This document shows, in pieces, positions 1-64,000 of a DNA stretch of 64,000 bases. The translations under genes were made by a program, and so were the position numbers. Positions within the stretch are counted from its first letter, which is position 1. Each line of letters starts with the position of its first letter. The stretch lies in the NCBI GenBank assembly GCA_944372365.1, contig CALVYP010000004.1, positions 1 to 64,000 of the forward strand, in the 5' to 3' direction. Origin of the DNA: an uncultured Clostridia bacterium (lineage in GTDB: Bacteria; Bacillota; Clostridia; Christensenellales; UBA1242). A model generated the notes under the pieces. It was not told the DNA's origin and did no database searches. It saw nothing but the letters and a program-made list of their open reading frames with translations.

Positions 1-105
1 GTCGGTGTCGGAGCAAGCCAAGAAGCGTGCGTGCTCGGCCATTCGCTTCAATCGCCCCCGGCGCTTTCGCTCATACGCGTCCACTCAGTCCTACCAGTCT
101 AAAAC
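1..105. repeat. Dispersed repeat, copy 1 (cut by window edge)
   Basis: The first ~87 bases recur at 3385-3470 with one visible mismatch (cgcg versus cgag near the end). Similarity then fades, although both copies read CTACCA about 10 nt further on. The sequence is much more GC-rich than its surroundings and has no convincing coding potential. Both copies are followed within 30 nt by a terminator-like hairpin, which would fit the 3' part of a small RNA gene, but no known RNA family is recognised. The 5' limit is outside the window. Confidence 0.7.
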
Positions 106-126
106 CCCGATTTTATCGGGGTTTTT
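101..126 (+). terminator. Intrinsic terminator after dispersed repeat
   Basis: Ten-base-pair stem AAACCCCGAT / ATCGGGGTTT with a 3-nt loop, followed by a T run on the + strand. It lies directly behind repeat copy 1 and suggests that something is transcribed rightward through the repeat from outside the window. Confidence 0.75.
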
Positions 127-157
127 GCATGGTTGCAAACAAATTAAAATTTTATGT

Positions 158-207
158 CTGTGCCTATTTTTTAAATTTTTTCTAAAAATAGGCACAGGAT
201 TTTTTTA
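158..207 (+). terminator. Long AT-rich hairpin with T run
   Basis: Inverted repeat CTGTGCCTATTTTT (158-171) / AAAAATAGGCACAG (185-198), followed by GATTTTTTT. It resembles a second intrinsic terminator on the + strand. The right arm contains the 12-mer ATAGGCACAGGA, which recurs at 300-311 and 312-323. Confidence 0.6.
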
Positions 208-333
208 TGTTTTTTGATAAGCAAATAAAACTATTTTTAATTTTTCAAAAAATGCAAATTACTAACATTGACTAACATAAACTAGTATAAAACTGGCACA
301 TAGGCACAGGAATAGGCACAGGAATTTAGTGCT

Positions 334-362
334 AAAAAAGGAAGCAAATCGCTTCCTTTTTC
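334..362 (-). terminator. Intrinsic terminator of the lipoprotein gene
   Basis: Stem GGAAGC / GCTTCC inside flanking A and T runs, just downstream of the stop codon of the gene at 392-2371. The A run on one side and T run on the other could let it work in both directions. Confidence 0.8.
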
Positions 363-391
363 TTTTATAAGATGTGTATAAATTTGTTTAA

Positions 392-2371
392 TTATTTTAC
401 TAATTTCATTTGTATTGAATATGTTCCGTCCACACTTGTAATTGATATTTTATGCCCCACAAAGTTTCCTTCTGCATCAAAAACAAAATGAACTACTGCT
501 ACATCACCATCAAAATTATTTTCAACTTTAATTTTTAAATTTTCGCTATCTTGTGCAACAGAATAAGTTGCTGTTTCGTCTGAAATCAAATTGTTTGCTA
601 AATCAATTCTTAAAGCTAGCATGATTAAACTATGCAAATTTGCGTCAATAACAAAATTAGTTTCTTCTCCATTTCTTGTTACTGTGTAGTCGTTATTTAA
701 ACCACTAGTATCTACCTTTCCATTAATAACATAATTATCTTTTCCATGAGTGAGTGTGGTATTTGTTATAAAATCATTATAAGTTGGCTCATCGTTAGTT
801 GCCTCATCGTTGTATTTATTATTTAAATTTCCAGTTATTTTAAGAGTTTGATTTTGATCTTTATAGTCAATTTGAATTTGGGCATTATAATCAGAGGCAG
901 TCGTTTCCATTTCTATTTCCATCCACCTTCCCAAATATTCCATATAAGCAGGTTGTGGACTTGAAGCTCCATCTGTTTCTGGATTAACAGGCTCATATTC
1001 TCCAAAAACATTTAAAATATTTCCATCGCTAACAATTTTTACAATATATTCAATTGGCTCAGTTGTTCCATCATTCCAACAAAAATTAGTTGTATCAGTT
1101 AATGATAAAATAAATTTATATTCTCCAACTTCTTTTAATCCACTAATATAATAATATCCCAAACCCTCTCCAGAATCATGCCATTTTATTGTTACATCAT
1201 TTCCATTGGCATCTTTTAACTCAACACTTGGGAAAACCATGCCCATATCTCCTTCTTGATAAGATATAGGAAACTCATTTAATTTAATGTTGTGTTCTTG
1301 ATTGTCAAAAACAATCTCGTTCATTTTATTGTCTTCAAAAACAATCTGCATAGAATTTTTATTGCCAACAATGTCCTTTTCAATAGTTATTTGTAAATAC
1401 ATTTCATTGCTTTCATAACAACCAAAATTTTCACCCTCGCTCATAAATACAATAGGATATAATTCTCCGTTGTTAGAAGCATTGACAGGTGTATTAGGTT
1501 TTTTCCATTCAAAATAGCCTTCTACGTCATCTCCCCTCTTATTTTTTATTATTTTATTAGTGAATCCTTCCTTCATCAATAAATCTAATGTTATATCCCC
1601 TATACGTTCATGTGCATAATAAGAATAAGAAGCCGATAATCCTTGTATATCTTCTTTGGTTACATTGATTTGTGCTTTATTTACTGTAAATGGGAAAACA
1701 TTCGTCAAACTTAAATAATTTTCGTTTTCACTTGAAAAATTTATATTTGCAAAAGCATAATATTGACCAGGCTTAATAGAATATAATTCCCTAGTCCATT
1801 TTTTTTCATAACCACTGCCTAAAAAATCAGTCTTTTGATAATCATTTAAACTGTCGTAATCACCTTTTTCAATATAATAATAATCTACACTTTCATCTTG
1901 GCCTAAAACGTAATTAGATAATGATATTGTAGGTAACGCATCATCATAATCCCATGATGATGAAGTTAAAGTTACGTTGTAGTACCTTGCTTTATACACA
2001 TCAAAGTTAATATCAACAGACCACCCTTCTTTTTCATAAATGATTTGATAATTACCTGCATCAGGTGTAGGTTTTATAGCATCAATGTTATTGCTATCTT
2101 TTTTATAAACTGTTGTGTAATCATTGCTGGAAAGTTCTTTAGAAGTATTATCAGAGTAAGTGCCTTTTATCTTTATACCCGCAAGAATATCAGATAAGCT
2201 TACACCATAATTATATTCACCTGCATAGTAAGAAGTATAACTGTCTCCATTGCCGTCTACAACATACAAATTAGATAATTTAGCATCATTGCCACCACAA
2301 GCCGTCAATAAAAGCACACAAGGAACAAGTAATACAAATGCAAAACATAAGCCTAAAATTTTCTTTTTCAT
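392..2371 (-). CDS. Large secreted lipoprotein with MBG/Ig-like segments
   Basis: 659-residue exported protein of unknown function. A type II signal peptide is clear: MKKK, a hydrophobic core, then lipobox LLTAC at residues 21-25, with Cys25 as the predicted lipidated residue. The mature part is rich in Tyr, Asn and Asp and alternates short beta-strand-like stretches. The segment near residues 220-240 (FTVNKAQINVTKEDI) resembles MBG-type Ig-like repeats found in bacterial surface proteins; similar motifs recur. No catalytic motif is visible. The start has a strong ribosome binding site (AAAGGAGG, 6-7 nt upstream). The gene stands alone with its own terminator. A surface or adhesin-like role is inferred only from the architecture. 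Confidence 0.8.
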   Translation of the reverse strand: MKKKILGLCFAFVLLVPCVLLLTACGGNDAKLSNLYVVDGNGDSYTSYYAGEYNYGVSLSDILAGIKIKGTYSDNTSKELSSNDYTTVYKKDSNNIDAIKPTPDAGNYQIIYEKEGWSVDINFDVYKARYYNVTLTSSSWDYDDALPTISLSNYVLGQDESVDYYYIEKGDYDSLNDYQKTDFLGSGYEKKWTRELYSIKPGQYYAFANINFSSENENYLSLTNVFPFTVNKAQINVTKEDIQGLSASYSYYAHERIGDITLDLLMKEGFTNKIIKNKRGDDVEGYFEWKKPNTPVNASNNGELYPIVFMSEGENFGCYESNEMYLQITIEKDIVGNKNSMQIVFEDNKMNEIVFDNQEHNIKLNEFPISYQEGDMGMVFPSVELKDANGNDVTIKWHDSGEGLGYYYISGLKEVGEYKFILSLTDTTNFCWNDGTTEPIEYIVKIVSDGNILNVFGEYEPVNPETDGASSPQPAYMEYLGRWMEIEMETTASDYNAQIQIDYKDQNQTLKITGNLNNKYNDEATNDEPTYNDFITNTTLTHGKDNYVINGKVDTSGLNNDYTVTRNGEETNFVIDANLHSLIMLALRIDLANNLISDETATYSVAQDSENLKIKVENNFDGDVAVVHFVFDAEGNFVGHKISITSVDGTYSIQMKLVK

Positions 2372-2493
2372 AAATCCTCCTTTTTGTTATACGCAGTAAA
2401 AGGGTTGTTTGTGAAAAATGTCAACATATAACTATAATATTATAATATCACAAAAATTATAAAATAACAAGCAATTTACTTATCTTTTCATTA

Positions 2494-2994
2494 TCAAAGC
2501 GTTAAAACAGCAACAGCAATAACACCTGCAAAAAGCCCAACTGCAAGTAGTATTTGAAAAATTCCGACAAATATGTCAAGTTTTTTATATTTTAAACTTG
2601 GAGTTGTCTCAAGTTCCGCTTCCAAATTTTCAATTTTCTTTTGATTTTTTTCAAGCAATGCTTTTCTTTTTTCTGCTTTATAAACCATACCCATAATCGC
2701 CATTGCAAAAGCAGTGAAGGCATAAACGCCACAATATTCAAGTGCAGCAATAAAAGTTGCAACAAAGAAAATGCCAATAAAAATTAGCGCAACAACCTTT
2801 GCAATTCCACCGCCAAGCGAACCGCCTGTCATAAGTGACGACAAAAACCAATATTCAAGCCCGAGCGCAGCACCAATAAAAAGCATTGAAAGGATGATTG
2901 CAAAAATTCTTGCACCAACACCCCCTCTTTCATATCTTCGCATATCTCTATAATGCCGACTAGGAATACTAAATAACCAACCTAAAAATTTCAT
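2494..2994 (-). CDS. Small polytopic membrane protein, unknown function
   Basis: 166 residues from the start MKFLGWLF, chosen because AAAGGGGGATTT precedes this ATG; an upstream in-frame ATG at 3045 has no such site. Hydrophobic segments lie near residues 27-50, 58-80 and 140-165, and a Lys/Glu-rich helical stretch (EKRKALLEKNQKKIENLEAELE) precedes the last one. No family is recognised. It is a single-gene unit on the minus strand between the lipoprotein gene and a decayed region, so context gives no functional hint. Confidence 0.7.
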   Translation of the reverse strand: MKFLGWLFSIPSRHYRDMRRYERGGVGARIFAIILSMLFIGAALGLEYWFLSSLMTGGSLGGGIAKVVALIFIGIFFVATFIAALEYCGVYAFTAFAMAIMGMVYKAEKRKALLEKNQKKIENLEAELETTPSLKYKKLDIFVGIFQILLAVGLFAGVIAVAVLTL

Positions 2995-3159
2995 AAATCC
3001 CCCTTTGTTGATTTTATAATAATATATTCTGTCCTTTAAAGTCAAATGTTCCTATTGACTTTTCATCATTTGTGACATAATAATCACAGAAATAATTTGA
3101 TATCTTGACAAAAAAATCTTTTTAAAATAAAAAGGTATAAGCGAATTTGCCTATACCAT

Positions 3160-3327
3160 TTATTCTTCTTCATTCTTTGGAGTTGTGTTTAAGAGTTTTT
3201 TATTTGTTGCATTTACACTTGAAACTACTTTTGTGCCTGTCGCCTTCTCAAATTCATCTTTGGCATTCTTTGCTACTTTTCCACCACGCCTAGCAATATC
3301 TTTGCTTTTTGCAAAAGTTTCTGGCTT
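3160..3327 (-). pseudogene. C-terminal remnant of a BRO/DinD-like phage-type protein
   Basis: An open stretch of 55 codons ends at TAA (3162-3160) and is preceded in frame by another TAA (3330-3328), so it has no start. The product contains IARRGGKVAKNAKDEF and TGTKVVSSVNA, which match the conserved C-terminal tail seen in BRO-N antirepressors and DinD-type proteins (RGG-xx-AKNAR-x-x-LE-x-x-TGKxVVS). It looks like the surviving 3' end of a prophage-type gene, cut off close to dispersed repeat copy 2 at 3385. Family assignment is from memory of the motif, not a search. Confidence 0.55.
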
Positions 3328-3384
3328 TTAAGGACTTGCGTATAAACCCACTCAAAAACATACACTTTTCTGATAAGGTGTGGG

Positions 3385-3485
3385 TCGGTGTCGGAGCAAG
3401 CCAAGAAGCGTGCGTGCTCGGCCATTCGCTTCAATCGCCCCCGGCGCTTTCGCTCATACGAGTCCACTCTTTGGCTACCAAAAGC
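3385..3485. repeat. Dispersed repeat, copy 2
   Basis: Near-identical to bases 1-87, then diverging. In this copy AGCCAAG (in 3400-3412) can pair with TTTGGCT about 70 nt later, followed by ACCA, giving a tRNA-sized hairpin; copy 1 lacks this pairing. A hairpin with a long T run (about 3480-3512) follows. No protein is encoded convincingly. The stretch 3330-3578 holds only this repeat, the hairpin and a second stem GCACTGC-AAAAA-GCAGTGC (about 3532-3550). Confidence 0.7.
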
Positions 3486-3578
3486 GCTCTCCGCACGGGG
3501 TGCTTTTTTTGTTCCAAGTTCCCCCACCTTGCACTGCAAAAAGCAGTGCGCAAGGCAGAATGCCCCTGATGTTGCAAC

Positions 3579-4067
3579 TTAACGACTTTTTGCGTAGGCT
3601 TCAATCAACTTTTTAACCTTTTTAAATTTTTTCTCGTCATAGACATAGGCTTTGCGCGGCTTGACAAAATTTTTCGAGCCGCGTTCTTCAAAATTATACC
3701 TTGGAATAAGCTGAACATGATAATGATTCATTGGCCCATCGCTCATTGTGCAAAGATAAACCCTTTCACAGCCAAACACCTGCTTGATAATAATCATGAA
3801 CTGCTTGGCAAACCTTATGATTTTCTCATTCAAAAAGTCAGGCGCTTCGCTCATGTCATGATAGTGCTTTTGAGAAGAAATCATCATATGCCCATCCGCT
3901 CTCGGATTTGCAACAAACAAACATTCAATATCTTTGTCTTCAAAAATTTTTAGTTTTGTGTCGTCGCCAAAAACAGCGCCATTATATTTTCGATTTAAGC
4001 AAGTGGGACAAACTCCCAGATCGGTCAATTCCTTTGGTGATAGTGATAAAAGTTTTTTCTCTTCCAT
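3579..4067 (-). CDS. HIT-family nucleotide hydrolase/transferase
   Basis: 162 residues from the start MEEKKLLSL, chosen for the GGGAGAG site 7 nt upstream. The histidine-triad region is HYHVQLIPR near residues 122-130. The third motif position is Gln rather than His, as in GalT-like nucleotidyltransferase members of the superfamily. An N-terminal CPTC pair and further Cys/His residues could bind zinc. The HIT fold binds nucleotides and hydrolyses or transfers nucleoside monophosphates; the substrate cannot be told from sequence. The last ~30 residues are basic (Lys/Arg-rich). It is transcribed alone. Confidence 0.85.
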   Translation of the reverse strand: MEEKKLLSLSPKELTDLGVCPTCLNRKYNGAVFGDDTKLKIFEDKDIECLFVANPRADGHMMISSQKHYHDMSEAPDFLNEKIIRFAKQFMIIIKQVFGCERVYLCTMSDGPMNHYHVQLIPRYNFEERGSKNFVKPRKAYVYDEKKFKKVKKLIEAYAKSR

Positions 4068-4241
4068 AGTTATCTCTCCCTTTTTCAATTACATCAGCCT
4101 TTCGTGTAGAATGGCAAATTTATTGCAATAAATCTTTCAAAGAAGTTTTCACAATAAAAGCAAAATATTCAACGCAAAAGCAGTGCACAAAACCTTGCAG
4201 GGTTTTGCATATCAATTTGCAATTATTGCAACAAAAACATT

Positions 4242-4856
4242 CTATTCTTTGCTCTCAAGCCAATCTATCAGTTGTTTAAACTCGGCGGTAAATTCGTGCT
4301 TGTAGTGTTTTAGAAACAATTTTTCAGCCCGTCTTTCGCCGTTTTTCCATTGAGTTTTAACAAATTCATCTTTCAATAAAGATGCATCCATTTTTTTGTA
4401 GTTGAAATTGTCTTTATATAAATAAGCCTGCAAAATGCCTTCCATATGATCGCACATATGCGCAAATTTTGCTTCATGTGTTTGGTTTTGGTTATACTCA
4501 GCAATAAGTTTTAAAAAACTTTCGCTGTTGTCGCAGCCAGCAAAAACTTTGGCAACCGCTTCTTCACCCATTTGCCTTTTGTTTTTATATTCCTTGTCCA
4601 TATATGTCAAATCGCCGATCAAAATTTCTTCGGTTTCGTGCAGCGCAAGCATAGTGACAACCTTTTGCACATCCAAATTTTTTATATCAGAATTAGAAAT
4701 TATCGCCACAGCCAGCATTATACTGCCATAAACATGCTCGGCAATGCTTTCAACTCTTTCTCGCTCCACCGCCCATCTTTTCCAGCCGGTGCGAACAACA
4801 TCTTTAAGTCTGTTTGCAAGGCAATATAACTCAAATGTTTTTTGACAATCTATCAT
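4242..4856 (-). CDS. HD-domain phosphohydrolase (YfbR/HDDC2-like)
   Basis: 204 residues. The pattern ESIAEHVYGSIMLA, then MLALHETEEILIGDLT about 30 residues later, matches the metal-binding His and HD/HE positions of YfbR/HDDC2-type 5'-deoxynucleotidases; the usual HD is HE here. A third acidic or His position (HMCDHMEG near residue 135) fits the last ligand. Members dephosphorylate deoxynucleoside monophosphates in the cytosol. Ribosome binding site AAGGATAGAG is present. It starts 10 nt after the flavodoxin gene and is probably in an operon with it and the YjbR gene upstream. Confidence 0.75.
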   Translation of the reverse strand: MIDCQKTFELYCLANRLKDVVRTGWKRWAVERERVESIAEHVYGSIMLAVAIISNSDIKNLDVQKVVTMLALHETEEILIGDLTYMDKEYKNKRQMGEEAVAKVFAGCDNSESFLKLIAEYNQNQTHEAKFAHMCDHMEGILQAYLYKDNFNYKKMDASLLKDEFVKTQWKNGERRAEKLFLKHYKHEFTAEFKQLIDWLESKE

Positions 4857-4866
4857 GCTCTATCCT

Positions 4867-5337
4867 TTATACGCTCTCCGCCCAAGATTTTAGTTCGCCA
4901 TCGCTTGCGTAGGCTGAAAAACGCTTGCCTTCTTTAAGCAATGCGCCTTTGCATGATGGCAACAGCTTTTCATTTACGCTGCCCATGCCTGATCCGCCAG
5001 ATGTGGCAAACGGGCGTATGGTTTTGCCGGATAGATTATACATCTCCAAAAATGTGTTTATTATTGTTGGCGCGGCATACCACCAAATTGGAAACCCAAC
5101 AAAAATCGTGTCATATTCTGCCATGTTTGCAACCTTGTTTGCAATCTCAGGGCGCGACGCTGGATTTCTCATCTCCAAACTTGAACGGCTGGATGAATTG
5201 TTCCAGTTAAGGTCGGCGCTTGTGTAAGGTTTGGCTGGTTTAATTTCAAACAAATCTGCATTTGCCACCCTAGCCAAATTTTGTGCAACTCGTTTGGTTG
5301 TGCCGGTTGCACTAAAATACGCTACTAATCTTTTCAT
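4867..5337 (-). CDS. Flavodoxin-fold protein
   Basis: 156 residues, a usual flavodoxin length. The N-terminus LVAYFSATGTTKRVAQNLA is the FMN phosphate-binding loop (S/T-x-T-G-x-T), and FVGFPIWWYAAPTIINTFLE near residues 78-97 is the second flavin-contact region of flavodoxin_4-type proteins. The third region is TSGGSGMGSV. It should carry electrons or act as a small FMN-dependent reductase in the cytosol. A GGGGGG site precedes the ATG. It lies 26 nt after the YjbR gene and 10 nt before the HD gene. Confidence 0.88.
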   Translation of the reverse strand: MKRLVAYFSATGTTKRVAQNLARVANADLFEIKPAKPYTSADLNWNNSSSRSSLEMRNPASRPEIANKVANMAEYDTIFVGFPIWWYAAPTIINTFLEMYNLSGKTIRPFATSGGSGMGSVNEKLLPSCKGALLKEGKRFSAYASDGELKSWAESV

Positions 5338-5363
5338 AACCCCCCTTTTTTAATTATAAACCT

Positions 5364-6053
5364 TTATGCGTTTGAAACCAAGCATTTTTGTTTTTTTGAA
5401 GCAAGAGCGTAACTTTGGTCAATCAAATCAAAAATTTGGTGCATGTTTTCACATTTTTCAAGCAAGATGGAAACCCAATATTTTTTGTTCATGTGATACC
5501 CAGGCAAAATGCATTTAAAATCCACAACTTTTTCAGGGTCAAGCGGTTTTAAATTTAAAATTTCAACTTTTTCATCGCCTTGCAGCCCCAACTTGCTTGC
5601 ACGGGCCAGCATAAACACGACATACCATTTTCTGTTGTCTTTTCTGCGACATATTGCGCCATCTTCAAACTTTTCCCACAAAAATTCAAGTTTGTCACCA
5701 TATTTTTGCGCAATATATTCAATCACATTCTTTGCCATGACCGACTTAAAAACGCGCTTGTAAAAGCATTTTTGTGCAATATCTTGCATGACGGCTTGAT
5801 ATTTTTCTCTAATTTCACCAACAAAACTTCCCTGCGCACCGTCAACCAAAAACAGAGTGTATGGCTCGCCCGTTTCAAGTTCAATCACTTGCGACGAAAC
5901 AGCGTCGCCTTCAATAAAAACTTTTAGTAAAAAATTATCTTTAAGCAGCGCTTGATATTGCATTACGCCAGCAGATTTTTTAAAACCATATTGCAAAAGT
6001 TTGCTTTCGTTGGCGCTTTTGTTTTTGAAGATGCTTTGAATTATTTTATTCAT
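5364..6053 (-). CDS. YjbR/MmcQ-family protein with N-terminal extension
   Basis: 229 residues, about twice the size of a stand-alone YjbR/MmcQ domain. Residues ~100-215 carry the family pattern: VIEYIAQKYGDKLEFLWEKF, then KWYVVFML, LKPLDPEKVVDFK and MNKKYWVSILLE. The first ~95 residues form a separate domain with no family recognised. YjbR proteins have a CyaY-like fold and are called DNA-binding, but their role is unclear. No ribosome binding site precedes the ATG; a TATAAT hexamer ends 6 nt upstream, so the mRNA is probably leaderless. It leads the operon with flavodoxin and the HD protein. Confidence 0.78.
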   Translation of the reverse strand: MNKIIQSIFKNKSANESKLLQYGFKKSAGVMQYQALLKDNFLLKVFIEGDAVSSQVIELETGEPYTLFLVDGAQGSFVGEIREKYQAVMQDIAQKCFYKRVFKSVMAKNVIEYIAQKYGDKLEFLWEKFEDGAICRRKDNRKWYVVFMLARASKLGLQGDEKVEILNLKPLDPEKVVDFKCILPGYHMNKKYWVSILLEKCENMHQIFDLIDQSYALASKKQKCLVSNA

Positions 6054-6059
6054 GCTTAA

Positions 6060-6065
6060 ATTATA
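6060..6065 (-). promoter_or_regulatory. -10 element of leaderless YjbR gene
   Basis: TATAAT on the minus strand ends 6 nt before the ATG at 6053, which places the transcription start at or next to the start codon. The -35 region is weak (TTTAAA at 17 nt). Confidence 0.6.
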
Positions 6066-6110
6066 TCACAAAAATTTATCTTTTTAAATTAAAAAATCTT
6101 CACCAAATGA

Positions 6111-6139
6111 TTGACAACCTTGTTTTACATGAGTATAAT
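6111..6139 (+). promoter_or_regulatory. Consensus promoter of tRNA-Leu
   Basis: TTGACA (6111-6116), a 17-nt spacer and TATAAT (6134-6139), a perfect housekeeping sigma promoter ending 22 nt before the tRNA 5' end. Confidence 0.85.
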
Positions 6140-6161
6140 AAAAAAGTGCAAATTAAAGTAT

Positions 6162-6243
6162 GCGAGTGTGGCGGAATGGCAGACGCGCACGTTTAAGGGG
6201 CGTGTTCGAAAGAGTGTGGGTTCAAGTCCCACCACTCGCACCA
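6162..6243 (+). tRNA. tRNA-Leu (AAG), CCA encoded
   Basis: Acceptor GCGAGTG pairs with CACTCGC, followed by A and an encoded CCA. The anticodon stem CACGT/GCGTG closes the loop TTAAGGG with anticodon AAG (codon CUU). The variable arm is 11 nt and the T arm is GTGGG-TTCAAGT-CCCAC. A43-type choices are ambiguous, but reading the anticodon as TAA would break the stem. A hairpin terminator follows at 6246. Confidence 0.88.
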
Positions 6244-6245
6244 GA

Positions 6246-6272
6246 ATAACAAGCCGATAGGCTTGTTTTTTT
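6246..6272 (+). terminator. Terminator of tRNA-Leu
   Basis: Stem AACAAGCC/GGCTTGTT with loop GATA, then seven T. A near-copy follows the defective tRNA copy at 6407-6433. Confidence 0.85.
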
Positions 6273-6288
6273 ATGCCATTCCGCCACG

Positions 6289-6403
6289 GTGGCGGTTGGG
6301 TTCCCCTGAAAATGCTTGCATTTTTAGGGTTTCAATGGCAGACGCGCATGTTTAAAGGGGTGCGAGAGAAAGAGTGTGGGTTCAAGTCCCACCACTCGCA
6401 CCA
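6289..6403 (+). pseudogene. Defective tRNA-Leu copy with 39-nt D-arm insertion
   Basis: The 3' two thirds (GGCAGACGC through the T arm, CACTCGC and CCA) copy the tRNA-Leu at 6162-6243. The 5' acceptor strand is missing, so the acceptor stem cannot form. Between GTGGCGG (6289-6295) and TGGCAGACGC (6336 onward) lies a 39-nt insertion (6296-6334) that folds as a hairpin around GAAAATGCTTGCATTTTT. The anticodon stem is also damaged. The same kind of insertion occurs in another tRNA-Leu copy at 12083-12121. Confidence 0.8.
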
Positions 6404-6406
6404 GTA

Positions 6407-6433
6407 TAGCAAGCCGATCAGGCTTGTTTTTTT
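6407..6433 (+). terminator. Duplicate terminator behind the defective tRNA copy
   Basis: Stem CAAGCC/GGCTTG followed by T7, a copy of the hairpin at 6246-6272. The duplicated unit also includes the GC-rich palindrome GCCATTCCGCCACGGTGGCGG (6275-6295 and 6436-6456), whose left half is the reverse complement of the tRNA D-stem region. Confidence 0.8.
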
Positions 6434-6501
6434 CTGCCATTCCGCCACGGTGGCGGTTGGGTTTGAGAGTGTTGAAAGTTGTGCGTGAGGCTAACGGGTA
6501 A

Positions 6502-6598
6502 GGCGGCATTTGTGCGCGCGGCAGCGCGCATTTTTGCGCCCCGCGCCGCGGGCGCAAAAAAAGCCTGCGCCAACAGGCGCAGGCTTGCAAATGCCGCC
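6502..6598. repeat. GC-rich cloverleaf element A
   Basis: Perfect 11-bp closing stem GGCGGCATTTG (6502-6512) / CAAATGCCGCC (6588-6598) around three consecutive perfect hairpins: TGCGCGC-GGCA-GCGCGCA (6513-6530), TTTTTGCGCCC with an 8-nt loop (6531-6560) and AAGCCTGCGCC-AACA (6561-6586). Only base 6587 at the junction is unpaired. It is far more GC-rich than the neighbourhood. A second element of the same design lies at 58176-58270. It is not coding. Whether it acts as DNA or RNA is unknown. Confidence 0.85.
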
Positions 6599-6637
6599 GT
6601 CGTCATATTATAAAACAATGCCGTATATTATAAAAAA

Positions 6638-7183
6638 TTATAATGACATGGCAAACTTACCTTCTCTTGCATCCACCCATGCAGAATATTCAACACCAAC
6701 ACTTAAACAGCCAACCTTGCTTTTTAAATATGTTTGTCTTGCATCTTCAAACTTTTTTTGCAAAGCTTGTTTAACTGCTGCTTTGTTTGAAACGTTCACC
6801 TTTTCACAAAAAGCATCAAAACTTTGAGAGTTGCTTAAAAGCTCCCCCATCGCTTGATATTGAGCTTGCTTTTCTTCAAAAGCCGCTTTAAGCCCATCAA
6901 CTCTTTCTTCAAGTTTTTCAAAAGCCCTTGCCGAGCCCAATTTTTGAACATCGACATTTTTAAAAAGCTTGTGAGCCAGCGTTTTGTGAGCGCTGCTTAC
7001 CTGCGCTAAAAACTCTTGATAACTGATGTTTTCACCATCCAGAGCATCTATGATTTGCTGCGAGTCAATTTTTTCGCCGTTTAATTTTGATTTATAAATA
7101 TGTAATAAAATTTGTTTGTCTTCGGCAGCGATCTCTCCGTTTTCAGTTGATAAAAAACCCAGTTCTTCAAGTGTTTTAAGCAT
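6638..7183 (-). CDS. Hypothetical helical protein
   Basis: 181 residues from MLKTLEELGF; this ATG has GGAGG 5-6 nt upstream, while the in-frame ATG at 7195 lies before that site. The sequence is almost wholly helical, with Glu/Lys/Gln-rich stretches (about residues 80-150) able to form a coiled coil. There is no signal peptide or membrane segment and no family is recognised. It is a monocistronic cytosolic protein next to cloverleaf element A; its stop codon is about 40 nt from the element. Confidence 0.65.
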   Translation of the reverse strand: MLKTLEELGFLSTENGEIAAEDKQILLHIYKSKLNGEKIDSQQIIDALDGENISYQEFLAQVSSAHKTLAHKLFKNVDVQKLGSARAFEKLEERVDGLKAAFEEKQAQYQAMGELLSNSQSFDAFCEKVNVSNKAAVKQALQKKFEDARQTYLKSKVGCLSVGVEYSAWVDAREGKFAMSL

Positions 7184-7263
7184 AATTTCCTCCAATGTGA
7201 TAAACCCATTATATCACACGGAATTGAATAATGCAAACATTTTTATGCATATTTATACAAAAA

Positions 7264-7286
7264 AAAACGCAACCGCGTGCGTTTTT
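7264..7286 (-). terminator. Terminator overlapping a stop codon
   Basis: Stem AAAACGCA/TGCGTTTT with a 6-nt loop and a minus-strand T run. The first arm begins inside the stop codon of the gene at 7285-8643. Confidence 0.8.
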
Positions 7287-8643
7287 ATTGTAAATGGTTT
7301 GTATCCAAAAAACTTTTATATTTTTTAACATCTGTAACATCAAGTGCAAAGGCTTGACCAAATTCTACAAAGCTGTTGAAGGAATAAAACTTTTCGTTGC
7401 TGGAATATTTATCCGTAACCAAAATTATCTCTTGAACCCCTTTTTGCCTTTGCAGGTTTATGCCATATTGCATCAATGACGAGGCGATGTGTTTTCTTCT
7501 GAAAATTGGGATTGTTGAAACCTTTGTAACAAACGCTTCAACATTGTTGCTTAACATAACAACAAGCGAAACTGGGTTTTTGTTGTAGTAAGCAATGTAG
7601 GCACTTACCTTGTAGCCATCCTGAACATCGGTTAAGTTTAGCTTTTTAAGGTTTTCAACCTGCAACTTTTCATTTTCGTTTAAATCGCTGGTGTCGGTTT
7701 TGCCGTGATAGCCACGAAGATAAACATCTATAATTTGATCGATGCAGCTTTCGTCAACCTGTTTGTATTCAATGCCTTTAATTTTGCATTTGGTGTTGTT
7801 TAGGTTAAAGCCGTCGATAAGCTTCATCCAAACATCGTTAAACTCAACTGGGAAAAACATTTGCAAGGTGTAGGCATCGCTGACGCGCTGGTTGTAATCT
7901 TTCATGTTAAACGGAATGTAGGCAATTTCTTTAACTTTGTTTTCTTGACATTTTTCTTTAATTTCAACAAGCGTGTCGTAGATGTTTTGATTGTTTTTGA
8001 TTATGCCAAAGTTATAAAACGGCGACCTGTCAACCGTGTTTGAAAGCACCATGTCGTAATCTTTATATTCCGTAACCTCGCTTCCCCAAAAATGTTTGTT
8101 TGCAGTGAAATATCTTTGCGCAACTTTTTCAAAGTTTTTGGTTACCTTTGCGTATTTGATAAGTGCGTATATCACCGACACAAGCATGATCACTTCGCTG
8201 GCTGCGGTTGTGTATGCGCCAAGCAAAATGTCATAAGGAATAAGCAAAAGTGATGAGGCAATATAACCAAACCTAAGCACCCTAACATCCTTTTGCCACG
8301 ATGTGTAAGTTACAAGCGCAAGGTTGATGATCATAAACAAATCGATCAAGTTGTTCCAGAATATGATTGAAATTACAACATAATAAATTTCAAATAAAAT
8401 CATAATAATAGGCTCTGGACGCATGTTGGCTTTGTTGTAGAAAAAGTAAACAACAGTTCTCACAAGCGCACCTGCAACAAGCAATCCACCAAGCAAACTG
8501 CCTGACAAAATATACACCGCAATCATACATGCATTGGTTGCAGCAAGACAAAGCATCATCTTCCATTTCTCTTTTTGGATAAATGAAAGCAAGGTTAAAA
8601 TTACAATAAGCCCACCAAGGCCTTGAACAATCCAAAAGATCAT
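7285..8643 (-). CDS. YgjV-like membrane domain fused to a GNAT acetyltransferase
   Basis: 452 residues. Residues 1-165 hold five to six hydrophobic helices with the spacing of YgjV-type inner membrane proteins (tryptophan near the N-terminus, then YILSGSLLGGLLVAGALVRT). After a linker, residues ~290-440 read as a GNAT domain: VVMLSNNVEAFVTKVSTIPIFRRKHIASSLMQY resembles the acetyl-CoA-binding V-x-x-x-x-R-x-x-G/H-x-A loop. A membrane-tethered N-acetyltransferase is inferred; the substrate is unknown. Ribosome binding site GAGGTGAAAT precedes the ATG and TATAAT lies 21 nt upstream. The gene is single. Confidence 0.65.
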   Translation of the reverse strand: MIFWIVQGLGGLIVILTLLSFIQKEKWKMMLCLAATNACMIAVYILSGSLLGGLLVAGALVRTVVYFFYNKANMRPEPIIMILFEIYYVVISIIFWNNLIDLFMIINLALVTYTSWQKDVRVLRFGYIASSLLLIPYDILLGAYTTAASEVIMLVSVIYALIKYAKVTKNFEKVAQRYFTANKHFWGSEVTEYKDYDMVLSNTVDRSPFYNFGIIKNNQNIYDTLVEIKEKCQENKVKEIAYIPFNMKDYNQRVSDAYTLQMFFPVEFNDVWMKLIDGFNLNNTKCKIKGIEYKQVDESCIDQIIDVYLRGYHGKTDTSDLNENEKLQVENLKKLNLTDVQDGYKVSAYIAYYNKNPVSLVVMLSNNVEAFVTKVSTIPIFRRKHIASSLMQYGINLQRQKGVQEIILVTDKYSSNEKFYSFNSFVEFGQAFALDVTDVKKYKSFLDTNHLQ

Positions 8644-8733
8644 ATTTCACCTCTACAAAAAAATTATAGCAGATATTTTTAAAATTTCATAATAATTATG
8701 GCTATAAAATTTCAAATATATAAAAATTTCAAC

Positions 8734-8757
8734 AAAAAAACAGGTTGAAACCTGTTT
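8734..8757 (-). terminator. Terminator of tRNA-Arg
   Basis: Minus-strand stem AAACAGGTT/AACCTGTTT followed by T residues, directly behind the encoded CCA of the tRNA. Confidence 0.8.
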
Positions 8758-8833
8758 TGGTGACCCCGCCGGGACTCGAACCCAGAACAAAGCCTTAGGA
8801 GGGCTCCGTAATATCCAGTTTTACTACGAGGTC
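8758..8833 (-). tRNA. tRNA-Arg (CCT), CCA encoded
   Basis: Acceptor GACCTCG pairs with CGGGGTC (one G-U), discriminator A, encoded CCA. Anticodon stem GAGCC/GGCTT closes loop CTCCTAA, anticodon CCT (codon AGG). T loop GGTTCGAGTCC is intact. Confidence 0.92.
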
Positions 8834-8994
8834 GCAGTCAAATGCCCGACAACTTATATTAGCACAATCTTTTTTAAAAAGCAATCTTTTGAATAACAAA
8901 ATTGCATTTGATTTGCTTGGTTTTGGCAAACTAATTTTTTTTGTAAATTGTTAAGTTTATTTTAAATTTATTTTGTAAATATTAAACAAAATGC

Positions 8995-9000
8995 TATAAT
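8995..9000 (+). promoter_or_regulatory. -10 element of the OYE-type reductase gene
   Basis: TATAAT 22 nt before the ATG at 9023. The -35 region is a poor match (TTGTAA at 8973-8978, 16-nt spacer). The rest of 8834-8994 is AT-rich and holds nothing else recognisable. Confidence 0.55.
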
Positions 9001-9022
9001 TTTGATTAAGGAGAGAGAAATT

Positions 9023-11074
9023 ATGCAAAAAAAATATCAACCACTGTTCACACCTTGGAAAATTGGCAATGTTGAAATTAAAAATCGTTTCGTCATTTGC
9101 CCTATGGGTGGAACATCACTTTTTGGCTGGATGGAAAATCATCATTTTGACAAGGATGCTGCCGACTTTTTTTTAGAGCTTGCAAAAAATAATGTCGGGC
9201 TTATCATTCCTGGCATTGCGCCAATAAGAAATTTGATGGGCGGAAGTTGGCTTTATAAAGCAAACGGCGCTTTCAAAAAACTTAAACCTTACATGGAGCA
9301 AATTCATGCAACAGGCGCTAAACTTTTTGTTCAACTTACTGCTGGTTTCGGTCGTTCTTTTTCAATTCCAACCATGCTTGTGCCAATGCTTAAAAACAAA
9401 GTTTTGGGCGCAATTTTAAAACCTTTTATTGATGTGTCAAGAATTTGCGCTTCGCCAAGCCGTTTGCCATCTAGATGGGCGGAAGGTGTTTATTGCAGAC
9501 CATTAAAAAAGAAAGAAATTGAAAAAATGATTGAAGGTTTTGCTAAAACTGCAAAGCGCTGTAAAGATGCCGGCGTTGACGGCGTTGAAATCCACGCAGT
9601 GCATGAAGGATATTTGCTTGATCAGTTCACCACCGAATACACCAACCAACGCACAGACGAATATGGCGGAAGTTTTGAAAACCGCTATCGCTTCCCTGTT
9701 GCAATCGTTAAAGCAATTAAAAAAGCGTGTGGAGATGACTATCCTGTTTCGCTGCGCTATTCGGTTGTAAGCAAAACCAAAGGTTTTTGCGAGGGCGCTC
9801 TGCCTGGTGAAAAATTTAAAGAAGTTGGCAGAGATATGGCTGAAAGCGAAAAGGCTGCAAAATATCTGCAAGACGCTGGATATGATATGCTTAACTGCGA
9901 CAACGGCACATATGATGCGTGGTATTGGGCTCACCCACCTGCTTACATGCCAAACAACTGCAATTTGGAAGAAGTTGAACACATTCGCAAATTTGTTGAC
10001 ATCCCTGTTGTGTGTGCGGGCAAAATGGTTCCTGAAACTGGTGCTAAGGCAGTTAAAGACGGCAAAATTGACGGCGTTGGTTTTGCTAGGCAATTTTTGG
10101 TTGATCATCAGTGGATAACCAAACTTATGGAAGATAAAGAAGACGACATCATGCCATGTATACACTGCCACAACGGCTGCTTCCCTTTGTCGCACTATAA
10201 AGGCATTGCGTGCGGAGCGGCTATGGAAGACTCTAAACATATGTCTAGATGCGCACTTAATCCACTAACCATGCAAAACCATAAATTTGACATCATTCCT
10301 GCCAAACGCAAAAAGCGTGTTGCCGTGATTGGCGGAGGCGTTGGCGGAATTGAAGTTGCCAGAATTGCAACTCTGCGTGGCCATGAAGTGACAATCTATG
10401 AAAAAACAGATAAACTTGGCGGCGTGTTCATCCCTGCCGCTGCGCCAAGCTTTAAAGAAGCAGACAAAAAACTTATCGAATGGTATAGGCGTCAAATTGC
10501 GTCACTGCCAATCAAAGTTGTTTATAACACCGAAATCACCGACATTTCAAAACTTGATGCCGATGAAATTGTTATCGCAACAGGCTCTAAGGCAAAAACC
10601 TTGAAAGTTGCAGGCGGAGAAAAAGCCATTGATGCAGTTGAATATTTAAACGGCAAGGAAGTTGGTGACAATGTTGTAATCATCGGCGGCGGACTTACCG
10701 GCTGCGAAGTGGCATACGACCTATATTTGAAAGGCAAAAAACCTGTGATTGTTGAAGCGCTTAACGACCTTATGGTGTCAAACGGCCTTTGCCTTGCAAA
10801 CTCTTCATATTTGAGAGATTTCTTTAAACTCAACAAAGTTCCTGTTTATCTTGAAAGCAAAGTTAAAGAAATTAAAGATGGCAAAGTTGTCATCCTTGCA
10901 AAAGACGGACAAGAAATTGAAATTAAAGCAAACAGCGTGATAAGTGCGATTGGCTACACCCCTGCACCGCTTGCTAAGAAGTCTAAGCATGTTCACATTG
11001 TTGGTGACGCATTAAAAGTTGGCAACCTGCGCACAGTTGTATGGCGCGCTTGGGAAGTTGCGGAGAAGATTTAA
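9023..11074 (+). CDS. NADH:flavin oxidoreductase / 2-enoate (dienoyl-CoA) reductase family
   Basis: 683 residues from MQKKYQPLF; AAGGAGAG precedes this ATG, so the TTG at 9002 is not the start. Order: old-yellow-enzyme TIM barrel (1-~370, with GVDGVEIHAVHEGYLLDQF and TDEYGGSFENR), an Fe-S cluster motif (CIHCHNGC with a distant Cys in MSRCALNP), an FAD Rossmann site VAVIGGGVGGIEVARIA (~430) and an NAD(P) site VVIIGGGLTGCEVA (~555). This is the layout of 2,4-dienoyl-CoA reductase, 2-enoate reductase and BaiCD/BaiH: cytosolic reduction of activated C=C bonds with FMN, FAD and a 4Fe-4S cluster. The substrate is not predictable. It is a single-gene unit. Confidence 0.88.
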   Translation: MQKKYQPLFTPWKIGNVEIKNRFVICPMGGTSLFGWMENHHFDKDAADFFLELAKNNVGLIIPGIAPIRNLMGGSWLYKANGAFKKLKPYMEQIHATGAKLFVQLTAGFGRSFSIPTMLVPMLKNKVLGAILKPFIDVSRICASPSRLPSRWAEGVYCRPLKKKEIEKMIEGFAKTAKRCKDAGVDGVEIHAVHEGYLLDQFTTEYTNQRTDEYGGSFENRYRFPVAIVKAIKKACGDDYPVSLRYSVVSKTKGFCEGALPGEKFKEVGRDMAESEKAAKYLQDAGYDMLNCDNGTYDAWYWAHPPAYMPNNCNLEEVEHIRKFVDIPVVCAGKMVPETGAKAVKDGKIDGVGFARQFLVDHQWITKLMEDKEDDIMPCIHCHNGCFPLSHYKGIACGAAMEDSKHMSRCALNPLTMQNHKFDIIPAKRKKRVAVIGGGVGGIEVARIATLRGHEVTIYEKTDKLGGVFIPAAAPSFKEADKKLIEWYRRQIASLPIKVVYNTEITDISKLDADEIVIATGSKAKTLKVAGGEKAIDAVEYLNGKEVGDNVVIIGGGLTGCEVAYDLYLKGKKPVIVEALNDLMVSNGLCLANSSYLRDFFKLNKVPVYLESKVKEIKDGKVVILAKDGQEIEIKANSVISAIGYTPAPLAKKSKHVHIVGDALKVGNLRTVVWRAWEVAEKI

Positions 11075-11082
11075 TTTATCAA

Positions 11083-11115
11083 AAAAGAACTTTATTTTAA
11101 CTTAAAGTTCTTTTT
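11083..11115. terminator. Bidirectional terminator between convergent genes
   Basis: AAAAAAGAACTTTA and TAAAGTTCTTTTTTT flank a short loop. It serves the reductase gene (+) and the HAD gene (-), which end 41 nt apart. Confidence 0.85.
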
Positions 11116-11802
11116 TTAACCATTTTTATCGCAATATTTGATGATTTGGGTTAAATTTTCGCAGTTTTCAATTGCATTATGCCAAATGTTTTTATTGGAA
11201 AAGTCTGTGCCATCAGGGTTTATGCACAATGTGTCAACGCCGCTTAAACAAACCGCTTCGTCATTAGCGCCATTTCCCACAAAAAGAATTTCGCTGTTTT
11301 TTAAATTATATTTTTGCTTTAATTGTTCAATATACTGATTTTTGTTTTCTAAATTATGGTCTGGATGAGCATAGCCAGTAAGTTTGCCATGAGAATCAAA
11401 AATTAAATCATAGGTTTGGATTGAAGTGATAAATTTGTCCACCTTCGCGCGCTTCAACACCTTGTCGATAATCTGTCTGATTCCACCGGAAAGAACAAAA
11501 ATTTTAACGCCGTCGTCATAAAGGTGCTTGAATGTTTGATAAACCCCCGGCAAAAGTTTTATTGTTTTGGCAATGTTATGTAAATTTTTTAACTCAACAT
11601 TTTTTTCTTTGAATCTTTCAATCACAAGGTCAAACCATTGCTTAATGTCAATCTCATGGCGCGCATATTTTTGATATAAAAAATCATCGTAAGACAGCTC
11701 ATCAATGCTTTTCCAAACTTCTTGCCAGCAGTTGCTTCCCTTACGATTTTGTGTCAATGTTCCGTCAAAATCAAAAACTATTGCTTTTAACATCGCTCCC
11801 AT
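11116..11802 (-). CDS. HAD-superfamily phosphatase (SerB-like)
   Basis: 228 residues. Motif I is VFDFDGTLT with the nucleophile and acid Asp pair, motif II is FVLSGG, and motif IV is FVGNGANDEAV; the lysine of motif III lies in the segment between. The cap is helical, as in phosphoserine phosphatase-like enzymes. It hydrolyses a phosphate monoester; the substrate is unknown. Start choice: TTGACA, a 17-nt spacer and TATTTA end 6 nt before the ATG at 11802, so a leaderless start there (MGAMLKAIVF) is preferred over the internal ATG at 11793. Confidence 0.82.
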   Translation of the reverse strand: MGAMLKAIVFDFDGTLTQNRKGSNCWQEVWKSIDELSYDDFLYQKYARHEIDIKQWFDLVIERFKEKNVELKNLHNIAKTIKLLPGVYQTFKHLYDDGVKIFVLSGGIRQIIDKVLKRAKVDKFITSIQTYDLIFDSHGKLTGYAHPDHNLENKNQYIEQLKQKYNLKNSEILFVGNGANDEAVCLSGVDTLCINPDGTDFSNKNIWHNAIENCENLTQIIKYCDKNG

Positions 11803-11808
11803 AATATA

Positions 11809-11837
11809 TAAATAGCATGATTAAACAACTCTGTCAA
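11809..11837 (-). promoter_or_regulatory. Promoter of leaderless HAD gene
   Basis: Minus-strand TTGACA (11837-11832), 17-nt spacer, TATTTA (11814-11809), 6 nt to the ATG. Confidence 0.7.
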
Positions 11838-11895
11838 TTAAAATGGGGGAGAAAAAAACTTTGCTTTTCCGCCCGTTCAAGTCCCATCAAATTGT

Positions 11896-11918
11896 AAAAA
11901 ACAAGCCTAACGGCTTGT
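11896..11918 (-). terminator. Terminator of tRNA-Leu (TAA)
   Basis: Minus-strand stem ACAAGCC/GGCTTGT with loop GTTA, then T6. The stem sequence is the same as in the terminators behind the tRNA-Leu at 6162. Confidence 0.82.
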
Positions 11919-11922
11919 TTTG

Positions 11923-12008
11923 TGGTGCTGGTGGTGGGACTTGAACCCACACGAAGTTGCCCTCTCAGGATTTTAAGTCCTGTGCGTCTGCCATTCCGCC
12001 ACACCAGC
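11923..12008 (-). tRNA. tRNA-Leu (TAA), CCA encoded
   Basis: Acceptor GCTGGTG/CACCAGC, discriminator A, encoded CCA. Anticodon stem CAGGA/TCCTG closes loop CTTAAAA, anticodon TAA (codon UUA). The long class II variable arm GAGAGGGCAACTTC and an intact T arm are present. Confidence 0.93.
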
Positions 12009-12050
12009 ATGTGTTTGCTTTTGCTTTTCATAATATTAAATTGTTTTGTT

Positions 12051-12134
12051 GCACAGGACTTTTAAGCCCTGCGCGTCTGCCACTGACACCCTTAAAATAC
12101 AAGCATTTTAAGGGAACCCGACCGCCACACCAGC
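12051..12134 (-). pseudogene. Defective 5' half-copy of tRNA-Leu (TAA) with 39-nt D-arm insertion
   Basis: Copies the 5' acceptor strand, D arm and anticodon arm of the tRNA at 11923-12008, including about 11 bp of 5' flank, then stops before the variable arm. Between GTGGCGG and TGGCAGACGC lies a 39-nt insertion (12083-12121) with the perfect stem CCCTTAAAAT/ATTTTAAGGG. The insertion is a close relative of the one at 6296-6334. Without a 3' half this cannot make a tRNA. Confidence 0.82.
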
Positions 12135-12180
12135 ATGTGTTTGCTCGGGCGAAACTTGTCCTGCCCTTACAAAAAAAATA

Positions 12181-12255
12181 TGGAGGTACCACCCGGATTC
12201 GAACCGGGGAATGAAGGTTTTGCAGACCTTTGCCTTACCGCTTGGCTATGGTACC
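12181..12255 (-). tRNA. tRNA-Cys (GCA), CCA encoded
   Basis: Acceptor GGTACCA/TGGTACC, discriminator T (U73, the Cys identity base), encoded CCA. Anticodon loop CTGCAAA, anticodon GCA. All arms are intact. Confidence 0.93.
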
Positions 12256-12343
12256 GTTTGTGAACATAACTAAAATACCATAAATCTGTAAATTAGTCAA
12301 TTATTTTTATGCAAAAACGCACAAATATGTGATTTTTTACAAG

Positions 12344-12366
12344 AAAAAACTGAGCGAACGCTCAGT
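12344..12366 (-). terminator. Terminator overlapping the sufB stop codon
   Basis: Minus-strand stem ACTGAGCG/CGCTCAGT followed by T6. The TGA stop of the upstream gene is part of the first arm. Confidence 0.85.
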
Positions 12367-13288
12367 TATCTCCCATCAAAAAACCTTGAATTATCGCTTC
12401 TTCTGCCTGCTGTCTAGTCAGCCCAAGAGTCATAAGTTTGATAAGTTCCTCGCCTGCAATTTTGCCAATCGCTGCTTCATGGATAAGCGAGGCGTTGCAA
12501 TCTGCAGCATCAATCTTTGGCACGGAAACAATGCGAGCTTCATCAAGCAAAATGCCGTCACATTCCACATGCCCAAAGCACTGGTTTTTGCCGATAAGCG
12601 TTGATTTAAACTGCTGCGTTGAATAATTTTTTGCCACGCTGCGGCTGACAATTTGCGCGCTGCTGCCTGCTCCAATCAAATTGATTTTAAAATCGGTGTC
12701 GGCGGTTTGGAAATCGGTTGTCAGCAGTTTTTCGGTTACAATAAGTTTGGCTTTGTTTTTTAAACTTGCGTAAGTTTTGCGCACCGTGGAAGTTACACCG
12801 CCAATTTGAATTGTTTGCATATCCATTTGGCTGCCGTCATCCTGATAAATTTTTGTGGTTGGATTTAAAATTTTGCCGCCGCTGTCTTCGCCCTCGCCCA
12901 CATGGCTTTCGTAATATTTCACCCTGCTGTTTTTTGCCAAATGAAAGGTGTGAATGCCGTTGTGCGTGCTGGAATTGCACGAAGAATTGTGAATGCCGCA
13001 CCCAGCAATTATGGTTATATCTGCATTTTCGCCGATATAAAAATCATTGTAAACCACCTCGTCAATGCCGCCAATGGTTATCAGCACTGGAATGTGCACG
13101 CTTTTGCCTTTTACGTTGGGCTTGACAAAAACATCAATGCCACTGCCATCTTTTTTGGGCACGATTTCAATTTCGCTGGTGGAAGTTCTTTTAACTGCCT
13201 CGCCGTTTTTTCGAATGTTTACAGCACCCACAGGAATTTTGTGCAGCCCCGAAACCTTTTCAAGCAACGCCATTTCGATTTTATTCAT
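12362..13288 (-). CDS. sufB: SufB-type Fe-S scaffold, short (minimal SufBC system)
   Basis: 308 residues, well below SufB (~465) or SufD (~430). The C-terminal half keeps the beta-helix core and catalytic region: GHVECDGILL aligns with the SufB cysteine that accepts sulfur, and LIHEAAIGKI with the His-Glu pair at the SufB-SufD interface; GLTRQQAEEAIIQGF is the family's C-terminal signature. The N-terminal domain of long SufB proteins is absent. The start at MNKIEMALLEKV has GAGGTGAG 3-4 nt upstream and overlaps the sufC stop by 8 nt, so the two are translationally coupled. With SufC it should form an Fe-S assembly complex, as in the minimal SMS-type systems of anaerobes. No cysteine desulfurase gene is adjacent. 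Confidence 0.85.
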   Translation of the reverse strand: MNKIEMALLEKVSGLHKIPVGAVNIRKNGEAVKRTSTSEIEIVPKKDGSGIDVFVKPNVKGKSVHIPVLITIGGIDEVVYNDFYIGENADITIIAGCGIHNSSCNSSTHNGIHTFHLAKNSRVKYYESHVGEGEDSGGKILNPTTKIYQDDGSQMDMQTIQIGGVTSTVRKTYASLKNKAKLIVTEKLLTTDFQTADTDFKINLIGAGSSAQIVSRSVAKNYSTQQFKSTLIGKNQCFGHVECDGILLDEARIVSVPKIDAADCNASLIHEAAIGKIAGEELIKLMTLGLTRQQAEEAIIQGFLMGDN

Positions 13289-13994
13289 GCTCACCTCGCA
13301 ATTTGTTGCACTGGTTGCTTTCAATAAGCGGCGCAATTTGTTTATATTTGCCAGTCTTCTCAACTTTGCCTTGCTTGATTAAAATCACTTCGTCAGCAAT
13401 CTGCAAAATCTTTTTTTGGTGGCTTACGATTATATTTATACAATTTTTCAAATTTTTGAATATGTTTGTAAGGTTTTCAAAGCTCCACAAGTCTATCCCC
13501 GCCTCTGGCTCGTCAAATATGTTGACTTTCGCATTTCTGCATAGCGCCATTGCAAGTTCGATTCGCTTTAACTCTCCGCCTGAAAGTTTATCATCAAGCG
13601 CGCGGTCGATGTAATCTCTTGCGCACAGCCCAACCATAGAAAGATAGTGGCATAGCGTAGCAAAATCATTCTTCTTGCCGCTTGCCCAATCAAGCAAATC
13701 ACGCACCTTCAAGCCTTTAAATTTTACTGGTTGCTGAAAAGCGTAGCTTATGCCAAGATTTGCGCGCTGGTTTATTTCAAGATTATCCAAACTCACTCCG
13801 TTTAAGGTTATGTTGCCACTTGTTGGAGTTTCAATGCCCATGATAAGTTTGACAAGCGTAGACTTGCCACTACCGTTTGGGCCGGTGATGACATATGTTT
13901 TCCCATCTTCAAAAGTTAAACTTACATTGTCAAGAATGGTTTTGTTGAGCCCGTCTTCTTCAACAATGTAACTTATATTTTCAAGTTTTAACAT
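13281..13994 (-). CDS. sufC: SufC ATPase of Fe-S cluster assembly
   Basis: 237 residues, family length. Walker A GPNGSGKST (~38-46), the SufC-like Q-loop YAFQQPVKFKGLKVRDLL, ABC signature LSGGELKRIELA (~138) and Walker B NIFDEPEAGID (~158) are all present, followed by the H-loop VSHQ. SufC hydrolyses ATP to remodel the SufB scaffold. No ribosome binding site precedes the ATG; TTGACA-17-TATCAT ends 6 nt before it, so it is probably leaderless and leads the two-gene operon. Confidence 0.92.
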   Translation of the reverse strand: MLKLENISYIVEEDGLNKTILDNVSLTFEDGKTYVITGPNGSGKSTLVKLIMGIETPTSGNITLNGVSLDNLEINQRANLGISYAFQQPVKFKGLKVRDLLDWASGKKNDFATLCHYLSMVGLCARDYIDRALDDKLSGGELKRIELAMALCRNAKVNIFDEPEAGIDLWSFENLTNIFKNLKNCINIIVSHQKKILQIADEVILIKQGKVEKTGKYKQIAPLIESNQCNKLRGEHE

Positions 13995-14000
13995 AACTTA

Positions 14001-14029
14001 ATGATAGCATTATATTTTTTTTATGTCAA
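14001..14029 (-). promoter_or_regulatory. Promoter of leaderless sufC
   Basis: Minus-strand TTGACA (14029-14024), 17-nt spacer, TATCAT (14006-14001), then exactly 6 nt to the ATG. Confidence 0.75.
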
Positions 14030-14063
14030 CAAATAGAAACTTTGTTTTGTATTAACGATAAGT

Positions 14064-14092
14064 TTGACTTTTAAAATTCAATTGTTTATTAT
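14064..14092 (+). promoter_or_regulatory. Promoter of leaderless prephenate dehydratase-like gene
   Basis: TTGACT (14064-14069), 17-nt spacer, TATTAT (14087-14092), 7 nt to the ATG at 14100. Confidence 0.65.
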
Positions 14093-14099
14093 TAAATTG

Positions 14100-14729
14100 A
14101 TGACTATCACTAACATGAAAAATCAATGTAAAATTGGATACCAGGGTGCAAAATATAGTTATAGCGAGTTTGCAACAACTAAATTTATAGCAAAAATGGG
14201 ATATAAAAATGTTCAAACATATCCTCTGACTTCTTCTAATAATGTTGCAAAAAGTCTATTAGAAAAAACTATAGATTTTGGAGTTGTTGCCGTAAAAAAT
14301 AATATTGGCGGTCTTGTAAACGAAAGCAAAAAAATTTTATCTAATAAAAAATTTCAAGTGCTGCAAACGCTTGAAATGAACATTAGCCATTGTCTTTTTA
14401 TATACGATAAGGAAAACGCAAATAAAATTGATTTGATTGTTTCACATGAGCAAGCATTAAAGCAGTGTAAAAACTTTATTAAAAATAATTTTCCGACTTG
14501 TAAAATACAAAAATATGTCGACACTGCAAAAAGTGCAGAAGATTTAAAAAATGGGATTTTAACTCAAACAAGCGCAGTTATCTGCAGCGAACCGGCAGGG
14601 CTTGCAAATAATTTATTTTTATTTAAAAGAAATATTGCAGACATGCCAAGCAAAACCACATTTGCACTTTTAAAATTAAGTTGTAATTCGCCCGAGAGAT
14701 GCGATAGAAAACCAAAAAATCGCGGTTAG
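14100..14729 (+). CDS. Prephenate dehydratase-like protein, C-terminally altered
   Basis: 209 residues from the leaderless start MTITNMKNQ. KIGYQGAKYSYSEFATTKF matches the N-terminal substrate-binding lobe of prephenate dehydratase (G-x-x-G-s-f-s-x-x-A), and the SHEQALKQCKNFI segment matches the second lobe (HPQAL-x-Q). The conserved catalytic TRF near the domain end reads TTF (SKTTFALL), so the arginine is missing. No ACT regulatory domain follows. The final residues KPKNRG and the stop codon are supplied by the 220-bp tandem repeat that begins at 14711. The protein may be a degenerating enzyme or a repurposed binding protein; normal dehydratase activity is doubtful. Confidence 0.7.
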   Translation: MTITNMKNQCKIGYQGAKYSYSEFATTKFIAKMGYKNVQTYPLTSSNNVAKSLLEKTIDFGVVAVKNNIGGLVNESKKILSNKKFQVLQTLEMNISHCLFIYDKENANKIDLIVSHEQALKQCKNFIKNNFPTCKIQKYVDTAKSAEDLKNGILTQTSAVICSEPAGLANNLFLFKRNIADMPSKTTFALLKLSCNSPERCDRKPKNRG

Positions 14730-15202
14730 CCGTATGGCGTGCCCGCGATAATTTTTTGGTTGCTTAAATTCAAATATGCCGTGACAGAAAAATATGCTTT
14801 GATAAAATCTTGGAGTCAAATTTTCATGAGGCAAAGGCTGTGCCTGTTCATGAAAATTTGCGAACCCCTATTCAGCGCCAGGCGAGTCCAGCGGCGAGCC
14901 CAGCGAGGCGGAAAGGGGCTCGTGGGGAAAACCAAAAAATCGCGGTTAGCCGTATGGCGTGCCCGCGATAATTTTTTGGTTGCTTAAATTCAAATATGCC
15001 GTGACAGAAAAATATGCTTTGATAAAATCTTGGAGTCAAATTTTCATGAGGCAAAGGCTGTGCCTGTTCATGAAAATTTGCGAACCCCTATTCAGCGCCA
15101 GGCGAGTCCAGCGGCGAGCCCAGCGAGGCGGAAAGGGGCTCGTGGGGAAAACCAAAAAATCGCGGTTAGCCGTATGGCGTGCCCGCGATAATTTTTTGGT
15201 TG
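14711..15202. repeat. 220-bp tandem repeat, about 2.2 copies
   Basis: The unit beginning ACCAAAAAATCGCGG recurs at 14711, 14931 and 15151: two full copies and a 52-bp partial one, essentially identical. Each unit has a hairpin ACCAAAAAAT-CGCGG ... CCGCG-ATTTTTTGGT, a second imperfect palindrome AAATTTTCATGA/TCATGAAAATTT and a GC-rich part CGAACCCC ... GGGGCTCG. The array ends at tRNA-Gly. Open frames running through it are period artefacts. The high identity suggests a recent duplication. No known family is recognised. Confidence 0.92.
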
Positions 15203-15213
15203 TCCCCACGATA

Positions 15214-15289
15214 TGGAGCGGAAGACGGGGTTCGAACCCGCGACCTTTGCCTTGGCAAGGCAACGCTCTACCAACTGAGCCACTCCCGC
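15214..15289 (-). tRNA. tRNA-Gly (GCC), CCA encoded
   Basis: Acceptor GCGGGAG/CTTCCGC, discriminator T, encoded CCA. Anticodon stem TTGCC/GGCAA closes TTGCCAA, anticodon GCC. T loop GGTTCGAACCC is intact. It sits directly against the 220-bp repeat array. Confidence 0.93.
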
Positions 15290-15317
15290 ATGTTTTTTAT
15301 CGCATTTTATTGCAAGA

Positions 15318-15421
15318 TGCCTTGGCAAGGCAAAAAGCAAGGTTTTGCCATTCTTCGAAGTAGTTTCTTCCCTTCCCTTTCCCGAAGGCTAGTGGCGCAG
15401 TGCCAACTGAGCCACTCCCGC
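15318..15421 (-). pseudogene. Defective tRNA-Gly copy with ~70-nt D-arm insertion
   Basis: GCGGGAGTGGCTCAGTTGG (15421-15403) and TGCCTTGCCAAGGCA (15332-15318) copy the acceptor/D region and the anticodon arm of the tRNA-Gly at 15214. In place of the 8 nt between them in the tRNA there are about 70 nt (15333-15402) containing CCTTCGGGAAAGGGAAGG. No T arm or 3' acceptor follows. It cannot form a tRNA. Confidence 0.78.
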
Positions 15422-15510
15422 ATGTGATTGCGACTTAATAAATATATCAAATTTATTTAAAAAATGCAACTGTTTTTAACCAAATTTTTATTAAATCGCA
15501 ATCTTTATGC

Positions 15511-17166
15511 TTATTTTGCCCGAGAAGGATGACAAACTAGATAGATTATTTGATATTTTTTGGCAAATTCACTGACCAAAGAGAGCATATTTTTTAGTGC
15601 TTTTTCATCTAAATTTACAAATGGGTCATCTAAAATCACAAATGGTGATTGCTTTGAAAAAATGTTTTCAATAAGCGCGAAGCGTTTGCAAATTGTGATT
15701 AAATCTCGCTTGCCATGGCTTAAAAATTTGTCTTCCTTCACACCTATTTGTGTGTCTACAACTGCATCTAAATCGGTGCTGAGTTTTATGCTGTCTTTTT
15801 CTTCAAACTTTTTTAACAACTCGTCAAATTTTTGCTGCATAGGCTGAACAAACCTTTGCGAAATATTCTCCTTCGCCTGCTGCAAAAATTCAAGCGTATC
15901 TTTAATTATCTCCTGCTTTTGGGTGTTTTCAAATTTTGTTTGTTCAAGCAAATAAAGCATTTCGTCTTGATGTTCAACATCTTCAACCAGCATTTCAATT
16001 TGCTTTTCAATTTGATCTAATTTAATCTTGGCGATGGCAAGATCTTGCGATTTTTGTGCCTGCTGAGAAAACTCAGACAAGTTTTTCTCGGCGTTTGCCA
16101 CTATTAAAAGTATTTGTTGCTCAACTTGCGATATTTGCATGTTGGTTTGGTTTAAGTTTTCATTTAACTCTTCAAACAAAATTTTACTGTCGCTTTTAAA
16201 CTTAAAAAACAAAATCACCCACAAAAGCAAAATCACCCCTGCGGTTGCACCTATGGTTGCGGTTAGATGTACGGCCTGCGCGGTTGCGGCAAAAATGATT
16301 GTCAAAACCGCCATAATAGCGCCGAAGCCAAGCATTATCCAAAATTTAATTTTTGATTTTGAGTTTTGTTTGCGCTTGAATTGAATGTTTTTTTCTTGCT
16401 GCGCCTTTTGATGCTTTAACTCTTCAAGCTGCTTTGTTTTTTGTTGTGACGAGTCGGTGCGCTGCGGCTGCTTAGGTTGGCTTTGAATGTTGGCGGTCAA
16501 TTCTTCAATCTGCTGCTGCAATTTTTGCTGTTGAGATTTAAGATTTTCAATTTGCGCGCTGGTTTCTTTCAGCTGCTGCTCTGCCGCATATATTTCATGC
16601 ATTTTTGGTGTTGCAACCATCGTGTTTCGCGACAACTCTTTTAATTTTTTAACCGCCTTGGTGTATCTTTCTGCGTCGCCGCTGGAAATGTTTGCACCGC
16701 TTAGATGTGCGCGCACTTCATCGTTTATTCCGCTTTCAAAATTTCCTTGCGCAAAAAATGTTGTAAGGCAAAAAGTTTCTTTGCCCACGCCAAACAACTC
16801 TTCTCCTAAATTTGACGAAAAATCTTTTGAAATTTTGTTGGTTTGCAAATCGAGCAACTCAAAACGATCGCCTTCTGGCGTTGGCGCAAACGTTCTAAGC
16901 ACGCGATAGTTTTTCCCGCCAGCTTCAAACATTAAACTGCCGCCATATGTTCCGCCCTGCCATGGAAGATATTTGCTGCGTTCGGCATCATACGGCTTGC
17001 TGTTCCCCTTTTTATCCATGCCGTAAAACATGGCCTTAATAAACACTGCCAGCGTGGTTTTTCCCCACGCATTCGCGTTTTCAATCACATTTAGCCCTTG
17101 GCTGAAAACATGATCATAGCCGCTTAATTTGCCAAAATTTTCAATATGCAAGCTTAAAAGTTTCAT
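15511..17166 (-). CDS. YhaN/SbcC-like ATPase with two membrane segments
   Basis: 551 residues from MKLLSLHIENFGKL; GAGGAGAT precedes this ATG, which overlaps the upstream stop as ATGA. The N-terminal AAA half has the SMC-type start and a P-loop variant NANAWGKTT; a long Gln/Lys/Glu coiled coil follows. Two hydrophobic helices (about residues 275-325) interrupt it, as described for YhaN-type proteins; then a second coil leads to the signature LSHGKRDLITICKRF and Walker B FVILDDPFVNLDE. YhaN homologues are often ~950 residues, so this is a short form. With the nuclease gene it should form an Mre11/Rad50-like, perhaps membrane-linked, DNA processing complex. Confidence 0.8.
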   Translation of the reverse strand: MKLLSLHIENFGKLSGYDHVFSQGLNVIENANAWGKTTLAVFIKAMFYGMDKKGNSKPYDAERSKYLPWQGGTYGGSLMFEAGGKNYRVLRTFAPTPEGDRFELLDLQTNKISKDFSSNLGEELFGVGKETFCLTTFFAQGNFESGINDEVRAHLSGANISSGDAERYTKAVKKLKELSRNTMVATPKMHEIYAAEQQLKETSAQIENLKSQQQKLQQQIEELTANIQSQPKQPQRTDSSQQKTKQLEELKHQKAQQEKNIQFKRKQNSKSKIKFWIMLGFGAIMAVLTIIFAATAQAVHLTATIGATAGVILLLWVILFFKFKSDSKILFEELNENLNQTNMQISQVEQQILLIVANAEKNLSEFSQQAQKSQDLAIAKIKLDQIEKQIEMLVEDVEHQDEMLYLLEQTKFENTQKQEIIKDTLEFLQQAKENISQRFVQPMQQKFDELLKKFEEKDSIKLSTDLDAVVDTQIGVKEDKFLSHGKRDLITICKRFALIENIFSKQSPFVILDDPFVNLDEKALKNMLSLVSEFAKKYQIIYLVCHPSRAK

Positions 17167-18236
17167 AGGCTTATCTCCTCGCCACGCAAAGAGGCAATAC
17201 CAAGTTTGATGCATTCTTGTTTTTGTCGGTCGGATAGATCGCTTTGATAAATCAGGTTGACGAACTCCGCTTTTAAAGACAGCTTTTCGCTTTGAATTTT
17301 TTTGATGTCAATTTTTATACTGGTATGGTCGTGCAATTCAAAATAAAAATAATCGTCTGCAAAATCATTTAATATTACTTCGGTTTTTTTATCCAAATCT
17401 TCATCAATCTTGCCAACCAAAATCACCCTAACCAAATCGTTTGAATTGGCTGGCTTTAACGTTTGCTTTATCAGGTTTTCAATTTCAACAAAATTTTGAC
17501 ATGATGAAATATCAACTTCATATGACAAAAATCTGCGCTTTGTAGGCAACAATTTGCGCTGCCACGAAAGAACGCCATTTTGCACTTGCAATAAAACATA
17601 GCCGAACGCGTTCCAATCAAAACCATAGCCGCCGCTGTTGCCGCTGTAAACCCATTCGCCGCGATTGTCAATTCTGCCATTAAGATTTTCATGAACATGC
17701 CCAAGCGCGAGATAATTGATGTTTTTGTTTTTTAAATCTTTGACATCAAAGCACAAACAATCATCAACATTTGCACTGGCTAAAAAAGCATGAAGCATGA
17801 AGATATTGATTTTGTTTTCATCAAAATCTACCTGCTTTGCAAACTCTGCCCTTGAATATTTGCGCACACTGTTGCCACCCACAACCACTTCGCCAAGGTC
17901 ATATTTTTCAAAATTTGTAGGAAAAATTGTTAAATTTTTAGGAATTTCGCCATCAAAAAGCAATTTATGGTCGTGATTGCCAAGGCAATAAAAAAACCTG
18001 ATGTTTTTGTTTTGAGCAATTTGGCTTAATACAAACTTGATTGTAGATTTTCTTACAACCGTTCGATCAAACAAATCACCGCAAATTAACATCACATCAA
18101 CTTTTTGCTTTTTTGCCTCGTTTACAATGTCTGCAAAACGCTGCACGCTTTCATCACGAAGCAATGCACTTTTTTGCTTTCCCGGTTTGATATATGCAGA
18201 CTCGACATGAACATCTGCAACATGCATAATTTTCAT
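17163..18236 (-). CDS. YhaO/SbcD-like DNA repair exonuclease
   Basis: 357 residues. All calcineurin-like phosphoesterase motifs are present: D-x-H as VADVHVES (~7), GDLFDR (~51), GNHDH (~84) and GHVHEN (~180), plus the HAF-type His near 150. The last ~120 residues form the capping domain that contacts the ATPase. It should cut DNA ends with Mn2+ in complex with the ATPase encoded next, whose start overlaps this stop by 4 nt. No ribosome binding site is seen; TATAAT ends 6 nt before the ATG, so the operon mRNA is probably leaderless. Confidence 0.85.
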   Translation of the reverse strand: MKIMHVADVHVESAYIKPGKQKSALLRDESVQRFADIVNEAKKQKVDVMLICGDLFDRTVVRKSTIKFVLSQIAQNKNIRFFYCLGNHDHKLLFDGEIPKNLTIFPTNFEKYDLGEVVVGGNSVRKYSRAEFAKQVDFDENKINIFMLHAFLASANVDDCLCFDVKDLKNKNINYLALGHVHENLNGRIDNRGEWVYSGNSGGYGFDWNAFGYVLLQVQNGVLSWQRKLLPTKRRFLSYEVDISSCQNFVEIENLIKQTLKPANSNDLVRVILVGKIDEDLDKKTEVILNDFADDYFYFELHDHTSIKIDIKKIQSEKLSLKAEFVNLIYQSDLSDRQKQECIKLGIASLRGEEISL

Positions 18237-18242
18237 ATTTCA

Positions 18243-18271
18243 ATTATAGCACACAAGCTCTGCTTAAACAA
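18243..18271 (-). promoter_or_regulatory. Promoter of leaderless YhaO-like gene
   Basis: Minus-strand TTGTTT (18271-18266), 17-nt spacer, TATAAT (18248-18243), 6 nt to the ATG. Confidence 0.6.
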
Positions 18272-18300
18272 ACAAAAAAGTGCTTTATTTTTAAGCACTT
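18272..18300 (-). terminator. Terminator overlapping the stop of the DUF4097-like gene
   Basis: Minus-strand stem AAGTGCTT/AAGCACTT, 7-nt loop, T6. The TAA stop lies in the first arm. It also overlaps the -35 region of the next gene. Confidence 0.82.
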
Positions 18301-19691
18301 TTAAGCCAATTAAAATTGATTGTTTGATTGCAATTTAAATTTAAGGTGCTTTCGCCATTGCCAACAACCAACGGATTTGCAGGTTGTAAATTTGGATTGT
18401 TGAGCGAAACTTTGTCAAAGTTAAATTCGTCCGTTAAGTTTACATATCCAAACTTGATTGTAACGCCAATGTTATCTGCCATCGTCACATTGGTTGTGCC
18501 TGCGACGTTTTCAATCGTAACACCGCTAAATTCCAAAGGAATTGCCACATCGATTGCCCCCTCTTTGGTTGAAAGAGTTATGTTTGTGGATGATGGAGCA
18601 ACTGTTGTGCTGATCTGCCCAGACTGCGTTGACAAAGCTGAGTGAGATTGAACGCGGTTGATGCTTATGTTGCCTTCCTGCGTTTGAATTGTTGCAATGC
18701 CTTGAACATTTGTTAAATTGAAATTTGTTTTTCTTGCGTTGTTGGCGGTGATCCATCCGTTGATGTTTGTGATGTTGATCACACTTGAATCAAAACTTTC
18801 TTGTGATGGCGAAAAATCAGCATTGCCGCTTACCGTGTCTATTGTCATATACACATTTTTGCATTTTGATGCAAAGCTGCTGATTGTTGTGATGTCTATT
18901 TTGCCACTATCAGAATTTAATGTTATAACATTGTTGGATCGCAAAGTTGACGCCGAGATATTGCCAGATGAGGTTTGCAGACTGATGTTTTGCGCATTTA
19001 CATTTTTTTCGTGGAAAAGAATTTTGCCAGAAGTTGTTTTTAAATTAAGATTGGTGTAAGTGCTTGGACTGTGCTCTGTTAAAACAATGCTGCCCTTTCC
19101 ACTTTCTGCCGTCAGACTGCCAATTTCAACATCATAGCTGTATCCCGCATTTACATCGCTGCCAATGTTGATGCCGCCATCCGTGGTTTTGATTGAAACG
19201 CTTTTGCCAGCGAAAGGATTTATGCTTTCATTTGAAATTTGCAAAACAATTTGAACGTCTTTTGAAAAATATAAAAAGCCGTTTGGTTCGGTTACTGAAA
19301 TTTTTAAAGTGCCATTTTCAATTACTGCGCTGTAATCAAACTCAACAGCATCGGCGCTTGTTACAAAGCCCTTTGCATTGTTTACGATATACACGCCATT
19401 TTGTTTGTAATCATTGTTTTTTTGAATGGTTACATCTGCATATCCTGCATTGATTTCAACGCTGTCAAAGTTTGGCTGATTGAAGTTTATTTGCGTTTGG
19501 TTTTTATCTGTTGTTTGCGTTATATGAATTGTTTGAGTGGAAGAAAAATATTGCATGCCTAAAATTGAAGTGCCCGGCATAAACATCATAACCACAAAAA
19601 TAACCATCATGACTGCCACAATAAACAGCACAAATAAACCAAAATAAAAGAAAAATCCTTTTTTTACATTTCCATCTGATCCGCCTGCCAT
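18291..19691 (-). CDS. Membrane-anchored DUF4097-like beta-solenoid protein
   Basis: 466 residues. One transmembrane helix at residues ~11-36 (FFFYFGLFVLFIVAVMMVIFVVMMF) anchors a long extracytoplasmic domain. That domain repeats short strand units such as LKTTSGKILF, LQTSSGNISA, LNSDSGKIDI, IQTQEGNISI and LSTKEGAIDV, with the G-x-I-x-[VIA] rhythm of DUF4097/putative-adhesin right-handed beta helices. There are no catalytic motifs. Ribosome binding site AAGGGGAG is present. It lies 50 nt after alaS and may be the last gene of the truA-alaS unit. Function unknown. Confidence 0.75.
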   Translation of the reverse strand: MAGGSDGNVKKGFFFYFGLFVLFIVAVMMVIFVVMMFMPGTSILGMQYFSSTQTIHITQTTDKNQTQINFNQPNFDSVEINAGYADVTIQKNNDYKQNGVYIVNNAKGFVTSADAVEFDYSAVIENGTLKISVTEPNGFLYFSKDVQIVLQISNESINPFAGKSVSIKTTDGGINIGSDVNAGYSYDVEIGSLTAESGKGSIVLTEHSPSTYTNLNLKTTSGKILFHEKNVNAQNISLQTSSGNISASTLRSNNVITLNSDSGKIDITTISSFASKCKNVYMTIDTVSGNADFSPSQESFDSSVINITNINGWITANNARKTNFNLTNVQGIATIQTQEGNISINRVQSHSALSTQSGQISTTVAPSSTNITLSTKEGAIDVAIPLEFSGVTIENVAGTTNVTMADNIGVTIKFGYVNLTDEFNFDKVSLNNPNLQPANPLVVGNGESTLNLNCNQTINFNWLKSA

Positions 19692-19741
19692 TTTACTCCC
19701 CTTAATAATAATTTAGCAAAATTTTGTTAAAAATCCAAATA

Positions 19742-21535
19742 TTATTGCAAAATTGCTTTAATTCTTCTAATTCCAGCCGATGACGACTCTTCTTTAACAA
19801 TTTTAAATGTGCCAAGTTGGCCTGTGGTTTTTGCGTGAGGCCCGCCACAAATTTCTTTTGACAGCTCGCCGATTGAATAAACCTTAACTTTGTCGCCATA
19901 TTTGTTTTCAAAACTGCCCAAAGCACCACTGCGCTTTGCCTCGTCAAGCGACATCTCTTCGCAAACAACCGGAAGGTTTTTGCTGATGGCGTCGTTTACA
20001 AAATTTTGCAAAAATTCAAGTTCCTCGGCAGTGAGTTTGTGATCAAAATTAAAATCAAAGCGCATCCTCTCTTCTGTGATATTGCTGCCTTTTTGCGTAA
20101 CTTGCGGATTGAGCTTTCTAAGCCCTGCAAGCAAAAGATGCGTTGCGGTGTGATATTTCTGCAATATCTCACCATCACCTGCAAGCCCGCCTTTAAATGA
20201 GCCCGCCGAAATTGAACGCGACTTTTCTTGATGTTCTTTAAACTTTTGGTTAAAGCCTTCTTCGTCAACGCTGTATCCGCGCTCGGCGGCAAGCTCTTTT
20301 GTAAGTTCAAGCGGAAAACCAAAGGTGTCATACAGCCGAAATGCTGCCTTACCGCTTATTATATTTTCAACTTTTTCGCCTTCACGCGCAAAAAGCTTGT
20401 GTTTTTCTATGCCGCTGATAACCTTTTCAAACTCTCTGTGCCCTTCGTCAATCGCCTTAGAAAATTTTTGAATCTCTTTGTCAAGCTCGATTTTAACCTT
20501 TTGCGCATTTTGTTTGATATCTGGATAATCAATGCCATATTCAGCTATGAACATATCTGCAAGCACGGCAAAATTTTGACAATCAAAACCAATTTTTCTT
20601 GCATGGTTGATCGCCCTGCGAATCAACCTTCTTAAAATGTATCCCTGCCCCAAATTGCTTGGAACAACGCCTTTTTCATCGCCCAAAACAAAAGTTGCCG
20701 CCCTGATGTGATCGACGATTATTCTTGCGCTTTTTAACTCAAAATTTGCGCATTCGGCTTTAACATAATCCATCGCTTTTTTTAAGCAGCCAATTTCATA
20801 TGCACTTTTAACGCCGTTGATGACTGCAAGAGTGCGCTCCAAGCCCATGCCTGTGTCGATGTTTGGCTTTTCAAGCAGCACCGGCTTTTCGCCCTGACTT
20901 TTTACATTATACTGCATGAAAACATCGTTCCAAATTTCCAGATATTTGCCGCAATCGCACGCTGGCGAACAATCTTTTCCGCATGGCGGCTTGCCTGTGT
21001 CGATAAACATTTCGCTATCACTTCCGCAAGGGCCAACTCCACTGCCAAGCGCCCACCAGTTGTGTTGCTTTGGAAGATAGAAAATTTTTTGCACCCCGCA
21101 TTCTTTCCACGCCGAAGCGGCTTCTTCGTCACGCGGCGCATTTTCGTCACCTGCAAAAACTGTGACAGCCAACTTGTTTTTGTCAATGTTAAGATATTTA
21201 GGGCTGGTTAAAAACTCATAGCTGAGTTTAATCATTTGCTTTTTGTCACATTCGCCAAGCGTCCAACATCCAAGCATCTCAAAACAAGTGAAGTGGCTTT
21301 CGTCGCCAACTTCATCTATATCATTTGTTCTTAAACATCTTTGCACATCAAAAATTTTGTTTCCTGCTGGATGTTTTTCTCCTAAAAGATACGGCACAAG
21401 CGGATGCATACCTGCGATTGTAAAAAGCACACTTGCGTCGTTTTCTGGCAAAATAGAATAGCCAGCAATTTTTTTAAAACCCTTGCTGGAAAAGAAATCA
21501 AACCACATTTGCTTTAATTGTCTGTCGGTGATCAT
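19742..21535 (-). CDS. alaS: Alanyl-tRNA synthetase, short form lacking the C-terminal domain
   Basis: 597 residues against ~870 for a full enzyme. The catalytic domain (1-~240) and tRNA-recognition region (~240-430, with DHIRAATFVLGDEKGVVPSNLGQGYILRRLIRRAI) are complete. The editing domain keeps both zinc/His motifs: HTATHLLL (~463) and CGGPH (~565). The protein ends just after the editing domain (GIRRIKAILQ), so the C-Ala/DHHA1 domain that dimerises and holds the tRNA elbow is absent. The insert CGKDCSPACDCGK (~190-203) is a Cys cluster, probably metal-binding. Ribosome binding site AGGAGC; it starts 8 nt after truA. Confidence 0.9.
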   Translation of the reverse strand: MITDRQLKQMWFDFFSSKGFKKIAGYSILPENDASVLFTIAGMHPLVPYLLGEKHPAGNKIFDVQRCLRTNDIDEVGDESHFTCFEMLGCWTLGECDKKQMIKLSYEFLTSPKYLNIDKNKLAVTVFAGDENAPRDEEAASAWKECGVQKIFYLPKQHNWWALGSGVGPCGSDSEMFIDTGKPPCGKDCSPACDCGKYLEIWNDVFMQYNVKSQGEKPVLLEKPNIDTGMGLERTLAVINGVKSAYEIGCLKKAMDYVKAECANFELKSARIIVDHIRAATFVLGDEKGVVPSNLGQGYILRRLIRRAINHARKIGFDCQNFAVLADMFIAEYGIDYPDIKQNAQKVKIELDKEIQKFSKAIDEGHREFEKVISGIEKHKLFAREGEKVENIISGKAAFRLYDTFGFPLELTKELAAERGYSVDEEGFNQKFKEHQEKSRSISAGSFKGGLAGDGEILQKYHTATHLLLAGLRKLNPQVTQKGSNITEERMRFDFNFDHKLTAEELEFLQNFVNDAISKNLPVVCEEMSLDEAKRSGALGSFENKYGDKVKVYSIGELSKEICGGPHAKTTGQLGTFKIVKEESSSAGIRRIKAILQ

Positions 21536-21543
21536 GTTTGCTC

Positions 21544-22275
21544 CTAATAATATATTTTTTTAAGATAAAGCCCGCATGCTGGCATGGTTTTTCCTGCCTT
21601 GGCACGATTTCCACTGGCAAGTGCTTGTTCAACATCATTGAGTGTAAGCTTGCCACGGCCAACATCCACGCATGTGCCAACCAAAATGCGAACCATGTGC
21701 TGCATAAAACCATCGCCTGTGAATTTAAAGATATAAAAATTTGATTTTTTGGTTAGCGACGCTTGAAAAATTGTGCGCTCAAAGTTTATAACTTGCGCTC
21801 CGCTTGCACAAAAACCTTTAAAGTTGTGCTTGCCTAAAAACATGTTTAAACACGCGCGCATCTTCTCTTCATCAAGCCTATATTCACACCCAGCAACCAA
21901 ACTGTTTAAAATTGCGTTTTTTGAAGATGTGCTTAAATAGTAAACATATGTTTTTTTCTTGACATCAAACCTTGCATTAAAATTTTCTTTGACAGCGGTT
22001 GATGAGAGAACCTTTATATCCTCAGGCAAAAGCGCATTCAAAGCAACGGCTATTTTTTTTGCATCGATGCCGCCTTGATAATCAAAATGTGCAACCTGTG
22101 CGCATGCGTGCACACCTGCATCTGTGCGACTACTGCCAACAATCAAGGTTGGAGTTTGCAAAAGTTGCGACAAGGCGTTTTCTATCTCCCCTTGCACGCT
22201 TCGCCTGTTTTTCTGCCTTTGCCAACCACTAAAATTGCTGCCGTTGTATTCTAAAACAAGTTTAACCCTTTGCAT
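21544..22275 (-). CDS. truA: tRNA pseudouridine(38-40) synthase TruA
   Basis: 243 residues, family length. Catalytic Asp lies in GSSRTDAGVHACAQ (~residues 50-60); LEYNGSNFSGWQRQ at the start and FNARFDVKKKTYVYYL are signature blocks. It isomerises uridines 38-40 of the tRNA anticodon arm. An ATG five codons upstream (22290) is less likely: TATAAT (22287-22282) ends 6 nt before the ATG at 22275, and there is no ribosome binding site, so translation is probably leaderless from MQRVKLVLEY. The gene is first in an operon with alaS. Confidence 0.9.
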   Translation of the reverse strand: MQRVKLVLEYNGSNFSGWQRQKNRRSVQGEIENALSQLLQTPTLIVGSSRTDAGVHACAQVAHFDYQGGIDAKKIAVALNALLPEDIKVLSSTAVKENFNARFDVKKKTYVYYLSTSSKNAILNSLVAGCEYRLDEEKMRACLNMFLGKHNFKGFCASGAQVINFERTIFQASLTKKSNFYIFKFTGDGFMQHMVRILVGTCVDVGRGKLTLNDVEQALASGNRAKAGKTMPACGLYLKKIYY

Positions 22276-22281
22276 AAAAAA

Positions 22282-22310
22282 ATTATACACTTTTTAGCGT
22301 TTAAAACCAA
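22282..22310 (-). promoter_or_regulatory. Promoter of leaderless truA
   Basis: Minus-strand TTGGTT (22310-22305), 17-nt spacer, TATAAT (22287-22282), 6 nt to the ATG. Confidence 0.65.
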
Positions 22311-22363
22311 GCATTTGTTTGTTTTTTTTTGCATATTAGGTATAATTGAATTAGGAGAAAACT

Positions 22364-25300
22364 ATGAAACAAACAATCGATGCCAATTCGGCAGTTTCAC
22401 GCGTGGCATATGCGTTAAGCGAAATTGTGCCAATATACCCAATCACACCTTCGTCACCTATGGCAGAGCTTGCATCCAGCCTTGCCGCAAACGGCGGCGT
22501 CAACATTTTTGGCGAAAGAGTAAAAACCGTTGAAATGCAATCTGAGGCAGGAGCTGCCGGCGCGCTGCATGGTGCGCTTATTGGCGGAGCACTTGCCTGC
22601 ACCTTTACATCAAGTCAGGGCTTGTTGCTTATGATTCCAAACATGTATAAAATGGCAGGCGAATGCTTGCCAGCGGTTATGCATGTTGCAGCAAGAAGCG
22701 TGGCTTCTCATGCCCTTTCAATTTTTGGCGATCACTCGGATGTTATGAGCGTGAGAATGACGGGCTTTAACATGCTTTGCTCTTCAAGCGTGCAAGAGGC
22801 ACATGATATGGCAATGATTGCGCATATGCTTGCCCATACATCTCACATGCCGGTTTTGCACTTCTTCGATGGATTTAGAACCAGCCACGAATTTCAAAAA
22901 ATTGATATGCTTTCATTTGAAGACATAAAAAAACTTTTCCCTATAAAAACCAAGCCAAGTTTTAGCCCGCTTTCCAGCCAAGCGCCAAAACAATTTGGCA
23001 CAGCACAAAACCCTGATGTGTTTTTCCAAAACCGAGAAGCACGCGAAATCTGTTATCAAAATGTGCTGAACGACATTGATAAAGTTTTTGCTAGTTTTGC
23101 AAAGCTTACTTCAAGAAAATATAAAAAATTTGATTATTATGGCTCTGCCAACGCTCAAAATGTTGTTGTTATGATGGGCTCTGGCAGCGAGTGTGTTTTA
23201 GAATGCATTCAAAAAAACAAAAATGTTGGGCTTGTTAAGGTTAGACTTTACAGGCCATTCGACGAACAGGCGTTTAAAGCCGCTTTGCCGAAAAACACAA
23301 AAAGAATTATTGTTTTGGATAGAACACGCGAAAGCGGAGCTCGCGAACCTCTTTATCTTGATGTTAAAAACGCTTTGTATGGAAGCGACATCCAAGTGGT
23401 TGGCGGCGTTTATGGACTTGGTGGAAAGGAGTTCTCACCTGCTCAAGCGATGGCGGTGATTGAAAATTTCAACGCTATGGTTGACGATTTCACCGTTGGA
23501 ATCAATGACGATGTAACCAAAAACAGCCTGCCTGATGTAGAGGCAAATTTAAACTTAAAACAAACTCAAATTAAAATTTTTGGGCTTGGATCGGATGGTT
23601 CGGTTTCTGCATCAAAAACAATAACCAAAATTTTGGGCGAAAGAGATGACACTTTTGTGCAAGGATATTTTGAATATGACAGCAAAAAATCTGGAAGCAT
23701 GACGATTTCACACTTGCGCATTTCTTCACAACCAATTCACAGCACCTATCTTTGCCACAACGCTGATGTGATTATGATAAATAATTTCTCGTTTGTGCAT
23801 AAACATCACTGTTTGAAAGGGCTTAAAAAAGGTGGAACGGTGATTTTCAACACGGTGTTTTCACCACAAGAGATAAACAAGATTTTGCCAAATGAATATA
23901 AGCAAATTTTGCTTGACGCAAATGCAAAGGTTTATGTTATAAACGCACATAAAATTGCAAACGATGCAGGCCTTAAAGAAAAAATTAACATAATCATGAC
24001 TGGCGCGTTCTTTGAAGTGACAAAGCTTAAAAAAGACTATCTGCCAAAACTTCAACAACAAGTGCAGCAAACCTTTGCTAAAAAAGGTCAGGCTGTTGTA
24101 GACAAAAACCTTCAAGCACTTGCAAAAAGCAAGCGTGCGGTTAAAAAAGTTAGCCTTAAACTTATAAAAATCACCAAAAAAGATGTTCCAACAAGGTTTA
24201 GCGAAGATTACAACCAAAAACCTGTTTCAGCATTTTCAAAAGATGGCAGCATCGACACAGACACCACCAAATTTGAAAAACGCGCCATCGCCGAAAATAT
24301 CTCTCAATGGCAGCCAAGCAAATGCATTCAATGCGGTCAGTGCGTGCTTGCATGTCCGCATGGCGCACTTAAAGCAATTTTGGTTAAAACTCCACCAAAA
24401 GACGCGCCTTTTGTTAAAGCGTTTGGAGTTGACGGATATTATCGCATTCAAATTTCACCAGAAGACTGCACAGGCTGCGGCTTGTGTCAGGAAGTTTGCC
24501 CTGCCCTTGGCAAAGCAATGATTATGCGCCCAGCAAGCCAAACTCTTGAACAGGAAAAGAAAAATTTTGAACTCTGCGAAAGCTTGAAAACCATCAAAAA
24601 AACACCTTTTTCAAAATCAACTGTAAAAGGATTGCAATTTGAAAAAAATTATTTCGCTTTCCCTGGTGCATGTGCAGGTTGTGGCGAAACGCCATACATC
24701 AAGCTGGCATCCATGCTTTTTGGTGAAAAAATGATCATCGCAAACGCCACAGGTTGCAGCAGCATATATGGCGGAAGTTATCCATCCTGTCCTTATTCAA
24801 AAAACAATCAAGGTGCAGGCCCTGCTTGGGCAAACAGCTTGTTTGAAGACAATGCCGAATTTGGGCTTGGCATAAAACTTGCAAAACAAAAAAGCAACTC
24901 GCACGAAAGCGTTTGGATAATCGGCGGCGATGGCTGGGCATACGACATAGGCTTTGGTGGACTTGATCATGTGCTGGCAAGCGGCGAAAATGTTAACATC
25001 CTTGTGCTTGACAATGAATGCTATGCCAACACAGGCGGCCAAGCATCAAAGTCCACTCCAGCTGGCGCGGCTGTTAAACTTGCCGACGGTGGCAAAACCA
25101 CCAACAAGAAAAATCTTGCGCTTATGGCAATGACTTATGGCAATGTTTATGTGGCATCGGTTGCGCTTGGCGCCGACATGAACCAGTGCATCAAAGCATT
25201 TAAGGAAGCCGAAAGCTACAACGGCCCAAGCTTGATTATCGCCTACTCAACCTGTGTAAACCATGGTTTTGATATGTCTAAATCACTCACCGAAATGAAA

Positions 25301-25546
25301 AAAGCGGTTGATGCTGGATATGTGATGTTGTTTAGATATCATCCAACAAATGGATTTACACTTGATCGCGGCGAAGTGAACAACAAATTTGCAGCCTTTC
25401 TTTTAGGAGAAAGAAGATATGCATTTTTAAATGAACAGCATCCAGACAAAGCAAAAAAATTGTTTAAAAAATCAAAAGAAAAAAATAAAGAAAATTATAT
25501 TTCTTACAAAAAAATGGAGCGAACAAATAATAAAATAAAAGGCTAA
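22364..25546 (+). CDS. nifJ: Pyruvate:ferredoxin (flavodoxin) oxidoreductase
   Basis: 1060 residues, about 110 shorter than typical single-chain PFOR. Order: N-terminal pyrimidine-binding domain (PITPSSPMAEL at ~25), transketolase C-like domain (ending ~345), gamma domain, a 2[4Fe-4S] ferredoxin domain (CIQCGQCVLACP ~651 and CTGCGLCQEVCP ~705), then the TPP domain with FPGACAGCGETPY, GCSSIYGGSYPSCPY and the GDGWAYDIGFGG Mg/TPP motif; the Cys pairs there bind the third cluster. It oxidises pyruvate to acetyl-CoA and CO2, reducing ferredoxin or flavodoxin, in anaerobic energy metabolism. Ribosome binding site AGGAG; TATAAT at 22334-22339. It is monocistronic. Confidence 0.95.
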   Translation: MKQTIDANSAVSRVAYALSEIVPIYPITPSSPMAELASSLAANGGVNIFGERVKTVEMQSEAGAAGALHGALIGGALACTFTSSQGLLLMIPNMYKMAGECLPAVMHVAARSVASHALSIFGDHSDVMSVRMTGFNMLCSSSVQEAHDMAMIAHMLAHTSHMPVLHFFDGFRTSHEFQKIDMLSFEDIKKLFPIKTKPSFSPLSSQAPKQFGTAQNPDVFFQNREAREICYQNVLNDIDKVFASFAKLTSRKYKKFDYYGSANAQNVVVMMGSGSECVLECIQKNKNVGLVKVRLYRPFDEQAFKAALPKNTKRIIVLDRTRESGAREPLYLDVKNALYGSDIQVVGGVYGLGGKEFSPAQAMAVIENFNAMVDDFTVGINDDVTKNSLPDVEANLNLKQTQIKIFGLGSDGSVSASKTITKILGERDDTFVQGYFEYDSKKSGSMTISHLRISSQPIHSTYLCHNADVIMINNFSFVHKHHCLKGLKKGGTVIFNTVFSPQEINKILPNEYKQILLDANAKVYVINAHKIANDAGLKEKINIIMTGAFFEVTKLKKDYLPKLQQQVQQTFAKKGQAVVDKNLQALAKSKRAVKKVSLKLIKITKKDVPTRFSEDYNQKPVSAFSKDGSIDTDTTKFEKRAIAENISQWQPSKCIQCGQCVLACPHGALKAILVKTPPKDAPFVKAFGVDGYYRIQISPEDCTGCGLCQEVCPALGKAMIMRPASQTLEQEKKNFELCESLKTIKKTPFSKSTVKGLQFEKNYFAFPGACAGCGETPYIKLASMLFGEKMIIANATGCSSIYGGSYPSCPYSKNNQGAGPAWANSLFEDNAEFGLGIKLAKQKSNSHESVWIIGGDGWAYDIGFGGLDHVLASGENVNILVLDNECYANTGGQASKSTPAGAAVKLADGGKTTNKKNLALMAMTYGNVYVASVALGADMNQCIKAFKEAESYNGPSLIIAYSTCVNHGFDMSKSLTEMKKAVDAGYVMLFRYHPTNGFTLDRGEVNNKFAAFLLGERRYAFLNEQHPDKAKKLFKKSKEKNKENYISYKKMERTNNKIKG

Positions 25547-25567
25547 AAAATTAGCCTTTTTTTAATT
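25537..25567 (+). terminator. Terminator overlapping the PFOR stop codon
   Basis: Stem AAAAGGCTAA/TTAGCCTTTT with loop AAAA, then T run. The TAA stop is the end of the first arm. Confidence 0.88.
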
Positions 25568-25612
25568 TAAAAATAATAATTAAATAAAATTTGCGATTTT
25601 TTGATTATTTTT

Positions 25613-26551
25613 TTAATTTTTTATATATTTTTTTAAAAAATTATTTAATTGTTTTTCATATTCTTTTTCATCGCTTGGATAGCTCATGGCATGCTCAGCG
25701 CCTTTTGCAATATAAATTTGTTTTAACCCTTCTGGCGCAGCGGCATAAAGCTTGTTTACATTTTCAACCGGAACAAAGCTGTCGGCATCGCCATGTATAA
25801 ATAAAATTGGCGTTTTGGTTTTTTTAACTTGCATTGTAGCATCGGCTTTTTTCATGTCAAATTTATATATGTTTTTTGTATAGCTGTTAAAGATGTTTAA
25901 AAGTGGAAAGGCTGGCAAGTGAGTGCGATGATTGAAAACATATTTAAATTCGTCATACGCGTTTGCAAAAGCGCAATCTGAAACAATCGCTTTAACTGCG
26001 CTTGACAATTTTTCGCCGCTTGTCATGCAAACCGCACTCGCCCCCATCGACAAGCCCATCAAAACAATTTGATAGTTGCTGTTTTTTTCAAGCATAATGT
26101 TTATCCAGTTTATTATGTCAAGTCTATCAAGCCAACCCATGCCCATCATCTTGCCTTCACTGTTGCCGTGAGCGCGGTTTTCCAACGCCAAAATGTTATA
26201 GTGGTTTTCGACAAAATATTTTGTGTATAAATGCATTTCACGATAATCCGCGCCGTATCCATGCACGATGATTGCAAGTTTGTTGGTTGTGCTCGGCAAA
26301 AAGTGTGCAACAAGTTTAAGCCCATCTTGTGATGTTGTGGTTAAAGTTTGAAAATCAAACTTATCCCACCAGCTGAAATCAATCTTATATTGCTTAATAA
26401 GTTTTTGCATAGTTTTGTTTACAACTCGCTTAACCGTGCTTTTGCGCGACAGAGCAATTTTAAAGCACATGCTGCCAATTATAAGATATAGCGCCATGCA
26501 CAAAATCACAAGCCCAAGAAGTGATAAAGCCACAATAGCAAAAATTTTCAT
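25613..26551 (-). CDS. Membrane-anchored alpha/beta hydrolase
   Basis: 312 residues. A hydrophobic helix at residues ~4-32 anchors the protein. The alpha/beta-hydrolase core has the oxyanion segment IIVHGYGADYREM (~93), nucleophile motif GLSMGAS (~166, G-x-S-x-G), the acid in FIHGDADSFVP (~252) and His in GAEHAMSY (~285). It resembles the esterase/BEM46-type lipases found in many Bacillota. It probably acts on an ester or amide at the membrane; the substrate is unknown. Ribosome binding site AAAGGAG; it begins 11 nt after the upstream gene, as the second gene of a pair. Confidence 0.85.
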   Translation of the reverse strand: MKIFAIVALSLLGLVILCMALYLIIGSMCFKIALSRKSTVKRVVNKTMQKLIKQYKIDFSWWDKFDFQTLTTTSQDGLKLVAHFLPSTTNKLAIIVHGYGADYREMHLYTKYFVENHYNILALENRAHGNSEGKMMGMGWLDRLDIINWINIMLEKNSNYQIVLMGLSMGASAVCMTSGEKLSSAVKAIVSDCAFANAYDEFKYVFNHRTHLPAFPLLNIFNSYTKNIYKFDMKKADATMQVKKTKTPILFIHGDADSFVPVENVNKLYAAAPEGLKQIYIAKGAEHAMSYPSDEKEYEKQLNNFLKKYIKN

Positions 26552-26562
26552 TTGTTCTCCTT

Positions 26563-27441
26563 TTATTCAACAACCGCCTTAACGCTTTGCCCAGTTTGCG
26601 CATCTTGATAGGTCAGCCAATAACCAAAACTTTGCGGCTTGTCGCTGTCAAGCGGAAACCACACTGGATAGCCGGCAAGCTGAGTTGGTGGTGTTTTTTG
26701 ATAAACTCCCGGCACGCCATAGCAAACATATTTTACATTTTGATCGTCGTCATACACTAGCCCAAGGATGTAGTAATCGCCATCGCCATCATATTCCACC
26801 CTAACCCATTTGGATGAAGGAATGGCTTCTTGCAAAAAGTTTTCTGGCGGATTGTTTTCAAAAGCTGCATCAAGTTGCTGTTTGATTTCGTCTATAAACA
26901 ATTTTTTCTCAGCAATCTCTTCTCCAAAAAAGCACTGTTTATATTTGCACGCGCTGCACCTGTCTTGTTGCTGCGACATGGCAAGACTGATGTCTTCATC
27001 AATCTGTTTTTGCAGTGATTCATCATATTCAACGCCGTTTTCGTCTAAGCATTTTTCAACGCTTTTTACATCATCATTGTCAAAAACTTCGCCCGCAATT
27101 TTTCCCAAAATCTCTTCGCTGTTTTGGTTGTTTTGAGTTGTTCCAAACAACAACGGCTCTACATGCGCTCCAACAAAATTTACAACGCCGCAGCAGAATT
27201 CATCGCTTATGTCAGGCGTGGTTTTAAAGTTATAAAGCATGTGAGAAGTATTAACTAACCCACACTTTTTAACTTTGCCATTGTCATAAAATCCAAGGCT
27301 GACTATGCCCTCTGGCGGTTTGTCGAAATTATATAGCCTAAGCCTGCCATTTATCATTTCGCCATGGTTTTCAAGCGTTAAAACTGCTTTGCAATTTTGA
27401 TTTTTAACACCGAAAAGCACCAAACTTTTTTTTGTAAACAT
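26563..27441 (-). CDS. Uncharacterised protein with a Cys motif
   Basis: 292 residues, no family recognised. The N-terminal ~110 residues are beta-rich (LVLFGVKNQNCKAVLTLENHGEMINGRLRLYNF). The middle is acidic and helical and contains CSACKYKQC (~170-178), which could bind metal or form disulfides. The C-terminal ~90 residues are again beta-rich with YDGDGDYYILGLVYDDD and WFPLD. No signal peptide or membrane helix is present. Ribosome binding site GAGGTGAAA and TATAAT upstream. It is co-transcribed with the anchored hydrolase 11 nt downstream. Confidence 0.6.
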   Translation of the reverse strand: MFTKKSLVLFGVKNQNCKAVLTLENHGEMINGRLRLYNFDKPPEGIVSLGFYDNGKVKKCGLVNTSHMLYNFKTTPDISDEFCCGVVNFVGAHVEPLLFGTTQNNQNSEEILGKIAGEVFDNDDVKSVEKCLDENGVEYDESLQKQIDEDISLAMSQQQDRCSACKYKQCFFGEEIAEKKLFIDEIKQQLDAAFENNPPENFLQEAIPSSKWVRVEYDGDGDYYILGLVYDDDQNVKYVCYGVPGVYQKTPPTQLAGYPVWFPLDSDKPQSFGYWLTYQDAQTGQSVKAVVE

Positions 27442-27523
27442 ATTTTCACCTCTTTCTATTATATTTTACAAACAGATGCAAATATGCCCACATTAGAAAA
27501 AATTTGTTTAATGTCGAAAAATG

Positions 27524-29488
27524 TTATACTTTAAGTTTTCTGTTGATTTGCCTTAAAATTTGCTTAACGCTGAACCCTGCTTTTTGATAAACCTGCTCGC
27601 CAGCACCACTGCCGACATAGTTTTTAACATCAATTCTCAAATGGTTGCCACCAAGATATTTATACCATACATCATCGTTGGACGCTTCGATTGCAACTTT
27701 TAATTTTGCATGGTTTTGCAGCACTTTTTCTTTGTAAGCTTCGCTTTGCTGCTCGAATATTTCTAAACATGGCATGCTTACAACGCTTACATCACAAACT
27801 TTTGCAAGCTCTTTTGCCGCACCAAGCGCAAGTTGCACTTCACTGCCCGATGCCATAATAACAACATCTGCCTGCTTTTTGGCTGGAAGCAGAATATATC
27901 CGCCCATGCACGCATTTTTAAAGGTGGAGAGATTGTTTTTTACAAGCTTTTGTTTAGCCAAAACAATCGACATCGGCAGCCTTGTTTCAATAAATGTTTT
28001 ATACGCAGCCAAAAGTTCGTTGGCATCACAAGGTCTGAAAACGTTCAGCCCAATTATGCCCCTTAAAGCGGCAATCTGCTCGATTGGCTGATGAGTTGGG
28101 CCGTCTTCGCCCACCATTAAGCTGTCATGTGTTAAAATGTCAAGCACTGGCAGCTTCATCATCGCACGCATTCTAAGCGCAGGAATCATATAGTTTGAAA
28201 ATGCCAAAAAAGTTGAATCAAATGGTAAAAAATCTTCATACAGGCTTATGCCGTTGCAGATTGCTGCCATTGCATGCTCGCGCACACCAAAATGCAGGTT
28301 TCTGCCGCGCTTATTGCCTGCAAGAAAATCTCCGCCATTGGTTAAATATGCCTTGGTGGACGGAGCAAGATCGGCTGTTCCGCCAACAATTTGCCCAAGT
28401 TTTTCTGCAATTTCGTTTAAAACAACGCTGTTCATATCGCGCATTGAAAGATTTTCAAGTTTTTCCATTGCCGCAATTTTTTCGAAATCAATTTTCTTAG
28501 CATCAAAGAACGACAGCAATTTTTTATATAAATCTGGATGTGTTGTGGCATAAACTGCCAAATCTTGATTCCATTTTTCGTGCATGAGTTTGCCGTTGAT
28601 TGTTGTGTTCATGCAATATTCTCGCACATCGTTTGGTATGAAAAAGCTTTCTTTAACGCCAAGTTTTTCTTTAAAAGCGTTAAGCTCTTCCTTTTTCATA
28701 GGATAGCCGTGCACTGCGCTTGTGCCTTCCTTTTCTGTGCCAATGCCTATGGTGGTGTGGAAGATGATTATAGTTGGTTTTTGCGCCGCCTTTGCGCGCG
28801 CAATAGCTTTGGAACATTTTGAATAATTGTTGCCATCTTTAACAACAATCACTTTAAAGCCCATCGCTTTAAATTTTTTTGCAACATTTTCGCGATTTGC
28901 CAAATTGATGTTTCCATCAATTGTTACTTCATTGCAGTCATAAAGCAAAATAAACCTTTTTAAGTTGTAAGAGCCTGCGATTGAGCAAGCCTCCTGAGCC
29001 ACACCCTCCATAAGGTCGCCGTCGCCAGCAAAACAATAGGTGTAGTTGTCAATTATTGGAAAGCCGATGGCGTTAAACTTTTCTTCCATCATGCTTTCTG
29101 CAATCGCCATGCCAACTGCGTTTGCCACGCCCTGCCCAAGCGGGCCGGTTGAAGTTTCTATGGCGTTGATAAGACCAAATTCTGGATGCCCTGCCGTGCG
29201 TGAAGAAAGTTTTCTAAAATCCTTTAAATCTTGCAAACTTACATCAAAACCAAACATGGCAAGCAGCGAATAATAAAGCGCGCTGGCATGCCCAGCAGAC
29301 ATAACAAACCTATCTCTGTTTAAAAAATCGGTGTCAGAAACATCAAACAAATAATGATCTTTAAAAAGCGCAAACAAAATGCTGCTTGCGCCAAGCGCCG
29401 TGCCAGTGTGCCCAGAGCCTGCGTTTGAAACAGTTTCAGCAGCCAGCGCTTTTAAATAATTTAAACTTTTTTGGATGATTTTTTTCAT
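27524..29488 (-). CDS. tkt: Transketolase
   Basis: 654 residues, full length. N-terminal TPP domain with GHTGTALGAS (~26-35), GHPEFG and the TPP/Mg motif GDGDLMEGVAQEACSIAG (~153); the middle domain has the FGVREHAMAAICNGI signature (~398) and SLMVGEDGPTHQPIEQ (~455). It transfers two-carbon ketol groups between sugar phosphates in the non-oxidative pentose phosphate pathway. The AAGGAGAT site is 11 nt from the ATG, and the ATG overlaps the stop of the kinase-like gene as ATGA, so the two are coupled. Confidence 0.95.
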   Translation of the reverse strand: MKKIIQKSLNYLKALAAETVSNAGSGHTGTALGASSILFALFKDHYLFDVSDTDFLNRDRFVMSAGHASALYYSLLAMFGFDVSLQDLKDFRKLSSRTAGHPEFGLINAIETSTGPLGQGVANAVGMAIAESMMEEKFNAIGFPIIDNYTYCFAGDGDLMEGVAQEACSIAGSYNLKRFILLYDCNEVTIDGNINLANRENVAKKFKAMGFKVIVVKDGNNYSKCSKAIARAKAAQKPTIIIFHTTIGIGTEKEGTSAVHGYPMKKEELNAFKEKLGVKESFFIPNDVREYCMNTTINGKLMHEKWNQDLAVYATTHPDLYKKLLSFFDAKKIDFEKIAAMEKLENLSMRDMNSVVLNEIAEKLGQIVGGTADLAPSTKAYLTNGGDFLAGNKRGRNLHFGVREHAMAAICNGISLYEDFLPFDSTFLAFSNYMIPALRMRAMMKLPVLDILTHDSLMVGEDGPTHQPIEQIAALRGIIGLNVFRPCDANELLAAYKTFIETRLPMSIVLAKQKLVKNNLSTFKNACMGGYILLPAKKQADVVIMASGSEVQLALGAAKELAKVCDVSVVSMPCLEIFEQQSEAYKEKVLQNHAKLKVAIEASNDDVWYKYLGGNHLRIDVKNYVGSGAGEQVYQKAGFSVKQILRQINRKLKV

Positions 29489-29949
29489 AATTTTTGCTTG
29501 ATCTCCTTAATTATTTTTGCAAGAGCCAATTTGCTTGCGCTTGAAATATCAACCGTTAAATCACAACTGTTTTTTAAATATAAATCTCGCTCTTCAAACG
29601 CAATTTGGTTTATAGCCTCGGTTTTTTCAAGCTTGCGCTTTGGACAGCGCAAATAGATGCTTGGATGAATTTGATTTAAAAGTTCTAAATTGCTTTTATA
29701 TATATCATATTCCACAAAAATTATTGAATTTTCATAGGTTGAAATATCTCTTACAACAGATCTTTCGCGCTTTGTGAGATATTCTATCCCACATTTTTGC
29801 AAAATTGCGCCGCTGTCAAACAAATCATATTCAATAAGCTCTTTACAATCTGCAAAATGCATGTTTAAAGAATTTGCTAGCTGTAAAGATAGCATTTTGC
29901 CGATTTGCTTGTTTAAGGACACAATTAAAATGCTTGTTGATAACTTCAT
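29485..29949 (-). CDS. Shikimate kinase-like protein without a functional P-loop
   Basis: 154 residues, slightly short for shikimate kinase. The layout follows AroK: a beta strand and loop at residues 5-20, LNMHFADCKELIEYD (substrate-binding D-x-D region altered to D-C), CGIEYLTKRERSVVRDI and the C-terminal IYLRCPKRKLEKTE...ERDLYLKNSCDLTVD. The Walker A position reads SLNKQIGKMLS instead of G-x-x-G-x-G-K-S/T, so ATP binding is doubtful. It lies first in a two-gene unit with transketolase, whose product erythrose-4-phosphate feeds the shikimate pathway. TAAAAT ends 6 nt before the ATG, so it is probably leaderless. Confidence 0.65.
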   Translation of the reverse strand: MKLSTSILIVSLNKQIGKMLSLQLANSLNMHFADCKELIEYDLFDSGAILQKCGIEYLTKRERSVVRDISTYENSIIFVEYDIYKSNLELLNQIHPSIYLRCPKRKLEKTEAINQIAFEERDLYLKNSCDLTVDISSASKLALAKIIKEIKQKL

Positions 29950-29955
29950 ATCTTT

Positions 29956-29961
29956 ATTTTA
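29956..29961 (-). promoter_or_regulatory. -10 element of leaderless kinase-like/tkt operon
   Basis: Minus-strand TAAAAT, 6 nt before the ATG at 29949; the best -35 is TTGGTT at a 16-nt spacer. Confidence 0.5.
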
Positions 29962-29995
29962 ACATAATTTAAGTTTTAACCAAATAAAATTTGCA

Positions 29996-31066
29996 TTATT
30001 TTTCAATATCTTTATTCTCGCGTTTTTTGGGTTTAAAATCTGGCACTCCCCAGCATATCAATAATATCATGCCCAAAACCACGCTAATTAGTGCACAATC
30101 GATCATTTTCCCCTGATTTTTGCCAATGACAAACGCTCCATCTTTGATGGATACGGTTATGTTTGACTCTTCCTGAGTTGTGTAATAGGTTACATTATAT
30201 TTTTTCAAATTTGAAATAACTTGGCTTGAAGGATGCCCATAGCTGTTTTCGCCAACACTGATTACGGCATATGCAGGCAAAACATGCGCCAAAAGATTTT
30301 CGCTTGTTGAGGTTTTTGCACCATGATGCCCAACTTTCAGCACGTCAGCCCTAAGCGAATAGCCATATTCTTGAATAATTTGATTTTCCTGCTGAGTTTC
30401 GGCATCGCCCATAAACAAAAATTTGTAATCTTCAAGTTGAATATGCAAAATTGCTGATGAAGCGTTGGAATCGTCCGTCACTTGGTTTGGATAAAGAAAC
30501 TTAACCTGATAGTTTTGCCCTTGAATAGGCGCAAGCGATGAAGATGTGTAAATCATATTTAATCCGCTTTCCATATATGCGGCGTCTATGACATTATCAT
30601 AAATTTGCGTGCTGTGAACTGGATAATTTTGCACATTATCTTCACTTTGGCTTGCAATCATCGGCCTATAAAAATTTTTAACTTGAAACTGCTGAAATAT
30701 ATGCACGCCTCCGCCAACATGGTCAGCATCCGGATGCGTAATTAAAAAATAGTCAATCACTTCCACTTCTTGATTTTGCAGATAGCTTACAAGCGAATCG
30801 GCTGAGCTTGTTGGACCACAATCGATTAGCATGTTTTTGCCGTCATCAAACTCGATTAAAGTTGCATCGCCCTGCCCGACATCGATGTAATGCACAACAA
30901 AATTTGGGTTTTGAATCTCTTCACCCCAATGATAAACTTTGCGCGAAATCTCTTCACGCAGGCCGATCACCACGCCAATCATTGCAATCAAAATTACGCT
31001 GATCACAATTCGTATGATAAGCGATGTTTTTGAATATGCTTTAAAGTTTATTTTCAACTTTTTCAT
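29996..31066 (-). CDS. Membrane-anchored ComEC-type metallo-beta-lactamase-fold hydrolase
   Basis: 356 residues. One N-terminal helix (~17-36) anchors an extracytoplasmic domain. Metal ligands: FVVHYIDVGQGDATLIE (~57), THPDADHVGG (~108-117, the H-x-x-x-D-H motif), FMGDAET (~220) and VGHHGAKTSTSE (~244). A second helix (~322-340) lies near the C-terminus. This is the ComEC C-terminal nuclease-like family, here as a separate protein in the same operon as ComEC. A role in DNA uptake is inferred; other members are phosphodiesterases. Its ATG overlaps the patatin stop as ATGA. Confidence 0.82.
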   Translation of the reverse strand: MKKLKINFKAYSKTSLIIRIVISVILIAMIGVVIGLREEISRKVYHWGEEIQNPNFVVHYIDVGQGDATLIEFDDGKNMLIDCGPTSSADSLVSYLQNQEVEVIDYFLITHPDADHVGGGVHIFQQFQVKNFYRPMIASQSEDNVQNYPVHSTQIYDNVIDAAYMESGLNMIYTSSSLAPIQGQNYQVKFLYPNQVTDDSNASSAILHIQLEDYKFLFMGDAETQQENQIIQEYGYSLRADVLKVGHHGAKTSTSENLLAHVLPAYAVISVGENSYGHPSSQVISNLKKYNVTYYTTQEESNITVSIKDGAFVIGKNQGKMIDCALISVVLGMILLICWGVPDFKPKKRENKDIEK

Positions 31067-31896
31067 ACAAACTCTATATCCGCAGTTTTAAATTTTGGTT
31101 TTGATTTAAAAACTTTTCTTTTTCTAAACAGTTTTATAATCTCTGGCATTATATCTATCGCCGCTTTATAGCCTTCTTCAATCATATCTTCAAAGCCATC
31201 GGTGCTTGTTGATTTAAAGCGCTTGGTTTCTGGCGCAATGATGACATCGGCATTTATATACCCGCTTACTGCATTTGATTTCATCAAAATTCTTATCGCG
31301 CAAGAAATCACATCAATAAACTTGGATGAATCAGTGCCGTAGGTTCGTGATTTATTGCAATCCACCGCCACAACATAATCGCAGCCAAAATAGCGCGGAA
31401 TATCTGCTGGAATGGTGTTTTGCAGTCCGCCGTCGCAAAGCAACATGTCGCCAAATTCCACCGGCACAAAAACACCTGGAACGCAGCAAGAGCCTGCCAC
31501 CGCCTTTGCCAAATTGCCGTGTGAAATGCAAACTTCTTTTGTGGATTTAATATCCACTGCAACGGCCGAAAATTTGGTTTTAAGCTGCTCGATGTTGATG
31601 TCACCAAGTGCGTTTATCATCACACTTTCAATGCCATCGGTTTTTGACGGCATAAGCGGAATTTTGTTTGTGCGAATATCCTTTACTTTAACATCCTTTG
31701 CGATGTTGTAAAGCTGCTGCCAACTTTTGCCAGCCGCATACGCCGCACCCATAATGCTGCCAACACTTGTGCCGGCAACATAGTCAAACTTTAAGCCATA
31801 CTCTTCAAAAGCTTTGATCACGCCAATGTGAGTGAAGCCCCTTGCTCCACCTCCGCCAAACGCAATGCCAATTTTAGGTTTTCTGCCAATAATCAT
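31063..31896 (-). CDS. Patatin-like phospholipase (RssA/YchK type)
   Basis: 277 residues. Oxyanion loop GGGGARGFTHIGVIKAFEEYG (residues 10-30), nucleophile GTSVGS (~42-47, G-x-S-x-G) and dyad Asp in LLCDGGLQN (~150) are intact. Bacterial members hydrolyse lipid acyl esters at the membrane. Ribosome binding site AAGGAAGTG. It lies 11 nt after holA and overlaps the metallo-hydrolase gene, as part of the five-gene unit that starts at 35104. Confidence 0.9.
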   Translation of the reverse strand: MIIGRKPKIGIAFGGGGARGFTHIGVIKAFEEYGLKFDYVAGTSVGSIMGAAYAAGKSWQQLYNIAKDVKVKDIRTNKIPLMPSKTDGIESVMINALGDINIEQLKTKFSAVAVDIKSTKEVCISHGNLAKAVAGSCCVPGVFVPVEFGDMLLCDGGLQNTIPADIPRYFGCDYVVAVDCNKSRTYGTDSSKFIDVISCAIRILMKSNAVSGYINADVIIAPETKRFKSTSTDGFEDMIEEGYKAAIDIMPEIIKLFRKRKVFKSKPKFKTADIEFV

Positions 31897-31907
31897 TTTT
31901 CACTTCC

Positions 31908-32849
31908 TTAAACATAAATAATATTAAAAACAAGCAAATATAATGCATTTTGCTGCTGCATTTCGCCACTTTTTACTAGAAAGTCATAATCTTCAAGCAT
32001 AGCGCAAATTTTGTTTAACTGTGCCTTTGAAAAGCCCTTTGAAAGTTGTTTTGCTTTGGTTATCGCATATTCTTTAACCCCCAAAAGTTTTGCAAGCTCA
32101 GAGTTTGAAAGTGGCGAAATCGCACTGTAAAACAGCCTTCTAAACTGATTTGCAATAAGTGTGAAAACACCCTGCTCTTTTTGCATTTGTTGCAAAATTT
32201 TAAGAGCTCTGTCACCCTGCTTTTTGCTTAGCGCTTCGGTGAGTTCAAAAACCGAAAATTCAACATCCTTGCTTACAAGCTTTTCAACAGCTTCCTTGGT
32301 GATAAGCGCATTTTGATTGTCGTAATACATAAGCTTGCCAAGCTCGTTGAAAATTCTGGTTAGATAGCCGTTGCAAGCGGCAATCAGCGCTTCAAGTGCT
32401 TCTGGGCTTATCTGTCTGTTCTGCTTTGCTAAGTATGCAACAACAAGTTTGCGAACGGTTGGCTCATCCATTCTTCCAGCATCGACAAAAACAAAATCCT
32501 GCTTTAAAAATTCAAAATTATTATTGTAATCTAAAACAATCACGACGGTTGTTTTTGGAATGTGCAATAAAATTTGATTTATGCGTTTTTTGTCGCCTTC
32601 GCCAACTTTGCAGCCTTTAAGCACAACCAATCTTTTTTCGTCCATCACAGGCAGCATTTCGGTTGCAGCAAAAAATTTGTCTATATTAAAGCTTTCGTCA
32701 TCAAAAATGTTTACATTAAAATCGTCCAATGTGATTTTGCAAGCGTTTTTAATCATAGAAAAAGCCTTGTCGTAAAGATAGTAGTCATCTCCTTCAACAA
32801 GATACACCCTGGCAATCCCATCATTAAGCCGCTTTTTTAAGGTTTTCAA
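31908..32849 (-). CDS. holA: DNA polymerase III subunit delta
   Basis: 313 residues. VYLVEGDDYYLYDKAFSMI is the start of the HolA AAA+ domain (clamp-loader delta has no working P-loop); LPVMDEKRLVVLKG, TVVIVLDYN and the C-terminal FTLIANQFRRLF...AKQLSKGFSKAQLNKICAML complete the family pattern. It opens the sliding clamp. The start is TTG: GAGGAGG lies 5 nt upstream and the TTG overlaps the comEC stop (TTGA). Clustering of comEC with holA is common in Bacillota. Confidence 0.9.
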   Translation of the reverse strand: MKTLKKRLNDGIARVYLVEGDDYYLYDKAFSMIKNACKITLDDFNVNIFDDESFNIDKFFAATEMLPVMDEKRLVVLKGCKVGEGDKKRINQILLHIPKTTVVIVLDYNNNFEFLKQDFVFVDAGRMDEPTVRKLVVAYLAKQNRQISPEALEALIAACNGYLTRIFNELGKLMYYDNQNALITKEAVEKLVSKDVEFSVFELTEALSKKQGDRALKILQQMQKEQGVFTLIANQFRRLFYSAISPLSNSELAKLLGVKEYAITKAKQLSKGFSKAQLNKICAMLEDYDFLVKSGEMQQQNALYLLVFNIIYV

Positions 32850-34885
32850 TCAATCCTCCTCACATCACCTGAATTAAAACTGTAACTAAAACTTCCCAAA
32901 TCGTCTATTGCATAATCACAATAATCGCTGGCACTAGAAGAAGCAAAAAAGCCATTGATTTGCTGAGTTGGCTGATAGTTTTTTGCAAAAACAAAATCAA
33001 AGTTTTGACTGTTTAACTTTTGCTCTATCGCAAGAACATTATACCGCGAATTTGAAAGATTTGTAAAGAGAATTTTAACATCGTCAAATTCTATTATATA
33101 AATGTCATCTTCCACGCTGAATTTAAAATCTCCCACAAAACCATTTTCATCCACAACAACTTGCCCACCAAATTCGCTTCCGTTTCCGCTTTCAATGCCC
33201 AAAACATAGTCGACATGATCTAAATTTTGCTGTGAGAGATAGTATTTTACAAGATAATCATCATAGTTTAAGCACAAAATTTGGCCGCTTTTGCTTTGCA
33301 GCACCAAAGTGTTGGAATAACCAGATGTGATTAAACTTGCGTTTGTCCCCGTTGGCGAAAAATTTACTCTAAGCATAGAATAACAAGCCATAACCAAACA
33401 AATTGCCGCCACAATAAACCATTTTGCAAAATTTGATGCAAACAGAAAATAGCTGCACGCAAATGCCGCTAAAAATATCATCGCGCTGATAAGTGGATCA
33501 AGCGGTGTGAGATAAATTTTAAACGACGTGCTTGCAAAAAAGTTGGCAACTGCTTCAATCGCCACAAAACCCCACTGACACAGCATAAGCACTCCGCCCA
33601 AAGACGGAATTATTAAAACTGCGATGACAAGCACGATCAACAGCATAAACACCACACCGAAAAACGGCACAACAATCAAGTTGGCAAAGAAGCTTAAAAG
33701 GTTGAGTTCGCTGAAAAAGGATGCAAGAAACGGCAATATGCCAACTTGCGTTGCAAGCGAAATCGCAAGCAAATCGGCAACCCTCTTTGGAATGACTTTG
33801 CCAAGCACATTTGCAATCGGTTTTTGCAAAACAAATATTGCCGCCACACAACCGTAGCTCATCAAAAAACCAACATCCAGCGCTGAAAGCGGAGCAATCA
33901 GCAGCGTGAGAATTCCGGCAACTGAAAGAGCGTTTGCTCCGTCATATCTCCTGCCAAAAAGCGACGCAGAAACCAACATCAACCCCATTATCATTGCTCT
34001 GATTACAGACGGCGCAAACCCGCAGATGTAGGCATAGACAAGCAAAATAACAAATGTTAAAACAAAGTTGACAAACCTGTTGACTTTGCATTTTTTCATA
34101 ACCCAAGCAATCAAAGTTGTAAGAAAGGCAACATGCAATCCAGAGACAGTTAAAATGTGAATTATTCCCGAGCTTGCAAAAGCGTTGTAAACATCTTCGT
34201 CGATGCCGCCTTTCTCTCCAACAAGCACAGCATAGGCTATGCCTGCATATTTTTCATCCATGTTGGAATATAAAACTTGCGCAATTTTCTCTCTTGCCTT
34301 TTCGTCAAATTTAAGCCCGCCGCTTGTAAGCGCGACATCTTGTTTTGAAACGCTTGAATTGTATGCCACCCCATCGCGATAATCTCCGCTTTTAAAGCTG
34401 CCAAGCGTGAAAAGATTGCGGTGCGTTAAGTCGCCGTTATACACCAAAATGTCACCAAGTTGAAAGTCTCCCTCTTGCGTTGCATAGATTGTTAAGTTTG
34501 CATTGCCAACGCTGTCACCATTTGCAACAACATCTTCAAGAATAAGCGTGCTGCGAGAAGAATCGGCATCATATTCAACTGCACAAACCCTGCCAGATAT
34601 GCTTGCATCGTAATATTCTTTGCCAGTAAACAACCAATAACTTAAAAAATATAATCCGTTGCCAAGCGCAAACGCAGATGCGATAATCACAAGCGCCAGC
34701 CATTTAATTTTGATGCAGCAATAAACAATTAAACTTGCAAACAAAATCACAACCAAAGCTATGTAAACACCATCACCAGCATAGAGCCTTCTTGCACAGA
34801 TTATGCCCAAAAGCAAACTTAAAAAAGCCACAGCAAGTGGCCTAAAATTTATTTTAAATTTTTGCTTTTGCTCTGCCCGAAACAT
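32846..34885 (-). CDS. comEC: ComEC/Rec2 DNA-uptake channel without an intact nuclease domain
   Basis: 679 residues. N-terminal hydrophobic helices and a DUF4131-like OB segment (~90-200) precede the Competence domain (~225-490) with IIHILTVSGLHVAF, AFAPSVIRAMIMG-type and GFLMSYGCVAAIF motifs. The last ~170 residues occupy the place of the metallo-beta-lactamase domain but lack H-x-H-x-D-H. That domain is encoded separately at 29996-31066. ComEC passes single-stranded DNA through the membrane. Ribosome binding site AAGGAAAG; it starts 12 nt after the small regulator. Confidence 0.88.
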   Translation of the reverse strand: MFRAEQKQKFKINFRPLAVAFLSLLLGIICARRLYAGDGVYIALVVILFASLIVYCCIKIKWLALVIIASAFALGNGLYFLSYWLFTGKEYYDASISGRVCAVEYDADSSRSTLILEDVVANGDSVGNANLTIYATQEGDFQLGDILVYNGDLTHRNLFTLGSFKSGDYRDGVAYNSSVSKQDVALTSGGLKFDEKAREKIAQVLYSNMDEKYAGIAYAVLVGEKGGIDEDVYNAFASSGIIHILTVSGLHVAFLTTLIAWVMKKCKVNRFVNFVLTFVILLVYAYICGFAPSVIRAMIMGLMLVSASLFGRRYDGANALSVAGILTLLIAPLSALDVGFLMSYGCVAAIFVLQKPIANVLGKVIPKRVADLLAISLATQVGILPFLASFFSELNLLSFFANLIVVPFFGVVFMLLIVLVIAVLIIPSLGGVLMLCQWGFVAIEAVANFFASTSFKIYLTPLDPLISAMIFLAAFACSYFLFASNFAKWFIVAAICLVMACYSMLRVNFSPTGTNASLITSGYSNTLVLQSKSGQILCLNYDDYLVKYYLSQQNLDHVDYVLGIESGNGSEFGGQVVVDENGFVGDFKFSVEDDIYIIEFDDVKILFTNLSNSRYNVLAIEQKLNSQNFDFVFAKNYQPTQQINGFFASSSASDYCDYAIDDLGSFSYSFNSGDVRRID

Positions 34886-34897
34886 GACTTTCCTTAT

Positions 34898-35104
34898 CTA
34901 AATTCTGCCAACTAAATAGTCAATTTGAATATCAAAAAAATCCGCAATTTTAATCAGCCAAAAAATGTTAGGTTCAATTTGCCCGCTCTCCCAAAAACTT
35001 ATTTGCCTTTGCGTTGCACCAATCTTCTGCGCCAAGGCGCTTTGAGTTAGCCCCATCTCCAACCTTAAATCTTTCAGCCTTTTGTTAAACCCTTCCCTTT
35101 CCAT
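34898..35104 (-). CDS. Xre-type HTH regulator
   Basis: 68 residues, a bare helix-turn-helix of the Cro/CI type: RLKDLRLEMGLTQSALAQKIGATQRQISFWESGQIEPN. It is followed by the common C-terminal motif LIKIADFFDIQIDYLVGRI. It should bind DNA as a dimer. It is the first gene of the comEC-holA-patatin-metallohydrolase unit and could control that unit. No clear ribosome binding site is seen. TAAACT 7 nt before the ATG is a possible -10, but TATAAT further upstream (around 35138) is equally possible. Confidence 0.85.
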   Translation of the reverse strand: MEREGFNKRLKDLRLEMGLTQSALAQKIGATQRQISFWESGQIEPNIFWLIKIADFFDIQIDYLVGRI

Positions 35105-35266
35105 ATAGAATAGTTTAGATTATTTATTACTAATATTATACATATAGTAAATTTTTGTCTAAGGTTTTTTGATAAAATTCGACATTCTTTGCAAATTGAA
35201 AATGCATATATTTCGGCATTATTCTCAATCTAAAACCGAATAAATTGCTTAAAAGAAGGTAATAAA

Positions 35267-35491
35267 ATGAGCGATAAAAACATTTTTAAAACGAAACTTG
35301 ACAGCGCGGTTAAGGAATTTGAAGAAAAATATGGAGACCTAGCGAAATTTGCGCAGAAGGAAACTTCTTCACTTAAAACGCATAAACTGCTTACGAAGGG
35401 AGATTTTTTTCTTCCTAAGGCTGTGGCTGACGAGTTAAGCCAGCTTGAAAGCGCCGATTTATATGATTTGGAAAGGATGGATGGAAAATAG
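35267..35491 (+). CDS. Putative antitoxin of a MazF-type module
   Basis: 74 residues, charged and mostly helical, with no DNA-binding motif recognised. Position, size and an 11-nt overlap with the MazF-like gene make an antitoxin role likely. The C-terminal part ([18 protein letters not shown]) is acidic, as expected for the segment that wraps the toxin. A GAAGGT site precedes the ATG. It differs in sequence from classical MazE. Confidence 0.65.
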
Positions 35492-35840
35492 CGTTAAACG
35501 TGGTGAAATTTATATGGCAGACCTAAGTCCCGTTGTTGGAAGCGAACAAGGCGGGATAAGGCCTGTTTTGATTATACAAAACAATGTTGGAAATAAATAT
35601 TCTCCTACCGTGATTGTAACTGCAATCACCAGCAAGCTTGACAAAGCCCACCTACCAACACATATAGAACTTTCGGCTGAAAAATATCATCTGCCAAAAG
35701 ACAGCGTGGCACTTTTAGAACAAATTAGAACGCTTGACAAACGCCGTTTACGCGAAAAAATAACCGCCCTTGAAGACGGCAAGATGAAAGAAATAAACCG
35801 AGCAATTTTAATCTCACTCGGCTTTGCAGATAAAAATTAA
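35481..35840 (+). CDS. mazF: MazF/PemK-type endoribonuclease toxin
   Basis: 119 residues from [11 protein letters not shown], with GGAAAGG upstream. [29 protein letters not shown] (residues 7-35) is the hallmark PemK/MazF start; [11 protein letters not shown] and [17 protein letters not shown] complete the RNase fold, with conserved Arg, Ser and Thr. It cuts mRNA at short motifs when freed from the antitoxin. It overlaps the antitoxin gene, and a terminator begins at the stop codon. Confidence 0.93.
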
Positions 35841-35865
35841 AAGCCTTGCAACGCAAGGCTTTTTA
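35840..35865 (+). terminator. Terminator at the mazF stop
   Basis: Stem AAAAGCCTTGC/GCAAGGCTTTTT starting at the last base of the TAA. It may also serve the convergent tRNA-Glu. Confidence 0.85.
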
Positions 35866-35867
35866 AC

Positions 35868-35942
35868 TGGTAGTCCCTAGGGGAATCGAACCCCTGATTC
35901 CGCCGTGAGAGGGCGGCGTCTTGACCTCTTGACCAAGGGACC
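35868..35942 (-). tRNA. tRNA-Glu (CTC), CCA encoded
   Basis: Acceptor GGTCCCT/AGGGACT (first pair G-U), encoded CCA. Anticodon stem CCGCC/GGCGG closes CTCTCAC, anticodon CTC (codon GAG). T arm AGGGG-TTCGATT-CCCCT. Confidence 0.92.
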
Positions 35943-36005
35943 ATATGCTAGACTTTGTAATTTTAGCAAAATATAACAAAAAAAGCAAGGGTTTTATTGC
36001 TTTTT

Positions 36006-36194
36006 TCACTTAATTTGGCTTAATAATTCAAAATACTCTTGCCACCTATGCTGCCGTATTGGCATGGGTTTATGGCAATCAAAATATAGAAGCAGCGCAG
36101 GCGAAATTCCGTGATAGCTTTCAACAATTTGATAGCCAATCAGCCTGCCCTCTTTAATCAGCTGTTTAGCTTTTGCGTGATAATTATAATACAT
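36006..36194 (-). CDS. Small hypothetical protein
   Basis: 62 residues, no family recognised. Composition is rich in Tyr, His and Gln (YYNYHAKAKQLI, YHGISPALLLYFDCH, RQHRWQEYFELL). No ribosome binding site or clear -10 precedes the ATG, so the start or even the gene is uncertain, but no other frame covers this stretch. It lies between tRNA-Glu and the cofE-like gene on the same strand. Confidence 0.4.
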   Translation of the reverse strand: MYYNYHAKAKQLIKEGRLIGYQIVESYHGISPALLLYFDCHKPMPIRQHRWQEYFELLSQIK

Positions 36195-36225
36195 GCTTTT
36201 AGCATGCGTTTGGTTTGTTTTTTAA

Positions 36226-36250
36226 TACAAAAAACCGCAAAATGCGGTTT
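36226..36250 (-). terminator. Terminator overlapping the stop of the cofE-like gene
   Basis: Minus-strand stem AAACCGCA/TGCGGTTT with loop TTT and a T run; the TAA stop is in the first arm. Confidence 0.82.
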
Positions 36251-37430
36251 ATTCGGTTGAATAATTGTCAAAATAGCCTGTGATCAGCACAATCGGCGTG
36301 CCTTTGTCGCCGCTGCCACTAACCAAGTCGCAAAGCGAGCCAACCAAATCTGTTATGCGCCTTGGAGTTGTGCCAAGCGAAGAATTATCGTTCTTTAAAT
36401 TGCTGCTTTTGTTTTTTATTAGCTTTTTCATGGCATCCACTGCCTCTTGCCCGTTTAAAGACGCAAGTTGATTGTCTGCCACATATTTAAGCTTAATTTC
36501 ATTTGGTGTGCCTTTAAGCCCTTCGGTGTATGCTGGGCTTACAACTGGATCGGCAAGCTCCCAAATTCCGCCAACAGGATCTTTAAACGCACCGTCGCCA
36601 TAAACCATGCATTCAAAATTTAACCCCGTGCGTTTTTTAAGCTCTTTTTGCAGATTATCCACAAACTTTTGGCAATTTCTTGGAAAAAGCTTAATCATGC
36701 CTTCGCTTGACATGTTTGAGCCAAGCACGCCAAAATCTTCATGATAGCCGTGCGCCTTTGACTTTTTATTTAAAATTTCGTCAAGGCACATCACCTTTTT
36801 TGCGCCATTTGCAAGAAGAAGTTTTTTGTTGCGCTTTCTTGAATGAATATCTGCGCATATAACCTTGTCGGTGTGTTTTAAAATATCGCAAGGATCATTG
36901 CTTAAAATAATTTTTGCCTTGCCGCCGCATATATCGAGATAGGTTTTAATGTAATCTATGCCCGTGAAAGGATGCTGAACGCTGCCCACAAGTTTATAAA
37001 ACTGGGCGCTGGAAAACTCTTGATTAAAATTGTGAATGCCAAGATCATAGAGTTTGTCGATTGAAACAAGCGGATTTCCAACTTCGTCAAACGGATAGGA
37101 AAGCTGAATGATAAGCTCGTCAACGCCGCTAACAATCCCCCTTAAAATTTGCGAAAAACGATTGCGTGATAAAATTGGAAAGATCAAGCCCACCTTGCCT
37201 TTTCCCATCTTTTTTGCAACTTCTTTTGAAATATCATCAACGCTTGCAAAATTGCCTTGACTTTTTGCAACAACCGCTTCTGTTACGGCAACAATATCTC
37301 TATCTTTTAATTTAACCCCGTTTTGTTTTGCGGCTTCCAAAACACAATCGGCGGTGATTTTTACAAGGTCGTCCCCTTTTCTGATGATTGGCGCACGAAC
37401 GCCATATGCTGATGTAGTAACTGCTCTCAT
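36249..37430 (-). CDS. CofE/FbiB-like (F420:glutamate ligase family) protein
   Basis: 393 residues from MRAVTTSAYGVRAPII; AAAGGGAG sits 6 nt upstream, so the ATG at 37469 is rejected. The order R-x-P-I-I-x-x-G-D-D-L, AVTEAVVAKSQGN, LSRNRFSQILRGI and the metal-binding stretch MVYGDGAFKDPVGGIWELADP fits the F420-0:gamma-glutamyl ligase fold, including its GTP and metal sites. F420 is unusual in Bacillota, and no other F420 gene is nearby. The gene follows murC by 31 nt, which suggests a glutamate- or amino-acid-ligating role linked to the wall. The function is inferred. Confidence 0.75.
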   Translation of the reverse strand: MRAVTTSAYGVRAPIIRKGDDLVKITADCVLEAAKQNGVKLKDRDIVAVTEAVVAKSQGNFASVDDISKEVAKKMGKGKVGLIFPILSRNRFSQILRGIVSGVDELIIQLSYPFDEVGNPLVSIDKLYDLGIHNFNQEFSSAQFYKLVGSVQHPFTGIDYIKTYLDICGGKAKIILSNDPCDILKHTDKVICADIHSRKRNKKLLLANGAKKVMCLDEILNKKSKAHGYHEDFGVLGSNMSSEGMIKLFPRNCQKFVDNLQKELKKRTGLNFECMVYGDGAFKDPVGGIWELADPVVSPAYTEGLKGTPNEIKLKYVADNQLASLNGQEAVDAMKKLIKNKSSNLKNDNSSLGTTPRRITDLVGSLCDLVSGSGDKGTPIVLITGYFDNYSTE

Positions 37431-37461
37431 ATTGCTCCCTTTGTTATGATTATATCTAAAA

Positions 37462-38718
37462 TCACACATCTGTGCAAATAAAATTGCGTTGTTTTAAAAG
37501 ATCTGGCAAATTTCCCGCACCCATTATGCAAATTATGCTTTGCGAAAGGCTTTTAAGTTTGTCACAAAGCGCATCTGCGTCATAAAACATGACAGCTTGC
37601 TTGCGCTGACACAGCATTTGCACAAAATCAACTTCAACTTTGCAATCGTTCTTCTCGCGCGCTGCAAAGGTTTTAAACAAAATAATTTCATCAAACTTTT
37701 CAAGGCTTCGCACAAAATCTTGCATGAAAAATTTTGTCCGCGAAAATGTGTGCGGCTGAAACACAGCAACCTTTTTTTGCGGCAAAGCTTTCACGCTTTG
37801 AAAAACCGCATCAATCTGTTTTGGATGGTGCGCGTAATCTACAATCACCAACTCAGATTTGTCGCTGCAAACTCTTTCAAAGCGACGATTAAGCCCCATA
37901 AAACTTTGCAAGCCTATTTTGATAAAACAATCACATATTCCAAGCTTTTTTGCTGCGGTTGCTGCGATTGCTGCATTAAAGGCATTGTGCAGCCCACCGA
38001 TGCGCATTTTAATGTTTATGGGCTTTGCGTGCTTTTGCGTTAAACTAAAACTTATTTCAAATGGCGAACGGCGCTTTATGTTTTTAACCTTAAAAAGGCT
38101 TTCGCAAACACAATTTTCACAATTTTCGATAAATTTTTGATAGGATTTTTTTTCGCGCGAAAAAGTTTTAAAATAATCAAGATGCTCGCGTTCAATATTG
38201 GTTACAACGCCTAAATATGGGCGCAAAAAAAGAAAATTATCATGATATTCACATGCTTCGGTAACAAAATATTGCTTTGCGCCGATGTCATAATTCTTTT
38301 TGGTTTCAACTAAGTTTGCCCCGTTGTGAAGCGATGGGCTTTTGCCTGCCACTTTTAAAATGTTGTAGATCATTGCAGTAACCGTGCTTTTGCCGTGACT
38401 GCCTGCAACTGCAATCACTTTTTCATATCCCTTTGCAATTTGCGCCAAAAACTCACCCCTTGCCATGACAACTTTTTTTTGCGCTTTTGCATATTCAATA
38501 AGCTTAAAATTCTCATCAAATGCTGATGAGAATATAACTTCGTCTGCCCAATCTATATTTGCAAAGTTGATTTGATTGTCAACTGCAATGCCCTGTTCTT
38601 GCAAGCATTTTTTTGTTTGCACATCATATCCCCTGACAGCGTTTCCATTATCTTTTGCCATCAATGCCAAGGCAGACATGCTGACGCCACAAATTCCAAT
38701 AAAATAATACTTTTTCAT
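37462..38718 (-). CDS. murC: UDP-N-acetylmuramate--L-alanine ligase (MurC)
   Basis: 418 residues, slightly short. YFIGICGVSMSALALMA is the UDP-binding start of MurC, VIAVAGSHGKSTVTAMI the ATP P-loop, VTNIEREHLDYF the Mur ligase centre, and VDYAHHPKQIDAV with VAVFQPHTFSRTKFF the C-terminal domain. It adds L-Ala to UDP-MurNAc, the first peptide step of peptidoglycan synthesis in the cytosol. The ATG at 38718 is chosen because it starts the conserved fold; an ATG nine codons upstream exists. No ribosome binding site is seen at either. Confidence 0.9.
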   Translation of the reverse strand: MKKYYFIGICGVSMSALALMAKDNGNAVRGYDVQTKKCLQEQGIAVDNQINFANIDWADEVIFSSAFDENFKLIEYAKAQKKVVMARGEFLAQIAKGYEKVIAVAGSHGKSTVTAMIYNILKVAGKSPSLHNGANLVETKKNYDIGAKQYFVTEACEYHDNFLFLRPYLGVVTNIEREHLDYFKTFSREKKSYQKFIENCENCVCESLFKVKNIKRRSPFEISFSLTQKHAKPINIKMRIGGLHNAFNAAIAATAAKKLGICDCFIKIGLQSFMGLNRRFERVCSDKSELVIVDYAHHPKQIDAVFQSVKALPQKKVAVFQPHTFSRTKFFMQDFVRSLEKFDEIILFKTFAAREKNDCKVEVDFVQMLCQRKQAVMFYDADALCDKLKSLSQSIICIMGAGNLPDLLKQRNFICTDV

Positions 38719-38751
38719 AAAAATAAATATGAAAAAATATTGCATATAGTG

Positions 38752-39147
38752 CTAAGATTTCTCTTTTTTTTGTTCGCGAGAATGCTTTTGGAGAAATATT
38801 CTGATATACTCAGCCAAAAGCGCAATAAGCTCGCTGCTGGTAGGTTTATATTCCCAATGATTTTCTTGAACGCCATATAAATCACACAGCGCCTTAAATC
38901 CAGTTTTCTCAAAACCGATTTCTGTTACATGTCTCATACAGCGCTCAACCACATAGCCTTCCATATCATATATTTTACCAACGGTTGGATATAGATTTTT
39001 TGTAACCTTTTTAATCATATTTGGATTTTTTGACACTTCATACACACATTGATGCAAACACCTAAAACCTTGCAAGTTTGGCGACATGCCCAACTCTACC
39101 AAAATTCTTGTTATCTCCTCATGCACAAGAAGTTCTATATCAGCCAT
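38752..39147 (-). CDS. Stand-alone Spo0A C-terminal DNA-binding domain protein
   Basis: 131 residues. ITRILVELGMSPNLQGFRCL, VTKNLYPTVGKIYDM, VERCMRHVTEIGFEKTG and KPTSSELIALLAEYIRI follow the whole Spo0A effector domain in order (compare Spo0A: KGYQYLR, VTKQLYP, VERAIRHAIE, KPTNSEFIA). The phosphoacceptor receiver domain of Spo0A is missing: the first residues MADIELLVHEE lead straight into the effector. It should bind DNA at 0A-box-like sites without phosphorelay control. Strong AAAGGGGGA site. It lies 33 nt before murC, on the same strand. Confidence 0.82.
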   Translation of the reverse strand: MADIELLVHEEITRILVELGMSPNLQGFRCLHQCVYEVSKNPNMIKKVTKNLYPTVGKIYDMEGYVVERCMRHVTEIGFEKTGFKALCDLYGVQENHWEYKPTSSELIALLAEYIRIFLQKHSREQKKEKS

Positions 39148-39184
39148 TTCATCCCCCTTTACACAACAGATTATAACGCATTAA

Positions 39185-39262
39185 AAAAATAAAGCAAAAC
39201 ATTTTTAGACATTTTTGTAAAAAAATCACGATTTTTTTACAAAAATGCGTTTCGCTTTATTT
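39185..39262 (-). terminator. Extended AT-rich palindrome behind the vanW-like gene
   Basis: Perfect 16-bp stem ATTTTTGTAAAAAAAT (39211-39226) / ATTTTTTTACAAAAAT (39231-39246), with further imperfect pairing outside it (AAATAAAGC ... GCTTTATTT). It probably ends transcription of the VanW gene on the minus strand, although its T runs are internal. Confidence 0.6.
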
Positions 39263-39278
39263 TTAAAGGCTTTTTTGG

Positions 39279-40811
39279 CTATGGATTGTATTGCGAAGGA
39301 CGCTGTTTTTCAAGTTTTGCGCGCACAGTTTGAGTGGTTGTGGTGGTAACTTTTTGAGGCGGAATAAACTCTACATCGTTTTCTGGCAGGCTCATGCCTT
39401 CGCCAAGCTCTTGGCTGCCTTCAACTATAAGCCCATCTTGCGGCCAATAGAAATCGTGCCTTATTTGCTTTTCTTCCACCACTTCGCCATTTAGCAAATA
39501 TTCAACATAACCTTTGCTTTCATAGCCTTCACGCGGATATCTTACACGATAGTATTCGCCTTTGTAAATAACCTGATCGGCATGCTCGCCAGTAGTATCC
39601 TGAATTATTTTATCTCCACCATGCGGCAGCACTTTAACAAACTCCGCGCGAGTGCGAATGCTTTGTCCTTCTTCAAACGGCTGCCCATAGATTTCGACAT
39701 AAACATTTTCATCATCATAATAGGTTTTAATGTAAATTGGCGCTTGCAATGAGTTTTTAAAAACTAAATCTGAATAACCTTCCGAAACCATCGCATCAAA
39801 CGAAAGCGGCACATAGCTTGCAGGCAGCGAATGGTGATTTGCTTGCAAAATTTCAACATCAGCAAGCACAAGCGCGTTGTATAGAGTTGTTGACGCCTGA
39901 CAAACGCCGCCGCCCACGCCCTTGACATATGCTCCGTTTAAAATAACATTAGCCTGCTTATAGCCGTTTTCAACAGTTCTAGCGCCTGTTGTTTGGTTAA
40001 AGCTCATCTCCTGCTCAGGCATAAGCACCTGCCCATTAAAAGCACTCAGCGCACGAGAAACGTTGTTTTTGCGCTCCTTAGAAGACGAAGCATAGCTGGT
40101 TGAAAACTTGGAGCGCATGGTTATCGCTCCCAAAATTTCATCTTCATCAACTTCAAACGGAATCTCTATCACCGGAATTTGAATTGTAAGCTGTTTTTGA
40201 GTTTGCAATCCTTCATCGATAAGCGCATATAGCTTATCACGGTCTACAACTATCGCGCTTTTGCCTTCGCTTAAACTAAACATGTTTTCAGCGTTGGGAT
40301 CAAAAATCACTTTTGGCGCTTCGCCCTGACGCTCGATTTGCACAGCGATATCTTCAATCTTTTCTTCTATGCCGCCAAGCACGGTTTTATATGACACCGA
40401 AACCGCAAGCCCTTGCTTTTTTATTTTTTGTTTATCTTTATATCTTTTAATAAAATTTCCTTCATGCCCAAGCTTTAAAACCTCGCTAAGCACAGGCTCA
40501 ACTTCATTGCTCACTTCAAAATCATCGCCAAAAAACACCCAACTTTTATCGTCATATGTAAGGGTCAATTTGATGTCTGCTCGCGTTGAAAGCAGCGAGT
40601 ATGACACAATGTTTTCTGCTTGATTGCGCGTCATGCCAGAAACATCTATGCCGTTTATTGTTGTGCCGTTTATGAAAGTGTCGTTTGGCGAAAGGCTGTC
40701 TACAAAATATAGCTGACAAAAAATTAGCAGTGCCACTGCAAAAAGCGCAATGCCAAGCCCCCAATACAACCCTGATTTATTGCTTTTGGTTTTAACTTTT
40801 TCCTGACTCAT
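39279..40811 (-). CDS. VanW-family protein with peptidoglycan-binding and G5 domains
   Basis: 510 residues from MSQEKVKTK. One membrane helix (~14-36) anchors an extracellular protein: peptidoglycan-binding-4-like segments (INGTTINGIDVSGMTRNQAENIV at ~48), the VanW core (FSTSYASSSKERKNNVSRALSAFNG, MSFNQTTGARTVENGYKQANVI, GGGVCQASTTLYNALVLA), then a G5-like segment (~410-470) and a Thr-rich tail. It probably works at the cell wall. Leaderless: TTGATA-17-CATAAT ends 6 nt before this ATG, so the far upstream ATG at 40931 is not used. Confidence 0.88.
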   Translation of the reverse strand: MSQEKVKTKSNKSGLYWGLGIALFAVALLIFCQLYFVDSLSPNDTFINGTTINGIDVSGMTRNQAENIVSYSLLSTRADIKLTLTYDDKSWVFFGDDFEVSNEVEPVLSEVLKLGHEGNFIKRYKDKQKIKKQGLAVSVSYKTVLGGIEEKIEDIAVQIERQGEAPKVIFDPNAENMFSLSEGKSAIVVDRDKLYALIDEGLQTQKQLTIQIPVIEIPFEVDEDEILGAITMRSKFSTSYASSSKERKNNVSRALSAFNGQVLMPEQEMSFNQTTGARTVENGYKQANVILNGAYVKGVGGGVCQASTTLYNALVLADVEILQANHHSLPASYVPLSFDAMVSEGYSDLVFKNSLQAPIYIKTYYDDENVYVEIYGQPFEEGQSIRTRAEFVKVLPHGGDKIIQDTTGEHADQVIYKGEYYRVRYPREGYESKGYVEYLLNGEVVEEKQIRHDFYWPQDGLIVEGSQELGEGMSLPENDVEFIPPQKVTTTTTQTVRAKLEKQRPSQYNP

Positions 40812-40817
40812 GCTCTT

Positions 40818-40846
40818 ATTATGAGTAAAGAAATAAAAAATATCAA
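40818..40846 (-). promoter_or_regulatory. Promoter of leaderless vanW-like gene
   Basis: Minus-strand TTGATA (40846-40841), 17-nt spacer, CATAAT (40823-40818), 6 nt to the ATG. Confidence 0.7.
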
Positions 40847-40869
40847 AAAAACGCTTTAAAAGCGTTTTT
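40847..40869 (-). terminator. Terminator of the CCA-adding enzyme gene
   Basis: AAAAACGCTT/AAGCGTTTTT with a 3-nt loop; it touches the stop codon of the upstream gene. Confidence 0.82.
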
Positions 40870-42079
40870 AAAATTTGTGATAATGTTTTCTGCCGATATC
40901 CTTTAAAAGTTCGGTTTGAGTGTTGGCACACTTGCCGTCAAAAACATCGCCAAGCGCTGCAAGCAAAACCGCATCATATTGTTTTGCTGGCAAAGATGGA
41001 AAATGCTTTTTTAAATCTTTTGCGGTAATTTTTAGATCGCTGACTTTAATAACCAATTTGTGTGAAATGATGTATCGGTAAAAGAAATTATACTTTTGCG
41101 CCAATAATTTTGATTTTTTATTTAAAAGTTTATATATTTCTGGGAAATTATCAAAATATTTAAAGAAAAATTGCTTGTTTTTTAAATGATTGAGTGCGTC
41201 ATAATAACCTGAAACAATGTTGATAAACCACGCCAAACGCTTTTTCGCGATGCCGCACTGCGCAACAAGATTGCTTAAAAAATATGAAACGCTTGCTGGC
41301 TGCACTGTGTCAACAAGGTCAATGGCAAAGCCAAGTGCTTTGTTTTCACACTTTGCAAGCATGTTTGGTTTGACATGATCAAACGCATCTGTAATCTGCG
41401 CCCAAACGCCGAGTTTATTGTATAATTTTATCGCTTTAACCGCACCACGATTTGTGGTTTTATCAAACAATTTTTCAACTTCTTCTGCAAATTTTGCATG
41501 CGTTAAATCTTTAATGTTGCTAATGTTTTTTTGAGCATTAAAAAAAGTTTGCTTTTCTATTGAAAAATTATACTCCCCCGCCAAACGAATCATACGCAAA
41601 ATTCTAAGCCCGTCATCGTTTAACACATCCTCTCTGATTGCGCGAACTTTTTTGCGCTTTAAATCGTCCATGCCGTCAAACGGATCTTTAATTTCGCCTT
41701 TGTTGATGTTGTAATAGATGCTGTTGATTGTAAAATCGCGCCTTTTGGCATCTTGCGAAAGATCCTTAACAAACTCTACGCTTGTTGGGCGATGGCCTTT
41801 GTCATAACTTTCCTTTCTGAAAGTTGCATAATCAAAACTTGCATCGCCGCAAACAATTTTGCATGTTCCCAAAGCGGCATTTTTGCTTTTTAAAGCAAAC
41901 GGACTGCCAGCCAGCTTTTTTTCAAGCATAGACAATGTGAGCGCGCTGCACAAATCTTCATCGCCGCACGGCTTGCCAAGCAGCGAATTTCTTACATATC
42001 CGCCAACAATATAAAAATCGCCGCCAACGATTTTGGCGAGTTTTTTTGCAGCTGAACTTGGTTTTATTACTATATTCAT
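40868..42079 (-). CDS. cca: CCA tRNA nucleotidyltransferase / poly(A) polymerase family
   Basis: 403 residues. Head domain: FYIVGGYVRNSLLGKPCGDEDLC holds the G-G-x-V-R and D-x-D catalytic motif (written DED here), ATFRKESYDKGHRPTSVEFV the second acidic region and RRDFTINSIYYN the third; RIKR-type RILRMIRLAGEYNFSIE binds the nucleotide. The C-terminal ~200 residues are helical. It repairs or adds the tRNA 3' CCA; all complete tRNA genes here already encode CCA, so repair or RNA tailing is the likelier task. Leaderless promoter TTGACA-17-TAGGAT, 6 nt before the ATG. Confidence 0.87.
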   Translation of the reverse strand: MNIVIKPSSAAKKLAKIVGGDFYIVGGYVRNSLLGKPCGDEDLCSALTLSMLEKKLAGSPFALKSKNAALGTCKIVCGDASFDYATFRKESYDKGHRPTSVEFVKDLSQDAKRRDFTINSIYYNINKGEIKDPFDGMDDLKRKKVRAIREDVLNDDGLRILRMIRLAGEYNFSIEKQTFFNAQKNISNIKDLTHAKFAEEVEKLFDKTTNRGAVKAIKLYNKLGVWAQITDAFDHVKPNMLAKCENKALGFAIDLVDTVQPASVSYFLSNLVAQCGIAKKRLAWFINIVSGYYDALNHLKNKQFFFKYFDNFPEIYKLLNKKSKLLAQKYNFFYRYIISHKLVIKVSDLKITAKDLKKHFPSLPAKQYDAVLLAALGDVFDGKCANTQTELLKDIGRKHYHKF

Positions 42080-42085
42080 ATTTTA

Positions 42086-42114
42086 ATCCTAAACTAAACA
42101 CAATATTTTGTCAA
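42086..42114 (-). promoter_or_regulatory. Promoter of leaderless cca
   Basis: Minus-strand TTGACA (42114-42109), 17-nt spacer, TAGGAT (42091-42086), 6 nt to the ATG at 42079. The divergent promoter for the P-type ATPase starts 16 nt away. Confidence 0.68.
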
Positions 42115-42129
42115 GCAAACACAATTTGT

Positions 42130-42158
42130 TTGACAACAAAATATCAATTTGTTATATT
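42130..42158 (+). promoter_or_regulatory. Promoter of leaderless P-type ATPase gene
   Basis: TTGACA (42130-42135), 17-nt spacer, TATATT (42153-42158), 7 nt to the ATG at 42166. Confidence 0.72.
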
Positions 42159-42165
42159 AAAAATA

Positions 42166-44556
42166 ATGAAAAAGGCTGCCGCAGAATTTGAGCTCGTTCG
42201 CTATCAAACTCAAAAAGATTTTGGGCTGGATGCACAACAAATTGCAGAAAGAATTGAACATAATTTAACAAACGAAGCAAAGGTTAAATCCACGCGTTCG
42301 TATTTTTCTATTTTTGTAAGAAACATTTGCACATACTTTAACTTAATTTGGCTGATAATCGCCATTGCGCTTATTTGTGTTGGATCATACAGCGACTTGT
42401 TGTTTTTGCTTGTCATTCTTTGCAACACAACCGTTGCCGTTGTGCAAGAGTGCCGCGCAAAACACACAGTTGAAAAGCTTTCGCTTGTAACACTGCCACG
42501 CGTTAAAGTGATAAGAGAAGGCAATGCAATTGAACTGCCAGCCGAGCAACTGTTGCTTGACGATGTGATTATGCTTTCAAACGGCGAGCAAGTGCCTGCC
42601 GACTGCATAATTTTGGAAGGCGAAGTTGAAGTCAACGAAAGTTTGCTTACCGGCGAATCCAACGCGATAAAAAAACAGGCATCCAACACATTGCTTGCAG
42701 GCAGTTTTTTGGTTTCAGGCGCATGCTGGGCAAGAGTTGACAAGGTGGGCAAAGATAATTACATCCAAACCATTGCAGCAAAGGCAAAACAATTTAAAGC
42801 CCCTGCATCAAACCTTTTTAAAGACATAAACAATTTAATTAAATACATTGGCATCGCGCTTATTCCGCTTGGTGTGCTGACTTTTGTTAAAGAATTTGTG
42901 TTTTTGCCAAACTCCATAAACGAGGCAATCACCAAAACCGCAGGCGCGCTTACAGGCATGATTCCAGCAGGAATGTTTTTGCTGATAACCATCTCGCTTT
43001 CGGTGGGCGTTGTTAAACTTGGGCGCAAAAAAACATTAGTTAAAGATATATATTCCATTGAAATGCTTGCGCGAAGCAATGTGCTGTGTTTGGATAAAAC
43101 CGGCACGATAACCGACGGAACTATGGTTGTGAAAGATGTGATTTACACTTCATCTCGCAAGAAAAAAACCGTTGACAACATAATAAGCAACCTGCTTGGC
43201 GCGCAAAGCACAACCAACGCCACAAGCAACGCTATGATTCAAAAGTTTGGTGTCAAAAACAAACTTAAAGTTAAACAAAAGCTTGAGTTTTCATCATCAA
43301 GAAAATTTTCAGTAACAACATTTTCTAACAACAAAACCTACTATCTTGGCGCTCCAACCTATGTTAAAGCCAAACTCACCGACCAGCAAAAACAGCTTAT
43401 GCAAGAAAAACTGCAGCAGGGTTTTAGAGTGATTGCCCTAACCGAATGCGAAACGCCATATGATGAAAAAAGCGGGGCAAGCGAAGGGATTACACTTGCA
43501 CTGTATGTTTTAGAAGATCACATCCGTGATGACGCAGTTGAAACAATCAAATGGTTTAAAGAAAATGATGTTGAAATTAAAATAATCTCTGGCGACGATC
43601 CAGTAACCGTTGCAAAAATTGCACAGCGCGTTGGCGTTGACGGAAGCGACAAATATGTTTCGCTTGAAAATGTAAGCATCGACGAAGTTGAAAAAATGGC
43701 ATCGCAATTTACGGTTTTTGGCAGAGTGTCTCCAGAACAAAAGTATGCAATAATCAAAACGCTTAGAAAAAACGGCAAAGTTGTGGCAATGACTGGTGAC
43801 GGCGTGAACGATACGCTTGCGCTTAAAGAGGCAGATTGCTCCATCGCTATGGCTGACGGCAGCGAAGTTGCAAGAAACATTTCGCATCTGGTGCTGCTTA
43901 ACTCAAATTTCACTTCCCTGCCAAGCGTTGTTAAAGAAGGCAGGCAGGTTATCAACAATGTTCAAAACTCATCTGTGCTGTTTTTAATGAAAACATTGTT
44001 CACACTTGTTATGTGCCTAAGCACAATAATTATGGTTGTGCCTTATCCATTTGCCCCAAGGCAGATGTTCCTGCTGGAATTGCTGGTGATTGGCATGCCG
44101 TCGCTTATACTCACCTTCCAGCCAAACACCGAACTTATTAAAGGAAACTTCATTCCGCAAGTGCTGAAAAAATCCATACCACGAGCCGTGCTGATGCTGC
44201 TGGCAGTGTTTACAGTGATATTTTTGGGATCAGAATATTTCAATCTGCTTACAGAAACAGAATACAACACGCTTCTTACACTAACCATCACTTTTGCAGG
44301 TTACATCAACTTGCTGTGGCTGTGCCAACCTTTCACCAAGCTTAGGCTTATCACTTTGGCACTTTCGCTTGTGTTGCTTGTTGCCGCTTGCCTTGTGATG
44401 CCTTGGTTCTTTGCAATGACAGACTTTACAAACATAGTTTGGGCAAGCTTCTTTGGAATCATCGCCTGCACCGCAGTGCTTATGGTGATTGCGATGATTA
44501 TTGAAAAGAAAGTTAAATTCAAATGGCCAAGCAAAAAAAATAAAACGCCTAAATAG
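42166..44556 (+). CDS. Cation-transporting P-type ATPase (CtpE-like)
   Basis: 796 residues from MKKAAAEFEL, the leaderless start. Actuator LLTGES (~155), phosphorylation site CLDKTGTITDGT (~310; Asp is the phosphoacceptor), KGAP-equivalent region degenerate, and hinge MTGDGVNDTLALKEADCSIAMADGSE (~540). About ten membrane helices: two near 50-100, two near 240-300 and six at the C-terminus. Helix 4 reads PAGMF where Ca-type pumps have PEGL, so one ion ligand differs. The subgroup resembles actinobacterial CtpE-type pumps; the ion is not certain. Its stop codon lies in the terminator hairpin. Confidence 0.85.
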   Translation: MKKAAAEFELVRYQTQKDFGLDAQQIAERIEHNLTNEAKVKSTRSYFSIFVRNICTYFNLIWLIIAIALICVGSYSDLLFLLVILCNTTVAVVQECRAKHTVEKLSLVTLPRVKVIREGNAIELPAEQLLLDDVIMLSNGEQVPADCIILEGEVEVNESLLTGESNAIKKQASNTLLAGSFLVSGACWARVDKVGKDNYIQTIAAKAKQFKAPASNLFKDINNLIKYIGIALIPLGVLTFVKEFVFLPNSINEAITKTAGALTGMIPAGMFLLITISLSVGVVKLGRKKTLVKDIYSIEMLARSNVLCLDKTGTITDGTMVVKDVIYTSSRKKKTVDNIISNLLGAQSTTNATSNAMIQKFGVKNKLKVKQKLEFSSSRKFSVTTFSNNKTYYLGAPTYVKAKLTDQQKQLMQEKLQQGFRVIALTECETPYDEKSGASEGITLALYVLEDHIRDDAVETIKWFKENDVEIKIISGDDPVTVAKIAQRVGVDGSDKYVSLENVSIDEVEKMASQFTVFGRVSPEQKYAIIKTLRKNGKVVAMTGDGVNDTLALKEADCSIAMADGSEVARNISHLVLLNSNFTSLPSVVKEGRQVINNVQNSSVLFLMKTLFTLVMCLSTIIMVVPYPFAPRQMFLLELLVIGMPSLILTFQPNTELIKGNFIPQVLKKSIPRAVLMLLAVFTVIFLGSEYFNLLTETEYNTLLTLTITFAGYINLLWLCQPFTKLRLITLALSLVLLVAACLVMPWFFAMTDFTNIVWASFFGIIACTAVLMVIAMIIEKKVKFKWPSKKNKTPK

Positions 44557-44567
44557 GCGTTTTTTTA
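44542..44567. terminator. Terminator shared by convergent genes
   Basis: Stem AAAACGCCT/AGGCGTTTT with T7; it overlaps the TAG of the P-type ATPase and faces the stop of the minus-strand gene at 44565. Confidence 0.85.
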
Positions 44568-45212
44568 ATATGTTTTATAATCTGCAAGGCTGTCATACAA
44601 AACGTATGTGTTGGCTTTTTGCGAGATTTTTAATGCATAAGTTTGCGAATTTTGATCGGCTTTATATTTTACAGCAACATATATATCAAGCGTTGAAAGC
44701 TCGTCGGTTTGCGAAATTGCAAAATACAATGAAGTGAATGAGAGTGTTTGATCTGTGTGCCAAATATCCTTGTATGCGCTTCCATCGTTGTATGTTACAG
44801 TTTGAGGCAGATCGTATTTAAATTCAACATAATATCCATTTTTTAATTGACTTTCAACAGTGCTGAAAAGTTGATTGTCTTGCTGTCCTGTTATTTGATA
44901 GTCGCCAAGCCTGCCGCTGAAAAGCGCAACCAAAAACGATGTTTCAAAAATTTCATCAAATTGCTGCATAAATTGCTGATATTTTTCTTGATCGCTGTCA
45001 AACTGGCCATAGACACTGTTTTGATTATAGATTGTCACTCTGTCAGGATTGGCGGCTATATATGGCTTTAAATTAACCTTAACACAAGCGCCAACAATAA
45101 TAAGAACAACCAACGCAAGCACAATGCCAAGCAGCGAAAAAGCAATCACTCGGCTGGTTCTTTTTCTTTTTAATGCCACTTCATGATCAAGCATAAGTTC
45201 TTTATCTGGCAT
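44565..45212 (-). CDS. Membrane-anchored hypothetical protein
   Basis: 215 residues, no family recognised. A basic segment (ALKRKRTSR) precedes one membrane helix (~22-45), so the C-terminal ~170 residues should be outside. That part is beta-rich with many Tyr, Gln and Asp. It starts 2 nt after the ftsH stop, with AAAGGAG inside the ftsH end, so the two genes are coupled. A role near the FtsH complex is possible but only from position. Confidence 0.65.
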   Translation of the reverse strand: MPDKELMLDHEVALKRKRTSRVIAFSLLGIVLALVVLIIVGACVKVNLKPYIAANPDRVTIYNQNSVYGQFDSDQEKYQQFMQQFDEIFETSFLVALFSGRLGDYQITGQQDNQLFSTVESQLKNGYYVEFKYDLPQTVTYNDGSAYKDIWHTDQTLSFTSLYFAISQTDELSTLDIYVAVKYKADQNSQTYALKISQKANTYVLYDSLADYKTY

Positions 45213-45214
45213 GT

Positions 45215-47479
45215 TTATTCTCCTTTGTTGTCATTTTCTTCTTTTGGTTTTTCTTGTGGTTCTTCCTTTGGTTGAGTTTTTTCACCATCTTTATTTGACT
45301 GAGATTTTGTTTTTGCAGCTGTTTTAGCCTTTATTCTTTGTGGCGCTTTTTTCTCAGCTTCTGGCTCTGCCTTGCTTTTTGGTTCGGCCTTTGGCTTAGG
45401 TTGCATCGCTTTAAGTTGTTGTTCATATTCGGCAATAACCAACTGATATTCTTCTTTGGTGATGATGCCGTTATCAAGCAATTTTTTGCCTTCTGCAACT
45501 TTGCTTCGATACTCTTCTAACTTTTTGGTTTGAAGTTGTTTCTCACGGATTTTGGCTTCCTTGGCTTTTTGTGCCTTATCTTTTTTCTCCATAAGTTTAA
45601 CAATCTCTTCTGTGGTTTTGCCCTGCATGATCATGTCAACTTCTTCTTTATAGATTGTTTCACGCTCAATAAGAAGTTTCGCCATCTCTTCAAGCAGAGG
45701 TTTATGCTCTTTTAAAAGCTTGTAAGCACGCTGATAGTTGTATTCTAAAATCTCTCTAACTTCGTCATCAGCTTCGGCTGCAAGTTTTTCAGAAAAATCA
45801 TTTTTGGTTTGATAATCTCTGCCAACAAAAATCATTTCCTGAGATGAAAGCGACATAAAGCCAACTTTTTTGCTCATGCCCCAATCAAACACCATTTTAT
45901 GCGCGATTTTTGTGGCTTGTTGGATGTCACTTGATGCACCAGTGGTGATTTCGCCAAACATAAGCTCTTCGGCAATCCTGCCACCCATGCTCATTGCAAT
46001 TTCATCCATAAGTTTGTTGTAACTTGCAAAGCTGTCATCATTTTCAGGTCTGCTCATTGTATAGCCACCAGCCATGCCGCGTGGAATGATTGAAACTTCT
46101 TGCACATCATCGCAATGTTTAAGCAGTTTTGCAAGCATTGCGTGCCCAGACTCATGATAGGCGGTGATTTTTTTATCTTTTTCAGTAACAAGCCTGCTTT
46201 TCTTTTGCGGGCCCATAAGCACTTTGTTTATGCCTTCGGTGATGTCTGTCATGATAATGGTTGGTCTGTTTGCCCTTGCTGCCAAAATGGCTGCTTCGTT
46301 AAGCATATTTTCAATGTCTGCACCAGTAAAACCAGCCGTGATTCGTGCAAGCGTTTTAAAATCAACGCTTTCATCGATAGGTTTGTTTTTGGCATGTATT
46401 CTCAAGATTCCTTCTCTGCCCTTGACATCTGGAACATGCACATAAATTTGCCTGTCAAATCTGCCCGGCCTCAAAAGCGCAGGATCAAGCACATCGCTTC
46501 GGTTTGTGGCTGCAAGCACGATGATGCCTTCGTTAGGTTCAAAGCCATCCATTTCAACCAAAAGTTGGTTTAAGGTTTGCTCGCGCTCATCATTTCCTCC
46601 GCCAAGACCTGCCCCGCGTTGACGCCCAACGGCATCGATTTCATCTATAAACACAATGCAAGGCTTGTTTTTCTTTGCCTGCTCAAAAAGATCACGCACT
46701 CTTGACGCACCAACGCCGACAAACATTTCAACAAAGTCTGAGCCAGAAATTGAAATGAATGGCACATTGCTTTCACCAGCCACCGCCCTTGCAAGCAAGG
46801 TTTTGCCTGTTCCCGGATTGCCCACAAGCAAAATTCCCTTTGGAATTCTTGCCCCAAGATCTGTAAACTTTTTAGGGTTTTTCAAAAATTCAACAATCTC
46901 TTCAAGCTCTGCTTTTTCTTCATCTGCACCAGCGATGTCGGCAAACTTAACCTTGGTTGTTGCATACGCTTTTGCGCGCGACTTGCCAAAGCTCATTGCA
47001 CCGCGGTTTGAGCCCGTCATCATTTTGTAAAGCACCCAAACCATCACGCCGCCAAATATGATTATCAAAAGAGTTGGCAAAAGTGACAAAAACCAGTTGT
47101 CGCTTGGCCTGTTTGTGTCGTAAGAAATGTCTGCGCCTGCTGCGACAGCCGCATCAATTTTTTCTACGATTCTGTTGATATCATTTGAAGATGAATATTC
47201 AAAATAATAGTCGGCATTGTTTGGAAAACTGTCAGCAAGTTTGCTGTCTTTAATTAAAATGTAGCCCGTGCCGTCGTAGTAATATAGGCGAGCCATTTGA
47301 ATGTTTTGCGGCCCTGTTTCGTCTTCACTGTAAGTGCCAGAGATAAAGGCATCAACATCACTAAGCTCCACCCTTTTGCCTGGGTTTGAAGTGTCGATAA
47401 ACAAAAAGCACACCAAAAGCACCAAAAGCAAAAGAACAATTAAATAGGAAAACTTAAATCCACCTTTTTTTTCTTCCAA
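45215..47479 (-). CDS. ftsH: ATP-dependent zinc metalloprotease FtsH with SHOCT-like tail
   Basis: 754 residues from a TTG start: GGAGGT lies 7 nt before this TTG, while an upstream TTG overlaps that site. Two membrane helices (~12-30 and ~135-155) flank the extracytoplasmic domain. AAA core: Walker A GNPGTGKT, Walker [32 protein letters not shown]; protease HESGH with the third ligand Asp in the downstream helix. It degrades membrane and short-lived proteins. After the usual end, a ~130-residue tail has [27 protein letters not shown], a SHOCT-like motif, then a Lys/Pro/Glu-rich stretch. Confidence 0.93.
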
Positions 47480-47600
47480 GTTTTTTACCTCCAAGATATA
47501 GATTATTTTATCATATCAAAAATTTTTTTCCAACCAATTTAAAGATAATACAAACAAGTATATATCATTTCTTACCACATTTTGACTTATTTTAGTGGCG

Positions 47601-48875
47601 CTAGTTTGGAAAAACCGACACCACAACCTTAAACACAACATGCTGTAAAAATTCATCGGCGCTTTGAATTTGTTTTAAAAACTGCTTGGTTTGATGGCGA
47701 TGGGTTCGATAGAAATGCTCAAACATTTCTAAAACATCAGTTTTATTTTTCACAAAAACCTCTAAGGCGTCGCTTATTTGGCGCTTAACAGTTTCTTCAA
47801 TTTTATCGCGTACTTCTTGGCTGATGTAGCTTGCCTCGCTTTTAGAGCGCAACTCCTGCTTACTGCCGTCAACTTCTGTGAGATTTACAAATAATCTTAT
47901 GCTGGTTGAGCAAACTGGAACACCATTTTGATAGTCAAAATGCATGCGCACCTGCTTTTTGTTAACCTTGTAGGCGAGCTGTGCATGGTTGAAGTTTTGG
48001 TCGCACACATCATCCAAAATCAGCACGGCACTGGTGGTTTTAGAGTTAAACCAGTTCAATCCACGCAGAATGTCTCTGTTGATGCTTGTTTGCATAACAC
48101 CGCGCTTGAGAATGATCTCATTGCCATCGTTGATGAGTTCATATTTTTGTTGCGACGAGCTGCCACTCTCTCCGCCAGAGGAAGACGCTTCGCCGCCCGC
48201 TTGCGTTGTTTGTGCCGCGTTGGATTGCTGGCTTTGCAAAGGTTTATCCAGCGGAATGCCATCATTTGTAGATTGCACAATCGGCATGTAGCTTACAAGC
48301 GATGTTTCAGTTGGAGAATAATATCCTTGCAAAAACGAATTGATGGTTGTGTCGTTCCAATAAACATAGTTGGAGTTGAAAAATGTAAGTTCTTCAAGGT
48401 TTAAATCGCTTTCGGCATCAAGTTCTTTGATAAACTCCATAAATGTTTTTGTGCTAACATTTGTGCCAATTAAAATGCAACTTTGCGGCAGCGATGCAAC
48501 TCTGACAAGATAGTTTAGCGCAGGTGCGATGTCTTGGCTAAGCAAACTTTCACTTACAATCGCCGTGTGCGTGTGAAAAAGCGACACCGCTTTGCCAAGT
48601 TGAAGCCCCGCTTTTGTAAGCGCTTCGCTGAGCGTTGCCCCTGTGGATGTGAAAATTTCATAACGCTCGGTGTAGGATTGATTTGGATATGAAAGAAAAG
48701 TTAGCAGCGTGACTTCATATTCATCTTGCTGTTTATCCAAACCAATTGCAGTGACTATTGCGTTTGAAACACTTTCGGCAGGCGCAATGATTGCTGACGG
48801 AAAGAAAAACAAAGTTATAAACAACAGTACCAAAAGTATTGGCGCACCTTTGATTGCTTTGATAAACCTTTTCAT
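47601..48875 (-). CDS. gerAC: Spore germination protein GerAC family, no lipobox
   Basis: 424 residues. IGLDKQQDEYEVTLLTFL and the following pattern (SNLSEALTKAGLQLGKAVSLFHTHTAIVSE, LNYLVRVASLPQSCILI) match Ger(x)C proteins; the C-terminal domain has LRGLNWFNSKTTSAVLIL and the helical end. Typical GerAC proteins are lipoproteins, but here the N-terminal hydrophobic segment (FFFPSAIIAPAES) has no Cys, so it is held by a helix or released. A Gln/Ser/Gly-rich linker (~215-245) divides the domains. It is the third subunit of the germinant receptor; ATG overlaps the gerAB stop. Confidence 0.86.
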   Translation of the reverse strand: MKRFIKAIKGAPILLVLLFITLFFFPSAIIAPAESVSNAIVTAIGLDKQQDEYEVTLLTFLSYPNQSYTERYEIFTSTGATLSEALTKAGLQLGKAVSLFHTHTAIVSESLLSQDIAPALNYLVRVASLPQSCILIGTNVSTKTFMEFIKELDAESDLNLEELTFFNSNYVYWNDTTINSFLQGYYSPTETSLVSYMPIVQSTNDGIPLDKPLQSQQSNAAQTTQAGGEASSSGGESGSSSQQKYELINDGNEIILKRGVMQTSINRDILRGLNWFNSKTTSAVLILDDVCDQNFNHAQLAYKVNKKQVRMHFDYQNGVPVCSTSIRLFVNLTEVDGSKQELRSKSEASYISQEVRDKIEETVKRQISDALEVFVKNKTDVLEMFEHFYRTHRHQTKQFLKQIQSADEFLQHVVFKVVVSVFPN

Positions 48876-49942
48876 CGCTGCCTCCTAAATTTTGCAAAAC
48901 ACAAAACCAAAATTGGCAAAACAAAATGCAAGACAAGTGCGAAATAACACATGACGGTTGTGCCTAAATTTATCGCCGTCAAATAGTTGACAACCGATGA
49001 TGCAACAACTGCAACAAATGCTAAATCAAACACGCAAACAGTGTAAGTGAGCGATAATTTGCTAAAAAGACTCATAAAACACTGACAAAATGCAAAAAAA
49101 TAGACGCTAAGTTGCAAAAAAGATAGAAACATCACAGTGATGATTGCAATTATATCCAACCTGCCCAGATCGATAAATCTGTATGAAAAAGTGATGATGT
49201 CTGAAATCGCATTTTTGTGAATGAAGCTTGTTTGCCCGAATATGCTGTAAAACATAAAATAAATAAGCAGCAAAATTATCGCACTTGTAAAAACATAGCG
49301 CAAGAACATAGTTTTATCTTTTCTTTTAAGCTGCACTCTATCCATAATCACAAAAAGCACAAGCATATCGCCAAAGCAAAACAGATTGTTAAACACACCC
49401 TTAAAATAATTTGCTGGATTGCTGTCAAAAAACAGCGGAAACCTATCATAATTTGCAAACGAAAGCAAAATTATAAAAATTAAGCATGAAATTATTAAAA
49501 AATAAAAAAATTCTGCTCCTCTTGCCAACGGTCTTATACCCCGAAAAACGCAAGTTGTCATGATAACTAAAAAGCAAAATAAAAATAAATAATACGCTGC
49601 GTCAATGTAAACTTGAATGTGAAAATACATATAAGAAATATTGAAAATTAACAAAATTTTAAAGAAAAAATATAAAATTAACAAAAAATAAAACAATTTT
49701 GCAGTAATTATTCCAAAATATTGTTTAATTATTTGATAGAAATTTTCACGCGGAAAAATGGTTTTAATTTTAAAGAAAATAAATAAAATAATAAATTCGG
49801 TTGCTAAAAGTGTAATAAAAATAAAAAATCCATCAGCGCTGGAAATTTCATAAAGCAGCGATGGAAGCACTAAAATTTTGTTTGCAAAAAGCAAGATTGA
49901 TGCCAAAATTGCAGTTTGTCTGGCAGAGATTGTTTGATTCAT
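48872..49942 (-). CDS. gerAB: Spore germination permease GerAB family
   Basis: 356 residues, ten hydrophobic helices, no large loops. ISARQTAILASILLFANKILVLPSLL is the usual GerAB start, and the LeuT/APC-like layout is kept (FSYRFIDLGRLDIIAIITVMFLSFLQLSVYF in helix 8). It is the germinant-binding membrane subunit of the receptor in the inner spore membrane. ATGA overlaps link it to gerAA and gerAC. Several helices are highly AT-coded with Phe/Ile-rich composition. Confidence 0.9.
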   Translation of the reverse strand: MNQTISARQTAILASILLFANKILVLPSLLYEISSADGFFIFITLLATEFIILFIFFKIKTIFPRENFYQIIKQYFGIITAKLFYFLLILYFFFKILLIFNISYMYFHIQVYIDAAYYLFLFCFLVIMTTCVFRGIRPLARGAEFFYFLIISCLIFIILLSFANYDRFPLFFDSNPANYFKGVFNNLFCFGDMLVLFVIMDRVQLKRKDKTMFLRYVFTSAIILLLIYFMFYSIFGQTSFIHKNAISDIITFSYRFIDLGRLDIIAIITVMFLSFLQLSVYFFAFCQCFMSLFSKLSLTYTVCVFDLAFVAVVASSVVNYLTAINLGTTVMCYFALVLHFVLPILVLCFAKFRRQR

Positions 49943-51360
49943 TTTTGCCTCGTTTTGTTGCGATTTTTAAACGACTGCGGTCTAAACTTCATTTGATTGG
50001 TTGGTTGCATAAGCAGTGCATCGTTTAAGTCTGAATAAACTCTTGGCGCATACGGCGCAAGATATGGCGCGCCGTAACCATCGATTGACGCGAGATAAAC
50101 AACCAAATAAACCAGCAACCCAACTATGCCAAGCATGCCAAGCGAGCCGCCGATAAATAGAAACAGGTATTGCAAAATTGTAAGCTGATAAGCCTGCTCT
50201 GGAACTGTGTAAAGTGCAATTTTTGCAAGCGCAACAATAATCACTCCCGGTGGAGAAATCAAACCAGCTTTAACGCCTGTGTCACCTAATATCAGAGCGC
50301 CCACAATGCTTGTTGCAAGCCCTAGATAACTTGGCAGCCTTAGCGACACTTCATACAAAATTTGAAACAGCAGGCTTATAAACAGCATCTCCAAAAAAGG
50401 TGTAAACGGCAATCCTTTTGTGGTGTTTGTGATTGTTATCAAAAACTTGATTGGAATGATGTTTTGATGAAAAACTCTAAGTGCGATATAAATCCCCGGC
50501 ACGACAACTGCAATTATTATTGCAAAAAGCCTTACGCATCGAATAAACGACGCATAGATGTAGCTGTTGTAATAATCATTGCTTGCCTGCACTTCTTCAA
50601 AAAACAAAAATGGCAAAGTTAAAACTATCGGCGAGCCGTCCACGATGATTGCCACCCGCCCTTCCAAAATTTTTGCAGCGATAATATCTGGTTTTTCCAT
50701 GCTGCCAACTTGTTTAAAGAGCGAACGAGGATGTTTTTCTAAATGTTTGATTATGTAGTGTGAATCAATTATTCCGTCAACTTTTATGCTTTCAAGTTTT
50801 TTGGTTATCTCATCCACCACCTGTTTGTTTGCAACGCCTTTTAAATATGCAAGCGTGATTCGAGTGTGGCTATACTTGCCAACAAACAAATCTTTAAGCA
50901 CCAAATTTTTGTTATAAAATCTTCTTCTAATAAGCGTGATGTTTGTGCGAATGTCTTCTGTAAAGCCTTCTCTCGGCCCTTGAATGACAGACGAAGTTGG
51001 CGGCTCTGATGGAATGCGCGCTGGATACTTTAAAATATCCACCGCAAGAATGTTTTCTTGTTCTGAAATCAATATAACAACATTGCCAGCAAGCACTTTT
51101 TCGCAGGCTTGATCAAACGATGCTTGCGTGATTTGCGCAGCAGAAATTTTTGATGACAAATTTTCAATGTCAACATGCTGGCTTTCAATGATTGGTCTGC
51201 AAATTCCATCGGCAAACAGTGCGCTGTCAACCATGCTTCTTAAATAGACAATGCCAACTTTTGCCGTGCTTTTTTGGATAATTCTTGTGCCGACATCGCT
51301 TGAAGAGTTTAGTTGCTGCTTGATTTTTTCCAATCTGCTTTCAACATCATAAAAAAGCAT
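49939..51360 (-). CDS. gerAA: Spore germination protein GerAA family
   Basis: 473 residues, family length. The N-terminal soluble domain ends near VIQGPREGFTEDIRTNITLIRRR, a hallmark of GerAA; four to five C-terminal helices follow, with LPFTPFLEMLFISLLFQILYEVSLRLPSYLG and GALILGDTGVKAGLISPPGVIIVALA. GerAA forms the channel of the receptor that starts germination. The start codon and the AAGG site lie in a 12-bp RNA hairpin (51357-51386). Confidence 0.94.
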   Translation of the reverse strand: MLFYDVESRLEKIKQQLNSSSDVGTRIIQKSTAKVGIVYLRSMVDSALFADGICRPIIESQHVDIENLSSKISAAQITQASFDQACEKVLAGNVVILISEQENILAVDILKYPARIPSEPPTSSVIQGPREGFTEDIRTNITLIRRRFYNKNLVLKDLFVGKYSHTRITLAYLKGVANKQVVDEITKKLESIKVDGIIDSHYIIKHLEKHPRSLFKQVGSMEKPDIIAAKILEGRVAIIVDGSPIVLTLPFLFFEEVQASNDYYNSYIYASFIRCVRLFAIIIAVVVPGIYIALRVFHQNIIPIKFLITITNTTKGLPFTPFLEMLFISLLFQILYEVSLRLPSYLGLATSIVGALILGDTGVKAGLISPPGVIIVALAKIALYTVPEQAYQLTILQYLFLFIGGSLGMLGIVGLLVYLVVYLASIDGYGAPYLAPYAPRVYSDLNDALLMQPTNQMKFRPQSFKNRNKTRQK

Positions 51361-51386
51361 ACCACCTTCCTTTTAAGGTAGTATGC
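51357..51386 (-). promoter_or_regulatory. Hairpin covering the gerAA start codon
   Basis: On the minus strand GCATACTACCTT and AAGGTGGTATGC pair over 12 bp (one G-U) around a 6-nt loop. The ATG of gerAA is in the second arm and the AAGG ribosome binding site spans the loop and stem. It could hold back translation. Confidence 0.6.
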
Positions 51387-51401
51387 ATAAAATAACTTGC
51401 G

Positions 51402-52307
51402 TTATACTAAATTGTTTTCGCTCACCGTGGTTGGCTCGCCCGAAAAGATGTTGAAATCATCCCCTTTTGGACATACCGTGATTTCGCCGCCGCCATAGAC
51501 TAATTTAACCGAAAACTCAATTTCATAGCCTTGCGGCAGAGCAACAACATGACATTGCTGCATTTCAACTGTATATTCAGTCTCTCCAACAAACATTGTG
51601 ATTGCTGGTGGAATTTCAGCTGCGATGATGTGCAAATTCAACTGTTCGTCGATGTATGCGCTTTCAAATTCTGCAAGTTGATGTTCCACTGTGCAAGAGA
51701 TGACATTTGACATTTCACTCTCGTAGAAATATGTTTGATCTGAGCTGCTGGTTACATAAATTTGCCTTTCGCCACCCTTGATTTGCGACACACCAAAGCT
51801 TGTGCCTTCAACCTTGCAAGAGATGGTGTTGCCGCCATCATTATAATAAAGCACATAATATTCTGCGCCCCTAACTTCCTGCCAAGAAATGGTTGAGCCT
51901 TGCTCGTCAAGCGTGATCGCTGGCGCATCTAAACGAATGGTTGGAACAAATGAAATCTCTTCGCTAAACTCACCTGCCAAAATGCCAGTAGGCTCTACCA
52001 AGCAATATGAAATTTGATATTCCGTGCCAAAACTAAGCTCGCCCGACCACAGCAATTCGGTTATATCAAATTGACTTGAAACGCTGTCGAAAACTTTTTC
52101 CACCCCGTCGCCAACAAACTTAAACTTGAAGGTGCGCTCTTGCTCTGGCTGAGTGCAAATATAAATGTGATTGCCCACTGTTTTGGCTTCCAGCTCTGCG
52201 CCTTGCTTTGGCTTTAACAAAAACACAAGCAAAAGGCAGGCAACCAAAATTAAAATTGCCCCACCAATCACACTGCAAGAAATAATTATTTTTTTTGTTT
52301 TAGACAC
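51402..52307 (-). CDS. Membrane-anchored protein with fibronectin-type-III-like domains
   Basis: 301 residues from a GTG start: TATAAT ends 6 nt before this GTG and no ribosome binding site is visible, while upstream in-frame ATGs lie outside this signal. One membrane helix (~8-32, IISCSVIGGAILILVACLLLVFLL) anchors the protein outside. Segments like IRLDAPAITLDEQGSTISWQEVRGAEYYVLYYN and QIYVTSSSDQTYFYESEMSNVISCTV follow the FN3 strand pattern. Function unknown. It lies 41 nt before gerAA on the same strand, so it may be the first gene of the ger operon. Confidence 0.7.
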   Translation of the reverse strand: MSKTKKIIISCSVIGGAILILVACLLLVFLLKPKQGAELEAKTVGNHIYICTQPEQERTFKFKFVGDGVEKVFDSVSSQFDITELLWSGELSFGTEYQISYCLVEPTGILAGEFSEEISFVPTIRLDAPAITLDEQGSTISWQEVRGAEYYVLYYNDGGNTISCKVEGTSFGVSQIKGGERQIYVTSSSDQTYFYESEMSNVISCTVEHQLAEFESAYIDEQLNLHIIAAEIPPAITMFVGETEYTVEMQQCHVVALPQGYEIEFSVKLVYGGGEITVCPKGDDFNIFSGEPTTVSENNLV

Positions 52308-52313
52308 AATAGT

Positions 52314-52342
52314 ATTATACAACATAAATAAAATGTTAACAA
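52314..52342 (-). promoter_or_regulatory. Promoter of leaderless GTG-started gene
   Basis: Minus-strand TTGTTA (52342-52337), 17-nt spacer, TATAAT (52319-52314), 6 nt to the GTG. Confidence 0.65.
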
Positions 52343-52366
52343 ACAAATTTAATTTAAATTTTAATA

Positions 52367-52395
52367 TTGACAAATAAATGTGATTGTGATAGAAT
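52367..52395 (+). promoter_or_regulatory. Promoter of the Lys/Asp-tailed membrane protein gene
   Basis: TTGACA (52367-52372), 17-nt spacer, TAGAAT (52390-52395). Unlike the leaderless cases it is followed by a ~25-nt leader with GGAGGAAGAG. Confidence 0.75.
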
Positions 52396-52420
52396 GTTAG
52401 TGTAATTGGAGGAAGAGATT

Positions 52421-52969
52421 ATGGTTAATATGAACTTTTTAACACCTTTTCAAATAACAACTTTTGTTTTAGGAATTGTGTTTTCAATTTTGACAATAGC
52501 AATGGTGTTCTTCACATTGCGTCACCCAAACGGCTATCGAAACACTTTTGTTAAAGTTTTGTTTACAATCATCCTGCCTATGGTGACATTCATAATGTGG
52601 TTTGCTTGCGCATTTGCCGCATATGCAATTTTCGATTCAAGCGAACTTTACATCATGTTGCTTTCAATATTGTGCGGCGCTTTGCTTTCAGGTTTGGCAT
52701 TTCTTGCTGCATGGCTTATCAACAAATACGCAGTTAAGAAAACAACCGTTGACAGCAAAATTGAAATTTATGCAGTAAACAGAATTGAGAAAAAAGCTGA
52801 CAAGGCTGATGATAAGAAAGATGACAAAAAAGAAGACAAAGCCGATGATAAAAAAGAAGTAAAGAAAGAAGATAAAAAAGAAGATAAAAAACAAACAAAA
52901 GACGATAAAGCTGATAAAGCTGACGATAAAAAAGAAGATAAGAAAGAAGATAAGAAAGAAGAAAAATAA
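52421..52969 (+). CDS. Membrane protein with Lys/Asp/Glu low-complexity tail
   Basis: 182 residues from MVNMNFLTPF (GGAGGAAGAG 5 nt upstream). Three membrane helices (~9-31, ~44-65, ~73-98) are followed by a tail of about 60 residues made almost only of Lys, Asp and Glu (repeats of DDKKEDKK). The tail is coded by AAAGAAGATAAA-type repeats, so its length could vary by slippage. No family is recognised. The gene stands alone on the + strand. Confidence 0.75.
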   Translation: MVNMNFLTPFQITTFVLGIVFSILTIAMVFFTLRHPNGYRNTFVKVLFTIILPMVTFIMWFACAFAAYAIFDSSELYIMLLSILCGALLSGLAFLAAWLINKYAVKKTTVDSKIEIYAVNRIEKKADKADDKKDDKKEDKADDKKEVKKEDKKEDKKQTKDDKADKADDKKEDKKEDKKEEK

Positions 52970-53035
52970 TGGCGATTGCCATTATTTTTTTTAACTTTAT
53001 GTTATAACAACAAAAAACAGCCAGCGCGGCTGTTT

Positions 53036-54022
53036 TTATTTTACATATGAAAGATATGGTTTTGGCACTTCAATCGCTTTGTTCATTGATGTGAATGTTT
53101 GACTAAATGTTGCTTTTGAATTGATTGTAAGCCCGCCCGGAACTGAAGCTGTGTAGCTTGTGAAAACTTCTTCTCTGATCAATCTTTTAAGCTGGCCTGT
53201 TTTTTTAGAAAGAACAAAAGTGTAATCATATTGAGTGTAAGTTACAACTGGCAAAGTGCCGTTTTTCTTGTAATACATGTCAAATTCTTCTGGCAATTTA
53301 TCAAGTTTATACGACATTTTAACGGTGATATAATTTTTGCTGCTGCGCGTGTCGTAAGTTTTAATTTCAACTGTGCTTTTGCTTATTTCAAGTGGAAATT
53401 CCATTGAATGAATGACAACAAACTTTTCCTTGCCTTTTTCCATAGTGTAAGTGTTTTTATAAGCGGTTTTATCATTCAAATTGTAGGTTTTTGAACTAAG
53501 GTTATAATCTTCTGTTCCCGCACAAATTATGCTGTCGTTTGCAGAATCTGTGTTTATTGCACGATATTCAGTCATAACCAAGTGGTTTGAAAGCAACAAG
53601 CCTTCAACCAATGGATCGGCATCTTCATAGTAGAAGTAAACCTCTTCCAAACTTTCACTGCCGCTGCGATAGGTGTTTCCAACCGCATATTGAACGACGC
53701 CAACCTCAGCGCCTTGCCAAATTCCCGTATTTTGAACGATAAATTCAACCGTTGCGGCGCTGCCAGCACCATTGTTGTAAACATCTAATGCATAGTTGAC
53801 AAGATCAATGGCATCCGTTGGCAATTCAAAGTCTTCATCCTGATCTAACGTTGGATCGTCTGGCTGTTCTTCGTCTGGAATCAAGCCTTGTGTTGGATCA
53901 TCACTTGGAAGGGTTACGTCAGCTGACGATGGCGTTGCAAAAAAGCTTACTCCTATATACGCACCAAATAGCAGCACCATAACAAACATCAGCATATAAT
54001 ATTTAACTTTTTTAAATTTCAT
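53036..54022 (-). CDS. Anchored secreted protein, paralogue 1
   Basis: 328 residues. A membrane helix (~8-28) is followed by an acidic linker (PSDDPTQGLIPDEEQPDD) and a beta-rich extracellular domain. The domain shares with the next gene the start LPTDAIDLVNYALDVYNNG, a KTYNLN/QTYNLA motif, and the end TSMNKAIEVPK / KNMNKDIVLA. No family is recognised. Ribosome binding site GAAGGTAAG; TATAAT about 23 nt upstream could give it its own start. It ends opposite the Lys/Asp-tailed gene. Confidence 0.72.
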   Translation of the reverse strand: MKFKKVKYYMLMFVMVLLFGAYIGVSFFATPSSADVTLPSDDPTQGLIPDEEQPDDPTLDQDEDFELPTDAIDLVNYALDVYNNGAGSAATVEFIVQNTGIWQGAEVGVVQYAVGNTYRSGSESLEEVYFYYEDADPLVEGLLLSNHLVMTEYRAINTDSANDSIICAGTEDYNLSSKTYNLNDKTAYKNTYTMEKGKEKFVVIHSMEFPLEISKSTVEIKTYDTRSSKNYITVKMSYKLDKLPEEFDMYYKKNGTLPVVTYTQYDYTFVLSKKTGQLKRLIREEVFTSYTASVPGGLTINSKATFSQTFTSMNKAIEVPKPYLSYVK

Positions 54023-54048
54023 CTTACCTTCTTATCATCAGTATTATA

Positions 54049-55014
54049 TCACAAACTGTCAGCCAAAACAATATCCTTATTCATATTTTTAAAAGATTGT
54101 ATGGTTGTGGCTTGCACATTTACACCCACACTGCCCAAAACTGGAACATTTACAGCGGTTGATGTAAAGTTTTCTGTGCGCTGCACTTTTGTGATATACC
54201 CGTTGTGTTTGTTGATTGTAAAACTTATCACTATTGAAGAATAATTTATGTCTTGCATCTGCCCCGTGCTTGAAAAGAAATCAAGGAAATTTTGTGAGAG
54301 CGATGAGAAATCTCTTATTTTGACAGTGATTATTCTTACATTCTTATTAGATGTGTCATCTTTTGTGATAATGCAATTTGTTTTTGTAATGTCTATTGGA
54401 AAGCCCTGCCCTTGCAATATTTTATATTCATTAAGAGCGTCTTGCGTTGACATTATTTTGTTGATATCCGCATTTGCAAGGTTATATGTTTGAGCGCTGG
54501 CGTTGTAATCCTTGGTTGTGGCAACTTGCGTTGTGCCGGCAGTTTGATTTACATAAAAGCCCTTAAAGAAGTTTGCAACCATGCTGCCTGCAACGCCAGA
54601 TTCGGTGGAGTAATAATAATTTTCTTCAACCGAAACGCTTTCGCCTTTGGAGTTTACACCTTTGCTTATTTTTCCGTCAACATATTGCACAGCGCTTACG
54701 CCAACTGCTTCATTGACAATGGTTGTGTTAAATGTGCTGGTGTAGCCGTTGCCATTTGCGATGATGTCAAGGCCATATTGAATAAGCTCGATTGCCTCGG
54801 TTGGAATAACAGCGTCTTCGGCAGGAGCATCGTTGTTGCCATCCTCGTCAAGCTGTTCGTCATCAACCACAGTGTCATCTGCACCTTGAATATTGCCTTG
54901 GTTGACATCGATAGATTTTGAATCTACAAATATAAAAGTCATCCCAATATAACAACATATTAGGGCGATAAGTCCAATAACAAGAAGATTATATCTCAGT
55001 TTTTTAAAACTCAT
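54049..55014 (-). CDS. Anchored secreted protein, paralogue 2
   Basis: 321 residues, same plan as the gene 26 nt downstream: helix (~9-30), acidic linker (DDTVVDDEQLDEDGNND), then a beta-rich domain beginning IPTEAIELIQYGLDIIANGNG. The duplicates are clearly related but far diverged. No family is recognised. An inverted repeat ATCGTTAGG/CCTAACGAT (55029-55050) lies between the TATAAT at about 55051-55056 and the ATG, so it would be the first transcribed element. Confidence 0.72.
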   Translation of the reverse strand: MSFKKLRYNLLVIGLIALICCYIGMTFIFVDSKSIDVNQGNIQGADDTVVDDEQLDEDGNNDAPAEDAVIPTEAIELIQYGLDIIANGNGYTSTFNTTIVNEAVGVSAVQYVDGKISKGVNSKGESVSVEENYYYSTESGVAGSMVANFFKGFYVNQTAGTTQVATTKDYNASAQTYNLANADINKIMSTQDALNEYKILQGQGFPIDITKTNCIITKDDTSNKNVRIITVKIRDFSSLSQNFLDFFSSTGQMQDINYSSIVISFTINKHNGYITKVQRTENFTSTAVNVPVLGSVGVNVQATTIQSFKNMNKDIVLADSL

Positions 55015-55028
55015 TTAATTAAAATCCT

Positions 55029-55050
55029 ATCGTTAGGCATTCCTAACGAT
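55029..55050 (-). promoter_or_regulatory. Perfect 9-bp palindrome at the transcription start
   Basis: ATCGTTAGG-CATT-CCTAACGAT lies directly after a TATAAT (minus strand). It may be an operator for a dimeric repressor or a 5' stem-loop stabilising the mRNA. Confidence 0.6.
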
Positions 55051-55128
55051 TATAATATACCATAATTTTCAGTATTAGTCAACAAAAATTGATAAAAATT
55101 CCTTTCTTTCGTTATTTATACATATTCA

Positions 55129-57555
55129 TTATTTGACAATAATATTTACAATTCTTCCTGGAACGACAATTTCTTTGACGATGCTTTTGCCTTCAAGCAA
55201 AGCTTTAACCCTATCGTTTGACTTTGCAATCTTCAAAATTTCAGCGTTGCTTAACGATGTTTCAACATCCACTCTTGCAACGATTTTACTGTTTACTTGC
55301 AAGGCAATTTCAACAGCTTGCTTTTTAAGCTTGCTCTCATCGCAAACAGGATATTTTTGATTGTGGATTGAATATTGCTGGCCTATCTGCTGCCAAAGCT
55401 CCTCGGCAAAATGTGGCGCTGCTGGCGCGATAAGCCTTACCACATCCAGTGCAACGCTTTTGCAAAGTGCGGCATTTTTGTTTTCAAGTTTGTCATATTT
55501 ATACATTACATTTACAAGTTCCATAAGCCTTGCAATGGCAGTGTTGAAAGAAAATTCTTCAAAAGATGAGCGCATCTCTTTGATGCAATATGCCCTTGCA
55601 TATTCAAGTTCGCCATCTGCCTTGTCAACGCCGCTGCCGTTTGGCAAAGCAACCCATGATTTTACAATTCTTTCAATTCTATCCATAAACGCGGTCATGT
55701 GCTTTAAGCCTTCGTCATTCCAAGGCCCGCCGTCGATATAATTCATAGAAAACATCATGGTAAGACGCAGTGCGTCGCTGCCGAACTCGCTGACATATTC
55801 ATCGGCGGTTCTGCCGCCATTGCGCTTACTCATCTTTTTGCCGTCCTTGCCAAGCACCATGCCTTGGTGAACAAGACGCTTAAACGGCTCGTCAAAATCA
55901 ATCAAGCCCAAATCATGCAAGAACATTGTGATAAAGCGCGAGTAAAGCAGGTGCGCAGTGGCATGCTCCACGCCCCCAACATAGGTGTCAACAGGACAAA
56001 TTTTGTTTATTTTTTGTGATGAGAAAATCTGTTTGTCGTTGCGAGCGTCTGGATAACGCAGTTGATAGAAACTTGAACAAACAAACGCATCAAGCGTGTC
56101 GGGATCTCTTCTTGCATCCATCCCGCAAACAGGACATTTGACATTCATATATTCACTAACCTTGCCAAGTGGACCTTCGCCTTCTGGCTTGTAGTCATAG
56201 ATGTGTGGAAGCAAAACAGGCAAATTCTCTTCTGGCACTGGCACTGCCCCGCAATGTGGGCAATGGATGATTGGAATTGGGCAACCCCAATATCTTTGCC
56301 TTGAAACAGACCAATCACGCAGTTTGTAGTTGATTTTTCTTCTACCTGCGCCAATTTTTTCAAGTTTTTCGCAGATTGCAATTTTTGCCTGCTCGCTGGT
56401 TAGGCCGTCAAACTCATCCGAGTTGATAAGCCTTCCATATTCAGTATATGGCAGTTTAACTTTTTCGCCATTTTTGCCTTCAATAACTTGCACAACAGGG
56501 GTTTTGTAAACCTTGGCAAAATCAAAGTCACGCTCATCATGCGCAGCCACGCCCATAACAATGCCGGTGGCATATGATGCGATGACATAGTCAGCCACAT
56601 AAAGCGGAACTTTTGCGCCATTTAGCGGATTTATCACATATGTGCCTGTAAAAACACCGGTTTTTTGGTTGTTTGTGCCGCTTCTTGTGATCTCGTCTTT
56701 CTTAGCCGCCTCAGCAACATATCTGTCAACCTCCGCCTTGTGGTTTGGCTTTACAAGTTTAGGTAAAAGCGGATGTTCTGGTGCGATGACAAGCCAACTT
56801 ACACCATAAATTGTGTCAACGCGCGATGTAAACACCGTCAAAGTCTGGCTGCCGTCTTCGGTTTTGAAGTCAACTTCGCAGCCAATTGACTTGCCTATCC
56901 AGTTTTTTTGCAAAATTTTGGTTTTTTGTGGCCAGTCAATGTTATCAAGCCCAGAGAGCAATCTTTCGGCGTAATCTGTGATTTTAAAGAACCACTGCTT
57001 CATATTTTTTCTAACAACTTCGCTGCCGCACCTTTCGCACACGCCTTCAACCACCTGTTCGTTGGCGATTACGGTGTTACAAGATGGGCACCAATTAACT
57101 GGTGCTTGTTTTTGATAAGCAAGCCCTTTTTTGAAAAGTTGAACAAAAAGCCATTGCGTCCATTTGTAATACTCTGGCTTGCAAGTGATAACCTCATATT
57201 CCCAGTTGAAAGTGCCACCGATGTTTTTAAGTTGTTGTTCCATTACAGAGATGTTGTGAAGCGTGGAGTCTTCTGGATGGATGCCAGTTTTAAGCGCAAA
57301 ATTTTCGGCAGGCAGACCAAAACTATCAAAACCCATAGGTTGAAAAACATTATAGCCTTGCATGCGTTTAAAACGCCCAAAACTATCCGAAAGCCCAAAG
57401 TTCCACCAGTGGCCGAGATGCAAATTTAACCCGCTTGGATATGAAAACATTTCAAGCAGATAATATTTTTTATCGAGATTGTTCTCGTCAAACTTGTATA
57501 AATTATCTTTTTCCCATTTTTGATTCCATTTTTGTTCGATTTTCGCGTAATCCAT
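55129..57555 (-). CDS. leuS: Leucyl-tRNA synthetase
   Basis: 808 residues from MDYAKIEQKWNQKW (AGGAG 9 nt upstream). HIGH-type motif YPSGLNLHLGHWWNF (~40-54), a zinc ribbon CPSC...CERC (~158-180), the CP1 editing domain (TRVDTIYGVSWLV, DERDF), the KMSKS-type KMSKRNGG (~580) and the anticodon and C-terminal domains are all present. It charges tRNA-Leu; two tRNA-Leu genes lie in this window. TTGACT-17-TAGAAT lies upstream, with a ~30-nt leader too short for a T-box. Confidence 0.95.
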   Translation of the reverse strand: MDYAKIEQKWNQKWEKDNLYKFDENNLDKKYYLLEMFSYPSGLNLHLGHWWNFGLSDSFGRFKRMQGYNVFQPMGFDSFGLPAENFALKTGIHPEDSTLHNISVMEQQLKNIGGTFNWEYEVITCKPEYYKWTQWLFVQLFKKGLAYQKQAPVNWCPSCNTVIANEQVVEGVCERCGSEVVRKNMKQWFFKITDYAERLLSGLDNIDWPQKTKILQKNWIGKSIGCEVDFKTEDGSQTLTVFTSRVDTIYGVSWLVIAPEHPLLPKLVKPNHKAEVDRYVAEAAKKDEITRSGTNNQKTGVFTGTYVINPLNGAKVPLYVADYVIASYATGIVMGVAAHDERDFDFAKVYKTPVVQVIEGKNGEKVKLPYTEYGRLINSDEFDGLTSEQAKIAICEKLEKIGAGRRKINYKLRDWSVSRQRYWGCPIPIIHCPHCGAVPVPEENLPVLLPHIYDYKPEGEGPLGKVSEYMNVKCPVCGMDARRDPDTLDAFVCSSFYQLRYPDARNDKQIFSSQKINKICPVDTYVGGVEHATAHLLYSRFITMFLHDLGLIDFDEPFKRLVHQGMVLGKDGKKMSKRNGGRTADEYVSEFGSDALRLTMMFSMNYIDGGPWNDEGLKHMTAFMDRIERIVKSWVALPNGSGVDKADGELEYARAYCIKEMRSSFEEFSFNTAIARLMELVNVMYKYDKLENKNAALCKSVALDVVRLIAPAAPHFAEELWQQIGQQYSIHNQKYPVCDESKLKKQAVEIALQVNSKIVARVDVETSLSNAEILKIAKSNDRVKALLEGKSIVKEIVVPGRIVNIIVK

Positions 57556-57614
57556 GATAATTTCTCCTAATAAGTGATACTTGAAAATTCTATCACTAAA
57601 TATTAAAAAAGTCA

Positions 57615-57644
57615 AATAAAAAAGCAACCCAAAAAGGTTGCTTA
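57615..57644 (-). terminator. Terminator overlapping the stop of a small gene
   Basis: Minus-strand stem AAGCAACC/GGTTGCTT, T run after it. The TAA of the gene at 57642 is in the first arm. Confidence 0.8.
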
Positions 57645-57929
57645 CATTGCATTATAGCCGATGCCATTCAAATAACTTTCAACATCAATAGTCTCTGCGA
57701 AATCGCTTACTAAAAGATATTGTTTTAATCTTGGCCTTTTGTCGAAAGCGTTGTAGCCTCCGTCCATACCCATCCAAAGGTTATCATGAAATCCAGGATA
57801 ATAAGCGGTTACAATAATATAATTGTCGCCCTCTGTTTGAGCAGCATAAACCACGCCTTGCGCATTGAGGTTTGCGGTTAGCTCACCATTTACATCAGCC
57901 GCTAGTATATAATCTCCACCTTGTGGCAT
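57642..57929 (-). CDS. Small hypothetical protein
   Basis: 95 residues, no family recognised. It has no signal peptide; a GGDYILAADVNGEL start and YYPGFHDNLWMGMDGGY suggest a compact beta-rich fold. No clear ribosome binding site is present, and no -10 lies at the 6-nt distance seen for other genes here, so the start is open. A good terminator at its stop supports it as a gene. Confidence 0.55.
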   Translation of the reverse strand: MPQGGDYILAADVNGELTANLNAQGVVYAAQTEGDNYIIVTAYYPGFHDNLWMGMDGGYNAFDKRPRLKQYLLVSDFAETIDVESYLNGIGYNAM

Positions 57930-57970
57930 AATATATCAAATTTAATTTTACAAAAATTTTTTTTCATAAT

Positions 57971-58097
57971 TGTGGATAATTTTTGCTCCTTTTTCAATAA
58001 AAGTAGTATATCTCGCTCGCTCGCTCGCTCTTAGTCAAGCAATTTTGACACGATTTGGCACTTTTTTAAAATTTTTATTTTAAAAAAATGTGGATAA
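57971..58097 (-). promoter_or_regulatory. Two perfect DnaA boxes
   Basis: TTATCCACA occurs on the minus strand at 57979-57971 and 58097-58089, same orientation, 118 bp apart, in the AT-rich stretch between a small gene and rplJ. A CTCG microsatellite (58012-58030, almost five units) lies between them. The rest of 57930-58300 holds cloverleaf element B and the rplJ promoter. Confidence 0.55.
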
Positions 58098-58175
58098 CTA
58101 ATCTTTATTTTGCCACTTTCATCAGTTTTTGAACAAATCTTTGGCAAAATTTTTTGTGACATTTTATTGCATTTA

Positions 58176-58270
58176 CGGGCGACATTTGCTCGCGTTTGCG
58201 AGCGTTTTGCCGCACCGCGGTGCGGCGGAAAACCGCGCGCAGGTCTCTGCGCGCGGTTAAATGTCGCCCG
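58176..58270. repeat. GC-rich cloverleaf element B
   Basis: Perfect 12-bp closing stem CGGGCGACATTT (58176-58187) / AAATGTCGCCCG (58259-58270) around three hairpins: GCTCGC-GTTT-GCGAGC (58188-58203), a TTTTG-CCGCACC.GGTGCGG-C stem with a small bulge (58205-58232) and AACCGCGCGCAG-GTCT-CTGCGCGCGGTT (58231-58258). Closing stem and layout match element A at 6502-6598 (shared GGCGRCATTT core). It ends 33 nt before the -35 box of the rplJ promoter. Confidence 0.83.
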
Positions 58271-58303
58271 CCCTATTTTTTTTGAAAAAACTTTGCAAAA
58301 TAA

Positions 58304-58332
58304 TTGACAAAACAAAACAAATGATATATAAT
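58304..58332 (+). promoter_or_regulatory. Perfect consensus promoter of rplJ-rplL
   Basis: TTGACA (58304-58309), 17-nt spacer, TATAAT (58327-58332). All twelve bases match the sigma-A consensus. Confidence 0.88.
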
Positions 58333-58344
58333 GTCAAAGTCTAA

Positions 58345-58467
58345 AATAAATCTTTCCATAGACAGCAAGTGCATTGCGTAAATGCCGAAAGGCATGCTTG
58401 CCGAGGAAAAAGGATATAAGCGAAGTTTCTCTCTTGCCCTTTTTCTTTGGCGCAAGAGATTTTTTTT
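58345..58467 (+). promoter_or_regulatory. L10 leader with attenuator hairpin
   Basis: The leader holds the L10-type region with GCTTGCCGAGGAAAAAGG after hairpin ATGCC-GAAA-GGCAT. It ends in TCTCTTGC (58430-58437) / GCAAGAGA (58452-58459) followed by T8, an intrinsic terminator. When L10(L12)4 binds the leader, transcription should stop here, as in other Bacillota. Confidence 0.75.
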
Positions 58468-58502
58468 GGATAACACAAAACAAAATAATAAAAGGAGGAA
58501 TC

Positions 58503-59018
58503 ATGAGTGCTAATTTTGAAGCAAAGAAGCAGATAGTTGAAGAAATTAAAGATAAACTTCAAAAAGCAAAATCAGTAACTTTTGTAGACTATCGCGGGCT
58601 TACTGTTGAAGAAGACACAAAAATGCGTAAAGAATTTAAACAAAATGGCGCAGAATACAAAGTCTACAAAAACAGATTGATGCTCCTTGCACTCAACGAA
58701 CTTGGAATCAAGGGCGTTGAAAAACACCTTGAAGGCACAAGCGCAGTTGCTTTTGGATATGACGACGAAGTTGCACAAGCAAAAATTGTTTGCGACTATG
58801 CCGACAAAACCAAAAAACTTAGTATCAAATTTGGCCTAATTAACGGACAGTGCGTTGATAGCAAGGAAATTGAGGCTCTTGCAAAACTTCCAAGCAAAGA
58901 TGTTTTGGTTGCAAAACTGCTTGGCACGTTGCTTGGCCCTATCACTGGACTTGCCAGAGTGCTTAATGCACCAACGCAAGGCCTTGCAATCGCTTTGAAT
59001 GCGATTGCCACAAAATAA
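58503..59018 (+). CDS. rplJ: Ribosomal protein L10
   Basis: 171 residues from MSANFEAK; AAGGAGG is 5 nt upstream. VTFVDYRGLTVEEDTKMRKEFKQNGAEYKVYKNRLMLLAL is the family's rRNA-binding block, and the C-terminal helix (TGLARVLNAPTQGLAIALNAIA) binds L12 dimers. It builds the ribosome stalk base. Expression is probably controlled by the leader upstream. The operon has only rplJ-rplL; rplK-rplA and rpoB are not next to it. Confidence 0.96.
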   Translation: MSANFEAKKQIVEEIKDKLQKAKSVTFVDYRGLTVEEDTKMRKEFKQNGAEYKVYKNRLMLLALNELGIKGVEKHLEGTSAVAFGYDDEVAQAKIVCDYADKTKKLSIKFGLINGQCVDSKEIEALAKLPSKDVLVAKLLGTLLGPITGLARVLNAPTQGLAIALNAIATK

Positions 59019-59036
59019 TTTTAGGAGGAAAATAAA

Positions 59037-59414
59037 ATGGCAGATATTAAAAATCTTGTTGAGGAAATCAAAAAACTCACAATCGTTGAAGTAAGTGACC
59101 TTGTTAAGGCACTTGAAGAAGAATTTGGCGTAAGCGCTGCTGCACCTGTTGCAGTTGCTGCTGCTCCTGTTGCTGGCGCTGCTGCTCCAGCTGCAGAAGA
59201 AAAAACAGAATTCAACGTTATGTTGAAAGAAATTGGAGCAAACAAAATTGCAGTTATCAAAGCAGTTAGAGAAATCACCGGCCTTGGCCTTAGCGAAGCT
59301 AAAGCACTTGTTGACGGCGCTCCAAGCACAGTTAAAGAAAACGTTCCAACAGCCGAAGCTAAAGAAATGGAAGCAAAACTTAAAGAGGCTGGCGCAACTG
59401 TTGAACTTAAGTAA
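59037..59414 (+). CDS. rplL: Ribosomal protein L7/L12
   Basis: 125 residues. The N-terminal dimerisation part ([29 protein letters not shown]), an Ala/Pro/Val hinge ([21 protein letters not shown]), and the C-terminal domain ([38 protein letters not shown]) are complete. It recruits elongation factors on the ribosome stalk. AGGAGGAAAATAAA precedes the ATG, 18 nt after rplJ. A terminator follows. Confidence 0.97.
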
Positions 59415-59445
59415 AATTAGGCTAAATAATTTTGTTTTGTGTTAA

Positions 59446-59472
59446 AAAACTCGCAAAAATGCGAGTTTTTTT
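59446..59472 (+). terminator. Terminator of rplJ-rplL
   Basis: Stem AACTCGCA/TGCGAGTT, 4-nt loop, then T run. Confidence 0.88.
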
Positions 59473-59504
59473 ATTGAATCAATCATATTAAACAATTTTG
59501 CATA

Positions 59505-59533
59505 AAAAAACCACTCGTGTGAGTGGTTTTGTT
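59505..59533 (-). terminator. Terminator of the coiled-coil protein gene
   Basis: Minus-strand stem AAAACCACTC/GAGTGGTTTT with loop ACAC and T run, right behind the stop at 59535. Confidence 0.85.
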
Positions 59534-59534
59534 T

Positions 59535-60686
59535 TTATTGATTTTCTTGTCCTTCGTCAGCTTTATCTGCATCTTCATCAGTGATAACAACTGGGCTTCC
59601 ATCTTCAAGGATTTTCAAGTTGGCTTCAACTGCTGCAATATCCTTTCTGATTTCTTCGTTTTGGTTTTTAAGAATGTAATACATTTTTTCAAGAACTGGG
59701 AACCTATCCTTGTTCTTTTCCATAACTTCTTTGCCATGTTGAACAGAAAGTTTCAAGCCATCGTAAAGGTCAAGATCCTCAGCAAGTTTCTTTGCTTTTT
59801 CTTCATCAAGGTCTTCATAGTTGTTTACGCCATAAAGCACAAGTTTTTGTTTAGCAACGATTGCTTCTTTTCTGTTAAGTTTCTTCTCGTCTCTAGCAAG
59901 AGTTTTGTTGATTCTTGCAAGTGGAAGATATTCTTTCTTGCATGCTTTAAGTTCTTTTTCGTTGTTTTTAAGCCTGAGTTCAAGTTCAGCAAGTTGAGCT
60001 TCATATTCTTCTTTGCTTAAAGCTGGTTTTTCAACTTCAACAGGCTGATCTTTTTTAGCTTCGTCAATTTGTTTTGAAAGTGCTTCATATCTTGCTCTTT
60101 CTTCGGCAAGTGCTTTTCTTGCTTCTTCAAGTTCTGCCTTGATTTGAGCATTTTCGTCAACTGTTTCTTCTTCAACTTCAACAGTTTCTTCTTCCGCTTC
60201 TTGCTCTTCTTCGGCTTCTTCTTGCTCTTCAGGCTCTTGCTCGATTTGTGCCTGCATACGCTTTAAAATTTCTTCTTTTCTTTTTTCAAGCGCAGCCCTA
60301 GCCTCAGCGATGCGTTTTGCTTCAGCCTCTTCATCACTTTCTTTTTCTTCATCAGCTTCAACTTCAACAGTTTCAACCTTGTAAGCCTCAATTTTTGGCT
60401 CTGGCTTAACTTCGGCTTGCTGCTGAGCATCACTTTCAGCGATGTCGGCAAGAAGTTTTTCTACTTCTGGGTTGCTTTCTTTGATTTCAGCAACATCTTC
60501 TGCTGGCAAACGGCTGATTTTTTCTTGATACTTTTTAGCAGCATCCTTTCTTTTATTTTTAATTCTTTCAGCCTCTCCTTTTGGATCTACAATTGACATC
60601 AATAAATCACCCAAGAAGAAAATCAAAAATCCTCCTGCGATTATGATGCCAAGAATGATTACAACTGTAAGAACAATCTCTCCCAT
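59535..60686 (-). CDS. Membrane-anchored acidic coiled-coil protein
   Basis: 383 residues. One helix (~4-30, IVLTVVIILGIIIAGGFLIFFLGDLL) anchors a long cytosolic domain. Residues ~85-215 are Glu-rich (EEQEEAEEEQEAEEETVEVEEETV) with Arg/Lys-rich helices; residues ~190-350 form a coiled coil ending with a conserved-looking helical block (ARINKTLARDEKKLNRKEAIVAKQKLVLYGV). No family is recognised. The plan recalls EzrA-like or scaffold proteins, but there is no sequence evidence for that. Ribosome binding site GAGGT. Confidence 0.7.
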   Translation of the reverse strand: MGEIVLTVVIILGIIIAGGFLIFFLGDLLMSIVDPKGEAERIKNKRKDAAKKYQEKISRLPAEDVAEIKESNPEVEKLLADIAESDAQQQAEVKPEPKIEAYKVETVEVEADEEKESDEEAEAKRIAEARAALEKRKEEILKRMQAQIEQEPEEQEEAEEEQEAEEETVEVEEETVDENAQIKAELEEARKALAEERARYEALSKQIDEAKKDQPVEVEKPALSKEEYEAQLAELELRLKNNEKELKACKKEYLPLARINKTLARDEKKLNRKEAIVAKQKLVLYGVNNYEDLDEEKAKKLAEDLDLYDGLKLSVQHGKEVMEKNKDRFPVLEKMYYILKNQNEEIRKDIAAVEANLKILEDGSPVVITDEDADKADEGQENQ

Positions 60687-60746
60687 AATTTTTTACCTCT
60701 TTTTGTAAATTTTATGCTTTCAAGCAAACGCTTGTAAACACCATTG

Positions 60747-61097
60747 TGGTGGAGACGGTGGGAATTGAACCCGCGTCCGAAACATTTTTGAAAAGCCTTT
60801 CTCCGTGTGCAGTTTGTGTTTGACTTTGAAAATTTAATTCCACAAACAAACTTAAATTTTCTATCCTTATATAATGTTCTCTAAAAAACTAAGGAAATTT
60901 TAAAGAGAGGATCCACTCTTGTTTGACACCCCAGTTGTTTCGAGTGGTTTAAACAACCTAGGCGCTGTTAGGCAGCAGCCTGAACAGTTCTGTAATTGTT
61001 ATTTGCGTTTATTTTTTTGACAAGTTTTAAGGTTTCATGTCATCAACCACACGCTTTACTCTTTTCTCACCTGCCCCGTCGAAACCTTATCGCCCCC
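60747..61097 (-). ncRNA. ssrA: tmRNA (ssrA)
   Basis: 351 nt with encoded CCA. The tRNA-like ends pair (GGGGGCG / CGTCTCC) and include GATAAGGTTTCGACGGGG at the 5' end and GGACGCGGGTTCAATTCCC at the 3' end. The reading frame for the tag (61006-60968) is GCA AAT AAC AAT TAC AGA ACT GTT CAG GCT GCT GCC TAA, giving ANNNYRTVQAAA. It rescues stalled ribosomes together with SmpB, whose gene lies directly upstream and overlaps its 5' end by 11 nt. Confidence 0.96.
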
Positions 61098-61548
61098 TTT
61101 GTTTTGTAAAACGATCAATTTCTCGTTTTACAGCCTTCTCTTTTAAACTTTCGCGTTTATCGTAAAGTTTTTTGCCTTTTGCAAGCCCAATTTCAACTTT
61201 GGCCTTGCCCTTAGAGAAGTAAACTTTGGTTGCCATAATTGAAAAGCCTTTTTGCTTAACAGCCTCTTCAAACTTTTCAATCTCCTTTTTGTGAAGCAGC
61301 AGCTTGCGGTCGCGCCGCTCGTCTGGCTTGCACATTGAAGCGTTTTCATAAGACTTAATATAAGCATTTTTTAGAAAAATTTCACGATTTTTCACTAAAA
61401 CATAGCTTTCATTTAAACTTATGCCGTTAAGCCTTAAAGATTTAACCTCGCTGCCTTCAAGTGCTATGCCCGCTTCGGTTAGGTTTGAAATGAAATAATT
61501 ATGAAACGCTTTTTTATTTGACGCTATCACCTTTATTTCGTTATTCAT
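61087..61548 (-). CDS. smpB: SsrA-binding protein SmpB
   Basis: 153 residues, family length. IASNKKAFHNYFISNLTEAGIALEGSEVKSLR is the hallmark block, followed by AYIKSYENAS, RDRKLLLHKKEI and the C-terminal tail KLYDKRESLKEKAVKREIDR. It binds tmRNA and places it in the ribosome. AAAGGTGAT precedes the ATG. The stop codon TAA is inside the tmRNA 5' end (GGGGGCGATAAGG). Confidence 0.97.
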   Translation of the reverse strand: MNNEIKVIASNKKAFHNYFISNLTEAGIALEGSEVKSLRLNGISLNESYVLVKNREIFLKNAYIKSYENASMCKPDERRDRKLLLHKKEIEKFEEAVKQKGFSIMATKVYFSKGKAKVEIGLAKGKKLYDKRESLKEKAVKREIDRFTKQRGR

Positions 61549-61636
61549 TATATCACCTTTTTCTAACTATTTCAATACCCTTTTTAAATTTTTTTTGTTT
61601 TTTTATGCTTTTTTATGCTTTTTTTAACAAAAAATG

Positions 61637-63715
61637 CTAATTTGCAGGCACAAAATCGACTTTTCTGGTGTAGACATTTGAAGAAATCAACTTAACTTTA
61701 AGCCTATCTCCTATGCGATATCTATGCTTTTGTCCTTTAAGCTCCATCGATCTTTCAAAATATAGATATGCATCGTTTGGCAGATTTTCGATTCTGATAA
61801 GCCCTTCAACTGAATTCTCAAGCCCAACAAAAATGCCATAATTGGTTACGCTTACCACGGTGGCTTCAAAAATTTCACCAACGCGATCTTTCATAAGATA
61901 AGCACGCCACAGATCGTCAACGTCACGCTCTGTTTTTTCGCTGTTGCGCTCGGTTTCCGAACTCTGCGTAGCGCTTTCAACGGCAAAATCCTCAGCTTCT
62001 TCCAATCTTTCGCCAGTAAGCTTTCCATGCAAATCATCTTTGATGAACCTGTGAATGGTCAGATCGGGATAGCGCCTGATTGGAGAAGTGAAATGGCAAT
62101 AATATTCAAGCGCGAGCCCAAAATGCCCTAAATTTTGATTTTTATATATCGCTTTTTGCAAACTTCTAAGCACAATCTTGTTTGCGGCCTCTTCATAGCT
62201 TTTGCCCTTGATTAAATCAAGCAGCCTTTGCACAAACTTTGGTGTGATGTTTTGCGGCTGCGCTGGGCAGGCAATTCCAAGCCCGTTTAAAAATTCAAGC
62301 ACGCCTTTAATTTTTTCATTTGTTGGCTTTTCGTGAATTCTATAAACAAACGGCAGCTGCCTGAGTGCATAGTGTTTTGCAACAGTTTGATTTGCAAGCA
62401 CCATAAACTCTTCAATCAGTCTATGCGCATCATTACGGTCGCGTTTTTCAACACCGGTTACATAGCCTTTTTCATCATATATAAACTGCGGCTCGGCGAT
62501 GTCTAAATCAAGTGCACCGCGCGTTTGCCTGTTCTGCTGCAAAATTTTTGCAAGCTTTGCCATCAACAATATTTCTTTTTTAAACTTGCCGGCTTTTGGA
62601 TCATCCATGCCCTGCATAACCGCATAAACCTGCGTGTAAGTTAGTCTTGCATTGCTTTTGATCACGCTTTCTTTGATTTGATAATCAAAAACGCCGCCAT
62701 TTTTATCAACTTTCATTATGCAAGAAAGTGTAAGCCTTTCTACGCCTTCGTTAAGCGAACATATTCCGTTGGAGATATCTACAGGCAGCATTGGAAGCAC
62801 AGAAGTTGGAAAATATGTGCTTGTGCCGCGCTCGAACGCCTCGTCATCAAGCGCATTGCCTCTTTTAACAAACTCGCCAACATCTGCAATATGTACGCCA
62901 AGTTCAAAGCCGTCGTCATCAAGCGGAGCGATGGACACCGCATCGTCAAAATCTCGTGCATCTTCGCCGTCAATTGTGAAGGTTACAATTTTAGTTAAAT
63001 CCAACCTGCCCTGCTTTTGTTTTGCAGTAACGGGTTTGTTAAGCCTTTTTGCAAGCGCCTCCGCCTCGTCGGAAAATTGTTCATATAGGTTATGTTCGCG
63101 AATTATTGCAAGTTCAAGCGTTTTAACATCATCCGCATCGCCCAAAATTTCAATCACATCACCTGAAACTTTGCCGCTTGGCCTTCTAACAAGCCTTACC
63201 ACCACCTTTTGATTGAGCAAAGGGCATTTGTTGGTTTTTAAAATTGAAATTTTGAATGGAATGCGTGGATTATCTGGTTCTAAAAACAAATTTTTGCTTA
63301 TTTTCACCACTCTGCCAGTCATATTTTTAACCGGTTTAACAATTTTTACCACTTCGCCATCTTTTCCGCCGTCGGTTGAAAAAAGCTTGATGATAACCTC
63401 GTCACCATCAATCGCGCCGCCCGACATGTTTCCCGGAATGAAGACATCGTCTTCTCTGCCTTCAATCTCGCAAAAGCCAAAGCCTTTGGCATTGCCAATA
63501 TATTTTCCTTTTACAAAGCCGTGCGATGGCAAAACTATATATTTGCCCTTGCGAATTTCATAAAGTTCGCCATTTTCTAGCATTTTTTTGCATTCGGTTG
63601 AAACCGATTCAACTTTTCTGCCCAAAGCATCTGCCAAAAACAAAAAAAGATTGTCTGGTTGTGAAAAAACCAAACTATCTTTTGATAAAATTTGCTTTAT
63701 TTTTTCTTTTAACAT
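61637..63715 (-). CDS. rnr: Ribonuclease R
   Basis: 692 residues. N-terminal helix-turn-helix-like and cold-shock domains, then the RNB core with IDGEDARDFDDAVSI (Mg-binding Asp residues), HIADVGEFVKRG, YFPTSVLPMLP, HEKPTNEKI and the HFTSPIRRYPDLTIHR segment; an S1 domain (GEIFEATVVSVTNYGIFVGLENSVEGLI) ends the protein. The Lys-rich tail of longer RNase R proteins is missing. It degrades structured RNA 3' to 5' and works in trans-translation. Ribosome binding site GGGAGC; overlaps the secG stop by 1 nt. Confidence 0.95.
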   Translation of the reverse strand: MLKEKIKQILSKDSLVFSQPDNLFLFLADALGRKVESVSTECKKMLENGELYEIRKGKYIVLPSHGFVKGKYIGNAKGFGFCEIEGREDDVFIPGNMSGGAIDGDEVIIKLFSTDGGKDGEVVKIVKPVKNMTGRVVKISKNLFLEPDNPRIPFKISILKTNKCPLLNQKVVVRLVRRPSGKVSGDVIEILGDADDVKTLELAIIREHNLYEQFSDEAEALAKRLNKPVTAKQKQGRLDLTKIVTFTIDGEDARDFDDAVSIAPLDDDGFELGVHIADVGEFVKRGNALDDEAFERGTSTYFPTSVLPMLPVDISNGICSLNEGVERLTLSCIMKVDKNGGVFDYQIKESVIKSNARLTYTQVYAVMQGMDDPKAGKFKKEILLMAKLAKILQQNRQTRGALDLDIAEPQFIYDEKGYVTGVEKRDRNDAHRLIEEFMVLANQTVAKHYALRQLPFVYRIHEKPTNEKIKGVLEFLNGLGIACPAQPQNITPKFVQRLLDLIKGKSYEEAANKIVLRSLQKAIYKNQNLGHFGLALEYYCHFTSPIRRYPDLTIHRFIKDDLHGKLTGERLEEAEDFAVESATQSSETERNSEKTERDVDDLWRAYLMKDRVGEIFEATVVSVTNYGIFVGLENSVEGLIRIENLPNDAYLYFERSMELKGQKHRYRIGDRLKVKLISSNVYTRKVDFVPAN

Positions 63716-63972
63716 TATGCTCCCGTTTTATTGAATATTTCGGTGATGAAATAAACAATAACACTAACTAAGATGATTGCTGAGCAAACAATGGTGATTA
63801 TTTTAAGTTTGCCATCGCGCGTTGCACCTTTATTTTTGGAGTAATAACTTTCTTGGATGCCAGTTATTGGATCGCCGCCCGACGAATTGTTTGATTGCAT
63901 CAAAACAGTTATGATGATTATTATCGAACATGCAATCACCAAAAAGAACAAAATGTATCTCAATATAGGCAA
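63715..63972 (-). CDS. secG: Preprotein translocase subunit SecG
   Basis: 85 residues from a TTG start; a TTG at 63963 is also possible and no good ribosome binding site is in view. Two membrane helices (~5-24 and ~56-76) flank a Ser/Gly-rich loop with the SecG pattern VLMQSNNSSGGDPITGIQESYYSKNKGATRDGKL. It is the small SecYEG subunit. The secG-rnr-smpB-ssrA order supports the call. Confidence 0.85.
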   Translation of the reverse strand: MPILRYILFFLVIACSIIIIITVLMQSNNSSGGDPITGIQESYYSKNKGATRDGKLKIITIVCSAIILVSVIVYFITEIFNKTGA

Positions 63973-64000
63973 AAATGATGTGACCCAATCTGCCTGAATT

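Follow-up and report, generated by a model that had tools for sequence, protein, structure and literature searches.

Sequence, or the presence of a single hairpin, is the usual means of recognising terminators and extragenic palindromes. The attC site of integrons is a two-site, folded recombination site that belongs to a cassette array with the IntI integrase. A class of elements united by a fixed branched shape alone would escape annotation. In REP elements, one end of a single 20-40 bp palindrome is tagged with GTAG or CGTC (PMC3733652). Here we describe cloverleaf elements in the DNA of a gut bacterium and several relatives that are real and structurally exact, starting from one locus at which three hairpins are enclosed by a common closing stem.

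Element A and its relatives in the genome

The window, by which we mean the whole stretch of 64,000 nucleotides that was analysed, carries at 6502-6598 an element (element A) in which an 11-bp closing stem encloses hairpins of 7, 11 and 11 bp with a single free junction base. This layout had been claimed in an earlier note on the same DNA and was confirmed by folding and shuffling, with an RNA minimum free energy (MFE) of -74.5 kcal/mol (z = -7.2) and a fold that 0 of 200 shuffles matched. The element reached a score of 41 (k=3) in our structural scan, and the high GC content ascribed to it in otherwise AT-rich DNA was borne out by a value of 0.68 across 6498-6602, compared to 0.39 for the whole window. 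The sister element that had been noted at 58176-58270 (element C) folds equally well (-72.1 kcal/mol, z = -9.1; scan score 40, k=3), with a closing stem of 12 bp and hairpins of 6, 11 and 12 bp. The features of both loci are listed here, with the elements and their parts given without strand.

6162-6243, + strand: tRNA-Leu(aag), whose 3' half is partly repeated between the tRNA and element A
6502-6598: element A, a cloverleaf of closing stem and three hairpins (fold and structural scan)
6502-6512: 5' arm of the closing stem, GGCGGCATTTG, pairing with 6588-6598
6513-6530: hairpin 1, 7 bp with a 4-nt loop GGCA, then T5 (from the sequence)
6531-6560: hairpin 2, 11 bp with an 8-nt loop, T5-GCGCCC ... 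GGGCGC-A5 (from the sequence)
6561-6586: hairpin 3, 11 bp with a 4-nt loop and an A tract ahead (from the sequence)
6587: unpaired G at the junction of element A
6588-6598: 3' arm of the closing stem, CAAATGCCGCC, pairing with 6502-6512
6638-7195, - strand: gene with its 3' end towards element A, 39-40 nt off (gene geometry)
58176-58270: element C, the sister element, with closing stem 58176-58187/58259-58270
58188-58203, 58205-58230 and 58231-58258: the three hairpins of element C (fold)

In the flank of element A, positions 6162-6402 comprise tRNA-Leu(aag) and then a second, incomplete version of the tRNA's 3' half with its terminator (91.5% over 130 bp), and tRNA-Leu(taa) at 11923-12130 is likewise adjoined by a similar partial copy.

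A DNA search of the same genome returned a full copy, element B, at C1:91256-91349, which is 87% identical to A, and a truncated copy, element T, at C6:6086-6146; searching with the closing-stem pattern gave three full copies altogether. The GGCGRCATTT closing stem, proposed earlier as the mark of the family, is confined to a subfamily comprising A, B, C, the truncated T and copies in the sister species; it stands as the mark of that subfamily and not of the class as a whole. Overall, 14 elements in addition to the truncated T were present in the ~640 kb examined of the 862-kb genome. The flanks of A (5364-7195) and of T (C6 ~6 kb) are rearranged in the sister species G005 (C12, C17), so that these two related copies both lie near a rearrangement.

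At the locus of element C, a block of ~650 bp (window 57600-58280) holding a 95-aa ORF, a promoter repeat and the element itself is absent between leuS and rplJ in G005 (L060). The promoter-like repeat, TTGACT-(CGAG)n-TATACT, occurs in three copies, at 58005-58038 (- strand), L025:11886-11919 (C1 ~91.1 kb) and L035:13795-13824 (C1 291 kb), with 4, 4 and 3 tetranucleotide units that result in spacers of 22, 22 and 18 bp. The copies precede the window ORF 57642-57929, a gene for a 466-aa protein and a third gene, and the repeat looks like a phase-variable promoter. A link of B and C through DnaA boxes was rejected, as their common flank is a separate repeat carrying this promoter. Element M (L046/L030, C1:192776-192864; L068 in G005) adjoins DnaA-box-like TTATCCACA motifs, and in G005 its hairpin 2 is altered on both arms and its flank looks repeated. 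In addition, TGTTTCATGTGAAACA, which differs by one base from the parS consensus, occurs three times within 155 bp at L033:2258-2412 (G000 C1 ~239.9 kb), and these copies are probable ParB/Noc-type sites.

A class defined by architecture

The elements form a real class that is defined by architecture, not by sequence. Our structural scanner ignores sequence and looks for a closing stem of at least 8 bp with an interior tiled with hairpins. Its scores left a clean gap, with three-hairpin cloverleaves at 34 or above and everything else at 21 or below. A strict scan of four species returned 19 elements, all 19 of which had three hairpins, and no element with two, four or any other number of hairpins lay above threshold in these species. 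Cloverleaves were absent from first-order Markov shuffles of the scanned stretches, from 150 kb of E. coli K-12 and from 576 kb of viral contigs. When the 47 elements that we collected were folded, exactly three branches were obtained in 47 of 47 MFE structures; the elements are 79-109 bp long, with closing stems of 8-15 bp. In addition, a covariance model built from the own-genome copies of the GGCGRCATTT subfamily returned matches with the same structure and unrelated sequence.

Elements were also found in the congeneric species G005, G026, G028, G113, G103 and G094, and several are carried by G261, which belongs to another family and has 62% GC. None were seen in samples of 87-203 kb from five congeners (G072, G023, G016, G021 and G034). 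An identical cloverleaf pair lies in tandem in G261, 258 bp apart (L213:1243-1324 and 1501-1582), with more related copies. Searching 61 genomes for the closing-stem sequence GGCGNCATTT recovered this genome only, and closing-stem sequence searches outside the genus gave one true member, in G261. A sequence-only search would therefore have hidden the class, whose members were revealed only by the structural scan and by structure-weighted models. At gathering score, no Rfam 15 covariance model matched over A or C, and over the other members Rfam gave only a sub-threshold overlap with Leu_leader (E 0.64). A fixed three-hairpin shape without a fixed sequence is not described in the families or literature that we searched. 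A viral origin was also considered and rejected, since no cloverleaf was present in 66 viral contigs in which two of the closing-stem patterns occur.

Pairing was assessed in a covariance-model-based alignment of 32 rows, comprising both strands of most elements. Although this alignment was fitted to structure and so leans towards it, 94.2% of its cells pair, compared to 54.9% in shuffles and 36-53% in slid controls, which remain far below the real alignment despite that bias; 40 of 40 pairs were changed on both sides. Orthologous loci support the structure without any model. The closing stem GCAACTTGG/CCAAGTTGC of the element at dut is kept in three species, with hairpins that differ yet pair, the elements at scpB, ffh and other loci are each other's best match between species, and the orthologues at dut, scpB and ffh retain the shape with altered hairpin sequences. 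Sequence alignment of the orthologues misplaced hairpins, and the compensatory-change counts from it were left out. In a nearest-neighbour comparison, the best matches at dut, scpB, ffh, SDR and others were orthologues, and A/B/T, the G103 set and the G261 set formed within-genome subfamilies. The elements are thus both inherited vertically and spread (or homogenised) locally.

The idea of a functional or mobile repeat family built on a four-way junction, put forward in the earlier note, gains support from the further copies in the genome itself and in related species and from the covariation between stem arms, which is strong, although part of it may stem from template switching at the DNA level. 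Template switching has been proposed both to generate perfect stems and to preserve them, imitating compensatory mutation as it does so (PMC8794818). If it operates here, covariation says less about RNA function than it normally would. An orthologous series with whole-arm change and almost no G-U pairs offers a direct test of whether template switching or selection lies behind covariation.

Gene ends, transcription termination and alternative readings

Most elements with known neighbours directly follow the 3' end of one gene or more, frequently at 0-5 nt from the stop codon or abutting both stops of a converging gene pair; B and C, which lie between divergent genes, are exceptions. G005 and G026 each have an element with a closing stem that overlaps tRNA-Val(tac) at the CCA and the 3' end of its acceptor stem (L052:3679-3832, L132:3550-3703), so that the primary transcript could misfold the tRNA. 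Integration linked to tRNAs was rejected, as two elements overlap tRNA-Val and the others overlap none.

Our best reading of the elements is that of branched, composite intrinsic transcription terminators, with chances that we regard as evenly balanced. In element A, hairpin 1 and its T5 are intrinsic-terminator-like on the + strand (hairpin/U-tail score 3.69), as are hairpin 3 and its A tract on the - strand (score 4.7), and the base of hairpin 2 consists of the T tract after hairpin 1 paired with the A tract before hairpin 3. Many copies likewise carry two canonical terminators, one for the + strand made of hairpin 1 and its T tract and one for the - strand made of hairpin 3 and its A tract. 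The middle hairpin starts with T and ends with A in 21 of the 47 elements, meaning that the forward T tract of hairpin 1 pairs with the reverse A tract of hairpin 3, and in others a U run comes after the closing stem. With strands labelled as served or unserved by gene geometry, the internal score, for hairpin and U tract combined, had a median of 3.95 on served strands (n=30) and 2.52 on unserved strands (n=28; p = 0.005), and a score of at least 3 was reached by 25 of 30 and 13 of 28 strands, respectively. A separate simple terminator downstream was found for 0 of 10 cloverleaf genes, compared to 118 of 406 other genes; in this genome, the median distance from the stop codon to a simple terminator is likewise short, at 6 nt. 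The gap that holds the element at locus G is occupied in the sister species G005 by a plain bidirectional terminator hairpin, AAAAAAATGGCTAAAAGCCATTTTTTAG, and the element behind dut ends in a T run, with the next gene starting at once.

We counted the placement at gene ends, the lack of second terminators, the served-strand scores, the swap at locus G and the dut element in favour of termination. Counted against it were the outer-end U-tract score, which taken alone showed no strand difference (p = 0.51), the 13 of 28 unserved strands scoring at least 3, elements B and C, whose divergent neighbours leave no obvious client, and the G261 subfamily, which is mostly without T tracts. The constant number of three arms is not explained by anything in ordinary termination.

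If the elements act as terminators, RNA polymerase leaving the upstream gene would release at their U tracts, from either side where genes converge, and the full four-way junction would then cap the RNA 3' end. Element A would serve the - strand gene 6638-7195 and any transcript arriving from the tRNA-Leu side. Template switching during replication could copy arm onto arm, which would be part of why the arms stay perfect and would allow hairpin sequences to turn over as the shape persists. Some subfamilies, including that of A, have also spread as copies within a genome.

Alternatively, the elements could be REP/BIME- or MITE-like non-autonomous DNA, self-copying, forming single-stranded hairpins for a transposase and surviving harmlessly behind genes. 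Such an origin would fit the within-genome subfamilies (A/B/T, the G103 set and the G261 set), whose members are closer to each other than to outside copies, the two identical tandem copies in G261 and the absence of C with its neighbourhood from the orthologous place in G005; REPs are likewise extragenic and palindromic (PMC3733652). Nevertheless, we consider it unlikely, because most members are unrelated in sequence, so that one sequence-specific transposase cannot move them, and several are orthologous across species (dut, scpB and ffh). In addition, copy number is low, a common end tag is lacking, and no target-site duplication was noticed at the element-free sites of loci G and C, where divergence limits the comparison.

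Only 1.2% of the 1799 pairs in the MFE folds of the 47 elements are G-U, compared to 10-12% in the tRNAs and tmRNA of the window and 7.7-9.4% in the genome's own simple terminator-like hairpins, a difference that can be explained in part only by the scanner favouring Watson-Crick closing stems and in which pairs are not independent. The shortage also holds in elements serving one strand only. It counts against termination, since one-way termination does not need such perfect pairing, and hints that the DNA form matters or that template switching keeps the arms perfect.

Gene ends are places where supercoils build up. A four-way junction acting at the DNA level, with the duplex extruding the cloverleaf under supercoiling and either serving as the target of a structure-specific DNA-binding protein or resolvase or absorbing supercoils between transcription units, would suit this placement, the exact number of three arms, the near lack of unpaired bases at the junction, and a G-U content that, being low in one-strand elements as well, implies constraint on both strands. 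We know of no such protein here. Moreover, the terminator-like U tracts are left unexplained and template switching can keep the arms perfect without a DNA function (mechanism in PMC8794818), and we judge this possibility quite improbable. Should a protein indeed read the junction, or the junction matter for supercoiling at gene ends, the elements would represent a new kind of DNA landmark. Our tentative suggestion, which we think has a limited chance of being correct, is that of an undescribed class of elements set by DNA shape alone, in which a junction of three perfect hairpins at gene ends has whole arms replaced, by template switching or copying between elements, and would be kept by selection on its double-stranded or cruciform form.

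Finally, an mRNA 3'-end element, whose RNA junction would block 3' exonucleases or slow the ribosome at the stop with termination taking place elsewhere, agrees with the very stable fold and the position within a few nt of stop codons but is very improbable, given the clean U tracts, the lack of a downstream terminator and a low G-U content that is ill suited to an RNA-only role.

Comparison with known systems

Assignment to the REP families with GTAG or CGTC tags fails, as the elements are 79-109 bp long and have three hairpins and no constant end tag; CGTC follows A and B only, and not C, D, E, F, G, I or J. Assignment to MITEs also fails, since closing stems differ between members and constant terminal inverted repeats are therefore lacking. 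Integron attC sites belong to a cassette array, whereas the host genes of the elements are scattered housekeeping genes.

Like the REP/BIME elements of the GTAG and CGTC families (PMC3733652), the elements are short, palindromic and extragenic, lie mostly behind genes and form small within-genome subfamilies; they differ in their three hairpins, their low copy number and the unrelated sequences of most members. The stem-loop sequence families of bacterial genomes (PMC2267715) are similarly repeated intergenic sequences that fold, but those families were clustered by sequence, whereas the class described here is united by shape only. With intrinsic terminators, including bidirectional ones, the elements have in common a position flush with gene ends and a GC-rich hairpin that leads into a T tract, and they are set apart by three hairpins held within a closing stem of 8-15 bp as a four-way junction and by almost no G-U pairs.
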